Positions 1 to 64,000 of a DNA stretch of 64,000 nucleotides are shown here, piece after piece. The notes under the pieces are model-generated. The model was not told the origin of the DNA. It saw nothing but the letters and a program-made list of their open reading frames with translations, and ran no database searches. The stretch lies in NCBI RefSeq assembly GCF_026151205.1, contig NC_087077.1, positions 20,168,198 through 20,232,197 on the forward strand, given 5' to 3'. How positions within the stretch are numbered: position 1 is the stretch's first letter; each line of letters starts with the position of its first letter. The stretch is from Bolinopsis microptera (lineage: Eukaryota; Ctenophora; Tentaculata; Lobata; Bolinopsidae). Position numbers and translations under genes: made by a program.

Positions 1-125
1 TATTCATTGTATTGTTTCATAGTTTAGCTTTGTTTACCCTTTATTATCACGCTCGTTTCCATTGTCCAAACCCTTAATTAAATGCAAATAAACTTCGAAC
101 CGGGAAGCAAGTGTCGACTGCTTAC

Positions 126-1741
126 AATACTACAAGTAACTACTAGTTACTATAGTTACACTACTAGTTACCATAGTTACTTATATCTCCCATACTATAC
201 TACAAGTAACTACTAGTTACTATAGTTACACTACTAGTTACCATAGTTACTTATATCTCCCATACTATACTACAAGTAACTACTAGTTACTATAGTTACA
301 CTACTTGTTACCATAGTTACTTATCTCCCATACTATACTACAAGTAACTACTAGTTACTATAGTTACACTACTAGTTACCATAGTTACTTATATCTCCCA
401 TACTATACTACAAGTAACTACTAGTTACTATAGTTACACTACTAGTTACCATAGTTACTTATATCTCCCATACTATACTACAAGTAACTACTAGTTACTA
501 TAGTTACACTACTAGTTACCATAGTTACTTATATCTCCCATACTATACTACAAGTAACTACTAGTTACTATAGTTACACTACTAGTTACCATAGTTACTT
601 ATATCTCCCATACTATACTACAAGTAACTACTAGTTACTATAGTTACACTACTAGTTACCATAGTTACTTATCTCTCCCATACTATACTACAAGTAACTA
701 CTAGTTACTATAGTTACACTACTAGTTACCATAGTTACTTATATCTCCCATACTATACTACAAGTAACTACTAGTTACTATAGTTACACTACTAGTTACC
801 ATAGTTACTTATATCTCCCATACTATACTACAAGTAACTACTAGTTACTATAGTTACACTACTTGTTACCATAGTTACTTATCTCCCATACTATACTACA
901 AGTAACTACTAGTTACTATAGTTACACTACTAGTTACCATAGTTACTTATATCTCCCATACTATACTACAAGTAACTACTAGTTACTATAGTTACACTAC
1001 TAGTTACCATAGTTACTTATATCTCCCATACTATACTACAAGTAACTACTAGTTACTATAGTTACACTACTAGTTACCATAGTTACTTATATCTCCCATA
1101 CTATACTACAAGTAACTACTAGTTACTATAGTTACACTACTAGTTACCATAGTTACTTATATCTCCCATACTATACTACAAGTAACTACTAGTTACTATA
1201 GTTACACTACTAGTTACCATAGTTACTTATCTCTCCCATACTATACTACAAGTAACTACTAGTTACTATAGTTACACTACTAGTTACCATAGTTACTTAT
1301 ATCTCCCATACTATACTACAAGTAACTACTAGTTACTATAGTTACACTACTAGTTACCATAGTTACTTATATCTCCCATACTATACTACAAGTAACTACT
1401 AGTTACTATAGTTACACTACTAGTTACCATAGTTACTTATCTCTCCCATACTATACTACAAGTAACTACTAGTTACTATAGTTACACTACTAGTTACCAT
1501 AGTTACTTATATCTCCCATACTATACTACAAGTAACTACTAGTTACTATAGTTACACTACTAGTTACCATAGTTACTTATATCTCCCATACTATACTACA
1601 AGTAACTACTAGTTACTATAGTTACACTACTAGTTACCATAGTTACTTATATCTCCCATACTATACTACAAGTAACTACTAGTTACTATAGTTACACTAC
1701 TAGTTACCATAGTTACTTATATCTCCCATACTATACTACAA
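126..1741. repeat. 70-bp tandem array with 560-bp higher-order period
   Basis: About 23 head-to-tail copies of a 70-bp unit, with occasional 68-bp copies lacking an AT. Each unit carries TACAAGTAACTACTAGTTAC and GTTACCATAGTTAC, so it is rich in GTTAC/GTAAC inverted pairs. The marker variant ACTTGTTACC occurs near 303 and again near 863, and a CTCTCCCA variant occurs near 669 and 1229. Both pairs are 560 bp (8 units) apart, so an 8-unit block was duplicated as a whole. No coding potential is seen. Confidence 0.95.
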
Positions 1742-3835
1742 AGTCGGAACTAAGTCCGATCTAGGCCAGATTTTCCTTTCCGTATATTCCTGTCTCGCAA
1801 GGGACTCGTTTGTCCCAACCTTCTTCATTGACAGACAAATAGCTTCGTGTCGGTCGGCATCGTGTTGCTGTTCCCATAAAACTAGATCACTGGCTATAGT
1901 AGCTCAAAATGTAGCGTCCCGCAATATTTTCCATTTAACCAATTCTGAACTCCAATTCTAGTTAATTTTAATATATATATATCTTATATATAAGATCACA
2001 GCAAGTTTAATAAAATTAACGCGTTGCTAAGCGATTTTCTGGATGTGAAAGTGAAATGACCAATGATGAGCTAAATATGATTTTTGTCTGGAAAGATTGC
2101 CCGTGCAGTCAATTTATTGGAACCCAAGCCCTAATTTTCTGTGGCCCCACAGCTGGCAGTTCCACACGTGTCCGCTCGTTATCTTCTGATTTTAGGTCTT
2201 TAGCTAAATATAATAGGAGAGGTAATTCGATTTTACGACATTACAAAATACAGCTCTGTTCGATCGCAGTTAGGAAATGTATTCCAGATATTAATCATCC
2301 ATAATCATGATATATTTTATGGTTGCTGTTTTATTTGCTTACAATATATTAATTTTGGAGATCAGAATGTTTAACTCCAACTAACTTGGTGCCTGTTTCA
2401 TTGCTTATCGACTGTTTAACTATAAGAATTAGCATATGAGCCGGATTCTGGAAATGGGAGTGCAATGACGTGTTTTTAATAGCAGAGTGGTGCAATAATT
2501 CGTAACATTACGACACTGAAGAGTTGGTGGAGCTCCGTTAATGACAGTTGAAATACCTAGAAATACCGTTACTGATTTGATATCTTTTGAATTTGACGTA
2601 AGACTGACTGGTCAAGTTGCGGCCATTGTTACCGTTACCATGGTTACGTCAGACTGACGGGTGAAGTTGCAGCCAGTGCGGTCAAACCCAACTATTGCTC
2701 AATACTCCCGTATCTTGCCGGGTAACGCCCACTTTAGTGCGTAACAAAGTACCAACTTAGCCGAGATCCTCAGAATGGAAATACCGAGCAGAGTTATATA
2801 TAGGTTGAATCAGTCGCAACGGGTTAAGTTTTAAGGGTTATCATATTGTTGGAGGAAGCAGTCAGTAACCTTCGCCTCGCATTTCTTGCAGTCTCTGGAA
2901 GGAAGGGGGTGTCTTTTGACTCGCTATCTTTGATCTTGCTGAGGATGAAGGACCCGTATTTTTGACAGAGACCTCAGTGTGCGTGCTAGTTACCATAGTA
3001 ACACCACTTGTAGTCAGTGTGCGTGCTGAGATAGAGATTGAGCGAGGTGAGTAGAGAAGCGAGCGAGTTGCCAGATTATCTCTGAATTATCCTAGACTAG
3101 TTAACAATTTACTAAAATCTCAGACTTTAATCTACGCGAGGAATTATCTGCAAATCTGTTATAATCTTCCAGTTGCAACTGTTTCAGCTGGTGTACAACT
3201 TTACAACTTGACTGTGAGTATGTGATTGCATATTATGTATCGATCGTAATTCATTATTTCTTAGTTATTTTGATTGCGTTCTAATCATAGGTTAACGTGT
3301 TCGCTGATTCAAAAAAAATTTTAAAAATACCGATGACTTACAGAGATGTGCACGTTTCTGATGACTTACAGCTGTATACGTGCTTTTGCATAGGAAATAT
3401 TATTAGTTCAAGCTTTTAAAAAGTAATTTCATCTCCAGGTTGATGTGGAATGTGTGTTACTATCAATGATAATGTAACGTTCTAACGTTATGAGAGGTAA
3501 CTGTAAATTACAATTCAGGCTTGATTACTTTTCAGTGCACTTTTTTGATGAGGACCTGTGTAATTCCTAGGGGCACCTAAAATGTGAAGTATAAAATGTT
3601 TGCTTCGTAAAGTATCTTTGTAAATTTTAACATCAATAAATGTGTTAAAAATCACATTTCGTGCGTCATCTACGCGTTTCAATGAATAAAAGAATAAACA
3701 TTTTGTTGCCGATATGTGTGTTTGTCAGCTTTGTGATATAGTCTAGAAATTATAGTATCAGCTCTGTCATGGAGACTAGAAATAGCAGTTGCAGAGTCAA
3801 CTTATAGCGGCGAGCAGGGTCATAACTTATAATAA
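1742..3835. other. Unique AT-rich DNA, no gene recognised
   Basis: No convincing exon. An 82-codon open frame at 2056-2304 has no recognisable domain and no splice or poly-A context. A perfect X-box-like palindrome GTTACCATGGTTAC lies at 2634-2647, between two copies of a roughly 25-bp segment beginning AGACTGAC. A GTTACCATAGTAAC variant is near 2989, and an AATAAA lies at 3635-3640. Confidence 0.6.
2634..2647. promoter_or_regulatory. Solo X-box-like palindrome
   Basis: GTTACCATGGTTAC fits the RFX-type X-box pattern GTNRCC, short spacer, GGYNAC. It is an isolated copy outside any array. Binding is inferred from the motif only. Confidence 0.4.
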
Positions 3836-4508
3836 TAGCAGTAACCTTGGTAGCAGTAACCTTGGTAGCAATAACCTTGGTAGCAGTAACATTGGTAGCG
3901 GTAACCTTGGTAGCAGTAACCTTGGTAGCGGTAACCTTGGTAGCGGTAACCTTAGTAGCAGTAACCTTGGTAGCGGTAACCTTGGTAGCGGTAACCTTGG
4001 TAGCAGTAACCTTGGCAGCGGAACCTTGGTAGCAGTAACCTTGGTACCAGTAACCTTGGTAGCAATAACCTTGGTACCAGTAACCTTGGTACCAGTAACC
4101 TTGGTAGCAGTAACCTTGGTAGCAGTAACCTTGGTAGCAGTAACCTTGGTAGCAGTAACCTTGGTACCAGTAACCTTGGTAGCAGTAACCTTGGTAGCAG
4201 TAACCTTGGTACCAGTAACCTTGGTACCAGTAACCTTGGTACCAGTAACCTTGGTAGCAGTAACCTTGGTACCAGTAACCTTGGTAGCAGTAACCTTGGC
4301 AGCGGAACCTTGGTAGCAGTAACCTTGGTACCAGTAACCTTGGTAGCAATAACCTTGGTAGCAATAACCTTGGTAACGGTAACCTTGGCAGCAGTAACCT
4401 TGGTAGCAATAATCTTGGTAGCAGTAACCTTGGCAGCAGTAACCTTGGTAGCAGTAACCTTGGCAGCAGTAACCTTGGTAGCGGTAACCTTGGTAGCGGT
4501 AACCTTCA
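3836..4508. repeat. 15-bp tandem array
   Basis: About 45 copies of AGCAGTAACCTTGGT with point variants (AGCGG, ACCAG, AGCAA). The unit is a multiple of three and contains no stop, so open frames appear on both strands (for example 199 to 219 codons on the minus strand). These are by-products of the periodicity. The core GTAACCTTGGTAGC differs from the X-box palindrome at only a few positions. Confidence 0.95.
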
Positions 4509-5250
4509 AGATCAGTAGCAGTATAAACCTTACAGCTGGTAATTTGAGCACAGTTTATGCTGCGGATTGTATTTAGTGTATTGTCATAGTAAATATTATT
4601 TACTAAACCTAATCGACCTTGTTCGCTGTCTCTAGTGGTAGAATACAGGGTTTATTACACTGCAAAGTTATTGTCACGCTGCAAAGTTATCTCTGCTAAC
4701 GGGTCATATTTTTCATTGTACAATAGAAGGCGTACACCTTATAGATCTGTCGTTGGTGGGTATCAGTGGTTAATGGATATGATAGTGGGTATTATTATTG
4801 TGGGTAATGGGTAATAGTGGGAATTGGGAACTCCCTCCAATTTCCTCCTGTTTGCTACTTTATACTTTTATAAGCGCCGTGTTTAGAATTTGTTTATTAA
4901 CTCTACTACTCCGCAAAGCAGATAGTTATTTTCCGTTATGGCTTTATCGTCGTAAAACTGTTAAACGCTCCCTGTAAACACTAGACATAGTATTACCGTT
5001 ACCATGGTTACATACTAAACATATTAAACATAGTATTTCGTTTAGCTAATTTGTCAGTTGCTTTATCGTTTGAAAATCCAAATAACGAATAACTAACGAG
5101 ACAGCAATTTGTACGGTTGTTTAGCTGACATATGACCGGTTATATTTCTATTTCAATTCGATATTAACGCGTGCATTCAGGAAAACTTACTACTTTCTTT
5201 ATATTCGATACAAACAGTTATATGTGCTCTAAAATTATTGACTACCCCGT
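4509..5250. other. Unique spacer with one X-box palindrome
   Basis: AT-rich sequence between two arrays. No open frame of note. A perfect GTTACCATGGTTAC lies at 4998-5011. Nothing else is recognised. Confidence 0.5.
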
Positions 5251-6142
5251 TCTGCACGCAGTTACTCACTCAAGCAAGTGACAGTCTGCACGCAGTTACT
5301 CACTCAAGCAAGTGACAGTCTGCACACAGTTACTCACTCAAGCAAGGGACAGTCTGCACGCAGTTACTCACTCAAGCAAGTGACAGTCTGCACGCAGTTA
5401 CTCACTCAAGCAAGTGACAGTCTGCACGCAGTTACTCACTCAAGCAAGTGACAGTCTGCACGCAGTTACTCACTCAAGCAAGTGACAGTCTGCACGCAGT
5501 TACTCACTCAAGCAAGTGACAGTCTGCACGCAGTTACTCACTCAAGCAAGGGACAGTCTGCACGCAGTTACTCACTCAAGCAAGGGACAGTCTGCACGCA
5601 GTTACTCACTCAAGCAAGTGACAGTCTGCACGCAGTTACTCACTCAAGCAAGTGACAGTCTGCACGCAGTTACTCACTCAAGCAAGTGACAGTCTGCACG
5701 CAGTTACTCACTCAAGCAAGTGACAGTCTGCACGCAGTAACTCACTCAAGCAAGTGACAGTCTGCACGCAGTAACTCACTCAAGCAAGTGACAGTCTGCA
5801 CGCAGTTACTCACTCAAGCAAGTGACAGTCTGCACGCAGTTACTCACTCAAGCAAGTGACAGTCTGCACGCAGTTACTCACTCAAGCAAGTGACAGTCTG
5901 CACGCAGTTACTCACTCAAGCAAGTGACAGTCTGCACGCAGTAACTCACTCAAGCAAGTGACAGTCTGCACGCAGTTACTCACTCAAGCAAGTGACAGTC
6001 TGCACGCAGTAACTCACTCAAGCAAGTGACAGTCTGCACGCAGTTACTCACTCAAGCAAGTGACAGTCTGCACGCAGTAACTCACTCAAGCAAGTGACAG
6101 TCTGCACGCAGTTACTCACTCAAGCAAGGGACAGTCTGCACG
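5251..6142. repeat. 34-bp tandem array
   Basis: About 26 very similar copies of a 34-bp unit that begins TCTGCACGCAGTTACTCACT and ends CAAGCAAGTGACAG. Variants are single-base changes (GTTACT/GTAACT, AAGTGA/AAGGGA). Such homogeneity suggests recent expansion or ongoing homogenisation. Confidence 0.95.
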
Positions 6143-6666
6143 CTCTGCCGTGTTGTATGTGACCCTCTCAGCTCTTCGTATGTGACCCGCCCTTGACTCT
6201 CTATCCTTCACAATAGCATTGAGCATATATTTCACAAACTGATTGTAACTCATCATTAGTAACTAATCAGATAACCTAAGTTTTTTAGAGCGCACCGAGA
6301 AGCTACAAGAACAGAGCTTGTTGTACTTGTACACAGGTAAGAAGGATGAGTGTCATTATAATGAAATCAGATACCTCACTTTGACCTCTACTTTTTAGTT
6401 AGATACCTCACTAGTAGAGACGAAGGTAAATACTCCTTCGTAAATACTCCCAGGCAATAGTTAGGTACCTGCCGTGTCTTCGTGCTATCCTCAATCCTCA
6501 TGTATATCATCCTCATTATATCGATCAGTACATTTATGCTAGACTATTTTCTGTAGAGTGTTTTTACTGTACTACATTATAACAGACTGTATTATAGTAA
6601 ACTTGGTTTGTTGATGACCCGAATACTTTCTACTAGCCAACTGTAACCGTAATTCAATACAGTTCA
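6143..6666. other. Unique spacer
   Basis: AT-rich DNA between arrays, with short local duplications such as AGATACCTCACT (two copies near 6370-6412). No gene or known element is recognised. Confidence 0.5.
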
Positions 6667-6908
6667 GACAACTTCTAGAACCACGGGACGCTACCAGTAC
6701 CTCACGACGACACGACAGACAACTTTTAGAACCACGGGACGCTACCAGTACCTCACGACGACACGACAGACAACTTCTAGAACCACGGGACACTACCAGT
6801 ACCTCACGACGACACGACAGACAACTTCTAGAACCACGGGACGCTACCAGTACCTCACGACGACACGACAGACAACTTCTAGAACCACGGGACGCTACCA
6901 GTACCTCC
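6667..6908. repeat. 51-bp tandem array, about 5 copies
   Basis: The unit starts GACAACTTCTAGAACCACGG and includes ACCAGTACCTCACGACGACA. The fifth copy is truncated. Because 51 is a multiple of three, a short minus-strand open frame results. It has no recognisable domain. Confidence 0.9.
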
Positions 6909-8439
6909 GCTCACAACCGAGCTTTGTAGAGAGGAGTATACTGTATCTGACTGAATGATCTAGTTTTAATTTGAACCTAACTTCTGGCTTATACCTGTCA
7001 TTTCAGGATCACAATCAGTTGACGTAACGTTGCCTAGCAACATTTATATCTTGTAACTTATTAGTACTCAGTAACTGTTACCTAGCAACATTTATGTTTC
7101 GTTACCTATCAGCCCCGTTACCTAGCAATATCCCTCGTAATTACTCAGTAATCTTGCAACACATCGAACCAAGTAATCTTGCAACACATCGAAATGATTA
7201 CACCTTTTTGAAATTTAGTTGTAACCGCGATTTGTTTTAATTTTCAGTTCTGTGAAAATACACTCTACAGCACAAGGACACAAAATTTCGCGATTATTTA
7301 GGCCAAAAATTGCACCGCGACAAGCCAAACTAGGCAAAATCGCGGCGAAAATCTCGAAAATCTCGAAAATCTCGGCGAATTTGCACAACTTTCCACGGTT
7401 TTTCAAGTGAACAAGTTGTTCTTAGGCACGTGGTTACGTGGTTCTGGAACAAGTAGTCCTATAGCATATTATCATTATGGTCATCGGACAGAATGAGGTT
7501 TAAATCACTTAACACCTTTAATTCTTTTAATTCTATCGAGTGGTGGTCAAATTTTGCAGCTCAGTGGCTTTTTGTGGGCGACTTAGAGGTGGCGGCATGT
7601 TGCCAGCATTGTGGCATCCTTTGTATAGGTTTTTCACTATCACTATGTTCGTAGAAATATTTCCTTTACTCTCATGCGTTTTTGTCCATATTGTGTTCGC
7701 AAAGGTATGTTACTTACTTTGGTTTACTTTTGTGTGCTTCATAAAATTCTCTATCGGGTCATCAGAGTTGCTGACCACCCGGACAGCGAGATCGCTGCCT
7801 TTATTCCACTCAAGTCCAGTAACGAGTTTCCATTTCGGCCACCTCACAACTGTGACAGCAACCTCACAACCGTAATGACCACCTCACAACATTAACTGAG
7901 CTCTCTGCTGCAGCAAACTCTTAGTCTTACTGGCTTACTCGATATTTTGCTTTTGCATTCCTTCAATACTCATATTCAGTGCTATGAATATCCATTACTT
8001 AATTGAATGTTGCCACTAAAAATGGTTTATTAGAGTAAAAGAATGCGTACAACTACAAGTGGAAGTTTCCAGTCAGCAGGAATTAAAGCCACCGAGTCCT
8101 GGCCAGCCGGAGCTCATTTCTTTAATTTATCCAATCAATTATCATTTCAACAACTCTACTCTTCTAGGCTGACAAGCCTAATGTATGTGCTGTGAATGGT
8201 TTATTGTTTGACACGAAAACTGCGCTCTATGCATCTGGTTTAAAATCAGCTTGCACATGAACGGCTCTGTTTAGAAATCTGCATCTCAGAGTTGCTCTGT
8301 CTTCGTTAACATCAGTTAGAGTTGTGTGTCTGGAGAGGGGTGGTTCTTAGAGTTTAAAAAAAAAAGAGAGGTTGGGCCAAGATAGCCCACGAAAGGATAG
8401 CATTGAGATGCTCTGCCTACCTCTGGGGTGTGGCAACCC
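6909..8439. other. Unique DNA with a decayed MITE-like segment
   Basis: No supported gene. Short tandem segments with GTTACCTAGCAACA occur near 7020-7130. The segment 7273-7400 resembles the first 50-60 bp of the hAT-like MITE found at 39861-40009: both share TTTCGCGATTATTT and GGCCAAAAAT. Overlapping open frames at 7540-7895 look accidental. Confidence 0.5.
7273..7400 (+). mobile_element. Degenerate relative of the 149-bp hAT-like MITE
   Basis: About 55 bp align by eye with the left part of the element at 39861: a CAAGGACA-like start, then TTTCGCGATTATTT, then GGCCAAAAAT. The right part differs, ending in repeats of AAAATCTCG, and no clean target-site duplication is visible. Probably an old truncated copy. 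Confidence 0.45.
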
Positions 8440-10811
8440 TGGGGAAGGTTGGAGTGGGGTGGTTGTGAGCCTGGAGAGGGGTGGTTGTGAGCCTGGAGAG
8501 GGATGGTTGTAAGCCTGGAGAGGGGTGGTTGTGAGCCTGGAGAGGGGTGGTTGTGAGCCTGGAGTGGGGTGGTTGTGTGTCTGGAGAGAGGTGGTTGTAA
8601 GCCTGGAGAGGGATGGTTGTAAGCCTGGAGAGGGGTGGTTGTGAGCCTGGAGAGGGGTGGTTGTGAGCCTGGAGTGGGGTGGTTGTGAGCCTGGAGAGGG
8701 GTGGTTGTGAGCCTGGAGAGGGGTGGTTGTAAGCCTGGAGAGGGATGGTTGTAAGCCTGGAGAGGGGTGGTTGTGTGTCTGGAGAGAGGTGGTTGTAAGC
8801 CTGGAGAGGGTTAGTTGTGAGCCTGGAGAGGGGTAATTGTAAGACTGGAGAGGGGTAATTGTAAGACTGGAGAGGGGTGGTTGTGAGCCTGGAGAGGGGT
8901 GGTTGTGAGCCTGGAGAGTGGTGGCTGTGAGCCTGGAGAGGGATGGTTGTGAGCCTGGAGAGGGGTGGTTGTGAGCCTGGAGAGGGGTGGTTGTAAGCCT
9001 GGAGAGGGGTGGTTGTAAGCCTGGAGAGGGATGGTTGTGAGCCTGGAGAGGGATGATTGTAAGCCTGGAGAGGGGTGGTTGTGAGCCTGGAGAGGGGTGG
9101 TTGTAAGCCTGGAGAGGGGTGGTTGTGAGCCTGGAGAGGGATGGTTGTTAGCCTGGAGAGGGATGGTTGTGAGCCTGGAGAGGGGTGGTTGTAAGCCTGG
9201 AGAGGGGTGGTTGTGAGCCTGGAGAGGGGTGGTTGTGAGCCTGGAGAGGGGTGGTTGTAAGCCTGGAGAGGGGTGGTTGTGAGCCTGGAGAGGGATGGTT
9301 GTGAGCCTGGAGAGGGGTGGTTGTGAGCCTGGAGAGGGGTGGTTGTGAGCCTGGAGAGGGGTGGTTGTAAGCCTGGAGAGGGGTGGTTGTGAGCCTGGAG
9401 AGGGGTGGTTGTAAGCCTGGAGAGGGGTGGTTGTGAGCCTGGAGAGGGATGGTTGTTAGCCTGGAGAGGGGTGGTTGTAAGCCTGTAGAGGGGTGGTTGT
9501 GAGCCTGGAGAAGGATGGTTGTGAGCCTGGAGAGGGGTGGTTGTGAGCCTGGAGAAGGATGGTTGTGAGCCTGGAGAGGGGTGGTTGTAAGACTAGAGAG
9601 GGGTGGTTGTAAGCATGGAGAGGGGTGGTTGTGAGCCTGGAGAGGGGTGATTGTGAGCCTGGAGAGGGATGGTTGTAAGCCTGGAGAGGGGTGGTTGTGA
9701 GCCTGGAGAGGGGTGGTTGTAAGCCTGGAGAGGGGTGGTTGTAAGCATGGAGAGGGATGGTTGTGAGCATGGAGAGGGATGATTGTAAGCATGGAGAGGG
9801 GTGGTTGTAAGCCCGGAGAGGGGTGGTTGTGAGCCTGGAGAGGGATGGTTGTGAGCCTGGAGAGGGATGGTTGTTAGCCTGGAGAGGGATGGTTGTGAGC
9901 CTGGAGAGGGGTGGTTGTAAGCCTGGAGAGGGGTGGTTGTAAGCCTGGAGAGGGATGGTTGTGAGCCTGGAGAGGGATGGTTGTAAGCCTGGAGAGGGGT
10001 GGTTGTGAGCCTGGAGAGGGGTGGTTGTAAGCCTGGAGAGGGGTGGTTGTGAGCCTGGAGAGGGATGGTTGTTAGCCTGGAGAGGGATGGTTGTGAGCCT
10101 GGAGAGGGGTGGTTGTAAGCCTGGAGAGGGGTGGTTGTGAGCCTGGAGAGGGGTGGTTGTGAGACTGGAGAGGGGTGGTTGTAAGCCTGGAGAGGGGTGG
10201 TTGTGAGCCTGGAGAGGGATGGTTGTAAGCCTGGAGAGGGTGGTTGTGAGCCTGGAGAGGGGTGGTTGTGAGACTGGAGAGGGGTGGTTGTAAGCCTGGA
10301 GAGGGGTGGTTGTGAGACTGGAGAGGGGTGGTTGTAAGCCTGGAGAGGGGTGGTTGTGAGCCTGGAGAGGGATGGTTGTTAGCCTGGAGAGGGGTGGTTG
10401 TAAGCCTGTAGAGGGGTGGTTGTGAGCCTGGAGAAGGATGGTTGTGAGCCTGGAGAGGGGTGGTTGTGAGCCTGGAGAAGGATGGTTGTGAGCCTGGAGA
10501 GGGGTGGTTGTAAGACTAGAGAGGGGTGGTTGTAAGCATGGAGAGGGGTGGTTGTGAGCCTGGAGAGGGGTGATTGTGAGCCTGGAGAGGGATGGTTGTA
10601 AGCCTGGAGAGGGGTGGTTGTGAGCCTGGAGAGGGGTGGTTGTAAGCCTGGAGAGGGGTGGTTGTAAGCATGGAGAGGGATGGTTGTGAGCATGGAGAGG
10701 GATGATTGTAAGCATGGAGAGGGGTGGTTGTAAGCCCGGAGAGGGGTGGTTGTGAGCCTGGAGAGGGATGGTTGTGAGCCTGGAGAGGGATGGTTGTTAG
10801 CCTGGAGAGGG
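8440..10811. repeat. 22-bp tandem array, about 107 copies, with 923-bp higher-order unit
   Basis: The unit is GGTTGTGAGCCTGGAGAGGG plus two bases, with frequent GTAAGC, GGATGG and GTTAGC variants. The block 9456-9792 recurs at 10379-10715 with the same set of rare variants (CTGTAGAG, GAGAAGGATG, GACTAGAG). This fixes a 923-bp higher-order duplication. The minus strand lacks stops in this repeat and reads as a 419-codon histidine/proline-rich frame (units like PLQAHNHPSPG), most simply a by-product. Confidence 0.95.
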
Positions 10812-11335
10812 TGCCATATTCCAGTAACTTGGTTGTATTATTTTAGTTCTCGGTATAATATTTCCATACGATTAAGCGACAGTCTTGTTTATATATTAAC
10901 CTTTATTATATATGATAACCTAAGTCTAAGTCCGATTAGGATCACTTCCTTTATATTTTCTATTAAAATTCAATTATCACTGCCCAGCAGTGCAGAAATA
11001 ATATTTACGTACTGGAGATCGCATTTCTAGCACTTGTGTAGTTTACTGTGGATTGTTACCATAACTTGCGAGCGGGGACGAGCGTCTCCTGTGTTAGAAG
11101 TTTCTTTATTTAAATAAATATAAAACGGGAGAAACCAAATAAGGATTGTCAGTTTGAAATGTATAGCTTGCTTTTGTTACATTTTGCTACAATTAATAAA
11201 AGCTCGCGAGTCTTAGGAGAGATGTTTCTTAGAATCTGTTTCAAAGTTCACAATAGAAAACTTTTAGTTGTCAGCACTTCGCTGGAACAGGTTCCCGGCT
11301 CGTGCTACTCAGATTGGTAAGTAGCCAACAGCTTC
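10812..11335. other. Unique spacer
   Basis: AT-rich DNA. No gene, RNA or element is recognised. Two AATAAA-type strings occur near 11115 and 11195, without an associated reading frame. Confidence 0.5.
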
Positions 11336-11530
11336 TTAGTAACCGTTACCTAGCCAACTAGCTGCTACTTAGTAACTGTTACCTAGCCAACTAGCTGCTA
11401 CTTAGTAACTGTTACCTAGCCAACTAGCTGCTACTTAGTAACTGTTACCTAGCCAACTAGCTGCTACTTAGTAACTGTTACCTAGCCAACTAGCTGCTAC
11501 TTAGTAACCGTTACCTAGCCAACTAGCTGC
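11336..11530. repeat. 33-bp tandem array, about 6 copies
   Basis: The unit is TAGCCAACTAGCTGCTACTT followed by AGTAACTGTTACC. It contains GTTACCTAGCCAAC, an X-box-like core (GTTACC, short spacer, CCAAC). Confidence 0.92.
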
Positions 11531-12747
11531 GCATTTCTCCAACTCAGTCAGCTAGCCTGATTCTAGTAGTTTCGCCCAATTCTTAACTGTCAGCACTTGA
11601 AAATCCATGAAATGTGCTCGATAATTCACTATATATTTATAGTGAGCGAAGTTAGTAGCTATTATTAGCGTCTTGGTACTGCCCTCGCAGATTCGTTTGT
11701 TTTTTGAGTTATAACTAGATACTTGTTTAGTTTTCACTTGTTTAGTTTCACTATATTGTTTAGATTCCTTCAAACTTAATCGTGGTTCTCGTACTAATTC
11801 CTGAATAGATGCAACAATTCGTACTGTTAAGCTATTAGTAGCAGTAACCATGGTAACCAAGCTATTATTAGCATATGAAGCACGGAATAATCAGAAAAGA
11901 CACAAAAAACTTGCATTTTCGGTGGTGTAAATCAGCATTTATTAAACTTCAAAGTAAACAGTAAATTACCCTCTGTAAAGTACTCAACACCTGAGTTTTC
12001 TACAAGTTTCACGGCTTCTCCCCCGATAGAATGCAAGTAGTTTACCTGTGAGGGCAGCCTAGTGCTCCAGTTTTACTTCATCTTCCACAGTCTGGACAAT
12101 ATCGCTGGCTACTCGGCTTAAGTAACCGTTACTTAGTAACCGTTACTTAGTTAATACTGGCTACCCTGCTTTCATCACATTACAGTTAAAGTTACGAACC
12201 CTTTCGTAACGCTTCGATCAGAGGATCAGGTAACCTTCCCGAGCTTTCAGCAGTTTCAAAATCACGCCAATACGCCAGTCTTTTGGATCACTATCGTGGA
12301 TTTCACACCGCGGTATAACCTTATTTGAGCACAGAACTTGGTTTTCGACACGTCACAACTTTACTGAGTGACGTCACAGAAGGTGGAATATTAGGTGTCG
12401 TCATGGCAACGTGGTATATGTTCACACCTTGTAGTTTAGTTTTCAGAGAAACGTACGTACTTGTGTCGTCATGGCAACAGACGGACTTACTGTCGTACTT
12501 ACAACTCGCAACTTCGTAAAAAGTACTCAGATTTTTACTCAACAGTCGGTTTAGACTGCGTGAACTGTGACGTATACAAATGTTTACCTATTATTTACAA
12601 AGCTATGTTTGGTCACTTGTTTTGTGTTATTTGTTTCAAACTGTACAACTACATTTAATAAATTTTGTAAATGTGTATGATTGTTTTTGTACGATTTTTC
12701 CCGGAACTGCCCAACTGATACTCTGACTAAACTGTGAGTTGTAGCTA
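11531..12747. other. Unique DNA with scattered X-box-like sites
   Basis: No supported gene. A perfect palindrome GTAACCATGGTAAC lies at 11844-11857. CGTCATGGCAAC occurs twice (near 12400 and 12466). GTAACCGTTACTTAG, the core of the next array, occurs near 12123-12150 as solo copies. Small opposing open frames at 12321-12542 are unlikely genes. Confidence 0.5.
11844..11857. promoter_or_regulatory. Solo X-box-like palindrome
   Basis: GTAACCATGGTAAC, isolated in unique sequence. It matches the RFX-type half-site pattern on both sides of a central AT. Confidence 0.4.
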
Positions 12748-13265
12748 GTTACTTAGTAACCGTTACTTAGCAACACCACTACAGTTACTTAGCAACAGTC
12801 AACACCACTACAGTTACTTAGTAACCGTTACTTAGCAACACCACTACAGCTACTTAGTAACCGTTACTTAGCAACACCACTACAGCTACTTAGTAACCGT
12901 TACTTAGCAACACCACTACAGTTACATAGTAACCGTTACTTAGCAACACCACTACAGTTACTTAGTAACCGTTACTTAGCAACACCACTATAGTTACTTA
13001 GTAACCGTTACTAAGCAACACCACTACAGTTACTTAGTAACCGTTACTTAGCAACACCACTACAGTTACTTAGTAACCGTTACTTAGCAACACCACTACA
13101 GCTACTTAGTAACCGTTACTTAGCAACACCACTACAGTTACTTAGTAACCGTTACTTAGCAACACCACTACAGTTACTTAGTAACCGTTACTTAGCAACA
13201 CCACTACAGCTACTTAGTAACCGTTACTTAGCAACACCACTACAGTTACTTAGTAACCGTTACTT
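12748..13265 (+). repeat. 36-bp array, family A, forward orientation
   Basis: About 14 copies of a 36-bp unit containing AGTAACCGTTACTTAGCAAC and ACCACTACAGTTACTT. The same unit in reverse complement forms a second array at 20300-20562. A solo copy is near 16171-16205. The inner part GTAACCGTTAC is itself nearly palindromic. Confidence 0.95.
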
Positions 13266-13592
13266 ACAGTTACTACAGTTTACTATGCTTATATGAGCGG
13301 TGCTATCATCTGTGTGTTTATTGAGGTTTTTGCATGTTTTACTCAATACTGTGTGATATATCTGTGGCTGCTCATTATTGATTATTTATATACTTGTTCA
13401 TTATTTGCATTTAGTTTGTTTTATTCCATTGTGATCTCGGTGGCGCCCAAAGAGCTGTTAGTTATTGCTGTCATGGCAACACCACTACAGTTACTCATCA
13501 CGAGTCTGTTTAGTTAGCAGGTTAGCTTTGTTTTTAGATTTGCAATGATTTACTACTTGATACTCTACCTGTCAATACGTACTATTATCACT

Positions 13593-13990
13593 CCATAGTC
13601 TAGATTCTACTACTACTGTAGTCTATAGTCTAGATTATAGTCTAGATTCTACTACTACTGTAGTCTATAGTCTAGATTATAGTATAGATTCTACTACTAC
13701 TGTAGTCTATAGTCTAGATTATAGTCTAGATTTTACTACTACTGTAGTCTATTATAGTCTAGATTATAGTCTAGATTATAGTCTAGATTTTACTACTACT
13801 GTAGTCTATAGTCTAGATTATAGTATAGATTCTACTACTACTGTAGTCTACAGTCTAGATTATAGTCTAGATTCTACTACTACTGTAGTCTATAGTCTTG
13901 ATTATAGTATAGATTATAGTCTAGATTATCACTCCATAGTCTAGATTACTACTAGATCTACTACTGTAGTCTATAGTCTAGATTATAGTC
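13593..13990. repeat. 42-bp tandem array
   Basis: About 9 irregular copies of a 42-bp unit built from TAGTCTAGATTATAGTCTAG and TCTACTACTACTGTAGTC. Copies differ by small internal gains and losses of TAGTCTAGATTA. Both parts can fold on themselves (CTACTACTGTAG). Confidence 0.9.
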
Positions 13991-14177
13991 TAGCTATCAT
14001 CATATCTACCAAGCAGAGACTAGAGGGTGTTTCAAAAGTCTTGTAAAATTGTAAGGATTTATTTGTTGAATAACTTTTTAATCATTTGTCTAAACTTGAT
14101 TCTGTAAAAAGTTATTGTTATTTCTAAGCTTCTTAAGGTTTAGTGGCGACTTCTGGATTTCGTACGTTGCCATGGCC

Positions 14178-14790
14178 ACCATAGCAACCATATCAACCAG
14201 AATCAGTCCCCTAGCAACGGAGCTAAAATGTAGTTGCTTGTGTTCACCATAGCAACCATATCAACCAGAATCAGTCCCCTAGCAACGGAGCTAAAATGTA
14301 GTTGCTTGTGTTCACCATAGCAACCATATCAACCAGAATCAGTCCCCTAGCAACGGAGCTAAAATGTAGTTGCTTGTGTTCACCATAGCAACCATACCAA
14401 CCAGAATCAGTCCCCTAGCAACGGAGCTAAAATGTAGTTGCTTGTGTTCACCATAGCAACCATATCAACCAGAATCAGTCCCCTAGCAACGGAGCTAAAA
14501 TGTAGTTGCTTGTGTTCACCATAGCAACCATATCAACCAGAATCAGTCCCCTAGCAACGGAGCTAAAATGTAGTTGCTTGTGTTCACCATAGCAACCATA
14601 TCAACCAGAATCAGTCCCCTAGCAACGGAGCTAAAATGTAGTTGCTTGTGTTCACCATAGCAACCATATCAACCAGAATCAGTCCCCTAGCAACGGAGCT
14701 AAAATGTAGTTGCTTGTGTTTACCATAGCAACCATATCAACCAGATCAGTCCCCTAGCAACGGAGCTAAAATGTAGTTGCTTGTGTTCGC
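14178..14790. repeat. 68-bp tandem array, 9 copies
   Basis: The unit starts ACCATAGCAACCATATCAAC and includes CCCCTAGCAACGGAGCTAAA. Copies are nearly identical; one has ATACCAACC and the last lacks one A. The array starts directly after GTTGCCATGGCCAC, another X-box-like string. Confidence 0.95.
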
Positions 14791-14902
14791 ATCTCCGTCT
14801 ATATCTCACAAATAACAACATCTCGCTCCTAGCTGGAACTTGTTGCATAATGTAGCAAGCTCTTGTTTATCCGACCCCTGATTTCCTGTACCACAATACC
14901 AC

Positions 14903-14999
14903 AATATACTCCGTCCCTATTGGCTCCCAACCTCAATATACTCCGTCCCTATTGGCTCCCAACCTCAATATACTCTGTCCCTATTGGCTCCCAACCACA
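14903..14999. repeat. 32-bp repeat, 3 copies, each with an inverted CCAAT box
   Basis: The unit is AATATACTCCGTCCCTATTG followed by GCTCCCAACCTC. Each copy carries ATTGG, the reverse of the CCAAT box, and a fourth ATTGG lies just downstream near 15013. No transcription unit can be tied to it. Confidence 0.85.
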
Positions 15000-15102
15000 A
15001 CCCCAGCCTACTATTGGACAATGACTGAGGGACTACTCGTTGTTATAATCCATCTCTAGTTCACAAGCCCGGCATCGATTATATCGTTAAACGTTAAACT
15101 AG

Positions 15103-15790
15103 TATACTACACTAGTTGTAGTATACTACACTAGTAGCTTAGTTGTAGAGAGTTGAGAGTTGAGAGTCTGAATGTACAGTAGCTAATAGTACTAGTATAC
15201 TACACTAGTAGCTTAGTTGTAGAGAGTTGAGAGTAGTATACTACACTAGTAGCTTAGTTGTAGAGAGTTGAGAGTAGTATACTACACTAGTAGCTTAGTT
15301 GTAGAGAGTTGAGAGTAGTATACTACACTAGTAGCTTAGTTGTAGAGAGTTGAGAGTAGTATACTACACTAGTAGCTTAGTTGTAGAGAGTTGAGAGTAG
15401 TATACTACACTAGTAGCTTAGTTGTAGAGAGTTGAGAGTAGTATACTACACTAGTAGCTTAGTTGTAGAGAGTTGAGAGTAGTATACTACACTAGTAGCT
15501 TAGTTGTAGAGAGTTGAGAGTTGAGAGTCTGAATGTACAGTAGCTAGTAGTACTAGTATAGTACACTAGTAGCTTAGTTGTAGAGAGTTGAGAGTAGTAT
15601 ACTACACTAGTAGCTTAGTTGTAGAGAGTTGAGAGTAGTATACTACACTAGTAGCTTAGTTGTAGAGAGTTGAGAGTAGTATACTACACTAGTAGCTTAG
15701 TTGTAGAGAGTTGAGAGTAGTATACTACACTAGTAGCTTAGTTGTAGGGAGTTGAGAGTCAGAATGTACAGTACTACAGTAGCTAGTAGT
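15103..15790. repeat. 41-bp tandem array in two blocks
   Basis: About 15 copies of a unit made of AGTAGTATACTACACTAGTA and GCTTAGTTGTAGAGAGTTGAG. The interrupting sequence TCTGAATGTACAGTAGCTA occurs near 15166, 15526 and (as a CAGAATG variant) 15760. This suggests duplication of a block of about 360 bp. Confidence 0.93.
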
Positions 15791-16272
15791 AATAGTATAC
15801 ACTATACTACACTAGTAGTACTATACAGTATAGCACTAGGAGAGCTGCTAGATTTACACAGCGAGGTTTCGTTTACACTAGTAACTAGGACTTGTTTACT
15901 TATCTCAAACTCTCAAATAGGTTTAATATTTTAGTGGTTTTATTACAGTGTTGTACTTCTACTATATTTTGTAGTTTGAATCTAGTAGTGTTCTGTGTTT
16001 AACTCTAAACCACTAGCTATATAAGTATATACTACAACTACTAGATATATACTACAACTACTAGATATATATATACTAGTAGCTCTTGCTATCTTTTGAC
16101 TGGCATATCATTTGTTCAGGGCTACTGTAAACAATTAAACTGATATAACTACAAAACTATCAGCTTAGTACTTTAGTAACCGTTACTTAGCAACACTACT
16201 ACATCTAGGTAAACTATAGGTAAAAATATAATATTAATCATAAGCTAAAATGTACTAATCTTTGTATTCTAA

Positions 16273-16539
16273 ATGGGGAAAAAGAAGAAACATTGTCAGT
16301 CAGTCGAGAAAATTGTCAGTCAGGCTATATGGCAGCTTTGTCGATGTTGTGACTATGCTAGTAGTGGTCCCAGGCTTGCGACTGGAATTGCGGTGTTAAA
16401 TCGATTTAAAGGTATACCAACGATCCACCTCCCACTTGTTGTTTGGTACTTAGCATTAATAGTGTCAGCTGTAGCCATTTATAGCAAGAATCTTAAAACT
16501 AAAGGGGATGACAAGGAAAAGAGGAAGGAAAAAGAATAA
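16273..16539 (+). CDS. Possible small lysine-rich single-pass membrane protein (88 aa)
   Basis: I do not recognise this protein. It begins MGKKKKHCQS, has a CRCC cluster around residues 23-26, one hydrophobic stretch at about residues 52-70 (LPLVVWYLALIVSAVAIY) that would span a membrane, and a strongly basic tail ending KEKRKEKE. A canonical AATAAA lies at 16601-16606, about 60 bp after the stop, which supports a real 3' end. Directly after that signal, 16614-16735 repeats the first 121 bp of this locus with a one-base insertion, giving a broken copy. The open frame could also be one exon of a larger gene or chance. Confidence 0.35.
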   Translation: MGKKKKHCQSVEKIVSQAIWQLCRCCDYASSGPRLATGIAVLNRFKGIPTIHLPLVVWYLALIVSAVAIYSKNLKTKGDDKEKRKEKE

Positions 16540-16600
16540 CGGAACAAACAATTAATTAAAGTATTTACAGGAGCATTAGTTATTGTAATTACAAGCTTCA

Positions 16601-16606
16601 AATAAA
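16601..16606 (+). terminator. AATAAA polyadenylation signal
   Basis: Canonical hexamer 62 bp after the stop codon of the 88-aa frame. Its placement is right for that candidate gene. Confidence 0.4.
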
Positions 16607-16613
16607 TCACTGA

Positions 16614-16735
16614 CTAAATGGGGAAAAAAGAAGAAACATTGTCAGTCAGTCGAGAAAATTGTCAGTCAGGCTATATGGCAGCTTTGTAGATGTTGTGACA
16701 ATGCTAGTAGTGGTCCCAGGCTTGCGACTGGAATT
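16614..16735 (+). pseudogene. Frameshifted partial duplicate of the 88-aa gene
   Basis: It matches 16269-16389 almost base for base, starting four bases before the ATG. It has one extra A in the run after ATGGGG (six instead of five), so the frame becomes MGKKEETLSV. A TCG-to-TAG change adds a further stop relative to the parent frame. The match ends abruptly at GACTGGAATT, before the membrane segment. A local tandem duplication is the simplest origin. Confidence 0.7.
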
Positions 16736-16739
16736 AGTT

Positions 16740-18189
16740 AGCCTTCTCCCGCTGACTTATTTTCGTCATCTCATTTGACTCCTCATTCGTTGAAGCTCGT
16801 GATAATCCTCTGGAGTCTTTCGTCGTATCTTCTCTGTTCCGCAGATCTTGACTAAGCATCCTCTCGCATCATCACCATCTTGATCTGGACTTCAGTCAGG
16901 ACTTGTTCTTTCTTAAGACACTCCAGGGACTTCCTGATTGTTGAATAGGAACAGGAAAACTGTTGAATCCGTGGTACTATCCCTCTGCTATGTTGCTGGA
17001 TTGCGGAAGGAGAAGGATTGTTATTTTTATACTGATTTTGTTTCCACTCTTAGTGTTCCATTATAGCATTGCTTATTCAAATACTCAACCGAGTGTGATA
17101 AACCCATGTTTTTGCTTTCATAATTATGTCCGCCCAAAATGATGTCTGTCAACATAATATCCTCACAAATGAGGGCCGATAAGGTAGTTTAAAATTGAGC
17201 GGGATGCTGCAATGATCAACATTACCCACATATAAATGTCACCTCCAGTGGCTCTGCTAAAGACGATTTTACGTCCCTTCAACCATTACACAATACTAGC
17301 AGGATCCCGTCATAACACAATATGTTCTACATCGCACGAGGTTTACGAGTCCAAGTGGTGTCTTATTCCTTCCTCTTATTCCTTGGCTAATTTTTTTGCT
17401 GATTTGAAGGCCATTAAAGCATTTGACCCAGTCAAAAAAGTTTCAGTTGTATATCTTTTACGGTTTTTGCGGAAAGTCACGTTAAAGTTGATGCCGTGGT
17501 GTCAGTAAAATGGCACGGATCCATATATATATATATATCGTCTCGCTTATATATAGTAAGATGTTCTACATAGCACGAGGTTTATCACTCATATTTTCCA
17601 TTACATCAAATTCCGGCCTCATTTCCAATTTTACTTAGACTTCGAGCAAAACGTCAGATGCAACGTCAGCCATGTCTCGGAGCCACTACATTTCCCGATA
17701 AAACTAACTATAAAATTATTTTATATCGAATATGGTAAATCTTCTGCTATCATAAGATTTTTGTAAAGTGTAATTCATACTTCAAAGTTAATTATATCGA
17801 TCAGAAAGTGCACTTATCCATTTTCTTTGTTCAAATGATCAGATCATCGTAATGTTTTACTGGACATTTCCCCCTCTCTCTCTCTCTGATTTTAGTTTAA
17901 GAACCTTGTATTTTAGTGCCACTTCCATCAAATTCTAATAGTTCGTTTGAATAAAGCCTAAATAGTTAAGACAGCCGCCTAATTTTTAGGCGACATTTCC
18001 ATTGTCTACCTCTCTTAAAATCATTGTAAGTATCTACAACAGTCTTTCAGACACTTTAAACAGTCATGTAGACATTTATAACCGATTTGTTATCATTTTC
18101 AGCAGTCATAAAGACGTTTTAGCAGTGATTTAGTGATCATGTAGGCATTTACAACAGTCATGTATGCATTTCTAGATACTTTGTAACAA
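16740..18189. other. Unique DNA, no gene recognised
   Basis: A 90-codon open frame at 17236-17508 has no recognisable domain. GTTCTACAT-AGCACGAGGTTTA occurs twice in similar form (near 17325 and 17562), a small local duplication. A short CT run is at 17874-17888. Sequence resembling parts of the next array begins near 18176. Confidence 0.5.
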
Positions 18190-19165
18190 TTTTCAGATAC
18201 TTTGTAAAGATATTAAGTACGGATTCTCTTAACTTTTGATCTCACCACTACAGTTACTTTGTAAAGATATTAAGTACGGATTCTCTTAACTTTGTGAAGA
18301 TATTAAGTACGGATTCTCTTAACTTTGTAAAGATATTAAGTACGGATTCTCTTAACTTTGTAAAGATATTAAGTACGGATTCTCTTAACTTTTGAGAAGA
18401 TACTTTGTAAAGATATTAAGTACGGATTCTCTTAACTTTTCAGATACTTTGTAAAGATATTAAGTACGGATTCTCTTAACTTTTGAGAAGATACTTTGTA
18501 AAGATATTAAGTACGGATTCTCTTAACTTTTTCAGATACTTTGTAAAGATATTAAGTACGGATTCTCTTAACTTTGTAAAGATATTAAGTACGGATTCTC
18601 TTAACTTTTGAGAAGATACTTTGTAAAGATATTAAGTACGGATTCTCTTAACTTTGTAAAGATATTAAGTACGGATTCTCTTAACTTTTGAGAAGATACT
18701 TTGTAAAGATATTAAGTACGGATTCTCTTAACTTTTCAGATACTTTGTAAAGATATTAAGTACGGATTCTCTTAACTTTTGAGAAGATACTTTGTAAAGA
18801 TATTAAGTACGGATTCTCTTAACTTTTTCAGATACTTTGTAAAGATATTAAGTACGGATTCTCTTAACTTTGTAAAGATATTAAGTACGGATTCTCTTAA
18901 CTTTTGAGAAGATACTTTGTAAAGATATTAAGTACGGATTCTCTTAACTTTGTAAAGATATTAAGTACGGATTCTCTTAACTTTTGAGAAGATACTTTGT
19001 AAAGATATTAAGTACGGATTCTCTTAACTTTTCAGATACTTTGTAAAGATATTAAGTACGGATTCTCTTAACTTTTGAGAAGATACTTTGTAAAGATATT
19101 AAGTACGGATTCTCTTAACTTTTTCAGATACTTTGTAAAGATATTAAGTACGGATTCTCTTAACT
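18190..19165. repeat. 33-bp repeat organised in 296-bp higher-order units
   Basis: The core TTTGTAAAGATATTAAGTAC plus GGATTCTCTTAAC is separated by two kinds of linker, TTTTGAGAAGATAC and TTTTCAGATAC. The TTTTCAGATAC linker after TAAC lies at about 18433, 18729 and 19025, a constant 296 bp apart. About three higher-order copies are therefore present, plus a simpler start. Confidence 0.95.
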
Positions 19166-19287
19166 AACTTATATATATTTCTTAACTTTTGATCTCTCAG
19201 TCGGGGGGTAGGTGCAAACTAGTATTTAAATCTGGAAACCCTGCTTCATTGCGAACCCATACTAACTTACACATGGCGCTGTCAGCA

Positions 19288-19460
19288 CGTGCAAAGTACT
19301 GCGGGTAAAGTAGAGCACGTGCAAAGTAAAATAGAGCACGTGCAAAATAAAATAGAGCACGTGCAAAGTAAAATAGAGCACGTGCAAAATAAAATAGACC
19401 ACGTGCAAAATAAAATAGACCAAGTGCAAAATAAAATAGAGCACGTGCAAAATAAACACA
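19288..19460. repeat. 21-bp array with an E-box in most units
   Basis: About 8 copies of GAGCACGTGCAAAATAAAAT plus A. Nearly every unit contains CACGTG, the E-box core, and one copy has CAAGTG. The open frames on both strands arise because 21 is a multiple of three. Confidence 0.93.
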
Positions 19461-19789
19461 GGTGTAGCTGAATCTGCGGTCCCTGGAAGTAAGCAGTCAG
19501 CAGCATTCCTTTGTCTACTGACCAGTAAACAGTTCCTCCGCAGAACCTCCAGGACCAGGCAATCTTGTGAGGCTGTTTTGTGGCATTTCCCCTGGTGATT
19601 TCCCTCATTATTTCCTCCTCTAACACAATATGATTATACAGCTGCTGATTTTTCAAACCAGTAACCTGAGTATCCCACCTAGGTAATTACAGTGAGAAAT
19701 GCTGGACCAGTGATTTTAGTGATTAATGAGAAGTTCGCGTTATTTTGTTAACATTTGCCCTGAACTACCACTTCTACTACTAGAGTAGG
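19461..19789. other. Unique spacer
   Basis: No gene or element is recognised. The minus strand stays open into the 21-bp array but shows no domain. Confidence 0.45.
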
Positions 19790-20200
19790 GTAGAGTCTGT
19801 AGTGTTGTTAGGTAACATGGGTAGAGTCTGTAGTGTTGCTAGGTAACATGGGTAGAGTCTGTAGTGTTGCTAGGTAACATGGGTAGAGTCTGTAGTGTTG
19901 CTAGGTAACATGGGTAGAGTCTGCAGTGTTGCTAGGTAACATGGGTAGAGTCTGTAGTGTTGCTAGGTAACATGGGTAGAGTCTGCAGTGTTGCTAGGTA
20001 ACATGGGTAGAGTCTGTAGTGTTGCTAGGTAACATGGGTAGAGTCTGTAGTGTTGTTAGGTAACATGGGTAGAGTCTGTAGTGTTGCTAGGTAACATGGG
20101 TAGAGTCTGTAGTGTTGCTAGGTAACATGGGTAGAGTCTGTAGTGTTACTAGGTAACATGGGTAGAGTCTGTAGTGTTGCTAGGTAACATGGGTAGTCTT
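19790..20200. repeat. 31-bp array carrying GTTGCTAGGTAAC
   Basis: About 13 copies of GTAGAGTCTGTAGTGTTGCT followed by AGGTAACATGG. The core GTTGCTAGGTAAC is an X-box-like inverted pair, and it is shared with the otherwise unrelated array at 20699-21325. Confidence 0.95.
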
Positions 20201-20299
20201 TAGCCTTATTTCTAGTAGTGTTTGAAATGGCTTCACTCGTACCTTCTATCGGAATGAACGAATACTTTTTAGTTCCTCCGAGCTAGATACTGTTCAGTT

Positions 20300-20562
20300 A
20301 GCTACTGTTGCTAAGTAACTGTAGTAATGTTGCTAAGTAACGGTTACTTAGTAACTGTAGTGGTGTTGCTAAGTAACGGTTACTAAGTAACTGTAGTGAT
20401 GTTGCTAAGTAACGGTTACTTAGTAACTGTAGTGGTGTTGCTAAGTAACGGTTACTAAGTAACTGTAGTGATGTTGCTAAGTAACGGTTACTAAGTAACT
20501 GTAGTGATGTTGCTAAGTAACGGTTACTAAGTAACTGTAGTGATGTTGCTAAGTAACGGTTA
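20300..20562 (-). repeat. 36-bp array, family A, reverse orientation
   Basis: About 7 copies of the reverse complement of the 36-bp unit at 12748-13265: on the plus strand GTTGCTAAGTAACGGTTACT then AAGTAACTGTAGTG. Same length and sequence, opposite strand, about 7 kb away. Confidence 0.93.
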
Positions 20563-20698
20563 GATACTGTGTGTCTCCTTGAATCAGTGCTCTTCACTGA
20601 GCTATCTCTTAGTCACTGTGCACTGTGCACTACTTGTATTACATTTGTTTGTTGCTTTGTAAGTCACAGAATCTGCTTCCTCGGTAGTGTCCTGTGAG

Positions 20699-21325
20699 TC
20701 CATGTAGTGTTGCTAGGTAACCTGTGAATGGCACTGAATTAGGATCATGTGTTGCTAGGTAATCTGTGAGTGGCACTGAATTAGGATCATGTGTTGCTAG
20801 GTAATCTGTGAGTAGCACTGAGTTAGGGTCATGTGACATGTGTTGCTAGGTAACATGGCACTGAGTTAGGGTCATGTGTTGCTAGGTAACTGAGTGGCAC
20901 TGAGTTAGGATCATGTGTTGCTAGGTAACCTGTGAATGGCACTGAATTAGGATCATGTGTTGCTAGGTAACCTGCGAGTGGCACTGAGTTAGGGTCATGT
21001 GTTGCTAGGTAACTGAGTGGCACTGAGTTAGGATCATGTGTTGCTAGGTAACTGAGTGGCACTGAGTTAGGATCATGTGTTGCTAGGTAACATGTGAGTG
21101 GCACTGAGTTAGGGTCGTGTGTTGCTAGGTAACTGAGTGGCACTGAGTTAGGGTCATGTGTTGCTATGTAACCTGTGAATGGCACTGAATTAGGGTCATG
21201 TGTTGCTAGGTAACCTGCGAGTGGCACTGAGTTAGGGTCATGTGTTGCTAGGTAACATGTGAGTGGCACTGAGTTAGAATCATGTGTTTCTAGGTAACGT
21301 GGCACTGAGTTAGGGTCATGTGTTG
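20699..21325. repeat. 36/42-bp array carrying GTTGCTAGGTAAC
   Basis: About 15 copies of a unit with TGTTGCTAGGTAAC followed by CTGTGAGTGGCACTGAGTTA and GGGTCATG. Short copies lack six bases between GGTAAC and GAGTGGC. Minus-strand open frames here (units like LATHDPNSVPL) come from the period of 36 or 42, both multiples of three. Confidence 0.93.
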
Positions 21326-23439
21326 CTTTGTATATCTTCAGAATTGTCTATACCTCGGTTAACCTTATGTAATATCATTGGTATATCAGTTGGGTGCACG
21401 ATAGATAGATGTAAAGGGTTATTGTAAAGTTAACATATTGGGAATATCGGGAATATTGGTGTATTCTGAATCCTCAGCTAATAGTGATCATAAATGACAC
21501 TTTTCAATAAACCTAATTACTATCCACCTATCAACCGACGAGCTGATCTACTGATAATATCACATACTCCTACTATATATTATGTGATACTATCACATAC
21601 TCCTTGTATTCATACAATTTCATTATTATATGGCTTATAAGTATTCTACAAGTATTTTTCTGCATTCACTTTTCTTTGATTCTAAATTGGACCAAAGGGA
21701 ATATTTCTGCAGAATTTGTTTATTTTGTTGAACTGAAAGTTTCGGCAGGCATTATGTGTGAATCTCCACAATAAGCAGGAATTTTGGAGAAATCATGATT
21801 ACATAGGCTTCAGAAATTGCGGGATAATATAATAAGGCTTCGCCGTCAAATGAAATTGCGAATATTCTTCAGGGAAAAGTCGCATGGATTAATTATACAC
21901 CTAAACGGTAACAGAAACTTTTAATATAATATTAACATAGATAACATAGATAGCATTATTAGTAGTTGTAGTAATATTAGATACCATTATGGAGCAGGTG
22001 ATATGTTAAGAATTGGATATGTATGTGACCGTAATCAGAAATATTTCTAATGAGATTTCAACATTTAATTTTGTTGAAAAATCAACAATAGACCAACATA
22101 ATACTAACAAGCTACGCGTTTTACATCATGACTCACATATCATGCTCATACTTGCTTATATACATGTTTAAATTACATTCATTATAAAGGCATTCATTCA
22201 AGAATATTGAACAGGTTATTTCCTTAGTCATTAGTATTTTGATAAACATTCCTAACCTTACTCAGTAGCAGTACTCACAGGCCACAGCTCAACAGTCAAC
22301 AGTAGTAATCTGGACTGTTCCTAACCTTACTCAGAATCTATTGTAAACCTGTTCACATTGTTTACCATCGCCTTTATGTTATACCTGTTTTAGTTTTGTA
22401 GACTCTAAAATCTTTAGAAACAGATCATGTTTCATCAAACATACCGTATGTGTTGTTTGCTGAACTCTGTGACTTTTTCATATATTATTTCGTTTTACAT
22501 ATTCCTTTTGCAATATCTAATTTTGTTTGAATTTTTAATAGCCAATATACAGTTCTATAGTAATAATTAATATAGATATAGTTCTGTAATATTCGTTTAG
22601 TAAGCATTGTCAATCCCAGCATCTCATGTTCCCCAAATAGAGCGGGTATGCTGCTTTCACTTCCTTATATGGGCATCACGTGTTCATCATGTCAGATCAC
22701 GTGTTCTCCTTATATGGGCATCTCATGTTCCCCAATTAGAGCGGGTATGCTGCTCTTCACTGGAATGGTTTGTAGCCAGAATCCAAACAAAGGAGATTAT
22801 ATAATGTTCAGACAGCAGCTCAGTACTGTAACCATGGTAACACAGTCCTCAATTACTACTAGGTCGGAACTAAATGCGCAATTAAATTAGTTTTGGTTGA
22901 AAGCAGTAAAGTCACTAAAGATTGGCTGTACGTTTTAATCATGTTAAACATACCGACTACCTACAACCTGCACGTTTAGTGCGTGTAAACGTGTGTTATA
23001 GTACCTGTACTGCAAGTCCTGTACCAAGTCCAGTGTCCACTCTCTGTACCAAGTCCACTCTCTGGGGAATATCACTTTACCCTGATTGTTTGGGATTGCG
23101 TCGGCTTAGGTCTAATAAAAACAGTTTTGTTTTGGAAATAGTTCCCAGAGATATTTTACTTACAGTCAGAACAACTATTTGCATAAAGAAGCTTTTGTAG
23201 GACCGATCTGCTTTTCTGTGTCATTTTTATCTTTTATTTAAAAATTTGTAATTGTGTAGACTGATAATGGCCTAGCTGATTAGATCTTCTAGTCTTTGTT
23301 TCAAGTCTTTGTTGTGTATGTAATTATATTTAAGTGCCACCGTAAATTCTTAGATAATTGAAGAAAGTTAAAGAATAGTAATTGTCTAAGTTAATAATCA
23401 GAGATGTTGTCTGTATAGTTTATCCTTTGCAGCTCCCGC
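21326..23439. other. Unique AT-rich DNA, no gene recognised
   Basis: About 2 kb with no supported exon. A local duplication around 22614-22766 repeats CATCTCATGTTCCCCAA and GAGCGGGTATGCTGCT. A perfect palindrome GTAACCATGGTAAC is at 22828-22841. A 92-codon frame at 22922-23200 has no recognisable domain. Confidence 0.5.
22828..22841. promoter_or_regulatory. Solo X-box-like palindrome
   Basis: GTAACCATGGTAAC in unique sequence; a perfect match to the recurrent motif of this window. Confidence 0.4.
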
Positions 23440-24352
23440 TGTAGCTTTATCGTTACTGTGGATAGTATTATTATGATCAAATTCAATACTTTCTCCTGCA
23501 GCTTTATCGTTACTGTGGATATTATTATTATGATCAATACTTTCTCCTGCAGCTTTATCGTTACTGTGGATATTATTATTATGATCAATACTTTCTCCTA
23601 TAGCTTTATCGTTACTGTGGATATTATTATTATGATCAATACTTTCTCCTGCAGCTTTATCGTTACTGTGGATATTATTATTATGATCAATACTTTCTCC
23701 TGCAGCTTTATCGTTACTGTGGATAGTATTATTATGATCAATACTTTCTCCTGTTATAGCTTTATCGTTACTGTGGATATTATTATTATGATCAATACTT
23801 TCTCCTGTTATAGCTTTATCGTTACTGTGGATATTATTATTATGATCAATACTTTCTCCTGCAGCTTTATCGTTACTGTGGATAGTATTATTATGATCAA
23901 TACTTTCTCCTGTTATAGCTTTATCGTTACTGTGGATATTATTATTATGATCAATACTTTCTCCTATAGCTTTATCGTTACTGTGGATATTATTATTATG
24001 ATCAATACTTTCTCCTGCAGCTTTATCGTTACTGTGGATATTATTATTATGATCAATACTTTCTCCTGCAGCTTTATCGTTACTGTGGATAGTATTATTA
24101 TGATCAATACTTTCTCCTGCAGCTTTATCGTTACTGTGGATATTATTATTATGATCAATACTTTCTCCTGTTATAGCTTTATCGTTACTGTGGATATTAT
24201 TATTATGATCAATACTTTCTCTTACAGCTTTATCGTTACTGTGGATGTTATTATTATGATCAATACTTTCTCTTACAGCTTTATCGTTACTGTGGATGTT
24301 ATTATTATGATCAATACTTTCTCCTGCAGCTTTATCGTTACTGTGGATATTA
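23440..24352. repeat. 51/54-bp array, open on both strands
   Basis: About 18 copies of GCTTTATCGTTACTGTGGAT followed by ATTATTATTATGATCAATAC and TTTCTCCTGCA. Length variants inside the array differ by 3 bp (TGTTATAGC in place of TGCAGC), and reading is open through the whole array on both strands. On the minus strand a 332-codon frame (24396 to 23398) gives a hydrophilic 17-residue repeat, GESIDHNNNIHSNDKAA. It has no signal peptide or known domain. Confidence 0.93.
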
Positions 24353-24659
24353 TGAATACTTTCATGTTTAACAGGCAATGTTACTATGACTGCCATCTGA
24401 TCCTAACTAATATTATGGGCAGTAAACTTACTCTGCCGACTTCTAACTGGTTACTGTCCACTTAGTATGTAGTGCTGTAACCATGGTTACACTGTAGTGT
24501 TTCACTAAGTTAGTGATTTAGTAACTCAGTTAAACAACATTTCCTGTAATTAACTGATAGTAGCCCGTCTAATGGGTTAATCTTAAACCAGTTCATCTTA
24601 GGAAGCTGGGTAGAGAGACCACTTTGTCACTACTGTAGTAAGGAGTGTAGTAAGAGTGT
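24353..24659. other. Unique spacer with an X-box palindrome
   Basis: GTAACCATGGTTAC is at 24477-24490. Otherwise nothing is recognised. Confidence 0.5.
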
Positions 24660-25760
24660 AATAGAATTGTAGACTACTATTACTACACTATTACTACACT
24701 CCTACTACACTATTACTACACTATTACTACACTATTACTACATGCCTACTACACTTCTTACTACTACTACTACACTATTACTACACTATTACTATACTCC
24801 TACTACACTCCTACTACACTCCTTACTACACTCCTACTACACTCCTACTATACTCCTACTACATTCGTACTACACTCTTACTACACTCCTACTACACTCC
24901 TACTACACTCCTACTTCACTCTTACTACACTCCTACTACACTCCTACTACACTCTTACTACACTCCTACTACACTACTACTACTACTATTACTACTACAC
25001 TACTACTACACTCCTACTACACTCCTACTACACTCTTACTACACTCCTACTACACTCCTACTACACTCCTACTTCACTCTTACTACACTCCTACTACACT
25101 CCTACTACACTATTACTACACTATTACTACACATGCCTACTACACTTCTTACTACTACTACTACACTATTACTACACTATTACTACACTCCTACTACACT
25201 CTTACTACACTCCTACTACACTCCTACTACACTCCTACTTCACTCTTACTACACTCCTACTACACTCCTACTACACTATTACTACACTATTACTACACTA
25301 TTACTACATGCCTACTACACTTCTTACTACTACTACTACACTATTACTACACTACTACTACACTCCTACTACACTCCTACTACACTCCTTACTACACTCC
25401 TACTACACTCCTACTATACTCCTACTACATTCGTACTACACTCTTACTACACTCCTACTACACTCCTACTACACTCCTACTTCACTCTTACTACACTCCT
25501 ACTACACTCCTACTACACTCTTACTACACTCCTACTACACTACTACTACTACTATTACTACTACACTACTACTACACTCCTACTACACTCCTACTACACT
25601 CTTACTACACTCCTACTACACTCTTACTACACTCCTACTACACTCCTACTACACTCTTACTACACTCCTACTACACTACTACTACTACTATTACTACTAC
25701 ACTACTACTACACTCCTACTACACTCCTACTACACTCCTACTACACTACTACTACTACTC
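24660..25760. repeat. Low-complexity array of TCCTACTACAC (11 bp)
   Basis: About 1.1 kb of TACTACACTCC and TACTACTAC variants. The marker CATGCCTACTACACTTCTTA recurs at about 24741, 25132 and 25307, so large blocks were duplicated. The strand asymmetry is extreme: almost no G on the plus strand. The long tyrosine/threonine/leucine open frames here are by-products. Confidence 0.95.
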
Positions 25761-26383
25761 CTAATACTCTCTCCCTTGCCATGTCAGTCCGCTTCCAGGC
25801 GTTGCTGTAAAATAATCTTTAGTACAGTACATCGGTTTGATAAAATAACTGGGTCTCCAGTCTTTAGTATAATCTTTACACGGGTTTAATAGCCCGTAAA
25901 GCTAGGTCAGTAATCACACTTATCTCTAGCTGTAGTTATCACGCACCGTCTCCCTGCCTTCGTGCTGGATCTCAGGATCTGACCTCGTAATCACATCTAA
26001 CGCTACTTTAACCAACATATAATGTATAATCATGCAGAAGACGCAGTGTACATATTATATTACGAGCCACTAATCTCAAATCTGACAACTATACATTAAT
26101 AGTCCTCATTTACTGCTTTTATTTGTCTTGTCTAAATGAGGGAACCCGTCTTGCAAACAGTAAGACGAAAATCTAGAGATTTTTCCATCCGGATATTCTG
26201 TCAAGTTTGTTTGGTTGTTTTGTTCATAGAACCCGTCCCCAATCTCGTATCCAGGGTTACAGTACTGTGTTACCATGGTTACAGTAACCCGTCCCCAATC
26301 TCGTATCGGAAAACGATCCAGCTCAATTGTGAGTGTAAATATGGGTGGAAGCTGCAATGGTATAATTAATATTCTGCCATCCT

Positions 26384-26436
26384 GTGGTAACCACAGGTAA
26401 CCACAGTGTGGTAACCACAGGTAACCACAGTGTGGT
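26384..26436. repeat. Short repeat of GGTAACCACAG
   Basis: Four copies of GGTAACCACAG, alternating with TGT. Confidence 0.85.
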
Positions 26437-26578
26437 TGCAATTAACTCACGATCCTACCATCGATAAGAGTAATTATCATTTCCGACTGCTAGTAATAAT
26501 TTTAATTATAGCTCCACTCCCCAGCTATAACATGTACTTATGATTGCACCAGTCAGCGGTCTTTAGTGGTTAGTACTG

Positions 26579-26630
26579 GTTACTAAGGGTTACTAAGGGT
26601 TACTAAGGGTTACTAAGGGTTACTAAGGGG
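26579..26630. repeat. 10-bp repeat, 5 copies
   Basis: GGTTACTAAG repeated five times. It is not a telomeric motif. Confidence 0.85.
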
Positions 26631-26914
26631 TCGGTGTTTTGAAGCCATTGAAATCTGGACAAGGAAATGTGGGTAAGTGTATGGTTACTATAACTACTCC
26701 TTACTGTACTAACAGAGGAGGAGAGGGGTGATCTGGGTATGACATAATCCTGGCATACAGCTTCACGGGTGTACACTGTTATAACACACTGTATAACTAG
26801 TTAATAGTACTGTATAACTAGTTAATAGTTGTAATGTTTTGTTATTTCCCACAATCGTTAGTGCGAGCTCCCTCGCAGTACTGGGATCTGATAATGCTGC
26901 TAGGAGCTGCACAC

Positions 26915-27072
26915 AGTACAGTGTAACCATGGTTACAGTACTGTGTTACCATGGTTACAGTACTGTGTTACCAGGTTACAGTACTGTGTTACCATGGTTA
27001 CAGTGCTGTGTTACCAGGTTACAGTACTGTGTTACCATGGTGACAGTACTGTGTTACCATGGTTACAGTACG
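26915..27072. repeat. 22-bp array of X-box palindromes
   Basis: About 7-8 copies of ACAGTACTGTGTTACCATGG plus TT. Each intact unit holds the palindrome GTTACCATGGTTAC; two copies lost AT and read GTTACCAGGTTAC. A solo copy of the same unit is at 29620-29650, inside intron 1 of the tetraspanin gene. The array lies about 0.6 kb upstream of that gene's start codon. Confidence 0.93.
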
Positions 27073-27671
27073 CTTTTGTGTGTTATCGATCAGCTTGGAT
27101 CCTATAGATCGAGCTATTTTGCCGTACGATATTTACTCTGCTTTGATAGCATTTGCCGGGAATACGGATTTCTTTGTCTTTTTGCCTTTAGTGAATATTT
27201 ATCTGCTATTTTTGAGTTGCCGGACGCCGGTATATATATATATTATATATATATATATATAATATATATAATATATAGTATCTGAAAACGGCTTAATCGA
27301 CTCATTTTGAAACTTTGATTTTACGGTTGAATTATCCATAAATAAAATGGAATCATCCCATATTTAATTTTTACATCTGAGTTTAGTAACACTAACAAAT
27401 TGAGAATAACATTTTATTTGAGTAAATAAACCCTGCTTGTCTGGTTTCTCTAGATAATGATAGTTTCTTACTTTACATAACTAACTATTTCCCTTTAGTT
27501 CACTATCCTACTATTTCCCTTATTAGTTACAGTAAAGGTTTATAGTTTGCTCTAAGTTAACTTAACTTGCTCTAAGTTATTACACTAACCCACTATTTAC
27601 TCTAAGTTTACTAACCCACTATTTGCTATGTAGTTTACTAACCCACTATTTGCTATGTTATAGCCGTTAGG
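27073..27671 (+). promoter_or_regulatory. Upstream region of the tetraspanin gene
   Basis: Unique AT-rich DNA before the ATG at 27672. It includes an alternating TA tract at about 27228-27279 and a short repeat of ACTAACCCACTATTT near 27585-27650. No defined core promoter can be assigned. The X-box array at 26915-27072 lies just upstream and could act as a regulatory element; that is inference. Confidence 0.35.
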
Positions 27672-30600
27672 ATGCAGCCGCTAATACCAGCTGAGAAGCG
27701 TATAAAGGTAGCGGACACACTCCGGCTACTATTTCACTACTGTAACATAGTAAACCTGACACTGGGACTAATAGTGTTCGGGGTGGGGGTGTCACTAGTT
27801 CTCTCCCCTCTACCTCTCCCTGCTGGCAAAGATGTAAGTAGTGTAACTATAGTAACTAATAGTGTTTGGGGTGGGGGTGTCACTAGTTCTCTCCCCTCTA
27901 CCTCTCCCTGCTGGCAAAGATGTAAGTAGTGTAACTATGGTAACTAGTAGTGTAACTATGGTAACTAGTAGTGTAACTATGGTAACTAATAGTGTTCGGG
28001 GTGGGGGTGTCACTAGTTCTCTCTCCTCTACCTCTCCCTGCTGGCAAAGATGTAAGTAGTGTAACTATGGTAACTAGTAGTGTAACTATGGTAAATAGTA
28101 GTGTAACTATGGTAACTAGTAGTGTAACTATGGTAACTAGAAGTGTAACTATGGTAACTAGTAGTGTAACTATGGTAACTAATAGTGTTCGGGGTGGGGG
28201 TGTCACTAGTTCTCTCTCCTCTACCTCTCCCTGCTGGCAAAGATGTAAGTAGTGTAACTATGGTAACTAGTAGTGTAACTATGGTAAATAGTAGTGTAAC
28301 TATGGTAACTAGTAGTGTAACTATGGTAACTAATAGTGTTCGGGGTGGGGGTGTCACTAGTTCTCTCCCCTCTACCTCTCCCTGCTGGCAAAGATGTAAG
28401 TAATGTAACTATGGTAACTAGAAGTGTAACTATGGTAACTAGTAGTGTAACTATGGTAACTAATAGTGTTCGGGGTGGGGGTGTCACTAGTTCTCTCCCC
28501 TCTACTTCTCCCTGCTGGCAAAGATGTAAGTAGTGTAACTATGGTAACTAGTAGTGTAACTATGGTAACTAGTAGTGTAACTGTGGTAACTAATAGTGTT
28601 CGGGGTGGGGGTGTCACTAGTTCTCTCCCCTCTACCTCTCCCTGCTGGCAAAGATGTAAGTAATGTAACTATGGTAACTAGAAGTGTAACTATGGTAACT
28701 AGTAGTGTAACTATGGTAACTAATAGTGTTCGGGGTGGGGGTGTCACTAGTTCTCTCCCCTCTACTTCTCCCTGCTGGCAAAGATGTAAGTAGTGTAACT
28801 ATGGTAACTAGTAGTGTAACTATGGTAACTAGTAGTGTAACTATGGTAACTAATAGTGTTCGGGGTGGGGGTGTCACTAGTTCTCTCCCCTCTACCTCTC
28901 CCTGCTGGCAAAGATGTAAGTAATGTAACTATGGTAACTAGAAGTGTAACTATGGTAACTAGTAGTGTTTGGGGTGGGGGTGTCACTAGTTCTCTCCCCT
29001 CTACCTCTCCCTGCTGGCAAAGATGTAAGTAGTGTAACTATGGTAACTAGTAGTGTAACTATGGTAACTAGTAGTGTAACTATAGTAACTAATAGTGTTT
29101 GGGGTGGGGGTGTCACTAGTTCTCTCCCCTCTACCTCTCCCTGCTGGCAAAGATGTAAGTAGTGTAACTATGGTAACTAGTAGTGTAACTATGGTAACTA
29201 GTAGTGTAACTATGGCAACTAATAGTGTTCGGGGTGGGGGTGTCACTAGTTCTCTCCCCTCTACCTCTCCCTGCTGGCAAAGATGTAAGTAGTGTAACTA
29301 TGGTAACTAGTAGTGTAACTATGGTAACTAGTAGTGTAACTTTGGTAACTAATAGTGTTCGGGGTGGGGGTGTCACTAGTTCTCTCCCCTCTACTTCTCC
29401 CTGCTGGCAAAGATGTAAGTACAGTTAATGTTGCAAATTTTGATATTCTGTAAGTTGGTCCCAATTAGACACAAACTTTCGACATTTTACCGTCCTCAAG
29501 ATTTTTTAAATTTTAATACTCTGTAGCGAATTGGTTTGTTTGAACCTTTTTCGAAGAAAAAGACATTATTCTAAGCAAACAGTCAACAAATTCTTCTCAA
29601 AGTGTTATAGTATTTATATTTGTGCTGTGTTACCATGGTTACAGTACTGTGTTCTCATTGTGCCCTTATAATCTACATGTTTATCTGCGATAGCTGATAA
29701 CAGTAAATAGAACGGGTCGTCTGTCCAGCTACTTACAGATTAGAAGTTAAGATTACGTAATAAGAATAACTAACATAATATGTCATATATATGTTATTAT
29801 GTGCTAACATTACTAATAATAACGAGCTAATCCTATTCTCTCAGATCTCTGTAATCTACGGAACTTTACTGATATCAGCAGTTATAGTGATACTAGTGGT
29901 GAGTAGTAGGATATTATTAGTAATATATTACATAAATTACTAAGTAGTAGGATATTATTAGTAATATATTACATAAATTACTAAGTAGTAGGATATTATT
30001 AGTAATATATTACATAAATTACTAAGTAGTAGGATATTATTAGTAATATATTACATAAATTACTAAGTAGTAGGATATTATTAGTAATATATTACATAAA
30101 TTACTAAGTAGTAGGATATTATTAGTAATATATTACATAAATTACTAAGTAGTAGGATATTGTAAAATCCGGATTGGAGTATTATTTATGAGTCGCATTG
30201 TTGTAATGTATTCTGGGTAAAATTATCTTTATCCCGGTTGTTGCGACAAGTAAAAATGCTCTTATTAGGGAAAGGAGATTACTCGACGTTTCAATGTAAC
30301 TACATCGTATTCATGATCTAAAAACAAGTGTTAAAAATTCAAAACGTAAAAAACATATATCTGAGGCAAAATTTGTGTACATTAATTTATTTTTAATCAA
30401 TCAACTTTATCCAAAAATTCGATACAAAAAAGTCATAACAAAATAGTAGGATATTATTAGTAATATGTTACATAAATTACTAAGTAGTAGGATATTATTA
30501 GTAATATATTACATAAATTACTAAGTAGTAGGATATTATTAGTAATATATTACATAAATTACTAAGTAGTAGGATATTATTAGTAATATATTACATAAAT

Positions 30601-33561
30601 TACTAAGTAGTAGGATATTATTAGTAATATATTACATAAATTACTAAGTAGTAGGATATTATTAGTAATATATTACATAAATTACTAAGTAGTAGGATAT
30701 TATTAGTAATATATTACATAAATTACTAAGTAGTAGGATATTATTAGTAATATATTACATAAATTACTAAGTAGTAGGATATTATTAGTAATATATTACA
30801 TAAATTACTAAATAGTAGGATATTATTAGTAATATATTACATAAATTACTAAGTAGTAGGATATTATTAGTAATATATTACATAAATTACTAAGTAGTAG
30901 GATATTATTAGTAATATATTACATAAATTACTAAGTAGTAGGATATTATTAGTAATATATTACATAAATTACTAAGTAGTAGGATATTATTAGTAATATA
31001 TTACATAAATTACTAAGTAGTAGGATATTATTAGTAATATATTACATAAATTACTAAGTAGTAGGATATTATTAGTAATATATTACATAAATTACTAAGT
31101 AGTAGGATATTATTAGTAATATATTACATAAATTACTAAGTAGTAGGATATTATTAGTAATATATTACATAAATTACTAAGTAGTAGGATATTATTAGTA
31201 ATATATTACATAAATTACTAAGTAGTAGGATATTATTAGTAATATATTACATAAATTACTAAGTAGTAGGATATTATTAGTAATATATTACATAAATTAC
31301 TAAGTAGTAGGATATTGTAAAATCCGGATTGGAGTATTATTTATGAGTCGCATTGTTGTAATGTATTCTGGGTAAAATTATCTTTATCCCGGTTGTTGCG
31401 ACAAGTAAAAATGCTCTTATTAGGGAAAGGAGATTACTCGACGTTTCAATGTAACTACATCGTATTCATGATCTAAAAACAAGTGTTAAAAATTCAAAAC
31501 GTAAAAAACATATATCTGAGGCAAAATTTGTGTACATTAATTTATTTTTAATCAATCAACTTTATCCAAAAATTCGATACAAAAAAGTCATAACAAAATA
31601 GTAGGATATTATTAGTAATATGTTACATAAATTACTAAGTAGTAGGATATTATTAGTAATATATTACATAAATTACTAAGTAGTAGGATATTATTAGTAA
31701 TATATTACATAAATTACTAAGTAGTAGGATATTATTAGTAATATATTACATAAATTACTAAGTAGTAGAATATTATTAGTAATATATTACATAAATTACT
31801 AAGTAGTAGGATATTATTAGTAATATATTACATAAATTACTAAGTAGTAGGATATTATTAGTAATATATTACATAAATTACTAAGTAGTAGGATATTATT
31901 AGTAATATATTACATAAATTACTAAGTAGTAGGATATTATTAGTAATATATTACATAAATTACTAAGTAGTAGGATATTATTAGTAATATATTACATAAA
32001 TTACTAAGTAGTAGGATATTATTAGTAATATATTACATAAATTACTAAGTAGTAGGATATTATTAGTAATATATTACATAAATTACTAAGTAGTAGGATA
32101 TTATTAGTAATATATTACATAAATTACTAAGTAGTAGGATATTATTAGTAATATATTACATAAATTACTAAGTAGTAGGATATTATTAGTAATATATTAC
32201 ATAAATTACTAAGTAATAGCATATTATTAGTAATATATTACATAAATTACTAAGTAGTAGGATATTATTAGTAATATATTACATAAATTACTAAGTAGTA
32301 GGATATTATTAGTAATATATTACATAAATTACTAAGTAGTAGGATATTATTAGTAATATATTACATAAATTACTAAGTAGTAGGATATTATCAGTCATAT
32401 ATTACATAAATTACTAAGTAGTAGGATATTATTAGTAATATATTACATAAATTACTAAGTAGTAGGATATTATTAGTAATATATTACATAAATTACTAAG
32501 TAGTAGGATATTATTAGTAATATATTACATAAATTACTAAGTAGTAGGATATTATTAGTAATATATTACATAAATTACTAATGGTGAGTTCACAAGACAG
32601 CTGGTACAGTTACAATTCCGGTTGGAACTTTGCCAACTTGGTGGCAAACATAGTTTCCTTTAGAAGAAGGTCTTCATTAGCCACTCCTCCTGATCAGGGA
32701 CAAAAGGAAATCGCGGCATGTGTGGAATCGCGATTTTCCCCATTATTTGCGACAAATTTTATGTATAGTCTTATGTATAGTCTGTTAAAAATCGCGGTAT
32801 CGCGATTTTTGGGCATAATAATTGCGATTTTCTTTTGTCCCCGCTCCTGATCAATGAGGGATATAAAATCTTTGTAACTTAAAAGCTTTCAATCACATTA
32901 CTTCACACTAAACCCTTACTCCTTCATAAACTTCAACATATTTCAGGGCATGCTGGGTATTCACGGCTGCTACTGGGTTCAAGAAAACAGACTGAAACTC
33001 TACGCTGTCTCCACGATAGCAGCTATTGTGTTAGAAGCAGGGCTCGGATCCATGGCCATTATAAAGGAGCAGTCCATCATGGACCACATAGACTCGACCC
33101 TGGAGAACTTCAGAAGCATGAACAGTAACCATAGTAACATGCCTTTACGGGAGTACAGACAGTCTCAGTACGATACTAACGCTACCTACAAGAACATTGT
33201 GGATAACGTGCACACAGAGCTATCCTGCTGCTCCTTTATAAATATTAGCAATAACATCAGCTCCTGTCACCACCGTATCAGTGGTACACCTCTACCAGGC
33301 TGTGTGGAAACCTTCAGGGACTTTATCAATATCAAGCTAACTTACATACGGTGTTTAGCATTCATGTTGGTTCCTATCCAGTTGTTCTGTTTAGGGTTTG
33401 ATCTGATGGTTCTGAAGACACTGCAGGTTACTAAGGAGTACGATAAGTTGGAGAGGGAACTGAGTAATAGAAAGAGGGAGAAGAGGAACAGTATGGGGTA
33501 CACTACTATTGGGGATGTGGAGAACATTAACCTACAGGCTGCGTACAATAGAGTGGTGTAA
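27672..33561 (+). CDS. Tetraspanin family membrane protein, 3 coding exons, 276 aa
   Basis: Exons: 27672-27833, 29845-29898 and 32947-33561, all joined in phase 0. Donors GTAAGT (27834) and GTGAGT (29899); acceptors TCTCTCAG (to 29844) and ATTTCAG (to 32946). Tetraspanins organise membrane protein complexes at the cell surface and in vesicles. Four membrane spans are visible: residues about 24-48, 55-78, 89-111 and 203-229. After span 2 comes the family signature GIHGC...QEN (residues 76-86). The large outer loop has four cysteines, CC at 166-167, C179 and C191; the usual CCG reads CCS here. N-glycosylation sites occur in the loop (NAT at 150, NIS at 171 and 175). The tail is basic (RKREKR). 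Length is normal for the family. The first ATG is used; further upstream coding exons are not excluded. Both introns are filled by satellites. Confidence 0.9.
27750..29425 (+). repeat. 130-bp array that duplicates the exon 1 end and its splice donor
   Basis: The unit holds about 65 bp of exon 1 (GTTCGGGGTGGGGGTGTCAC through CTGGCAAAGAT), the donor GTAAGTA, then copies of a 21-bp subrepeat, AGTGTAACTATGGTAACTAG. Counting the true exon end at 27833, GATGTAAGTA appears 13 times. The GAT ends at 27833, 27921, 28051, 28244, 28395, 28525 and then mostly every 130 bp to about 29415. Spacings of 88, 130, 151 and 193 bp differ by multiples of the 21-bp subrepeat. Reading through from exon 1 hits a stop inside the first copy, so the downstream copies act as intron if the first donor is used. 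Confidence 0.95.
29426..29844 (+). other. Unique 3' part of tetraspanin intron 1
   Basis: AT-rich intron sequence with a solo GTTACCATGGTTAC at 29629-29642, ending in the acceptor TCTCTCAG at 29844. Confidence 0.7.
30161..30445. mobile_element. Insert of unknown nature within the satellite, copy 1
   Basis: 285 bp starting TGTAAAATCCGGATTGGAGT and ending AAAAAAGTCATAACAAAA. It has no terminal inverted repeat, no poly-A tail and no coding. Both edges sit in the satellite motif TAGTAGGATAT. It could be a transposon fragment or captured unique DNA. Confidence 0.4.
31316..31600. mobile_element. Insert within the satellite, copy 2
   Basis: Apparently identical to 30161-30445, with the same edges and the same variant satellite unit after it. 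It therefore arose by duplication of the array block rather than by a second insertion. Confidence 0.4.
32695..32843 (-). mobile_element. hAT-like MITE, 149 bp, inside tetraspanin intron 2
   Basis: Starts CAGGGACAAAAGGAAATCGC and ends in the inverse, TTTTCTTTTGTCCCCG. It is flanked by a perfect 8-bp target-site duplication CTCCTGAT (32687-32694 and 32844-32851). The interior has further inverted matches (AATCGCGATTTT). Length, ends and interior match the copy at 39861-40009 in opposite orientation. No transposase is present, so it is non-autonomous. An 8-bp duplication plus CAGGG ends is typical of the hAT superfamily. Confidence 0.88.
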
Positions 33562-33571
33562 CCATGGTTAC
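33558..33571. promoter_or_regulatory. X-box-like palindrome overlapping the tetraspanin stop codon
   Basis: GTAACCATGGTTAC; the TAA stop (33559-33561) lies inside the palindrome. The motif is therefore fixed at the end of the coding sequence. Confidence 0.5.
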
Positions 33572-34159
33572 GTCTGGTAACTACTGGTTACTAGTCTGGT
33601 AGCTACTAGCAACAGAAAGAGAGAGAGAAGAGGAACAGTAATAGTGTTGTGGACTATGAAGAACATCAATCTACACACTACATACGATACAATTACTGGT
33701 AAAGCATTCTGGTAGCGAGTTTAGTTGCCATGGCATTAGAGTTGCAATGTTTAAGAATTGCCCAATATGAACACTCCTATCTCCACATGGCTATCTACAA
33801 CTAACTCTAACCTTGTATGTAACTACTCCAGGAGGAGCTATGTAAAGAGTACAGCAAGATAGGGATTGGGACAGAACAGTGAACAGTTGGACCTTGCTAC
33901 GACTTTTAAAGTTACTACAGCGTGATTTCGTGACTGTGATCTTGAATCCCGAGACCTGACTCCTGACGGAACGATTAGGTTTAATGAGAACAATTTACCA
34001 CGACTGATCAATTTTAAGTCTGTGCATAATATTACAGTCTACTCGAGAGATTGGAGATATATACATGATCATGAAGCCATGACATTATAGCTGCAGTAAC
34101 AGTGATCCTAGAAGTGCAAACCAATGAATGAGAGATGGGGAGATTATTATGGTGATCTC
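33562..34159 (+). other. Tetraspanin 3' region with degenerate copies of the coding tail
   Basis: 33606-33700 resembles the coding end at 33465-33561 (shared AGAAAGAG, GAGAAGAGGAACAGTA and GAACAT). A segment at 33832-33883, after a TACTCCAG acceptor-like string, reads EELCKEYSKIGIGTEQ then stop, and recalls TKEYDKLERE of the tail. These may be decayed tandem duplicates of the 3' end or an alternative last exon. No AATAAA is seen close to the stop; the nearest I find is near 35279. Confidence 0.4.
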
Positions 34160-34905
34160 TACTCTGGTTGTGTGACCATGGTTACTCTGGTTGTGTGACC
34201 ATGGTTACTCTGGTTGTGTGACCATGGTTACTCTGGCTGTGTGACCATGGTTACTCTGGCTGTGTGACCATGGTTACTCTGGCTGTGTGACCATGGTTAC
34301 TCTGGTTGTGTGACCATGGTTACACTGGTTGTGTGACCATGGTTACACTGGTTGTGTGACCATGGTTACTCTGGTTGTGTGACCATGGTTACTCTGGTTG
34401 TGTGACCATGGTTACTCTGGCTGTGTGACCATGGTTACTCTGGTTGTGTGACCATGGTTACTCTGGCTGTGTGACCATGGTTACTCTGCCTGTGTGACCA
34501 TGGTTACTCTGACTGTGTTACCATGGTTACTCTGGCTGTGTGACCATGGTTACCCTGGCTGTGTGACCATGGTTACTCTGGTTGTGTGACCATGGTTACT
34601 CTGGTTGTGTGACCATGGTTACTCTGACTGTGTTACCATGGTTACACTGGTTGTGTGACCATGGTTAATCTGACTGTGTTACCATGGTTACTCTGACTGT
34701 GTGACCATGGTTACTCTGGCTGTGTGACCATGGTTACTCTGGTTGTGTGACCATGGTTACTCTGGCTGTGTTACCATGGGTACTCTGGCTGTGTTACCAT
34801 GGTTACTCTGACTGTGTTACCATGGTTACTCTGACTGTGTTACCATGGTTACTCTGACTGTGTGACCATGGTTACTCTGACTGTGTGACCATGGTTACCA
34901 GAGTC
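34160..34905. repeat. 23-bp array of X-box-like palindromes, about 32 copies
   Basis: The unit is TCTGGTTGTGTGACCATGGT plus TAC. Each copy contains GTGACCATGGTTAC or GTTACCATGGTTAC, which fits GTNRCC-AT-GGYNAC. Variation falls mainly in the linker (GGTTG, GGCTG, GACTG), while the 14-bp core is almost constant. Confidence 0.95.
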
Positions 34906-35519
34906 TCTGGCTGGATATTTATTTTTTAAAGCTCCATGTATAACTAAACCAACTTTTCTTAAAGCCTAAGTATTTATTATTTTGAGAGTTTGCGAGATAA
35001 CCGTTAGCATACGAATTTAATAATGTTGTGCTTGCTGGAGTTTCAATAACCATGGTAATTTGCGAAGTTTTAAAATTTTTCTGCGTTTTGATTTGTGCAT
35101 TTTCTTTCCAACTAGTTTATACATGATCGTGTGAGATTTGCTAATTTGTTATATTTATTTTGATTTTCAACTTTATTTGAACTAACATTTACTTTGCTCA
35201 GTTTATATAACAAATATTCCGTGTTGTTACTTTGTCTAAGCGGTTTCGCAAATAATCAAAAAATAATTGACTGTCAAAAATAAATACAGTTCAGCTCTTA
35301 TACCAGGTTATGTAAAGGTGGAATGCACATTCAAATTTGAGATCTGACGAAAATTACAAATGTTCTTTCTACTCAATAATTATTTATTCATAACGATTTT
35401 ATATTGTGTCTTCATCGGTCAATTGGAAGTTGGTTGAAAAGTATAGGTTAACAAATGCGATTGGCAATATTTGATCAGTACAAGTTTTGGAGGTCTAGAA
35501 TGGCCAAATAACGCCAACA
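34906..35519. other. Unique AT-rich spacer
   Basis: No gene is recognised. AATAAA is at about 35279-35284. A near-palindrome AATAACCATGGTAATT is at about 35046. Confidence 0.5.
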
Positions 35520-36427
35520 CGAGCAGTAACCATGGCAACACGAGCAGTGTGATATATAAACTGAGCAGTAACCATGGCAACACGAGCAGTGTGATATATA
35601 AACTGAGCAGTGTTACCATGGCAACACGAGCAGTGTAATATATAAACTGAGCAGTGTTACCATGGCAACACGAGCAGTGTGATATATAAACTGAGCAGTG
35701 TTACCATGGCAACACGAGCAGTGTGATATATAAACTGAGCAGTGTTACCATGGCAACACGAGCAGTGTGATATATAAACTGAGCAGTGTTACCATGGCAA
35801 CACGAGCAGTGTAATATATAAACTGAGCAGTGTTACCATGGCAACATGAGCAGTGTGATATATAAACTGAGCAGTGTTACCATGGCAACATGAGCAGTGT
35901 GATATATAAAGTGAGCAGTGTTACCATGGCAACACGAGCAGTGTGATATATAAACTGAGCAGTGTTACCATGGCAACATGAGCAGTGTGATATATAAACT
36001 GAGCAGTGTTACCATGGCAACACGAGCAGTGTGATATATAAACTGAGCAGTGTTACCATGGCAACACGAGCAGTGTGATATATAAACTGAGCAGTGTTAC
36101 CATGGCAACATGAGCAGTGTGATATATAAACTGACCAGTGTTACCATGGCAACACGAGCAGTGTGATATATAAACTGAGCAGTGTTACCATGGCAACATA
36201 AGCAGTGTGATATATAAACTGAGCAGTGTTACCATGGCAACATGAGCAGTGTGATATATAAACTGAGCAGTGTTACCATGGCAACACGAGCAGTGTGATA
36301 TATAAAGTGAGCAGTGTTACCATGGCAACACGAGCAGTGTGATATATAAACTGAGCAGTGTTACCATGGCAACACGAGCAGTGTGATATATAAACTGAGC
36401 AGTGTTACCATGGCAACACGAGCAGTC
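35520..36427. repeat. 44-bp array combining an X-box and a TATA-like box
   Basis: About 21 copies of a unit with GTTACCATGGCAACACGAGC then AGTGTGATATATAAACTGAGCA. Each unit has the strongest X-box form of the window, GTTACCATGGCAAC, and the TATA-like string GATATATAAA about 14 bp later. The first copies read GTAACCATGGCAAC. Confidence 0.95.
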
Positions 36428-37316
36428 GACAGAGTCCCCACTTTTACCAAAGACTTTATACAAAGAGGGAGAAGAAGAATAGAGTGGTGTAACCATGGTA
36501 ATTTCTGTTAACTACTGGTTACTAGAAGTAACCATGGCTACATAACGCCAACACGAGCAGTCGACAGAGTCCCCACTTTTACCAAAGAGTCCCCACCTTT
36601 ACCAAAGACTTTTGATTTTATGACAGATTCTGCAAACAGTCACATTGCTATTCCTCGGTCATTGCAATTAGAATATTAGTGCAGAACTATAGAATACAGA
36701 GTTGTTAAACTCTTAAACTATATCGAAACATTTGTCAAGTTATTTAGGATTCCATTAGAAAGGTATCCCATCGTGATTCAAAGTTAAAGTTTTTGAGGCG
36801 TAGTATTTTAGGTACCCTTTAATAGCTTAGAACCTATTTTAATGCCTTAAAAACTTTGCTAAGTTCGAACTTGGCGCCCCGACTTAAAGTTTTTGACGGT
36901 TTATCAAAGAGTTGAGAGATGAAGAAGATTCGAACAAGCTGACTTTTTTACTTTCTGCATTATGCATGGCTGAACAAAAACAAATTTTCTAAATTTTATT
37001 ATTAGAGCACATATTCGATGAAGAAATGTTCTATAGTTATACTGCTGTTATAGTATGAACCACTGTTATAAGAAACTGATGAACTTATTATTATTATTGA
37101 TACAGCATCCAAACTCAGATCCCAAGTCCTGTAAAGTTCTTTTCTGTGTAATTTTTGCCATAAAAAAGTTGATCGATATAAATTTCAGTTTAAAGTTTTC
37201 TTTATTATTAATACTTTAATAAGTTAATACTAGCCCCTCTGATTCTGAAACTTAAATGGAAAGATATCAGCCTTCATACTCCGAGAGCAGCCACCTTAGA
37301 GGAAGAAGGCCAACAG
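36428..37316. other. Spacer with copy 1 of a dispersed repeat family
   Basis: 36455-36545 again resembles the end of the tetraspanin gene (AATAGAGTGGTGTAACCATGG followed by a similar ACTACTGGTTACTAG). From about 36853 to 37050 lies a diverged copy of the repeat family also seen near 41373, 43389, 44018, 47745 and 48222. Confidence 0.45.
36853..37050 (+). repeat. Dispersed repeat family B, diverged copy
   Basis: It shares the order of motifs with the other copies: AACTTGGCGC, GGTTTATCAAAGAGT, TTCGAACAA, TTTTTTACTTT, ATTATGCATGGCT, and AGAGCACATA. It is too diverged for an end-to-end definition by eye and has no open frame. Confidence 0.5.
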
Positions 37317-37502
37317 TGCAGTAACCATGGTAACAACAGTGTAACCATGGTAACAACAGTGTAACCATGGTAACAACAGTGTAACCATGGTAACAACAGT
37401 GTAACCATGGTAACAACAGTGTAACCATGGTAACAACAGTGTAACCATGGTAACAACAGTGTAACCATGGTAACAACAGTGTAACCATGGTAACAACAGT
37501 GA
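37317..37502. repeat. 20-bp array of X-box palindromes, 9 copies
   Basis: GTAACCATGGTAACAACAGT repeated nine times almost without change. The palindrome GTAACCATGGTAAC makes up 14 of the 20 bases. Confidence 0.97.
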
Positions 37503-39129
37503 CAAAGACAGAAGAATTCTCCGCATAGTAGAATACTATCACTCATACTGGGATGATGTTATCTAATGGAACGTGTTTCAACAGGGGTGTAATCATTCCT
37601 ACATCCCTGTATTCCTACATCCCTGTAATAAGTACGTGTTTTTGAAATTTTACAGTTTAAAATGAAGAGTTTAGGAATCAATAGTTATTTTCACTTTTAA
37701 TCATTCTTGATATTATCCTTGGATTACATTCACCGCATAATGTGTTGCTTCAAGGCAGTCTTGTTTGAAGTTCTACCTACTTTTCATAGATTTGCACACT
37801 GTATCTTGACATACACTGTATATCGTCACGCATGTTATATTGCCATGAAGTAGAATCCCTTACAGGCATTTTCTGCTCGATACGCTAGGGACCCCAGATA
37901 TTCCGCATTTTTGACGGTATAATTCATTAAAAGTGTTCCTGAGATAATTAAACTGAGTTTACCCGGTTAAAACCCAATTTTCTGTCCAAAAATAGGTTAA
38001 AAAGCTATGTCCTTTTATTTTTGAGCAAGTTAATTTCGTTGGCATATCAGAAAAATTTGCTTAAAAGTGTATTAGATTTAGCTGCACAAGATAGTATTAA
38101 TATTGTGTTATTATTTCAGGATTTCCCCGGTCAAAAATCCAATAAAATGGTGATATAGGGTTGTCGAGATACAGTGTGATTACCCTTTTCATATACTTCA
38201 CAGAACGTATTCAAATAGAGTTCTCGACTTAACAACAACTGACGTTAACTAGCTGCTTTTTTACAATCACTGACTTACTCTGGCCGTTGCCATGGTTACG
38301 TATGTTTTACGTATGCCTTCATCGTCACAGAATCAACCATGAATTCGGAATGAATTAAGAAGAGTTAATGATTGAATTTAAAATGAATTAAGAAGAGTTA
38401 ATGATTGAATTTATAATGAATTAAGAAGAGTTAATAATTGAATTTAGAATGAATTAAGAAGAGTTACCGTAATGATTGAAGCTTTTCATTCCTGCTAGCA
38501 ACAAGTGTTCAGTTATTTAATTTCTTTGCTCTTTAGTAGCTTTAATTCTTTAGTCTTTTGGAATGATTCGGTGACACTATAACTCTGATAACGACATTAG
38601 GCAATTTCTTAAAATGCAGAATGTTTTCACTTTCACCAACGTTTTGATTTGGATAATGTTTCTCTTATCGACCAAATGAAAGACCAATATCGCCTAAAAA
38701 TGATATTTTATTTGCTTGCTGGGGGACTGATAGTGGTTGTTATGGCAACATTTAGAATTCGCCATTAAACTTTAGAACTACTAGTGACTTTTTAAAGAAT
38801 GAAGTTTAGAAAAAACGGATAAAAAGTGTTATTCAAAAAGTACATCCTTGGAAGACTTTTGAAACACCCTGTAGACGTGTTGGAATCTGGTGTTGTAAAA
38901 TTAGAATATTGAATATCCCGGCCCCGGCCATCCAGCTAGTGGTTGCTATGGCAACATCCTGCACAACAAAATTTAAAACTTCATAGTTAGAGGGTAATTA
39001 AACAATTTTATATAATTTACTTGAATTGTCAGGAAAAGCACACGTACTTGAACTTTAGTTTGACACGTACCCTAGTTCGACACCTACTGTCAGTTCAACA
39101 AACCCTAAAGTTCGGCTCTGCCAAACTTT
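37503..39129. other. Old repeat block, no gene recognised
   Basis: Contains segments that resemble 41460-41560 (GATATTATCCTTGG, TGTTGCTT, GTCTTGTTTGAAGTTCTAC) and 42735-42850 (ATTGAAGCTTTTC, CTAGCAAC, TTTCTTAAAATGCA). These point to an older duplication of the region. GTTGCCATGGTTAC is at 38286-38299; GTTGTTATGGCAAC and GTTGCTATGGCAAC are near 38736 and 38942. Confidence 0.45.
38343..38470. repeat. 32-bp tandem repeat, 4 copies
   Basis: The unit is AATGAATTAAGAAGAGTTAA followed by TGATTGAATTTA. Confidence 0.9.
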
Positions 39130-39775
39130 AACTAGAGTACGCTACCTGGACTACCTGCCAAACTAGAGTACGCTACCTGGACTACCTGCCGAACTAGAGT
39201 ACGCTACCTGGACTACCTGCCGAACTAGAGTACGCTACCTGGACTACCTGCCGAACTAGAGTACGCTACCTGGACTACCTGCCGAACTAGACTACGCTAC
39301 CTGGACTACCTGCCGAACTAGAGTACGCTACCTGGACTACCTGCCGAACTAGAGTACGCTACCTGGACTACCTGCCGAACTAGAGTACGCTACCTGGACT
39401 ACCTGCCGAACTAGAGTACGCTACCTGGACTACCTGCCGAACTAGAGTACGCTACCTGGACTACCTGCCGAACTAGAGTACGCTACCTGGACTACCTGCC
39501 GAACTAGAGTACGCTACCTGGACTACCTGCCGAACTAGAGTACGCTACCTGGACTACCTGCCGAACTAGAGTACGCTACCTGGACTACCTGCCGAACTAG
39601 AGTACGCTACCTGGACTACCTGCCGAACTAGAGTACGCTACCTGGACTACCTGCCGAACTAGAGTACGCTACCTGGACTACCTGCCGAACTAGAGTACGC
39701 TACCTGGACTACCTGCCGAACTAGAGTACGCTACCTGGACTACCTGCCGAACTAGAGTACGCTACCTGGACTACT
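39130..39775. repeat. 31-bp tandem array, about 21 copies
   Basis: GAACTAGAGTACGCTACCTG followed by GACTACCTGCC, almost without variation. One copy has GACTACGC and the first copies have CCAAACTAG. Confidence 0.97.
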
Positions 39776-39860
39776 TAGAGTGAGAAGATGTCTTTTAGCC
39801 TTGGTACGTTCTTGCCATCTTGGAGAGGGAGGCTTGCTGGCAGTTAGAGAGGGTCACACA

Positions 39861-40009
39861 CAGGGACAAAAGGATTTCGCGATTATTTTGGCCAAAAATC
39901 GCGATACCGCGAATTTTAACATACTATACATTAAACTATACATAAAATTTGTCGCAAATAATGGGAAAAATCGCGATTCCGTACATGCCGCGATTTCCTT
40001 TTGTCCCTG
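39861..40009 (+). mobile_element. hAT-like MITE, 149 bp, second copy
   Basis: Starts CAGGGACAAAAGGATTTCGC and ends CCTTTTGTCCCTG. It is flanked by a perfect 8-bp target-site duplication GTCACACA (39853-39860 and 40010-40017). It has the same length as the copy at 32695-32843 and matches its reverse complement through the interior (TAACATACTATACATT versus the inverse). It lies between two young tandem arrays; the 33-bp array starts about 20 bp past its right duplication. Confidence 0.9.
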
Positions 40010-40039
40010 GTCACACAGCGTCGGCCACTAAGTGTTTTC

Positions 40040-40797
40040 GTCAGTGTCGGAAGCATTCTGTTTCGTAGGTACGTCAGTGTCGGAAGCATTCTGTTTCGTA
40101 GGTACGTCAGTTTCGGAAGCATTCTGTTTCGTAGGTACGTCAGTGTCGGAAGCATTCTGTTTCGTAGGTACGTCAGTGTCGGAAGCATTCTGTTTCGTAG
40201 GTACGTCAGTGTCGGAAGCATTCTGTTTCGTAGGTACGTCAGTGTCGGAAGCATTCTGTTTCGTAGGTACGTCAGTGTCGGAAGCATTCTGTTTCGTAGG
40301 TACGTCAGTGTCGGAAGCATTCTGTTTTGTAGGTACGTCAGTGTCGGAAGCATTCTGTTTCGTAGGTACGTCAGTGTCGGAAGCATTCTGTTTCGTAGGT
40401 ACGTCAGTGTCGGAAGCATTCTGTTTCGTAGGTACATCAGTGTCGGAAGCATTCTGTTTCGTAGGTACGTCAGTGTCGGAAGCATTCTGTTTCGTAGGTA
40501 CGTCAGTGTCGGAAGCATTCCGTTTCGTAGGTACGTCAGTGTCGGAAGCATTCTGTTTCGTAGGTACGTCAGTGTCGGAAGCATTCTGTTTCGTAGGTAC
40601 GTCAGTGTCGGAAGCATTCTGTTTCGTAGGTACGTCAGTGTCGGAAGCATTCTGTTTCGTAGGTACGTCAGTGTCGGAAGCATTCTGTTTCGTAGGTACG
40701 TCAGTGTCGGAAGCATTCTGTTTCGTAGGTACGTCAGTGTCGGAAGCATTCTGTTTCGTAGGTACGTCAGTGTCGGAAGCATTCTGTTTCGTAGGTA
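40040..40797. repeat. 33-bp tandem array, 23 copies
   Basis: TCAGTGTCGGAAGCATTCTG followed by TTTCGTAGGTACG. Copies are nearly identical. The unit is a multiple of three without stops in three frames, which yields long frames on both strands (11-residue units such as MLPTLTYLRNR on minus and SVSEAFCFVGT on plus). No start context, signal peptide or domain supports any of these as a gene. Confidence 0.97.
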
Positions 40798-41610
40798 GGT
40801 TCAGGTTCTGCTTAGCAGTGTAGGAGTTAAGTTCCCAGCAGGACTAGTTGGGTGAGTATGGGGTTTAGTGCTCAGGACAGTGGAGTCGTCTATAAGCTCA
40901 GGATTCGTTTATTAAATAAATCAAAGTTGGCCGCCGCAAATCATATTGACGCATTAAATGGCATAGTGTGTTATGAAACTCTAGGTCTTGGTTTTTAGAT
41001 ATAAATGCTAAGATATATGTGATTTGATAACTTTTTTTCAAGCACGTTTATGAAGAGTTTCTTTTTGGCATAGATCCAATCAATAAAGCCATGCATCTAA
41101 TGTCCGGCATAAGTTAACTATGTGTAACCATGGTAACTAGGGTAATGTCCGGCAACAGTTTTGGACGTTCCATGTTATTCCGGCACCCTGGAATTTGACC
41201 ATAAAATTAAAAGTTTCGGTACCGTTTGAAACTTTACGGAAGTTTGGTGGTCCGACAATGTTTTTGGTCCGAAGTTGGCCGGTCCGGTCATTGCCGTTCC
41301 ACTATATAAGCATTCAAGTATAATCAATTTCTCCTTGTAACATCATATAAATACCTTTAAAACACCGCAAAGTTCTAACTTGGCGCTGGTTTATCGAAGA
41401 GTCGAAGGATTGAAAAGATTTCAAACAGCTTGTTTTTATTTGATTTGAACAGTTTACTTTCACTTATCTGTCATTATCGATAATATCCTTGGCTTACTTT
41501 TACCACATAATTTGTTGCTTTGTCTTGTTTGAAGTTCTACTTTTCACGATCAAATAGAGTCCTCGAATGAAGCTGCCAAAGGCTGCTGTTTCAGGTAAAT
41601 AGGTGCAATA
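40798..41610. other. Spacer with dispersed family B fragments
   Basis: GTAACCATGGTAAC lies at 41124-41137, flanked by two copies of TGTCCGGCA. Fragments of family B occur near 41373-41440 (AAGTTCTAACTTGGCGC, GGTTTATCGAAGAGTCGA). No gene is recognised. Confidence 0.45.
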
Positions 41611-41861
41611 CAGAATACTTAACAGTTTTACTTATCATTACAGGTGTCTTCATCGTCACAAAGGGTATGGTAGGACTTAACTAACTTGAGGTATTCTACT
41701 ATGGTCAATAATTTAGTTAGGTTTTTGGACAGCTTGTACTTCTATAAATATATTTGATATAGTTCTATTTGATTTAATAGTCCATCAGGGTCCAGTAGTT
41801 CTTTAGGTTTTACTGATAGCCCTGTTTGCATTCAACAGTCCATTTAACAGTCCATTTAAGG

Positions 41862-41987
41862 ATGGAGGATGAATTCTCCGCATTCCAACAGTATTTTGTG
41901 TTGTTCACTGTGCTGATTCCGGGAAGCATTCTCTTTACGCTCTCATTATATTGTACGATAAGATATCGTTTATTTAAAATTGAATAA
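41862..41987 (+). CDS. Small open frame with a membrane-like segment (41 aa), copy 1
   Basis: Starts MEDEFSAFQQ, has one hydrophobic stretch at about residues 12-32 (FVLFTVLIPGSILFTLSLY) and ends with a basic tail, then TAA. The equivalent frame exists in the second duplicate (47203-47307) but stops seven codons earlier. Family unknown. Possibly a fragment of an older multi-exon receptor-like gene, or non-coding. Confidence 0.22.
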   Translation: MEDEFSAFQQYFVLFTVLIPGSILFTLSLYCTIRYRLFKIE

Positions 41988-42020
41988 TTATGGACCTGTC
42001 AAGGATTGCAGCCCAGTTAA

Positions 42021-43096
42021 GAGCTACTTGTGCCATGTAAGGGATAACTGAGGTCAAGTGACCACCGATCCTATCACGTGACCGCCGAGTACAATAGGAA
42101 TAGGGCTTATCTTAGTGTTTGTTTAGCTTATCAGTAGTTTTAAAAGCACTCCGTGGGAAATTGATGTGGTGTCTTGACATTTATCTAATTCACGCGTGAG
42201 AAACTCACGCGTTACGGCGGAGTAGGGCTCGAAAGGGTGTAGTCAAGGTTCTTTTTTATTACGTTTACATTGGTTTAGCTGAAAGTGGATTAATTTGTTT
42301 AATAGTTATATCCTGTAGTACAACGTGTACTCCACCAATTGTTGAGTATTGAGACCTATTGAAAGTTATATTATGCAGCCCTACGCGATCCCTGCCAAAC
42401 CAACTGAAGTCCTATAAAGCAAGTAAATTATTGATACCCCCATTTTTAATTCTATTCGGATTTCGGATTTACTTAACATTATCATCGAGACACACTTCTC
42501 ACCTTTACTAAGTTATTGTTGAAATCTAGCGGGGCTACAACCAAATTGTTGACACACACTTCTATCCTTTTCTGTTTCTGATATCGGGACATACTTCTCG
42601 ATCGTTTAGTTATAGTGACTGTAGAAATCAGCATCTGTTATAGTTAGCCCAACTTACCACTTCAGTTTGATAACGTAGAGTAAAACCTAGTTTACTACTA
42701 TAAACTAATTTAGAATCTACGAAGGAAAGTTATTGATTGAAGCTTTTCTTTTCTACTAGCAACTGATATATTTACTCTTTTAGAATGTTTCAGTGGTGCT
42801 ATAACGCTGATAAAAATATCAGTAATTTCCTTCAAATGCAAAATGTTTCAATTTGATGATCTGATATCTGATAAGGATAGATAACATTTCACGTCTCTGA
42901 GCACTACTAGGATAAACACTAATTTTTACTGTAGAAATAAACGGACAGATTCCGATTTCGAATAATCAAATTGTACGATCAGAAACTACATTCTCGGCTT
43001 TAATTTGGACGATTTGCCAGTTCCAATGCTCATAATATAATTACTAATTATGCTCATAATTACTAATTAGGCCTCTTTAGGTTTGGGCATTTTTGG
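42021..43096. other. Segment present only in duplication copy 1
   Basis: About 1.08 kb replaced by 93 bp in copy 2 (47366-47458). It includes E-boxes (TCACGTGACC near 42075) and a short perfect hairpin at 42192-42212, with arms ACGCGTGAG and CTCACGCGT and an AAA loop. The part 42735-42850 resembles 38470-38630. No gene is recognised. Confidence 0.5.
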
Positions 43097-44262
43097 CTGG
43101 GTAAAACGCACTGTAACACTGGTAACAGTAACCACTTATAACCATGGTAACCAGTTATTTGAGAATTTTCTGTACTCTGTACTCATACTCAGGGCCCGTT
43201 TATAATGTTGACCGCTAATGCAGGTTTGGTAACGCTTAAATTAGGTCCGATTTGGGAGTATTTTACTTACTGAGTACTATAAAGTTATTATATCGTTAAC
43301 TTCAGCCAATCTCGACCTGAATCCTTTCACCTCCCCTTAAAGGCGTGACATTACATCTCCTTAGAACATTACAAACTTCCCTAGCGATTAAAAGTGCAAA
43401 CTTCAAGGGATTGGCGGTTTCTCAAAGACTTTTTGAATGAAAAACGATCTCAAACAGGTAAGTTTTTTAGTTTGTGTATTGTGAGTGGCTTCTACTAATT
43501 TAAAGTTTTCTCTTTTATGCATAATATATAATATATAATAGCGCATACTTCTTTTCATACCTTCATCGGAAAACTATGAAGAAATATTTTAGATCACAAT
43601 AAATTGTAACTAAAAGGATTTTAACGGGTGATACTCGTAAAATATCTGTTCCATATATAGGACCGTCGACGAGTCCAACTCGGCGCGCGTCCTGGTAGGT
43701 TGTAAACCTACAAAAAGGATTCACACGTGTGCACAACTCAACAGTAACCATGGTAACTAACAAATCAACAGTTATCACTTATCATCACAATTCTTCAAAA
43801 AACCTCACAAACTTATAGCAATATTGCTATGACAGTGGTTAGGACTTTAGGATTCATACTGTTGAAATGAACGAACAGGTTTCAATGCCGAATCAATTTT
43901 AAGATTCAAGCGTCGAATTTTAGTTATTTCTCCATTCTATTTTTCCATTATATTTTCTACAACTATCAATTCCTTCTTTACCGTGACAATACCTGACAAC
44001 CTCTGCAAAGTTATTATACTAGTTTTAAATTGACGTGCCAACTTAAGGTCATTGTCGGTCTATCAAAGAATAGAGAAAGTTTCGAACAACCGGGTTTTTT
44101 ACATTTTAGTTTCTGAATAATGCATGGCTCTTACTAAATCAAGTTTTCTCATTTTTTACTAAAACAGCAGTACATACTTGGTTCTTTTTGAAAACTTTAA
44201 GAGCTTCTCCTATTAATATTATGACTATAGTCTTTCTAAAACCAGTAACTTGGGCGGAAAAT

Positions 44263-44712
44263 AGAATAACAAGAACTTCATTAGTTTATTTCCTTGTTGA
44301 ATTCCAACTGTGATTTCGGATCTCCCGACGAATCCGGAGAAATAACTTATTACAATGTGTTTTTAATGAAACTATTGCTGGATGAGTGTTGAGTAACTGA
44401 ATCACTTGTGAATGTGGGGTGATCACGTTAATTCATGATTAACTTTCTTATAACTCGAGAAGAACAAGAACGGAGTAAATATTTATAATCATTTCGTCAT
44501 CAGTACAAAATGTACCTTATCAAACAATCTCCAAAATTTGTGAAATTTAGGAATTCAAACAATCAGTTATTTATTAGAATCAGTTATATATTAGAATTTG
44601 CTATAACATGCACTTCTTGATTTCTACCGTTATTTTTCATTGACAATCAATCTCATTACAACACATTCCAACTGTGAACAGTGTTCATAAGTCCCTATTG
44701 TTTTCTGATCCT
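44263..44712 (-). other. 3' flank of the coiled-coil gene
   Basis: Lies downstream of the minus-strand stop. AATAAA (TTTATT on plus) is at 44570-44575, 138 bp past the stop, a plausible polyadenylation signal. Otherwise unremarkable. Confidence 0.5.
44570..44575 (-). terminator. AATAAA polyadenylation signal for the coiled-coil gene
   Basis: Canonical hexamer on the minus strand, 138 bp after the stop codon at 44713. Confidence 0.5.
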
Positions 44713-45414
44713 CTATTTGCAACAGGATGTTATTGCGAGATTTGCGTTGGGGCCTGCGCTTCTGGATGAGCAACCACCGATACAACTAACGGCGCTGTCT
44801 CCGAATGTTGCAGCTCTTGTCCACCCATCTAAATTACGCGAAGTGTATATTCCGAGTATACGCACAAAATATCTAGTAAATCCCGCCGGACAACTTCCAT
44901 TACTTAAGAAACAAAACGATCCTTTCAGCCATGAAATCTGCTCTAATTCCACAGATGCAGTATTGGCTTTCTTCTCCAAGGTATCCACTTTCCCTTGTGT
45001 GGTCGTCATCTCACTGTTGAACGAGGATGTTGCATTAATCAACTGAGCTTGTTTCCCCTCCAATGTAACCATTTTCTCTTGTGTGGTCGTCATCTTACTG
45101 TTGAACGAGGATGCTCCATTAATCAACTCAGCTTGTTTCTCCTCCAAGGTACTCAACCTCCTTTTTGTTGTCGACAGCTTACTTTTTAACTCACCTTTTA
45201 ACTCACCTTTTAGCTCACTTTTCAACTCCTCTTTAAGCTGCTCGATCTCAACCCTCGCTTCATCCAACTTGGTTGTCAAGGAGGCGATTTTCTCAGCTTG
45301 GTGTGTCGTGAGCTTGTTCAGGAGAGAGATACTATCTTGTATTGATGCTATCAATACGTCCTGGACAAATATTGCCATAAACAAATAGCTTGCTGGTAGT
45401 GATACACATAGCAT
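44713..45414 (-). CDS. Secreted coiled-coil protein with a cysteine-containing C-terminal domain (233 aa)
   Basis: Residues 1-23 look like a signal peptide (MLCVSLPASYLFMAIFVQDV). Residues about 27-165 are a long alpha-helical coiled coil with an ELKSELKGELKGELKSKL stretch (64-81) and two 28-residue (four-heptad) repeats at 90-117 and 118-145. The C-terminal domain (166-233) has six cysteines, C168, C175, C211, C215, C231 and C232, with the landmarks GSCPAGFTRYF, TFGDSAVSC and ITSCCK. N-glycosylation sites NATS (127) and NGSC (172) fit secretion. Signal peptide, stalk and small Cys domain suggest an oligomeric extracellular recognition or structural protein; that is inference, and I do not recognise the family. 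It is intronless as read, with a poly-A signal 138 bp past the stop, and lies between two copies of a segmental duplication. Confidence 0.75.
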   Translation of the reverse strand: MLCVSLPASYLFMAIFVQDVLIASIQDSISLLNKLTTHQAEKIASLTTKLDEARVEIEQLKEELKSELKGELKGELKSKLSTTKRRLSTLEEKQAELINGASSFNSKMTTTQEKMVTLEGKQAQLINATSSFNSEMTTTQGKVDTLEKKANTASVELEQISWLKGSFCFLSNGSCPAGFTRYFVRILGIYTSRNLDGWTRAATFGDSAVSCIGGCSSRSAGPNANLAITSCCK

Positions 45415-46937
45415 CGTTTGAAATATTTTGCATGGTTATAGATAGATAGAAACTTGGGAAAAAGGTAATTCTGTTATTGTTAACTGTTGGTTTCAAATAA
45501 TTTTAGACCTTACAAAGCTATGTATGTATTTTATCCCAATATAACTTTAAATCCACCTACCGATACCACTGGTGATGGTCGTCGTCGTACCCCAACTACT
45601 TCATGCAGGCTGCAAAACAGAAGAACAGCACAGCAGAGTGTATGTGGAAAAACTGTCATTTTACCAACTATATGGGAGATATCGAGTAATCACGAGATGA
45701 TATTATTGGTAAACAGTTATTAGAAGCAACTTGAAAATGGTTAAATAGATTATATCGTCCATTATATTATATCAATGTCAGTACAATTAAGAATAATGTT
45801 AAGAAAGGGATATTCATTGCGGAGTAAAATAAGTAAGCAAATTAAGCGTTGGAAATGCAATGTGGGTGTTTCTATGACGCAAATGCAATAACGATAGATG
45901 ACGGAAATTAATATGACCGCAAAGATGACGGAAATTAATATGACCGCAAAGATAACGGAAATTAATATGACCGCAAAGACCCAAAATATGAAAACCCTGT
46001 GGTTTTCATAAGCGGCCCCTTTTTCGATAAAATTCTCATAACGCGCCTTTTTAATTTGTTCTCCAAAAGTTCGAACTTTCGACCCCGGCCTAATTAAGAT
46101 TCATTATGTTATTGTAAATAAACTAGGAACAGTGGCTGATGGTTTAATTTTGAATTATGATAACGGTGGGTTTTTAAGGCTTAAAGCATTGTAAGAAAAT
46201 TTAATTTACTCTTCATGGTTATTGTTATTTATTATTCATTGTGACGTAAAGTCCGAATATGAGAATTACTCTGTAACCGTTATCTTTTGTGGACTTACTA
46301 CTTTGTTCCTTGCTTAGAAATAGCAGTAAAGTGGGGCTGCTAACGAAAATGTTTTCAATAAACCACATTTAGAAAATGGTATTAATATTTATAGCTCGAT
46401 GAAAATGTAACATCGCGAAGGTGGCGAGATTAAACGGAGTAATAAGGAGCACTTTTGAGATATTAAAATATTCTCCTTGAAATAAAACAACGATGATTGA
46501 ACAAATTAGTTTAAACTGGAGCAGACTGAGCACAGGGATCCAAAAGGCAGCATCACTGGGTTGCCAGGATGATGCAAGTCGCAGAATTTCAGCACTCTCG
46601 GCCCGGCCGGTCCATCAAATACACGATGTCAATATGTTATTTAAAGGTTGGTGTCCAGACTCCAGGCAACTGCTTGTGTCTTATGTCACGTGACCGATTA
46701 AGTGTTTTATAATAAATGGTCACATGATCTGATGATCCCGTGATTTGATTCTAATGGGTGGCAGACGATCCTTTTTCGCTTGACCGTCTCAGATACTTGT
46801 TTTGAAGGTGTGAACCTCACCTTTTTGGGAGGGGACAAAGGATCGTCATAACAGATACATGATCTAACACGATATAAATAGCGGCTATCCGCTCACCTGA
46901 TTAAAAGTTTTATATTAGGCTCTGCTGGAATTTCTAA
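45415..46937. other. Upstream of the coiled-coil gene, mostly unique
   Basis: Open frames at 45487-45723 (78 codons) and 46493-46693 (66 codons) show no recognisable domain. ACGGAAATTAATATGACCGC is repeated three times near 45900-45978. A nested hairpin occupies 46764-46847 (arms GACGATCCTTT and AAAGGATCGTC), with AAGGTG and CACCTT inverted inside. GTCACGTGACC lies near 46685. Confidence 0.45.
46764..46847. repeat. 84-bp nested inverted repeat
   Basis: Outer arms GACGATCCTTT and AAAGGATCGTC (11 bp, perfect). Inside, AAGGTG and CACCTT are also inverted. It could be a tiny MITE remnant or a structured element. No clear target-site duplication is seen. Confidence 0.55.
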
Positions 46938-48473
46938 ACAGAATACTTTACTGTTTTACTTATCATTTTACTCATCATTATGGGTGTCTTCATCGTCACA
47001 AAGGGTAAGGTGGGACTTAACTAACTTTAGGTATTCTACTATGGTCAATAATTTAGTTAGGTTTTTAGGACAGCTTGTACTTCTATAAATATATTTGATA
47101 TAGTTCTATTTGATTTAATAGTCCATCAGGGTCCAGTAGTTCTTTAGGTTTTACTGATAGCCCTGTTTGCATTTAACAGTCCATTTAACAGTCCATTTAA
47201 GGATGGAGGATGAATTCTCCGCATTCCAACAGCATCTTGTGTTGTTTACTGTGCTGATTCCGGGAAGCATTCTCTTTATGCTCTCATTATATTGTACAAT
47301 AAGATAACGTTTATTTAAAATTGGATAATTATGGACCTGTCAAGGATTGCAGCCCAGTTAAGAGCTGGTCAACTGCTATCTCGAAAAAACGTTTCACAAC
47401 AAACAAAACCCCCCCAAGATTGCCGATATTGCAAAATTTCCAGAACAAAAATCGTTAACTGGGTAAAACGCACTGTAACACTGGTAACAGTAACCACTAA
47501 CCGTGGTAACCAGTTATTTGAGAATTTCTGTACTCTGTACTCAATCTCAGGGCCCGTATATACTGTTGACCGCTAACAGGTTTGGTATAAACGCTTAAAT
47601 TAGGTCCGATTTGGGAGTATTTTTAAAGTACTATAAAGTTATTATATCGTTAACTTCAGCCAATCTCGACCTGAATCCTTTCACCTCCCCTTAAAGGCGT
47701 GACATTACATCTCCTTAGAACATTACAAACTTCCCTAACGATTAAAAGTGCAAACTTCAAGGGATTGGCGGTTTCTCAAAGACTTTTTGAATGAAAAACG
47801 ATCTCAAACAGGTACGTTTTTTAGTTTGTGCATTGTGAGTGGCTTCTACTAATTTAAAGTTTTCTCTTTTTATGCATAATATATAGTATCTAATAGCGCA
47901 TACTTCTTTTCATACCTTCATTGGAAAACTATGAAGAAATGTTTTAGATTACAATAAATTGTAACTAAAAGGATTCACGCGCGTGCACAACTCAACAGTT
48001 ATCACTTATCATCACAATTCTTCAAAATAACCTCACAAACTTATTGCAATATTGCTATGGAGTGGTTAGGACTTTAGGATTCATACTGTTGAAATGAACG
48101 AACAGGTTTCAATGCCGAATCAATTTTAAGATTCAAGCGTCAAATTTTAGTTATTACTCCATTATGTTCTCTACAATTATCAATTCCTTCTTTACCGTGA
48201 CAATACCTGACAACCTCTGCAAAGTTATTATACTAGTTTTAAATTGACGTGCTTACTTAATGTCATTGTCGGTCTATCAAAGAATAGAGAAAGTTTCGAA
48301 CAACCGGGTTTTTTACATTTTAGTTTCTGAATAATGCATGGCTTTTACTAAATCAAGTTTTCTCATTTTTTACTAAAATAGCACATACTTGGTCCTTTTT
48401 GAAAACTTTAAGAGCTTCTCCTATTAATATTATGACTATAGTCTTTCTAAAACTAGTAACTTGGGGGGGAAAT
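46938..48473 (+). repeat. Segmental duplication, copy 2
   Basis: Matches 41611-42020 and 43097-44262 with the intervening 1.08 kb missing. Small differences include loss of the 100-bp AAAAGGATT-flanked segment and of the 27-bp X-box segment. Contains family B copies near 47745 and 48222. The same direct orientation as copy 1 means it could recombine with copy 1 and delete the coiled-coil gene. Confidence 0.88.
47203..47307 (+). pseudogene. Shortened duplicate of the 41-aa frame (34 aa)
   Basis: Starts MEDEFSAFQQ like the copy at 41862. Among the first 34 codons there are three amino-acid changes (Y/H, F/L, T/M) and two silent ones. A TAT-to-TAA change ends the frame at residue 34. This pattern gives no sign of strong protein-level constraint. 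Confidence 0.3.
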
Positions 48474-48606
48474 ATATATAGAATCAACGTGACAAGCTTA
48501 TATGATATATTTATTCTAAGCGCGGCGCTTCTGCAGTGCATGTAAGAAAATGAATTGTTTAGTTTTCCCACTTTTCTGTCATCCTCATACCTGACCTCTT
48601 TTCAAC
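48474..48606. other. Short unique spacer before MITE family C
   Basis: AT-rich DNA. Nothing is recognised apart from the left target-site duplication TTTTCAAC at 48599-48606. Confidence 0.5.
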
Positions 48607-48775
48607 CAAGGGTCGACCGAGGGCAGGATTTGCGACCGAGTCAACCGAGGAAATTTTGCTTTGATAAAACCGAGGCCGAGGCAAACCGAGGAATTGTCCT
48701 CCCGACCGACGCCGAGGCCGAGGAAAAATCGCTATTTCTCGGTAAAGCCGAGGCCGAGGACTCGGTCGACCCTTG
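48607..48775. mobile_element. MITE family C, 169 bp, CGAGG-rich
   Basis: Terminal inverted repeats of 15 bp: CAAGGGTCGACCGAG on the left and its exact inverse CTCGGTCGACCCTTG on the right. Flanks TTTTCAAC (48599-48606) and TTTTAAAC (48776-48783) form an 8-bp target-site duplication with one mismatch. The interior consists largely of ACCGAGG and GCCGAGG motifs, giving a GC-rich, CpG-rich island in AT-rich surroundings. hAT-like by duplication length. Confidence 0.85.
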
Positions 48776-48944
48776 TTTTAAACTGCTCATACCATGATTA
48801 CCATATATGTTGACCCCCCTCCCTATGTAGTATATGCAAGGTTTAAGGGAAGTCTAAGTAGTTTACTTTTGTACTTAGAACTTTAGAAATTCCTCTAGCC
48901 AACAATATTCAGCTCAAGTGTCCACTAGCTGGTCTTAATGATCC

Positions 48945-48962
48945 GGGGGGGGGGGGGGGGGG
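48945..48962 (+). repeat. G18 homopolymer within an ATGATCCCGGGG repeat
   Basis: 18 consecutive G, followed by TGATCCCGGGGGGATGATCC. A similar G-rich pair with ATGATCC is at 49568-49608. These tracts could form G-quadruplexes and are prone to length errors in assembly. Confidence 0.8.
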
Positions 48963-49027
48963 TGATCCCGGGGGGATGATCCCGGGGTAATCACACTATA
49001 TAGTGACAACACTATAATATAGTGACA

Positions 49028-49075
49028 AGCACTTTATAATGACAGCTGATCTTTGTCATTATATAGTGTGCAAAA
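49028..49075. repeat. Hairpin of the CACTATATAGTGACA family
   Basis: CACTTTATAATGACA and TGTCATTATATAGTG form arms around GCTGATCTT. Related CACTATATAGTGACAA strings flank it at about 48993, 49012, 49077 and 49236. They look like several copies of one small inverted-repeat element. Confidence 0.6.
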
Positions 49076-49097
49076 CGCACTATATAATGACAACACT

Positions 49098-49231
49098 GGG
49101 GGGGTACCAATGGCATAAATGGCATAATGGAGAATTGGCCAAACAAAATTTCCATTTATGCCATGAAATTTCTATGCCATTTGATGAATTTTATGCCATT
49201 TGTCTCCATTCTATGCCATTGGTACCCCCCC
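49098..49231. mobile_element. MITE family D, 134 bp, with poly-G ends
   Basis: Perfect terminal inverted repeats: GGGGGGGTACCAATGGCATA on the left and its exact inverse at the right end (49212-49231). Flanked by the direct repeat ACAACACT (49090-49097 and 49232-49239), an 8-bp target-site duplication. The interior repeats ATGGCATA and ATGCCAT. Caution: the flank belongs to a local repeat, so the duplication could predate the insertion. Confidence 0.85.
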
Positions 49232-49239
49232 ACAACACT

Positions 49240-49944
49240 ATATAGTGACAAGTTTATCTTATATCGACTTTTCCTTACTTTTCTTTAATTCTACTTTTAG
49301 AATACTACTAAAGCAAATAATTTTATTTAAGTAAAATGTATAACTGTCATATAAATATAGTACAATCGAAAATATAACTTAATAACAATATCATAAAATC
49401 CCAATATCGTAAAACCGATAATATCAATAATCAAATGTCGAATTCATAGTGCAGCAGAAACAGCAGAGAGATAATCAATGACTTCGTACTCCTGGTTATC
49501 GTAAGATTCCAGAAGGGAGCCGTACCTCATCCACTTGGCAGCTCTCTGGGGTGGAGGTCTTCTCATCAGGGGGGGGGGGGGATGATCCGGGGGGGGGGGG
49601 ATGATCCCTGAATTAAGTGGATGGTTTGGAAAAGGAAGGCGAAGGAAAATTATCATTGTTAATTACTGGGAATAGTGATTAGAGTGATTTGGACGGAATA
49701 AGTTTAGTTTTTTTGGTGTTCTTTATAGACTGGTTATTACCTAACAATGTAAATTGTAAATAAATATTAGAATACATTAGATCCATTAGAATCTGTCTTT
49801 ACTGAGTCTATTCAGAAACAATCAGAAATGTGAATGAAAGAAACATCAAATCATGAGACTCAATAACACTACACGAATCCACATTCCACCAGTCATTACT
49901 ATTAATAATGTCACGTTACGAAGACCTCGTTTTTTCATTCAAAA
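49240..49944. other. Unique DNA
   Basis: AT-rich DNA. A proline-rich minus-strand frame at 49444-49656 is produced by the poly-G tracts. No gene is recognised. Confidence 0.5.
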
Positions 49945-50195
49945 CGGTAACCATGGTAACTGTAGCAATCATGGTAACTGTAGCAATCATGGTAACTGTA
50001 GCAATCATGGTAACTGTAGCCATCATGGTAACTGTACCAATCATGGTAACTGTAGCCATCATGGTAACAATAACCATGGTAACTGTAGCAATCATGGTAA
50101 CAATAACCATGGTAACTGTAGCAATCATGGTAACTGTAGCCATCATGGTAACAATAACCATGGTAACTGTAGCAATCATGGTAACTGGCTAGAAT
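49945..50195. repeat. 18-bp array of half X-boxes
   Basis: About 14 copies of CATGGTAACTGTAGCAAT, with CATGGTAACAATAAC variants. GTAACCATGGTAAC, the full palindrome, appears at the start and wherever AATAACCATGG joins. The unit is a multiple of three, hence open frames on both strands. Confidence 0.93.
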
Positions 50196-50490
50196 GCACT
50201 GTAACTCGGGTAACAATAACCATGGTAACTGAATATAATGCACTGTTATCCTAGAAACAGTAACCATGGTAACTGGGTAGAATGCACTGATACCATAGTA
50301 ACAGTAACCATGGTAAATGAGTAGAATACACTGATACCCTAGTAACAGTAACCATGGTAACTGAGAAGAATGCACTGATACCCTAGTAACAGTAACCATG
50401 GTAACTGAGAAGAATACACTGATACCCTAGTAACAGTAACCATGGTAACTGAGAAGAATGCACTGTTATCCATGGTAACTAGGTAGAATA
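50196..50490. repeat. 44-bp array of X-box palindromes, about 6 copies
   Basis: The unit is AACAGTAACCATGGTAACTG followed by AGAAGAATGCACTGATACCCTAGT. Each copy holds GTAACCATGGTAAC. It adjoins the 18-bp array and shares its core, so one probably seeded the other. Confidence 0.92.
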
Positions 50491-51020
50491 CTGTGAATAT
50501 CTTTATTCTGTAGCCAGTAAGGTTCCATCACAATCTCTCACGCGGCCAGGCTCTCTCTAGGACCCAACATTATCCAACCTAGAGTCTTATTAGATTTATT
50601 ATTTATTTATTTTCTAAAGAATTCAGGGATAGACAGGTCATATCGGCATTAAATGGAATTTATAACACCTCTCCAGGATACCGTGATTTAATTGTTAAAT
50701 TACTTACACCGAATGGTAGGGCATTAAATACGATTAGGTGACCAATAAAATTCTGTGTCAACAAGTCTTAGAAAACGGTAATTTTTTGGGCAAACCCAGA
50801 AACATGACGAAATTCACAGATTGAGGGTTTTCTACCCTGTACGTATTCTCAAGTGTTTGTAGTGACAGGGAGGACTGGTTTAACACGGTCTAGACCCTCC
50901 TCTACTTCACAGTTCGGGTGATTCACAGGTCCCCCTCTCCAGACTGACAGAGCCCTAACCTGTATATAATTATATATCCCTATAGGTTTCACACGTCTTC
51001 TTTAACCTGCCCCTGTGTTG
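50491..51020. other. Unique spacer
   Basis: No gene is recognised. Sequence becomes less AT-rich towards the CRE cluster. Confidence 0.45.
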
Positions 51021-51021
51021 G

Positions 51022-51279
51022 TGACGTCATCACGTGACGTCATCTTCAACACATGATCACGTGACGTCATCACCAACAAACACATGATCACGTGACGTCA
51101 TCTTCAACACATGATCACAGTTATGAGATAAGAAGGTTCAGACTAGTCCAGGTAAATACCGAGCACTTGTCCAGCTCGTGCTTTAAAACCTAGTTCTAAA
51201 ACACTCGTCTTCGTGTGGAGAAGACATGCTGTGACGTCATCACACATGCTGTGACGTTATCACACGTGCTGTGACGTCA
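51022..51279. promoter_or_regulatory. CRE cluster: six perfect TGACGTCA sites
   Basis: TGACGTCA at 51022, 51035, 51062, 51093, 51232 and 51272, plus a TGACGTTA at 51252. Several are fused to an E-box as CACGTGACGTCA. TGACGTCA is the binding site of CREB/ATF bZIP factors. Two further perfect copies are at 52709 and 52729. The sites are spaced irregularly and partly lie in short duplications (CATGATCACGTGACG). Confidence 0.6.
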
Positions 51280-51776
51280 TCACACTTGTCCAGCTAGTGC
51301 TTCAAAACCTAGTTCTAAAACACTCGTCTTCGTGTTGAGAATTACCCGCCTTTTGTTTGATCATTAGGATTACTTAATTCTTTAAGTTCTTTGTTTTCTC
51401 TGTTCAGTTATTTAAGAAGCTTTGTAGTAGTAATTGTTTTCTAATTAAAGAAAGTTTCTAACTAAAAGTCCTGCCAGAACCCCCATTTATAACGTCTAAA
51501 TTCCTACAAGGAGCGGTTCAGTTCTTTCATCATTAGGAATCAACAATGTTGCAGTGATTAGTGGCTCCACAAAACCTCCAAATATTTGACCCTTTTTAGC
51601 CTTTTGGCGCTCTCAGCACGGCGATTGCAACATCAGATTGCTGCTTTGAAGTTTGGGAATCATCCCAAATTCAGAGCTCTACTTAACGGAAATCAGTCCA
51701 ACTTCACAGCACTGCTTCAAAACACCTCTCCGCTTCAGATCCCACCAGTTGTTGGCAGCTTGCCAGTTTGGCGAAT

Positions 51777-51868
51777 CAGCTGCACTTCAGAAACGTGTGC
51801 CGCGCACTTCAGAAACGTGTGCCGCGCACTTCAGAAACGTGTGCCGCGCACTTCAGAAACGTGTGCCG
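51777..51868. repeat. 22-bp tandem repeat, 4 copies
   Basis: CACTTCAGAAACGTGTGCCG plus CG repeated four times. Overlapping frames at 51586-51937 owe their length partly to it and show no domain. Confidence 0.9.
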
Positions 51869-51869
51869 C

Positions 51870-52420
51870 GCGCAGCAGTCAATTTCAGGAGCACTGCTGT
51901 GAAGTACGTCTGGTACTGTCGGTATCATAGTCTATAGTGCTGAGCTGGAAGGGTATTATAGTCTGTATTATAGTGCTGGTAGCTAGTGCAGCTGTCAGCA
52001 GGAGAAGCCTCCCTCACTCAGAACCTTGTCATTAGGGTGATAGATCTGCAGATACCGGCCTGGCCGGACTGTTCCGGGTTATATTAGATAAAGACCAGGT
52101 TTAGAATTGGGAGATAGAAGCCAGGGTAGTGTCCATAATGACGATATAAAGAGATTGCAGATCCCGGCATTCTAATCAGATCACAATATCTAGAATATTA
52201 AACACCTGTTTTCTTTTCTACCCTCCGTTATTTGATCAGTATAATCGTATGATAATAGTCTTTACTTAGTGTTTGTTTAATTTGGTCCAGTGCAGCAGAT
52301 CTAGCAATAGAACAACAGCTCGGGTAATATCTAATCTTTATAACAGAACAGTGTGTAACATTGTTACTAGTTCACTAGTTTAACAATGGGGAGTGTTAAT
52401 TGAGGTTATATGTAGTTTAA
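51870..52420. other. Unique DNA
   Basis: No gene or element is recognised. Confidence 0.4.
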
Positions 52421-52422
52421 AG

Positions 52423-52505
52423 ATGGTTGGCACGTGTGTTAAGATGGTTGGCACGTGTGTTAAGATGGTTGGCACGTGTGATAAGATGGTTACCACGTGT
52501 GTTGC
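52423..52505. repeat. 21-bp repeat, 4 copies, E-box-containing
   Basis: AAGATGGTTGGCACGTGTGT plus T. Each copy includes CACGTG. The last copy runs into GTTGCCTAGCAAC, an X-box-like string. Confidence 0.85.
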
Positions 52506-52708
52506 CTAGCAACCGTGCGGACAGGTCCGGGTACGGATAGCGTGTTAGACGCGCTGACTCCGCAGTGTGTCACCAACTGTTCTGACTCATGAAATCCACT
52601 AATAGAAAGTTGAACAGTGTGTCAGTCAGTTGGAGAGGGGCTTGTTAAAAGGCAGGTCCTCACGCCTGACGGAGCGTACAGGACATTGTGCTGCAGTGTG
52701 TTGTGTAG

Positions 52709-53173
52709 TGACGTCATCACACGTGCTGTGACGTCATCACAGTGCAGTGCGGTGATGCGGGGGAACATGGTGTTCTCACACGAGTCCCTCTTCACTGGGT
52801 TGTTGTGTTGAACAGGTCAGCGCCGGATCTGGAGTTTACTCACCTGAACGCTCTCCCTTCCCTCCCAATCCCAACCCTGAAATTTAATCTGATGTCAGCA
52901 TGAAGCCACGTGACGGATACATGGTAGTCAGGGCTACATCACGTGGGCGCAGTGCCGCGCGCGTGCCGCCCACGTGCGCACTGTAAGCGGTCACGTGACG
53001 CGTATTGTTAGTAGGAGTAAGATAAGGAACTGTGCAGAGTCACGAGGCACATTGTGGCGCGGAGTTAAGCAAGCACAGGTCCCGCACTGCTTCTGTTATT
53101 AATACCCAATACATCACGTGGGCGCAGTGCCGCGCGCCTCCACAGCAGCTCTGTCACGTGGGCGGACACTCAG
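52709..53173 (+). promoter_or_regulatory. GC-rich, E-box-dense candidate promoter
   Basis: Two TGACGTCA sites (52709, 52729), then about six CACGTG E-boxes between 52912 and 53162, with many CpGs (for example GTGCCGCGCGCGTGCCGCCC). The string CATCACGTGGGCGCAGTGCC occurs twice, near 52937 and 53112. CACGTG is bound by bHLH factors such as MYC/MAX, USF and CLOCK types. It lies directly before a possible start codon at 53174. Confidence 0.5.
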
Positions 53174-53365
53174 ATGTCATTCCAAGTGACAATCCCTCAA
53201 CATCCGCTCCTAATTGGTCCTCAGCCTCCTTACTCCCCGTCTGTTCCGTTTACCGGATATAACGGGATGTTTACCTCCTTCAGTCATCTTGAAACTCGGT
53301 TGAAATGGGAAATTGTCTGCACTCTTTTAGATACACCGTCTATTTCCCTACTGATATCATGCTGA
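53174..53365 (+). CDS. Possible first exon, proline-rich N terminus
   Basis: Reads MSFQVTIPQHPLLIGPQPPY then SPSVPFTGYNGMF, followed by less convincing sequence to a stop at 53363. The start is proline-rich with balanced codon use, unlike the array frames, and sits directly after the GC-rich E-box block. No clear donor, downstream exon or homologue is seen, so it may be chance. Confidence 0.22.
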   Translation: MSFQVTIPQHPLLIGPQPPYSPSVPFTGYNGMFTSFSHLETRLKWEIVCTLLDTPSISLLISC

Positions 53366-53477
53366 CTAACCTTGCACAAGTTGGCCTTAACTGGTACTGT
53401 TTCAACTTCACACTCACAGTTAATGTCTGTTAATTTTGAAGCACGTTCTTAATTAGCAACTCGACAGAGCCCTTTAA

Positions 53478-53504
53478 GGGGGGGGGGGGGGGGGGGGGGG
53501 GGGG
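53478..53504 (+). repeat. G27 homopolymer between direct repeats
   Basis: 27 consecutive G flanked by GCCCTTTAA on both sides (53469-53477 and just after 53505). A very strong G-quadruplex candidate. Confidence 0.85.
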
Positions 53505-53524
53505 TGCCCTTTAACCGAGTAATT

Positions 53525-56392
53525 CAGTGCCTGCTACTCTACCTTCAGTTGATACTTGACTTCTAGTTAAAATACTTCAGTTTCTACTTGACCTTTATAG
53601 TTGATGCTTGCCTTCTAATTATAACATTGTTCAGTTTCTACTTGACCTTTATATAGTTGATACTTGACTTCTAGTTAACATTGTTCAGTTTCTACTCGAC
53701 CTTTAGTTGATACTTGCCTTCTAGTTAAAATTCCTTAGTTTCTACTTGACCTTTATAGTTGATGCATGCCTTCTAGTTAATATTCTTTAGTTTCTACTTG
53801 ACCTTTATAGTTGATGCATGCCTTCTAGTTAATATTCTTTAGTTTCTACTTGACCTTTATAGTTGATGCATGCCTTCTAGTTAAAATTCTTTAGTTTCTA
53901 CTTGACCTTCAGTTGATACTTGACTTCTAGTTAAAATTCTTTAGTTTCTACTCGACCTTTATAGTTGATGCTTGACTTCTAGTTAAAATTCCTTAGTTTC
54001 TACTCGACCTTTATAGTTGATGCTTGACTTCTAGTTAAAATTCCTTAGTTTCTACTCGACCTTTATAGTTGATGCTTGACTTCTAGTTAAAATTCCTTAG
54101 TTTCTACTCGACCTTTATAGTTGATGCTTGACTTCTAGTTAAAATTCCTTAGTTTCTACTCGACCTTTATAGTTGATGCTTGACTTCTAGTTAAAATTCT
54201 TCAGTTTCTACTCGACCTTTATAGTTGATGCTTGACTTCTAGTTAAAATTCTTTAGTTTCTACTCGACCTTTATAGTTGATGCTTGACTTCTAGTTAAAA
54301 TTCTTCAGTTTCTACTCGACCTTTATAGTTGATGCTTGACTTCTAGTTAAAATTCTTTAGTTTCTACTCGACCTTTATAGTTGATGCTTGACTTCTAGTT
54401 AAAATTCCTTAGTTTCTACTCGACCTTTATAGTTGATGCTTGACTTCTAGTTAAAATTCTTTAGTTTCTACTCGACCTTTATAGTTGATGCTTGACTTCT
54501 AGTTAAAATTCCTTAGTTTCTACTCGACCTTTATAGTTGATGCTTGACTTCTAGTTAAAATTCCTTAGTTTCTACTCGACCTTTATAGTTGATGCTTGAC
54601 TTCTAGTTAAAATTCTTTAGTTTCTACTCGACCTTTATAGTTGATGCTTGACTTCTAGTTAAAATTCCTTAGTTTCTACTCGACCTTTATAGTTGATGCT
54701 TGACTTCTAGTTAAAATTCCTTAGTTTCTACTCGACCTTTATAGTTGATGCTTGACTTCTAGTTAAAATTCCTTAGTTTCTACTCCACCTTTATAGTTGA
54801 TGCTTGACTTCTAGTTAAAATTCCTTAGTTTCTACTCGACCTTTATAGTTGATGCTTGACTTCTAGTTAAAATTCTTCAGTTTCTACTCGACCTTTATAG
54901 TTGATGCTTGACTTCTAGTTAAAATTCTTTAGTTTCTACTCGACCTTTATAGTTGATGCTTGACTTCTAGTTAAAATTCTTCAGTTTCTACTCGACCTTT
55001 ATAGTTGATGCTTGACTTCTAGTTAAAATTCTTCAGTTTCTACTCGACCTTTATAGTTGATGCTTGACTTCTAGTTAAAATTCTTTAGTTTCTACTCGAC
55101 CTTTATATTTGATGCTTGACTTCTAGTTAAAATTCCTTAGTTTCTACTCGACCTTTATAGTTGATGCTTGACTTCTAGTTAAAATTCTTCAGTTTCTACT
55201 CGACCTTTATAGTTGATGCTTGACTTCTAGTTAAAATTCTTTAGTTTCTACTCGACCTTTATAGTTGATGCTTGACTTCTAGTTAAAATTCTTCACTTTC
55301 TACTTGACCTTTATAGTTGATGCTTGCCTTCTAATTATAACATTGTTCAGTTTCTACTCGACCTTTATACAGTTGATACTTGACTTCTAGTTAAAATTCT
55401 TCAGTTTCTACTTAAACTTTATAGTTGATGCTTGACTTCTAGTTAAAATTCTTCAGTTTCTACTCGACCTTTATAGTTGTTGCTTGACTTCTAGTTAAAA
55501 TTCTTTAGTTTCTACTTAAACTTTATAGTTGATGCTTGACTTCTAGTTAAAATTCTTCAGTTTCTACTCGACCTTTATAGTTGTTGCTTGACTTCTAGTT
55601 AAAATTCTTTAGTTTCTACTCGACCTTTATAGTTGATGCTTGACTTCTAGTTAAAATTCTTTAGTTTCTACTCGACCTTTATAGTTGATGCTTGACTTCT
55701 AGTTAAAATTCTTTAGTTTCTACTCGACCTTTATAGTTGATGCTTGACTTCTAGTTAAAATTCTTCAGTTTCTACTCGACCTTTATAGTTGATACTTGAC
55801 TTCTAGTTAAAATTCTTTAGTTTCTACTTGACCTTCAGTTGATACTTGCCTTCTAGTTAAAATTCTTTAGTTTCTACTCGACCTTAATAGTATGATACTT
55901 GCCTTCTAGTTAAAATTCTTTAGTTTCTACTTGACCTTTAGTTGATACTTGACTTCTAGTTAAAATTCTTTAGTTTCTACTCGACCTTTAGCTGATACTT
56001 GCCTTCTAGTTAAAATTCTTTAGTTTCTACTTGACCTTCAGTTGATACTTGCCTTCTAGTTAAAATTCTTTAGTTTCTACTCGACCTTAATAGTATGATA
56101 CTTGCCTTCTAGTTAAAATTCTTTAGTTTCTACTTGACCTCTAGTTGATACTTGACTTCTAGTTAAAATTCTTCAGTTTCTACTTGACCTTTATAGTTGA
56201 TACTTGCCTTCTAGTTAAAATTCTTTAGTTTCTACTCGACCTTTATAGTTGATACTTGACTTCTAGTTAAAATTCCTTAGTTTCCACTTGACCTTTATAG
56301 TTGATGCTTGCCTTCTAGTTAAAATTCTTCAGTTTCTACTCGACCTTTATAGTTGATACTTGACTTCTAGTTAAAATTCCTTAGTTTCTACT
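53525..56392. repeat. 52-bp tandem array, about 55 copies
   Basis: The unit is TACTCGACCTTTATAGTTGA then TGCTTGACTTCTAGTTAAAA and TTCCTTAGTTTC. The centre (about 53940-55270) is homogeneous. Both ends are more diverged and shorter (TACTTGACC, TGCCTTCTAG, missing TATAG), as expected when unequal exchange homogenises the middle. Confidence 0.97.
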
Positions 56393-56405
56393 TGGCTACC
56401 AATAT

Positions 56406-56419
56406 GTAACCGTGGTAAC
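56406..56419. promoter_or_regulatory. X-box-like site at the end of the 52-bp array
   Basis: GTAACCGTGGTAAC, one base from the recurrent palindrome, 14 bp after the array ends. Confidence 0.35.
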
Positions 56420-56609
56420 CTCCAATATGTTACTCGTGGTCTTTTAGAGAAGTTGTTTTTAGACAAATCCGACTTGATCACTGTTTTACCCACTCCCTCA
56501 TTCCAAGTCATCAGGCCGGAAGATTCGCACGTTTCCCGGTTTCCAGGCTCAGCACCAGTGACCGGGTGCTGCACCACACTCCAAATACTCCCACACCAGT
56601 TAGTTGTTG

Positions 56610-56758
56610 GACCGCCCTGTTCCTGTCTCCTGTTAAAACCACTTTGCACTTCCTGTTCCTGTCTCCTGTTAAAACCACTTTGCTCTTCCTGTTCCTGTCT
56701 CCTGTTAAAACCACTTTGCTCTTCCTGTTCCTGTCTCCTGTTAAAACCACACTTCCTG
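56610..56758. repeat. 36-bp tandem repeat, about 4 copies
   Basis: The unit is TTCCTGTTCCTGTCTCCTGT followed by TAAAACCACTTTGCTC. A multiple of three gives short open frames without a domain. Confidence 0.9.
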
Positions 56759-56900
56759 TTCTAACTCCAGTGACCTAACGTCAGTGCTGTTAAACACTAT
56801 ATACGTGCAAGGAACACAGCAAACACTGAGCGTACAAGCATACCTACTGCATAGCACTGCGCATCCGGCTTGCTATGCGGATTATATACTTGTGAACTGG

Positions 56901-57068
56901 TGATGCATTCAGTTACCACGCCAACCATCTTCGTGATGCATTCAGTTACCACGCCAACCACCTTCGTGATGCATTCAGAGATTCAGTTACCACGCCAACC
57001 ATCTTGTTGATGCATTCAGTTACCACGCCAACCATCTTCGCGCTGCATTCAGTTACCACACCAACCAT
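56901..57068. repeat. 33-bp tandem repeat, about 5 copies
   Basis: The unit is TGATGCATTCAGTTACCACG followed by CCAACCATCTTCG. Confidence 0.9.
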
Positions 57069-59560
57069 CCCATTTCCAGTGCTTGCTTGTTCTCTTAATT
57101 TCCTCTTCATCAGGAAGATGATCAACTTGTCTCCGTATTTCACCGTATACAAAGCCGAACCCAGTCAATTAATATAGCGATTCGAACTGTCTGAAATGAA
57201 GCTCAGCAGTAGGTACAAATAGGTACTACCCATGGAGTAGCATGTTGAGTAGGTTCATTAGCTAATCAATGTGTCTGTCGTGCAGCGAGCCGGCCTTCAC
57301 AATGGTCATCCCCAGTATTCATTGTACATTGTACTCCTAGATAATATGATCTATAGTTAACTACTAACTAGGCTCTGCATTGTACCCCTAGATATGATCT
57401 ATAGTTAACTACTAACTAGGCTGAATAATTGCTTTGTACAATGAAACTGGGGATCTGCTTAATATCTCTGCAATATCTCTCAACCACATGAATCACCATG
57501 GTAACACAGGAATTATTGTCTCCGAATGATTGAGTCAATATATCACCATGGTAACAATATAATAGATTAATAGATTTAAAAAGCACCCCTTATATATATA
57601 ACTATTAATTAAAACTGCTCTAAAGTTTAACCTTGTAACCCCAAGAGAAATAAACACACATTATGGTCTATCTCCAATGTAAATCTGACGTCAATACTTC
57701 AATAGATCTAAAAACACCGCTAACTATTTCCTATTGAAACAGTAAACACTGCTAAACACTGCTTATATATATTATGACTATTGACCAAGAGAAACACTAA
57801 GAGAAACACACACTCTACACTCACTAACCGGGCTCTCGGCCAGCGTTTAATTAAATTGCCGCTTGAATTACAGCAACAAAGGTAGATCAGGAATAGTTTT
57901 TGTTGTATCGATCTGACCGCAGATGCACCTAAACCTTGCGCGTGCCGCCCACGTGTGCCCTTAAATCTCGGTATCGGTATCTACCCTACTCTTTGAGCTT
58001 TACCTTCTGCTTTGAACAACTCGTGTCTGATCTAATTGCAATACAGAAAGGCCTGGCCCCTTGTAGTCTTCCAACCCTCTTTTAGTTCATTTGCAGCTTC
58101 AATTTAGGTCGGCTATAGTTTGTGAGATCTTGTTTTACTTTGGCAAAGTTTGATTCTGTTTGAGTTGGTCTTGTTCCTGCTAGTACTTTTGCTTTCTTCT
58201 CCTGCAAGCAAACTCTTTCCTTCAAACGGCCGCCGGGTCGGCGGGTTCAATTTATTAATTACTTAGATATTATCTCAATGATATTATCTCAATGATATTA
58301 TCTCTCGTCTCTGTGATATTTATACCTTATAACGTAACGTTTCATGATGTCGCTTATAATATGCTATTTATGAAAGTTTAAAATCAAATCAAATCATTCT
58401 CTCAGTGATTCTGCTTATAAATATTAATTACTTATAGCTCCAGCTTCTCACAGGTCATCGTAACCCTGCAGATTATCTTCACAATTATCTGCCTTATACT
58501 GCTGTTAAGTCATGATTCACATTTCAAACCCTGCTCCTTTATAATATTCACATTTCAAACCCTTATAATTTTCATTTACCAACTACAAGTCATCATTCTC
58601 ACAATAGCCATCATGGCCTAGTATACTGTATAATATAGCGTTTAGTTTAAAACTACGTGTTAATTTAGCGGTTAGTTGAGTAAGTTTTTCTGGGCTGTTA
58701 GGTTGTTTTAGACAGAGTTTTTCAGACATGAATTCTTAACTTGTCTCTGACGAACAGTCGGTGTAGAATGAGGAGGGTATAAATTGGGGAACTGCCCGAA
58801 TATTTGACATTCGGCTTAGAGCAGTGTGCTGTTAACTGCTGTTTTGTGTTGTCGCAATGCATTCTTCCGAATCCTGATTTTAATCAAGTACGAACCATTT
58901 TTATTTGATTGATGTTGTCAAGTTGCAACTCCGTATTTACAATATTACAGACAAATTCTCAAATTCCACGTCAGAAACACTTTCTAATTCCCTCCATTAT
59001 TCTCGGCATATTCAATGAATATGCAACATTTCAGTTTATAACCATGATAACCTTGTCAGCTCACGATAATGTGTTTCACTCGGAGAATAGCCGGCCATAA
59101 TTATTAATTATCGCGTATAACACGTATCAAAAGGATACCGAAAAGTAATAAATTCCCGTAAATTATGTGATCACGCATGAATATCAGAAATATGTTACAA
59201 TCTAATTTCTCGTCCTTGACTCGGTTTGGTGGTAATTTGTCTCTGATAAGATGGAGCCTGGTAGGGTGAATATTTGGGGATCAGTAAAATTATTTAAAGG
59301 GTGGAGTACCAAGCTCGGGGGAGCCCGTTAAAACCTGACATAATTATTCAATATTTGTACCGTATCTCATTGTAACCAGCTCCAATTAATGATCTCCTTA
59401 TCGTGCCGCTTCATATGCAATGAATATGTAATAAATATGCAATGAATATGTAATAAATATGGAATGAATAGTGAGCAGTGGGGATATTATTCTAATATTC
59501 TAATCATTTGATGCTAGCTCGCCTCTGAGCGCTTACTCCGTGTCACTACTCCGTGTCACT
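57069..59560. other. Unique AT-rich DNA, no gene recognised
   Basis: A duplicated GATCTATAGTTAACTACTAA segment lies near 57350 and 57395. CACCATGGTAACA occurs twice near 57496 and 57543. Short repeats of ATGATATTATCTC are near 58270-58300 and of AATGAATATGTAATAAATAT near 59418-59465. Open frames such as 58909-59100 show no domain. Confidence 0.5.
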
Positions 59561-59579
59561 ACTGACTCATGTGTTGAAC

Positions 59580-59700
59580 TTATTAATACTTGATGTGTTT
59601 TATTTGATGTGTTTCATTGCTGGGTTTGTATGATGTAGTGTGTTTAATGCTGTGTGATGTGTTTTAATGCTGTGTGCTGTGTTTTATTGCTGTGTGATGT
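59580..59700. repeat. Degenerate repeat of about 20 bp
   Basis: Several copies of GTGTTTTATTGCTGTGTGAT-like sequence with variable spacing. Confidence 0.7.
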
Positions 59701-60349
59701 AACACAGTGCCCCCGTATGAGGGGTTGAATGTTATCATCTCCTATTTTAATGTGTGGTCCTGCTTTAAGAACAGCTCACTCTATATACTCTGTGATGCTC
59801 ACCCTATTATTATAACTGAGAGGTACTTGATTAGATCCCCTCTCTCATTACACACATAACCCCGCCCTATTTACCTTGTGGTAAAGGTATTATTATTACG
59901 TGGGGTTATTGGAATGTAGCCGCCACAAACTAGTGGGGGTCAGGGGGTTACTGCAGTGTGGTAATACAGAAAGTAGTGGGTCAGGGGCCGTTACCCTCGC
60001 CGCAGTGCTACTGCTACACTGGTTACCCTCATTGTTACACTAGACCACATTAATTTGGGGAGCTGTTTTCTGTTACACTGGAGCTGGAGCTGCAGTGACC
60101 ACACATGACTATTTGGTGACTATTAGTGACTAGTGGGTAGTTTTGTGACCACTATAATATAGTATATCCTACACTGCTATCATTTCTGATTCCAGTAGAA
60201 CATAGAACCTAATGCTGCTGTATCATTTCTAGCTGTTACAGTATCAGTTGTAGCTACTGTAGTGTATTTCCTGGCTCTTCTTCCGAGAGTTTGTTCCACA
60301 ATTCTAATATCGTCGCGACACTTTAATCTTCATTTCACTTATTTTTCAG
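59701..60349. other. Unique DNA
   Basis: Nothing recognised except the splice-acceptor-like end ATTTTTCAG at 60341-60349. Confidence 0.4.
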
Positions 60350-60499
60350 GGCAATTCCTTTCTGTCGGCTGTCGATATTGTTTTAATTGAGTTTAACCAA
60401 CTTTTTAAGTCTTTAAAATTAAACAGCTCACTTAGTATTAGAATTAGTGTTGTGCCGGAACTGTCATCAATATCCATGGATAGCCATCTGTTACTATAG
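60350..60499 (+). CDS. Possible terminal exon (49 codons)
   Basis: After ATTTTTCAG the frame reads GNSFLSAVDIVLIEFNQLFK and continues through KLNSSLSIRISVVPELSSIS to a stop at 60497. The amino-acid mix looks natural, but the opposite strand is also open for 61 codons (60346-60531). No partner exon or homologue is seen. Either strand, or neither, may be coding. Confidence 0.18.
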   Translation, partial: GNSFLSAVDIVLIEFNQLFKSLKLNSSLSIRISVVPELSSISMDSHLLL

Positions 60500-61231
60500 T
60501 AACTAAAGTAAGTAAAGCTATCTGCTAGCACTGTTAATTATAAGACTGAGTGAAATCGCTGCACTTTATTAACAAGCCGTAAATATGTAAATATATTAAG
60601 TCCGAAAAAAAAACGTTTTGCGGAATATTCTGCAGCAATTTTGCTTGTAATCCAAGAGGTAGTGTGGTAATACAGAAAGTAGTCCGGTAATACAGAAAGT
60701 AGTGTGGTAATACACGGAGTGCAGTTACAGCCGGGGGCCAGGCAGTGCTAGTTCACGTTTTGTTCAGATGTCAGGGTATCAGGCCTAATCCAGTTAACAG
60801 GTGAGATGTTAAACAAGGATTTAGTGCTATTACCGCCCCACCGCGACCGCTTGTTAACAGTAATATTAACAATGTAAACGGTAACTCACTTTTCAGATCC
60901 CTCCTGTATTTTACGCCTATTTTACGGGTATTATTTTACGGGTATTAGTTCAGTGACGTGTGAGAGTGTGTGGAAATTGTGCCAACAATGCTCTATTCTT
61001 CCTAGAATATTTTCATTGTTGAGCTGTTAATTGAACTACCTCCCTGGAATTCTATAAACTTGACAACATTCCAGTTCTGGGTAAATCAAATCAGGTCTCG
61101 AATATATCACCTCATATTGATATAGTACACGGCGGTCGGAGAGTACACAGTATCTCTCCAGAGTATATGTTATAAATATCTCCCTCCATCTTGTAGATTC
61201 CGCGGTAAATCGTCCTAATCTGTTGTCCACT
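60500..61231. other. Spacer with a short repeat
   Basis: Three copies of GTGGTAATACAGAAAGTAGT-like sequence near 60660-60720 (also near 59958). No gene is recognised. Confidence 0.45.
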
Positions 61232-62466
61232 GACACAACACACTGTAGTAGCAGGACACAACACACTGTAGTAGCAGGACACAACACACTGTAGTAGCAG
61301 GACACAACACACTGTAGTAGCAGGACACAGCACACTGTAGTAGCAGGACACAACACACTGTAGTAGCAGGACACAGCAGACTGTAGTAGCAGGACACAGC
61401 ACACTGTAGTAGCAGGACACAGCACACTGTAGTAGCAGGACACAGCACACTGTAGTAGCAGGACACAACACACTGTAGTAGCAGGACACAGCACACTGTA
61501 GTAGCAGGACACAGCACACTGTAGTAGCAGGACACAGCACACTGTAGTAGCAGGACACAGCAGACTGTAGTAGCAGGACACAGCACACTGTAGTAGCAGG
61601 ACACAGCACACTGTAGTAGCAGGACACAACACACTGTAGTAGCAGGACACAACACACTGTAGTAGCAGGACACAGCACACTGTAGTAGCAGGACACAGCA
61701 CACTGTAGTAGCAGGACACAGCAGACTGTAGTAGCAGGACACAGCAGACTGTAGTAGCAGGACACAGCACACTGTAGTAGCAGGACACAGCACACTGTAG
61801 TAGCAGGACACAACACACTGTAGTAGCAGGACACAACAGACTGTAGTAGCAGGACACAGCACACTGTAGTAGCAGGACACAACACACTGTAGTAGCAGGA
61901 CACAGCACACTGTAGTAGCAGGACACAGCACACTGTAGTAGCAGGACACAGCACACTGTAGTAGCAGGACACAGCAGACTGTAGTAGCAGGACACAGCAC
62001 ACTGTAGTAGCAGGACACAGCACACTGTAGTAGCAGGACACAACACACTGTAGTAGCAGGACACAACACACTGTAGTAGCAGGACACAGCAGACTGTAGT
62101 AGCAGGACACAGCACACTGTAGTAGCAGGACACAGCACACTGTAGTAGCAGGACACAGCACACTGTAGTAGCAGGACACAACACACTGTAGTAGCAGGAC
62201 ACAGCACACTGTAGTAGCAGGACACAACACACTGTAGTAGCAGGACACAGCACACTGTAGTAGCAGGACACAGCACACTGTAGTAGCAGGACACAACAGA
62301 CTGTAGTAGCAGGACACAACACACTGTAGTAGCAGGACACAGCAGACTGTAGTAGCAGGACACAACACACTGTAGTAGCAGGACACAACAGACTGTAGTA
62401 GCAGGACACAGCACACTGTAGTAGCAGGACACAACACACTGTAGTAGCAGGACACAGCAGACTGTA
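61232..62466. repeat. 23-bp tandem array, about 53 copies
   Basis: ACACTGTAGTAGCAGGACAC plus AGC or AAC. Only two sites vary (AGCAC/AACAC and CACT/GACT). Because the minus strand of the unit has no stop in any frame, three overlapping minus-strand frames of 405-505 codons run through the array. They give a cysteine-rich repeat (SCYYSVLCPATTVCCVLLQ). Confidence 0.97.
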
Positions 62467-62467
62467 G

Positions 62468-62629
62468 CTGGTGCTGCTGAACTATTTGTCTGTACGACCT
62501 GACTCCTGAGTAGTGAGTGCGGTATTTGAGCGTGTGTATTTTGCAGTTAAAACACAATGCTAGCGAACTGTTTTCAATTAATTTGAATTTTATTCTTTTG
62601 TTCGGCTTATCGCAAAAATTACACCTCAA
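62468..62629 (-). CDS. Possible exon with paired CxxC motifs, reading into the 23-bp array
   Basis: The minus-strand frame starts MRCNFCDKPNKR, continues through LALCFNCK, and runs about 54 codons before entering the array. The spacing C3-x2-C6, 19 residues, C26-x2-C29 is the pattern of a small zinc ribbon. With no known domain beyond that and no clear splice site, it may be chance. Confidence 0.2.
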
Positions 62630-62949
62630 TTAAGCGTTGCCTTTGTTCTGAAATCAAGGTTTACTTTATTGATTTCCATTTTCCAGTGTCAAAGTTATAG
62701 TTATTTCTTGAGAGTATGGTAAGCTTGGTAGCAAGATACAATTTGTCGTACTATTTCGAACACACGCCAATAGTAGGCAATGGTAGGCAACAGTAGCCAA
62801 TATAAATAGTAGCCAATAATACTGACACTTAACATTTAACACAGGTTACCAAGGTAGCTTGTAGTTAATAGTAGGTAGGCTATATAACTTGACACATAAG
62901 TCGTGAGAGATTAGTTCAAACGTGGCACATTAATAGTTTTACATTAGCA
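62630..62949. other. Unique spacer
   Basis: Short repeats of AGTAGGCAATGGTAGGCAAC type near 62772-62815. GGTTACCAAGGTAGC near 62845 is a weak X-box relative. No gene is seen. Confidence 0.45.
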
Positions 62950-64000
62950 CATGCATGCCCAGTAAGCAACACTTGTTGCCTTGTGCCCAGTAAGCAACAC
63001 TTGTTGCCTTGTGCCCAGTAAGCAACACTTGTTGCCTTGTGGCCAGTAAGCAACACTTGTTGCCTTGTAGCCAGTAAGCAACACTTGTTGCCTTGTGCCC
63101 AGTAAGCAACACTTGTTGCCTTGTGGCCAGTAAGCAACACTTGTTGCCTTGTAGCCAGTAAGCAACACTTGTTGCCTTGTGCCCAGTAAGCAACACTTGT
63201 TGCCTTGTGCCCAGTAAGCAACACTTGTTGCCTTGTAGCCAGTAAGCAACACTTGTTGCCTTGTAGCCAGTAAGCAACACTTGTTGCCTTGTGCCCAGTA
63301 AGCAACACTTGTTGCCTTGTAGCCAGTAAGCAACACTTGTTGCCTTGTGCCCAGTAAGCAACACTTGTTGCCTTGTGCCCAGTAAGCAACACTTGTTGCC
63401 TTGTAGCCAGTAAGCAACACTTGTTGCCTTGTAGCCAGTAAGCAACACTTGTTGCCTTGTGCCCAGTAAGCAACACTTGTTGCCTTGTGCCCAGTAAGCA
63501 ACACTTGTTGCCTTGTGCCCAGTAAGCAACACTTGTTGCCTTGTGGCCAGTAAGCAACACTTGTTGCCTTGTAGCCAGTAAGCAACACTTGTTGCCTTGT
63601 GCCCAGTAAGCAACACTTGTTGCCTTGTGCCCAGTAAGCAACACTTGTTGCCTTGTAGCCAGTAAGCAACACTTGTTGCCTTGTGCCCAGTAAGCAACAC
63701 TTGTTGCCTTGTGCCCAGTAAGCAACACTTGTTGCCTTGTGCCCAGTAAGCAACACTTGTTGCCTTGTGCCCAGTAAGCAACACTTGTTGCCTTGTGCCC
63801 AGTAAGCAACACTTGTTGCCTTGTGCCCAGTAAGCAACACTTGTTGCCTTGTGCCCAGTAAGCAACACTTGTTGCCTTGTAGCCAGTAAGCAACACTTGT
63901 TGCCTTGTGCTCAGTAAGCAACACTTGTTGCCTTGTGCCCAGTAAGCAACACTTGTTGCCTTGTGCCCAGTAAGCAACACTTGTTGCCTTGTGGCCAGTA
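62950..64000. repeat. 28-bp tandem array running off the window
   Basis: About 37 copies of AGTAAGCAACACTTGTTGCC followed by TTGTGCCC. The last four bases vary (GCCC, AGCC, GGCC). The unit contains the inverted pair GCAACA and TGTTGC with a two-base gap. Minus-strand frames of 309-354 codons arise from the lack of stops. The array is incomplete at 64000. Confidence 0.97.

Follow-up and report, generated by a model that had tools for sequence, protein, structure and literature searches.

An exon whose end, together with its splice donor, recurs thirteen times raises the question of how the gene that carries it could still yield its protein, and of whether the repetition regulates that gene. 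We addressed this for a tetraspanin gene of the ctenophore Bolinopsis microptera, which lies in the window (the whole stretch of 64,000 nucleotides analysed) and which the initial annotation had singled out as an exon-intron boundary amplified into a minisatellite.

The gene has three coding exons, all on the plus strand. The coding part of exon 1 (27672..27833) is an open stretch of 54 codons in phase 0, the acceptor of intron 1 (ctcag) lies at 29840..29844, exon 2 (29845..29898) contributes 18 codons in phase 0 and holds the start of TM2, and exon 3 (32947..33561) contributes 204 codons and the stop. The reading frames are intact in all three exons, which join in phase 0 across canonical GT..AG introns. 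The joined product of 276 aa matches PF00335 over residues 19-227 (56.9 bits, E 3.1e-15, profile 3-222 of 225), hence it belongs to this family, with a score above the curated cut-off of 32.1 bits and most of the protein covered. This match bears out both the amplified boundary as that of a tetraspanin gene and the placement of the exon 1 end at 27833. Exon 1 alone gave no Pfam match, the genome-wide PF00335 search returned a weaker match at exon 3 of the locus (34.4 bits), and a sequence search with the 276-aa protein found no PDB relative at E up to 1.

Further, the starts of eight paralogous tetraspanin exons were read by eye. Six of them (L005, L007, L018, L020, L022 and L023) have an AG acceptor shortly before TM2, as does intron 1 here, although the exact acceptor positions and phases differ from those of the host gene. 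L021 starts at a GLLGCCG motif, near the intron 2 site of the host gene and in another phase, and L025 is a near copy of L020. Intron 1 of the host gene sits in the small extracellular loop, the region that took 46% of new animal introns according to excerpts of a survey of tetraspanin introns (PMC2650405).

The donor motif GATGTAAGTA is found in 13 exact copies between 27831 and 29412, each with a near-identical copy of the exon 1 end ahead of it (starts at 27831, 27919, 28049, 28242, 28393, 28523, 28653, 28783, 28913, 29022, 29152, 29282 and 29412). The 22-mer CCTGCTGGCAAAGATGTAAGTA has 13 matches in the 264.65-Mb genome, all at the tetraspanin locus, and its reversed pattern, used as a control, has 0 in the whole genome, which excludes chance. 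A repeat unit containing the end of exon 1 and its donor, with about 65 bp of coding sequence, had thus been correctly recognised; the coding part is the terminal 67 bp of exon 1. The unit length of 130 bp given with it did not hold, as the period is not fixed: each unit joins an exon part of 67 bp to a linker of n x 21 bp, with n from 1 to 6 (in order 1, 3, 6, 4, 3, 3, 3, 3, 2, 3, 3, 3), so that the donors are spaced by 88, 130, 193, 151, 130, 130, 130, 130, 109, 130, 130 and 130 bp. This variation of unit length within the array is suggestive of possible length instability between alleles or in the soma.

The genuine copy of the amplified segment occupies 27767..27833 (plus strand, as are the other features of the array) and leads into donor 1 at 27831..27840, GAT/GTAAGTA with the cut after GAT. 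Judged by sequence, this first copy alone adjoins unique exon 1 upstream, and its donor is the sole one predicted to give the full-length protein. The 12 further units (27834..29414; 88-193 bp each) end in donors 2-13, and donor 13 (29412..29421) is followed by intron sequence beyond the array. From -60 to +7 around the donor, 3 of 67 positions vary among the 13 copies, all of them C/T (10:3, 11:2 and 10:3), and the donor itself is invariant; a fourth variable site, private to copy 10, falls among the seven exon bases that precede this stretch. We considered whether the copies could be repeated exons with acceptors of their own and rejected this, as each of the 12 opens directly after an in-frame stop (in copy 12 the stop, read in the frame of the exon, lies 12 nt further upstream than in the others). 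No pyrimidine tract before the exon copies was seen by eye in the array sequence.

The two parts of the unit differ in their distribution over the genome. Exact matches to the linker 21-mer AGTAGTGTAACTATGGTAACT number 1,322 (632 forward, 690 reverse), and among the matches listed many lie in tandem; it is a minisatellite motif found genome-wide. Within the window, the reverse complement of a 70-bp minisatellite at 123..1741 (minus strand) holds the same motif, its consensus being read by eye. The chimeric junction between donor and 21-mer, GTAAGTAGTGTAACTAT, has 9 genome matches and the exon string ACTAATAGTGTTYGGGGTGGGGG has 12, all at the tetraspanin locus. The start of the exon part of the repeat, ACTAATAGTGT, agrees with the linker sequence ACTAGTAGTGT at 10 of 11 bases. 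The only unit with n = 2 (109 bp, 28916..29024, plus strand) carries a hybrid linker/exon junction, ACTAGTAGTGTTTGG in place of ACTAATAGTGTT. This hybrid suggests a crossover between 21-mer and exon, and it could also be a single A-to-G change; taken together with the likeness of the two sequences, it would fit unequal exchange between them.

To see how the copies have diverged, the last 60 bases of the 12 exon copies were compared with the genuine exon (8 of 720 sites differ) and the 37 full linker 21-mers with their own consensus (14 of 777); it should be noted that 4-base linker remnants, including the hybrid site, are left out of these counts. The comparison gives no sign of selection on the exon copies, which are about as conserved as the linker, hence recent amplification suffices. 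The initial remark that the intron copies are as conserved as the exon is accurate and says little beside the linker figures, while the recent amplification or homogenisation drawn from it is supported. From its sequence the array looks recent, its coding string carrying no extra conservation.

The consequences of donor choice were followed in the reading frames. From donor 1 the intact tetraspanin of 276 aa results. With donor 2 the message gains 88 nt, which hold no stop before exon 2, and the frameshift product of 161 aa ends in exon 3. With donors 3-13 the stop always falls at codon 85, which leaves 176-1,539 nt to the last exon junction; a stop so far ahead of it usually invites nonsense-mediated decay. 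Thus 11 of the 13 choices end early, ahead of an exon junction, and the frameshifted stretch with a stop that had been expected from all downstream donors applies to donors 3-13 and not to donor 2. RNA structure does not seem to single out donor 1. In a local fold at one setting its openness ranked 11th of 13 (unpaired 0.011; range over the 13 donors 0.006-0.161), and three folded stretches scored no better than shuffled versions of themselves (z -0.40, 0.29 and -0.04), so this candidate was discarded. As the donors are identical in sequence and the fold does not favour the first, the choice of donor 1 would have to be positional, or visible only after decay.

Comparable arrays have been described in lancelets. 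According to excerpts of two reports (PMC3087553, PMC3902484), amphioxus mirages are tandem repeats across exon-intron borders in Adh3, TnC and the globins BflGb6 and BflGb9, with which the imperfect repeats of PGBD5 are compared; RT-PCR products are regular and splicing is reported as undisturbed, and somatic length instability is reported for the Adh3 mirage. Like these, the array unit here spans the exon-intron boundary (67 bp of exon end, donor and 21n linker), and the copies lie in the intron with the genuine border, by sequence, at one edge of the array. Unlike them, it has 13 donors and a composite unit of exon and genome-wide 21-mer. On these features the tetraspanin array fits the anatomical definition of a mirage minisatellite. 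In human genes of segmental duplications, as far as excerpts of the report go, internal tandem repeats occur at exon-intron boundaries, and paralogues differ, some repeats becoming new introns or staying in the exon (PMC2812944). The expansion of a minisatellite across an exon border is shared with these human cases, whereas the tetraspanin copies lie inside the intron and their retention would break the frame. Splice signals are also multiplied when introns are gained by tandem duplication of a segment bearing a splice site, but here an existing donor has been multiplied, with no sign of a new intron. In the literature searched, exon-border arrays were reported only for lancelets and human paralogues.

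Within the present genome the tetraspanin array is not alone. We scanned 97 Pfam-matched exon intervals outside the window for arrays at their borders, comprising 32 of 36 tetraspanin matches (the match in the window and three others left out), 13 of 19 Piwi/Argonaute matches (without the five that had search loci to themselves and one lying outside the retrieved sequence) and 52 of 73 myosin-head matches; part of these intervals contain stops and hence bridge introns. Border arrays were found in 2 of the 97 intervals, at three borders that all belong to one Argonaute-like gene on another contig (L039; C9:3776000-3784830, minus strand). Array (a), at an acceptor, is built of 49-bp units. Tandem Repeats Finder counts 44.7 of them, and GCAG/GTACAAACAGACCTTGCCACTACAC (cut after GCAG) occurs 39 times without mismatch, the genuine border included; among five extra copies examined, three run into a stop within 20 codons and two do not. 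Array (b), at the donor of the same exon (exon A), has four copies of 38 bp, three with CCAG/GTAG and one with CCAA/GTAG. Array (c), at the acceptor of another exon, has three copies of 69 bp, and both extra copies read into a stop. Arrays thus affect both kinds of border in this gene, acceptors twice and a donor once. In the paralogues L038 and L040, exon A has these same borders and is free of overlapping arrays, hence arrays (a) and (b) grew on an existing exon. The only paralogous exon read for array (c) has a match that begins further upstream and does not confirm the border.

Five other candidates (at L005, L021, L043, L044 and L045) were dismissed on reading, as no exon copy lies within their arrays. 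Two of them (L044:4390 and L043:5984), both in myosin genes, start directly at a donor or a site resembling one, with the exon not copied; the start is at the donor itself in L044 and possibly also in L043. At L045 a long AAGTAACC-type repeat in the intron ahead of a myosin exon (exon reverse-complement 6636-6827) nearly reaches its acceptor, again with the exon not copied. L043 also holds a tandem-duplicated myosin-head exon (2785-2910 and 3067-3192, 79% identity), possibly a pair of mutually exclusive exons. Of two Piwi domains compared with PDB chains, L011 is closest to those named Piwi/Piwi-A (7yfq, 7kx7; the latter a sponge protein) and L013 to one named Piwi-like protein 1 (9s0z), so the two give no consistent indication of affinity. 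A search for COX1 found no match, and an 18S piece was recovered that reads sponge-like, a likeness that falls short of proof. Further, of 161 homeodomain candidates 150 were scored, giving 111 matches, among which no Hox-like cluster of many genes was seen by eye. Mainly on this ground and on assembly size (amphioxus assemblies are near 500 Mb), a cephalochordate source is judged unlikely.

The surroundings of the array are rich in repeats. A 41-bp minisatellite fills most of intron 2 (29902..32581, plus strand), its unit holding no copy of exon 2; it starts at intron position +4, comparable to the 21-mer in intron 1, and its stretch at 30166 is repeated 1,155 bp on, at 31321. In the window, 42% of the sequence belongs to tandem arrays with at least three copies, whose units are of many kinds. 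In a sample of 123,588 bases that leaves out the myosin loci, arrays with a period of at least 10 account for 7.9%; the array criteria behind the two figures differ. On its contig of 20.9 Mb, the window is some 0.7 Mb away from the end.

The anatomy of the array, the reading frames, the uniqueness of the chimera to this locus, the lack of extra conservation and the recurrence at other exon borders are direct observations, and from these we infer a probable course of events. A 21-bp motif spread as minisatellites over the genome would have come to adjoin the exon 1 donor on its intron side, and its likeness to the exon may have allowed unequal exchange or slippage between the two. Such exchange would have amplified the whole interval, with its 67 bp of exon sequence, its donor and n copies of the 21-mer, leaving the genuine exon end as the first copy and the other 12 in the intron. 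Splicing from donor 1 would give the protein, and use of donors 3-13 would add a stop and expose the transcript to nonsense-mediated decay; with those products removed, the array could be tolerated. We thus consider it quite probable that this is a mirage-type minisatellite grown on an existing splice site, with donor 1 functional and the 12 other donors either lost with the intron or eliminated through decay. Most likely it is a tolerated side effect of minisatellites spreading in a region rich in repeats. Against this reading count the small number of sampled genes with border arrays, one besides this gene, and the preference in mammals, given below, for the donor closer to the acceptor.

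If the 13 donors instead compete and most choices end in decay, the number of copies could set the level of tetraspanin. The donors being identical, any choice among them is indeed positional, and the preponderance of early stops suits such a scheme. Selection has left no sign on the copies, though, and amphioxus mirages are reported, in excerpts of the two studies (PMC3087553, PMC3902484), not to disturb the mRNA, which makes this reading improbable. Nothing that we found supports the proposal of the initial annotation that donor choice could tune expression by copy number: few of the 67 positions vary, the donor is invariant, donor 1 is not the most open in the local fold, and published mirages are reported to splice regularly.

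Less probable still is that the true array is much shorter and that the assembly has expanded or collapsed it. Tandem arrays are prone to error and this one is known from one assembly; against this stand units of different length (88-193 bp) with shared variants in a higher-order pattern, and similar arrays elsewhere in the genome. We hold it equally hard to credit that the gene is dead or nearly so, with exon 1 intact only recently. When two identical donors compete in mammals, splicing often prefers the donor closer to the acceptor, a preference that would predict use of donor 13 and a poorly expressed gene. The intact frames of all three exons argue against this, and the Argonaute-like gene would need to tolerate its arrays too.

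The value of the array is that of a natural test of positional splice-site choice. In a ladder of identical donors, ordinary RNA data would show the choice between first and last among equal sites, with no need for constructs. It is a doubtful, more far-reaching speculation that the recurrent exon-border arrays of this genome form a natural splice-competition series (13 or about 40 signals) in which position picks the winner, decay scores most mistakes and copy number is a possible heritable dial of expression. Since an Argonaute-like gene carries border arrays as well, such arrays may be more widely distributed than the lancelet and human reports imply, and may offer a route to intron change.
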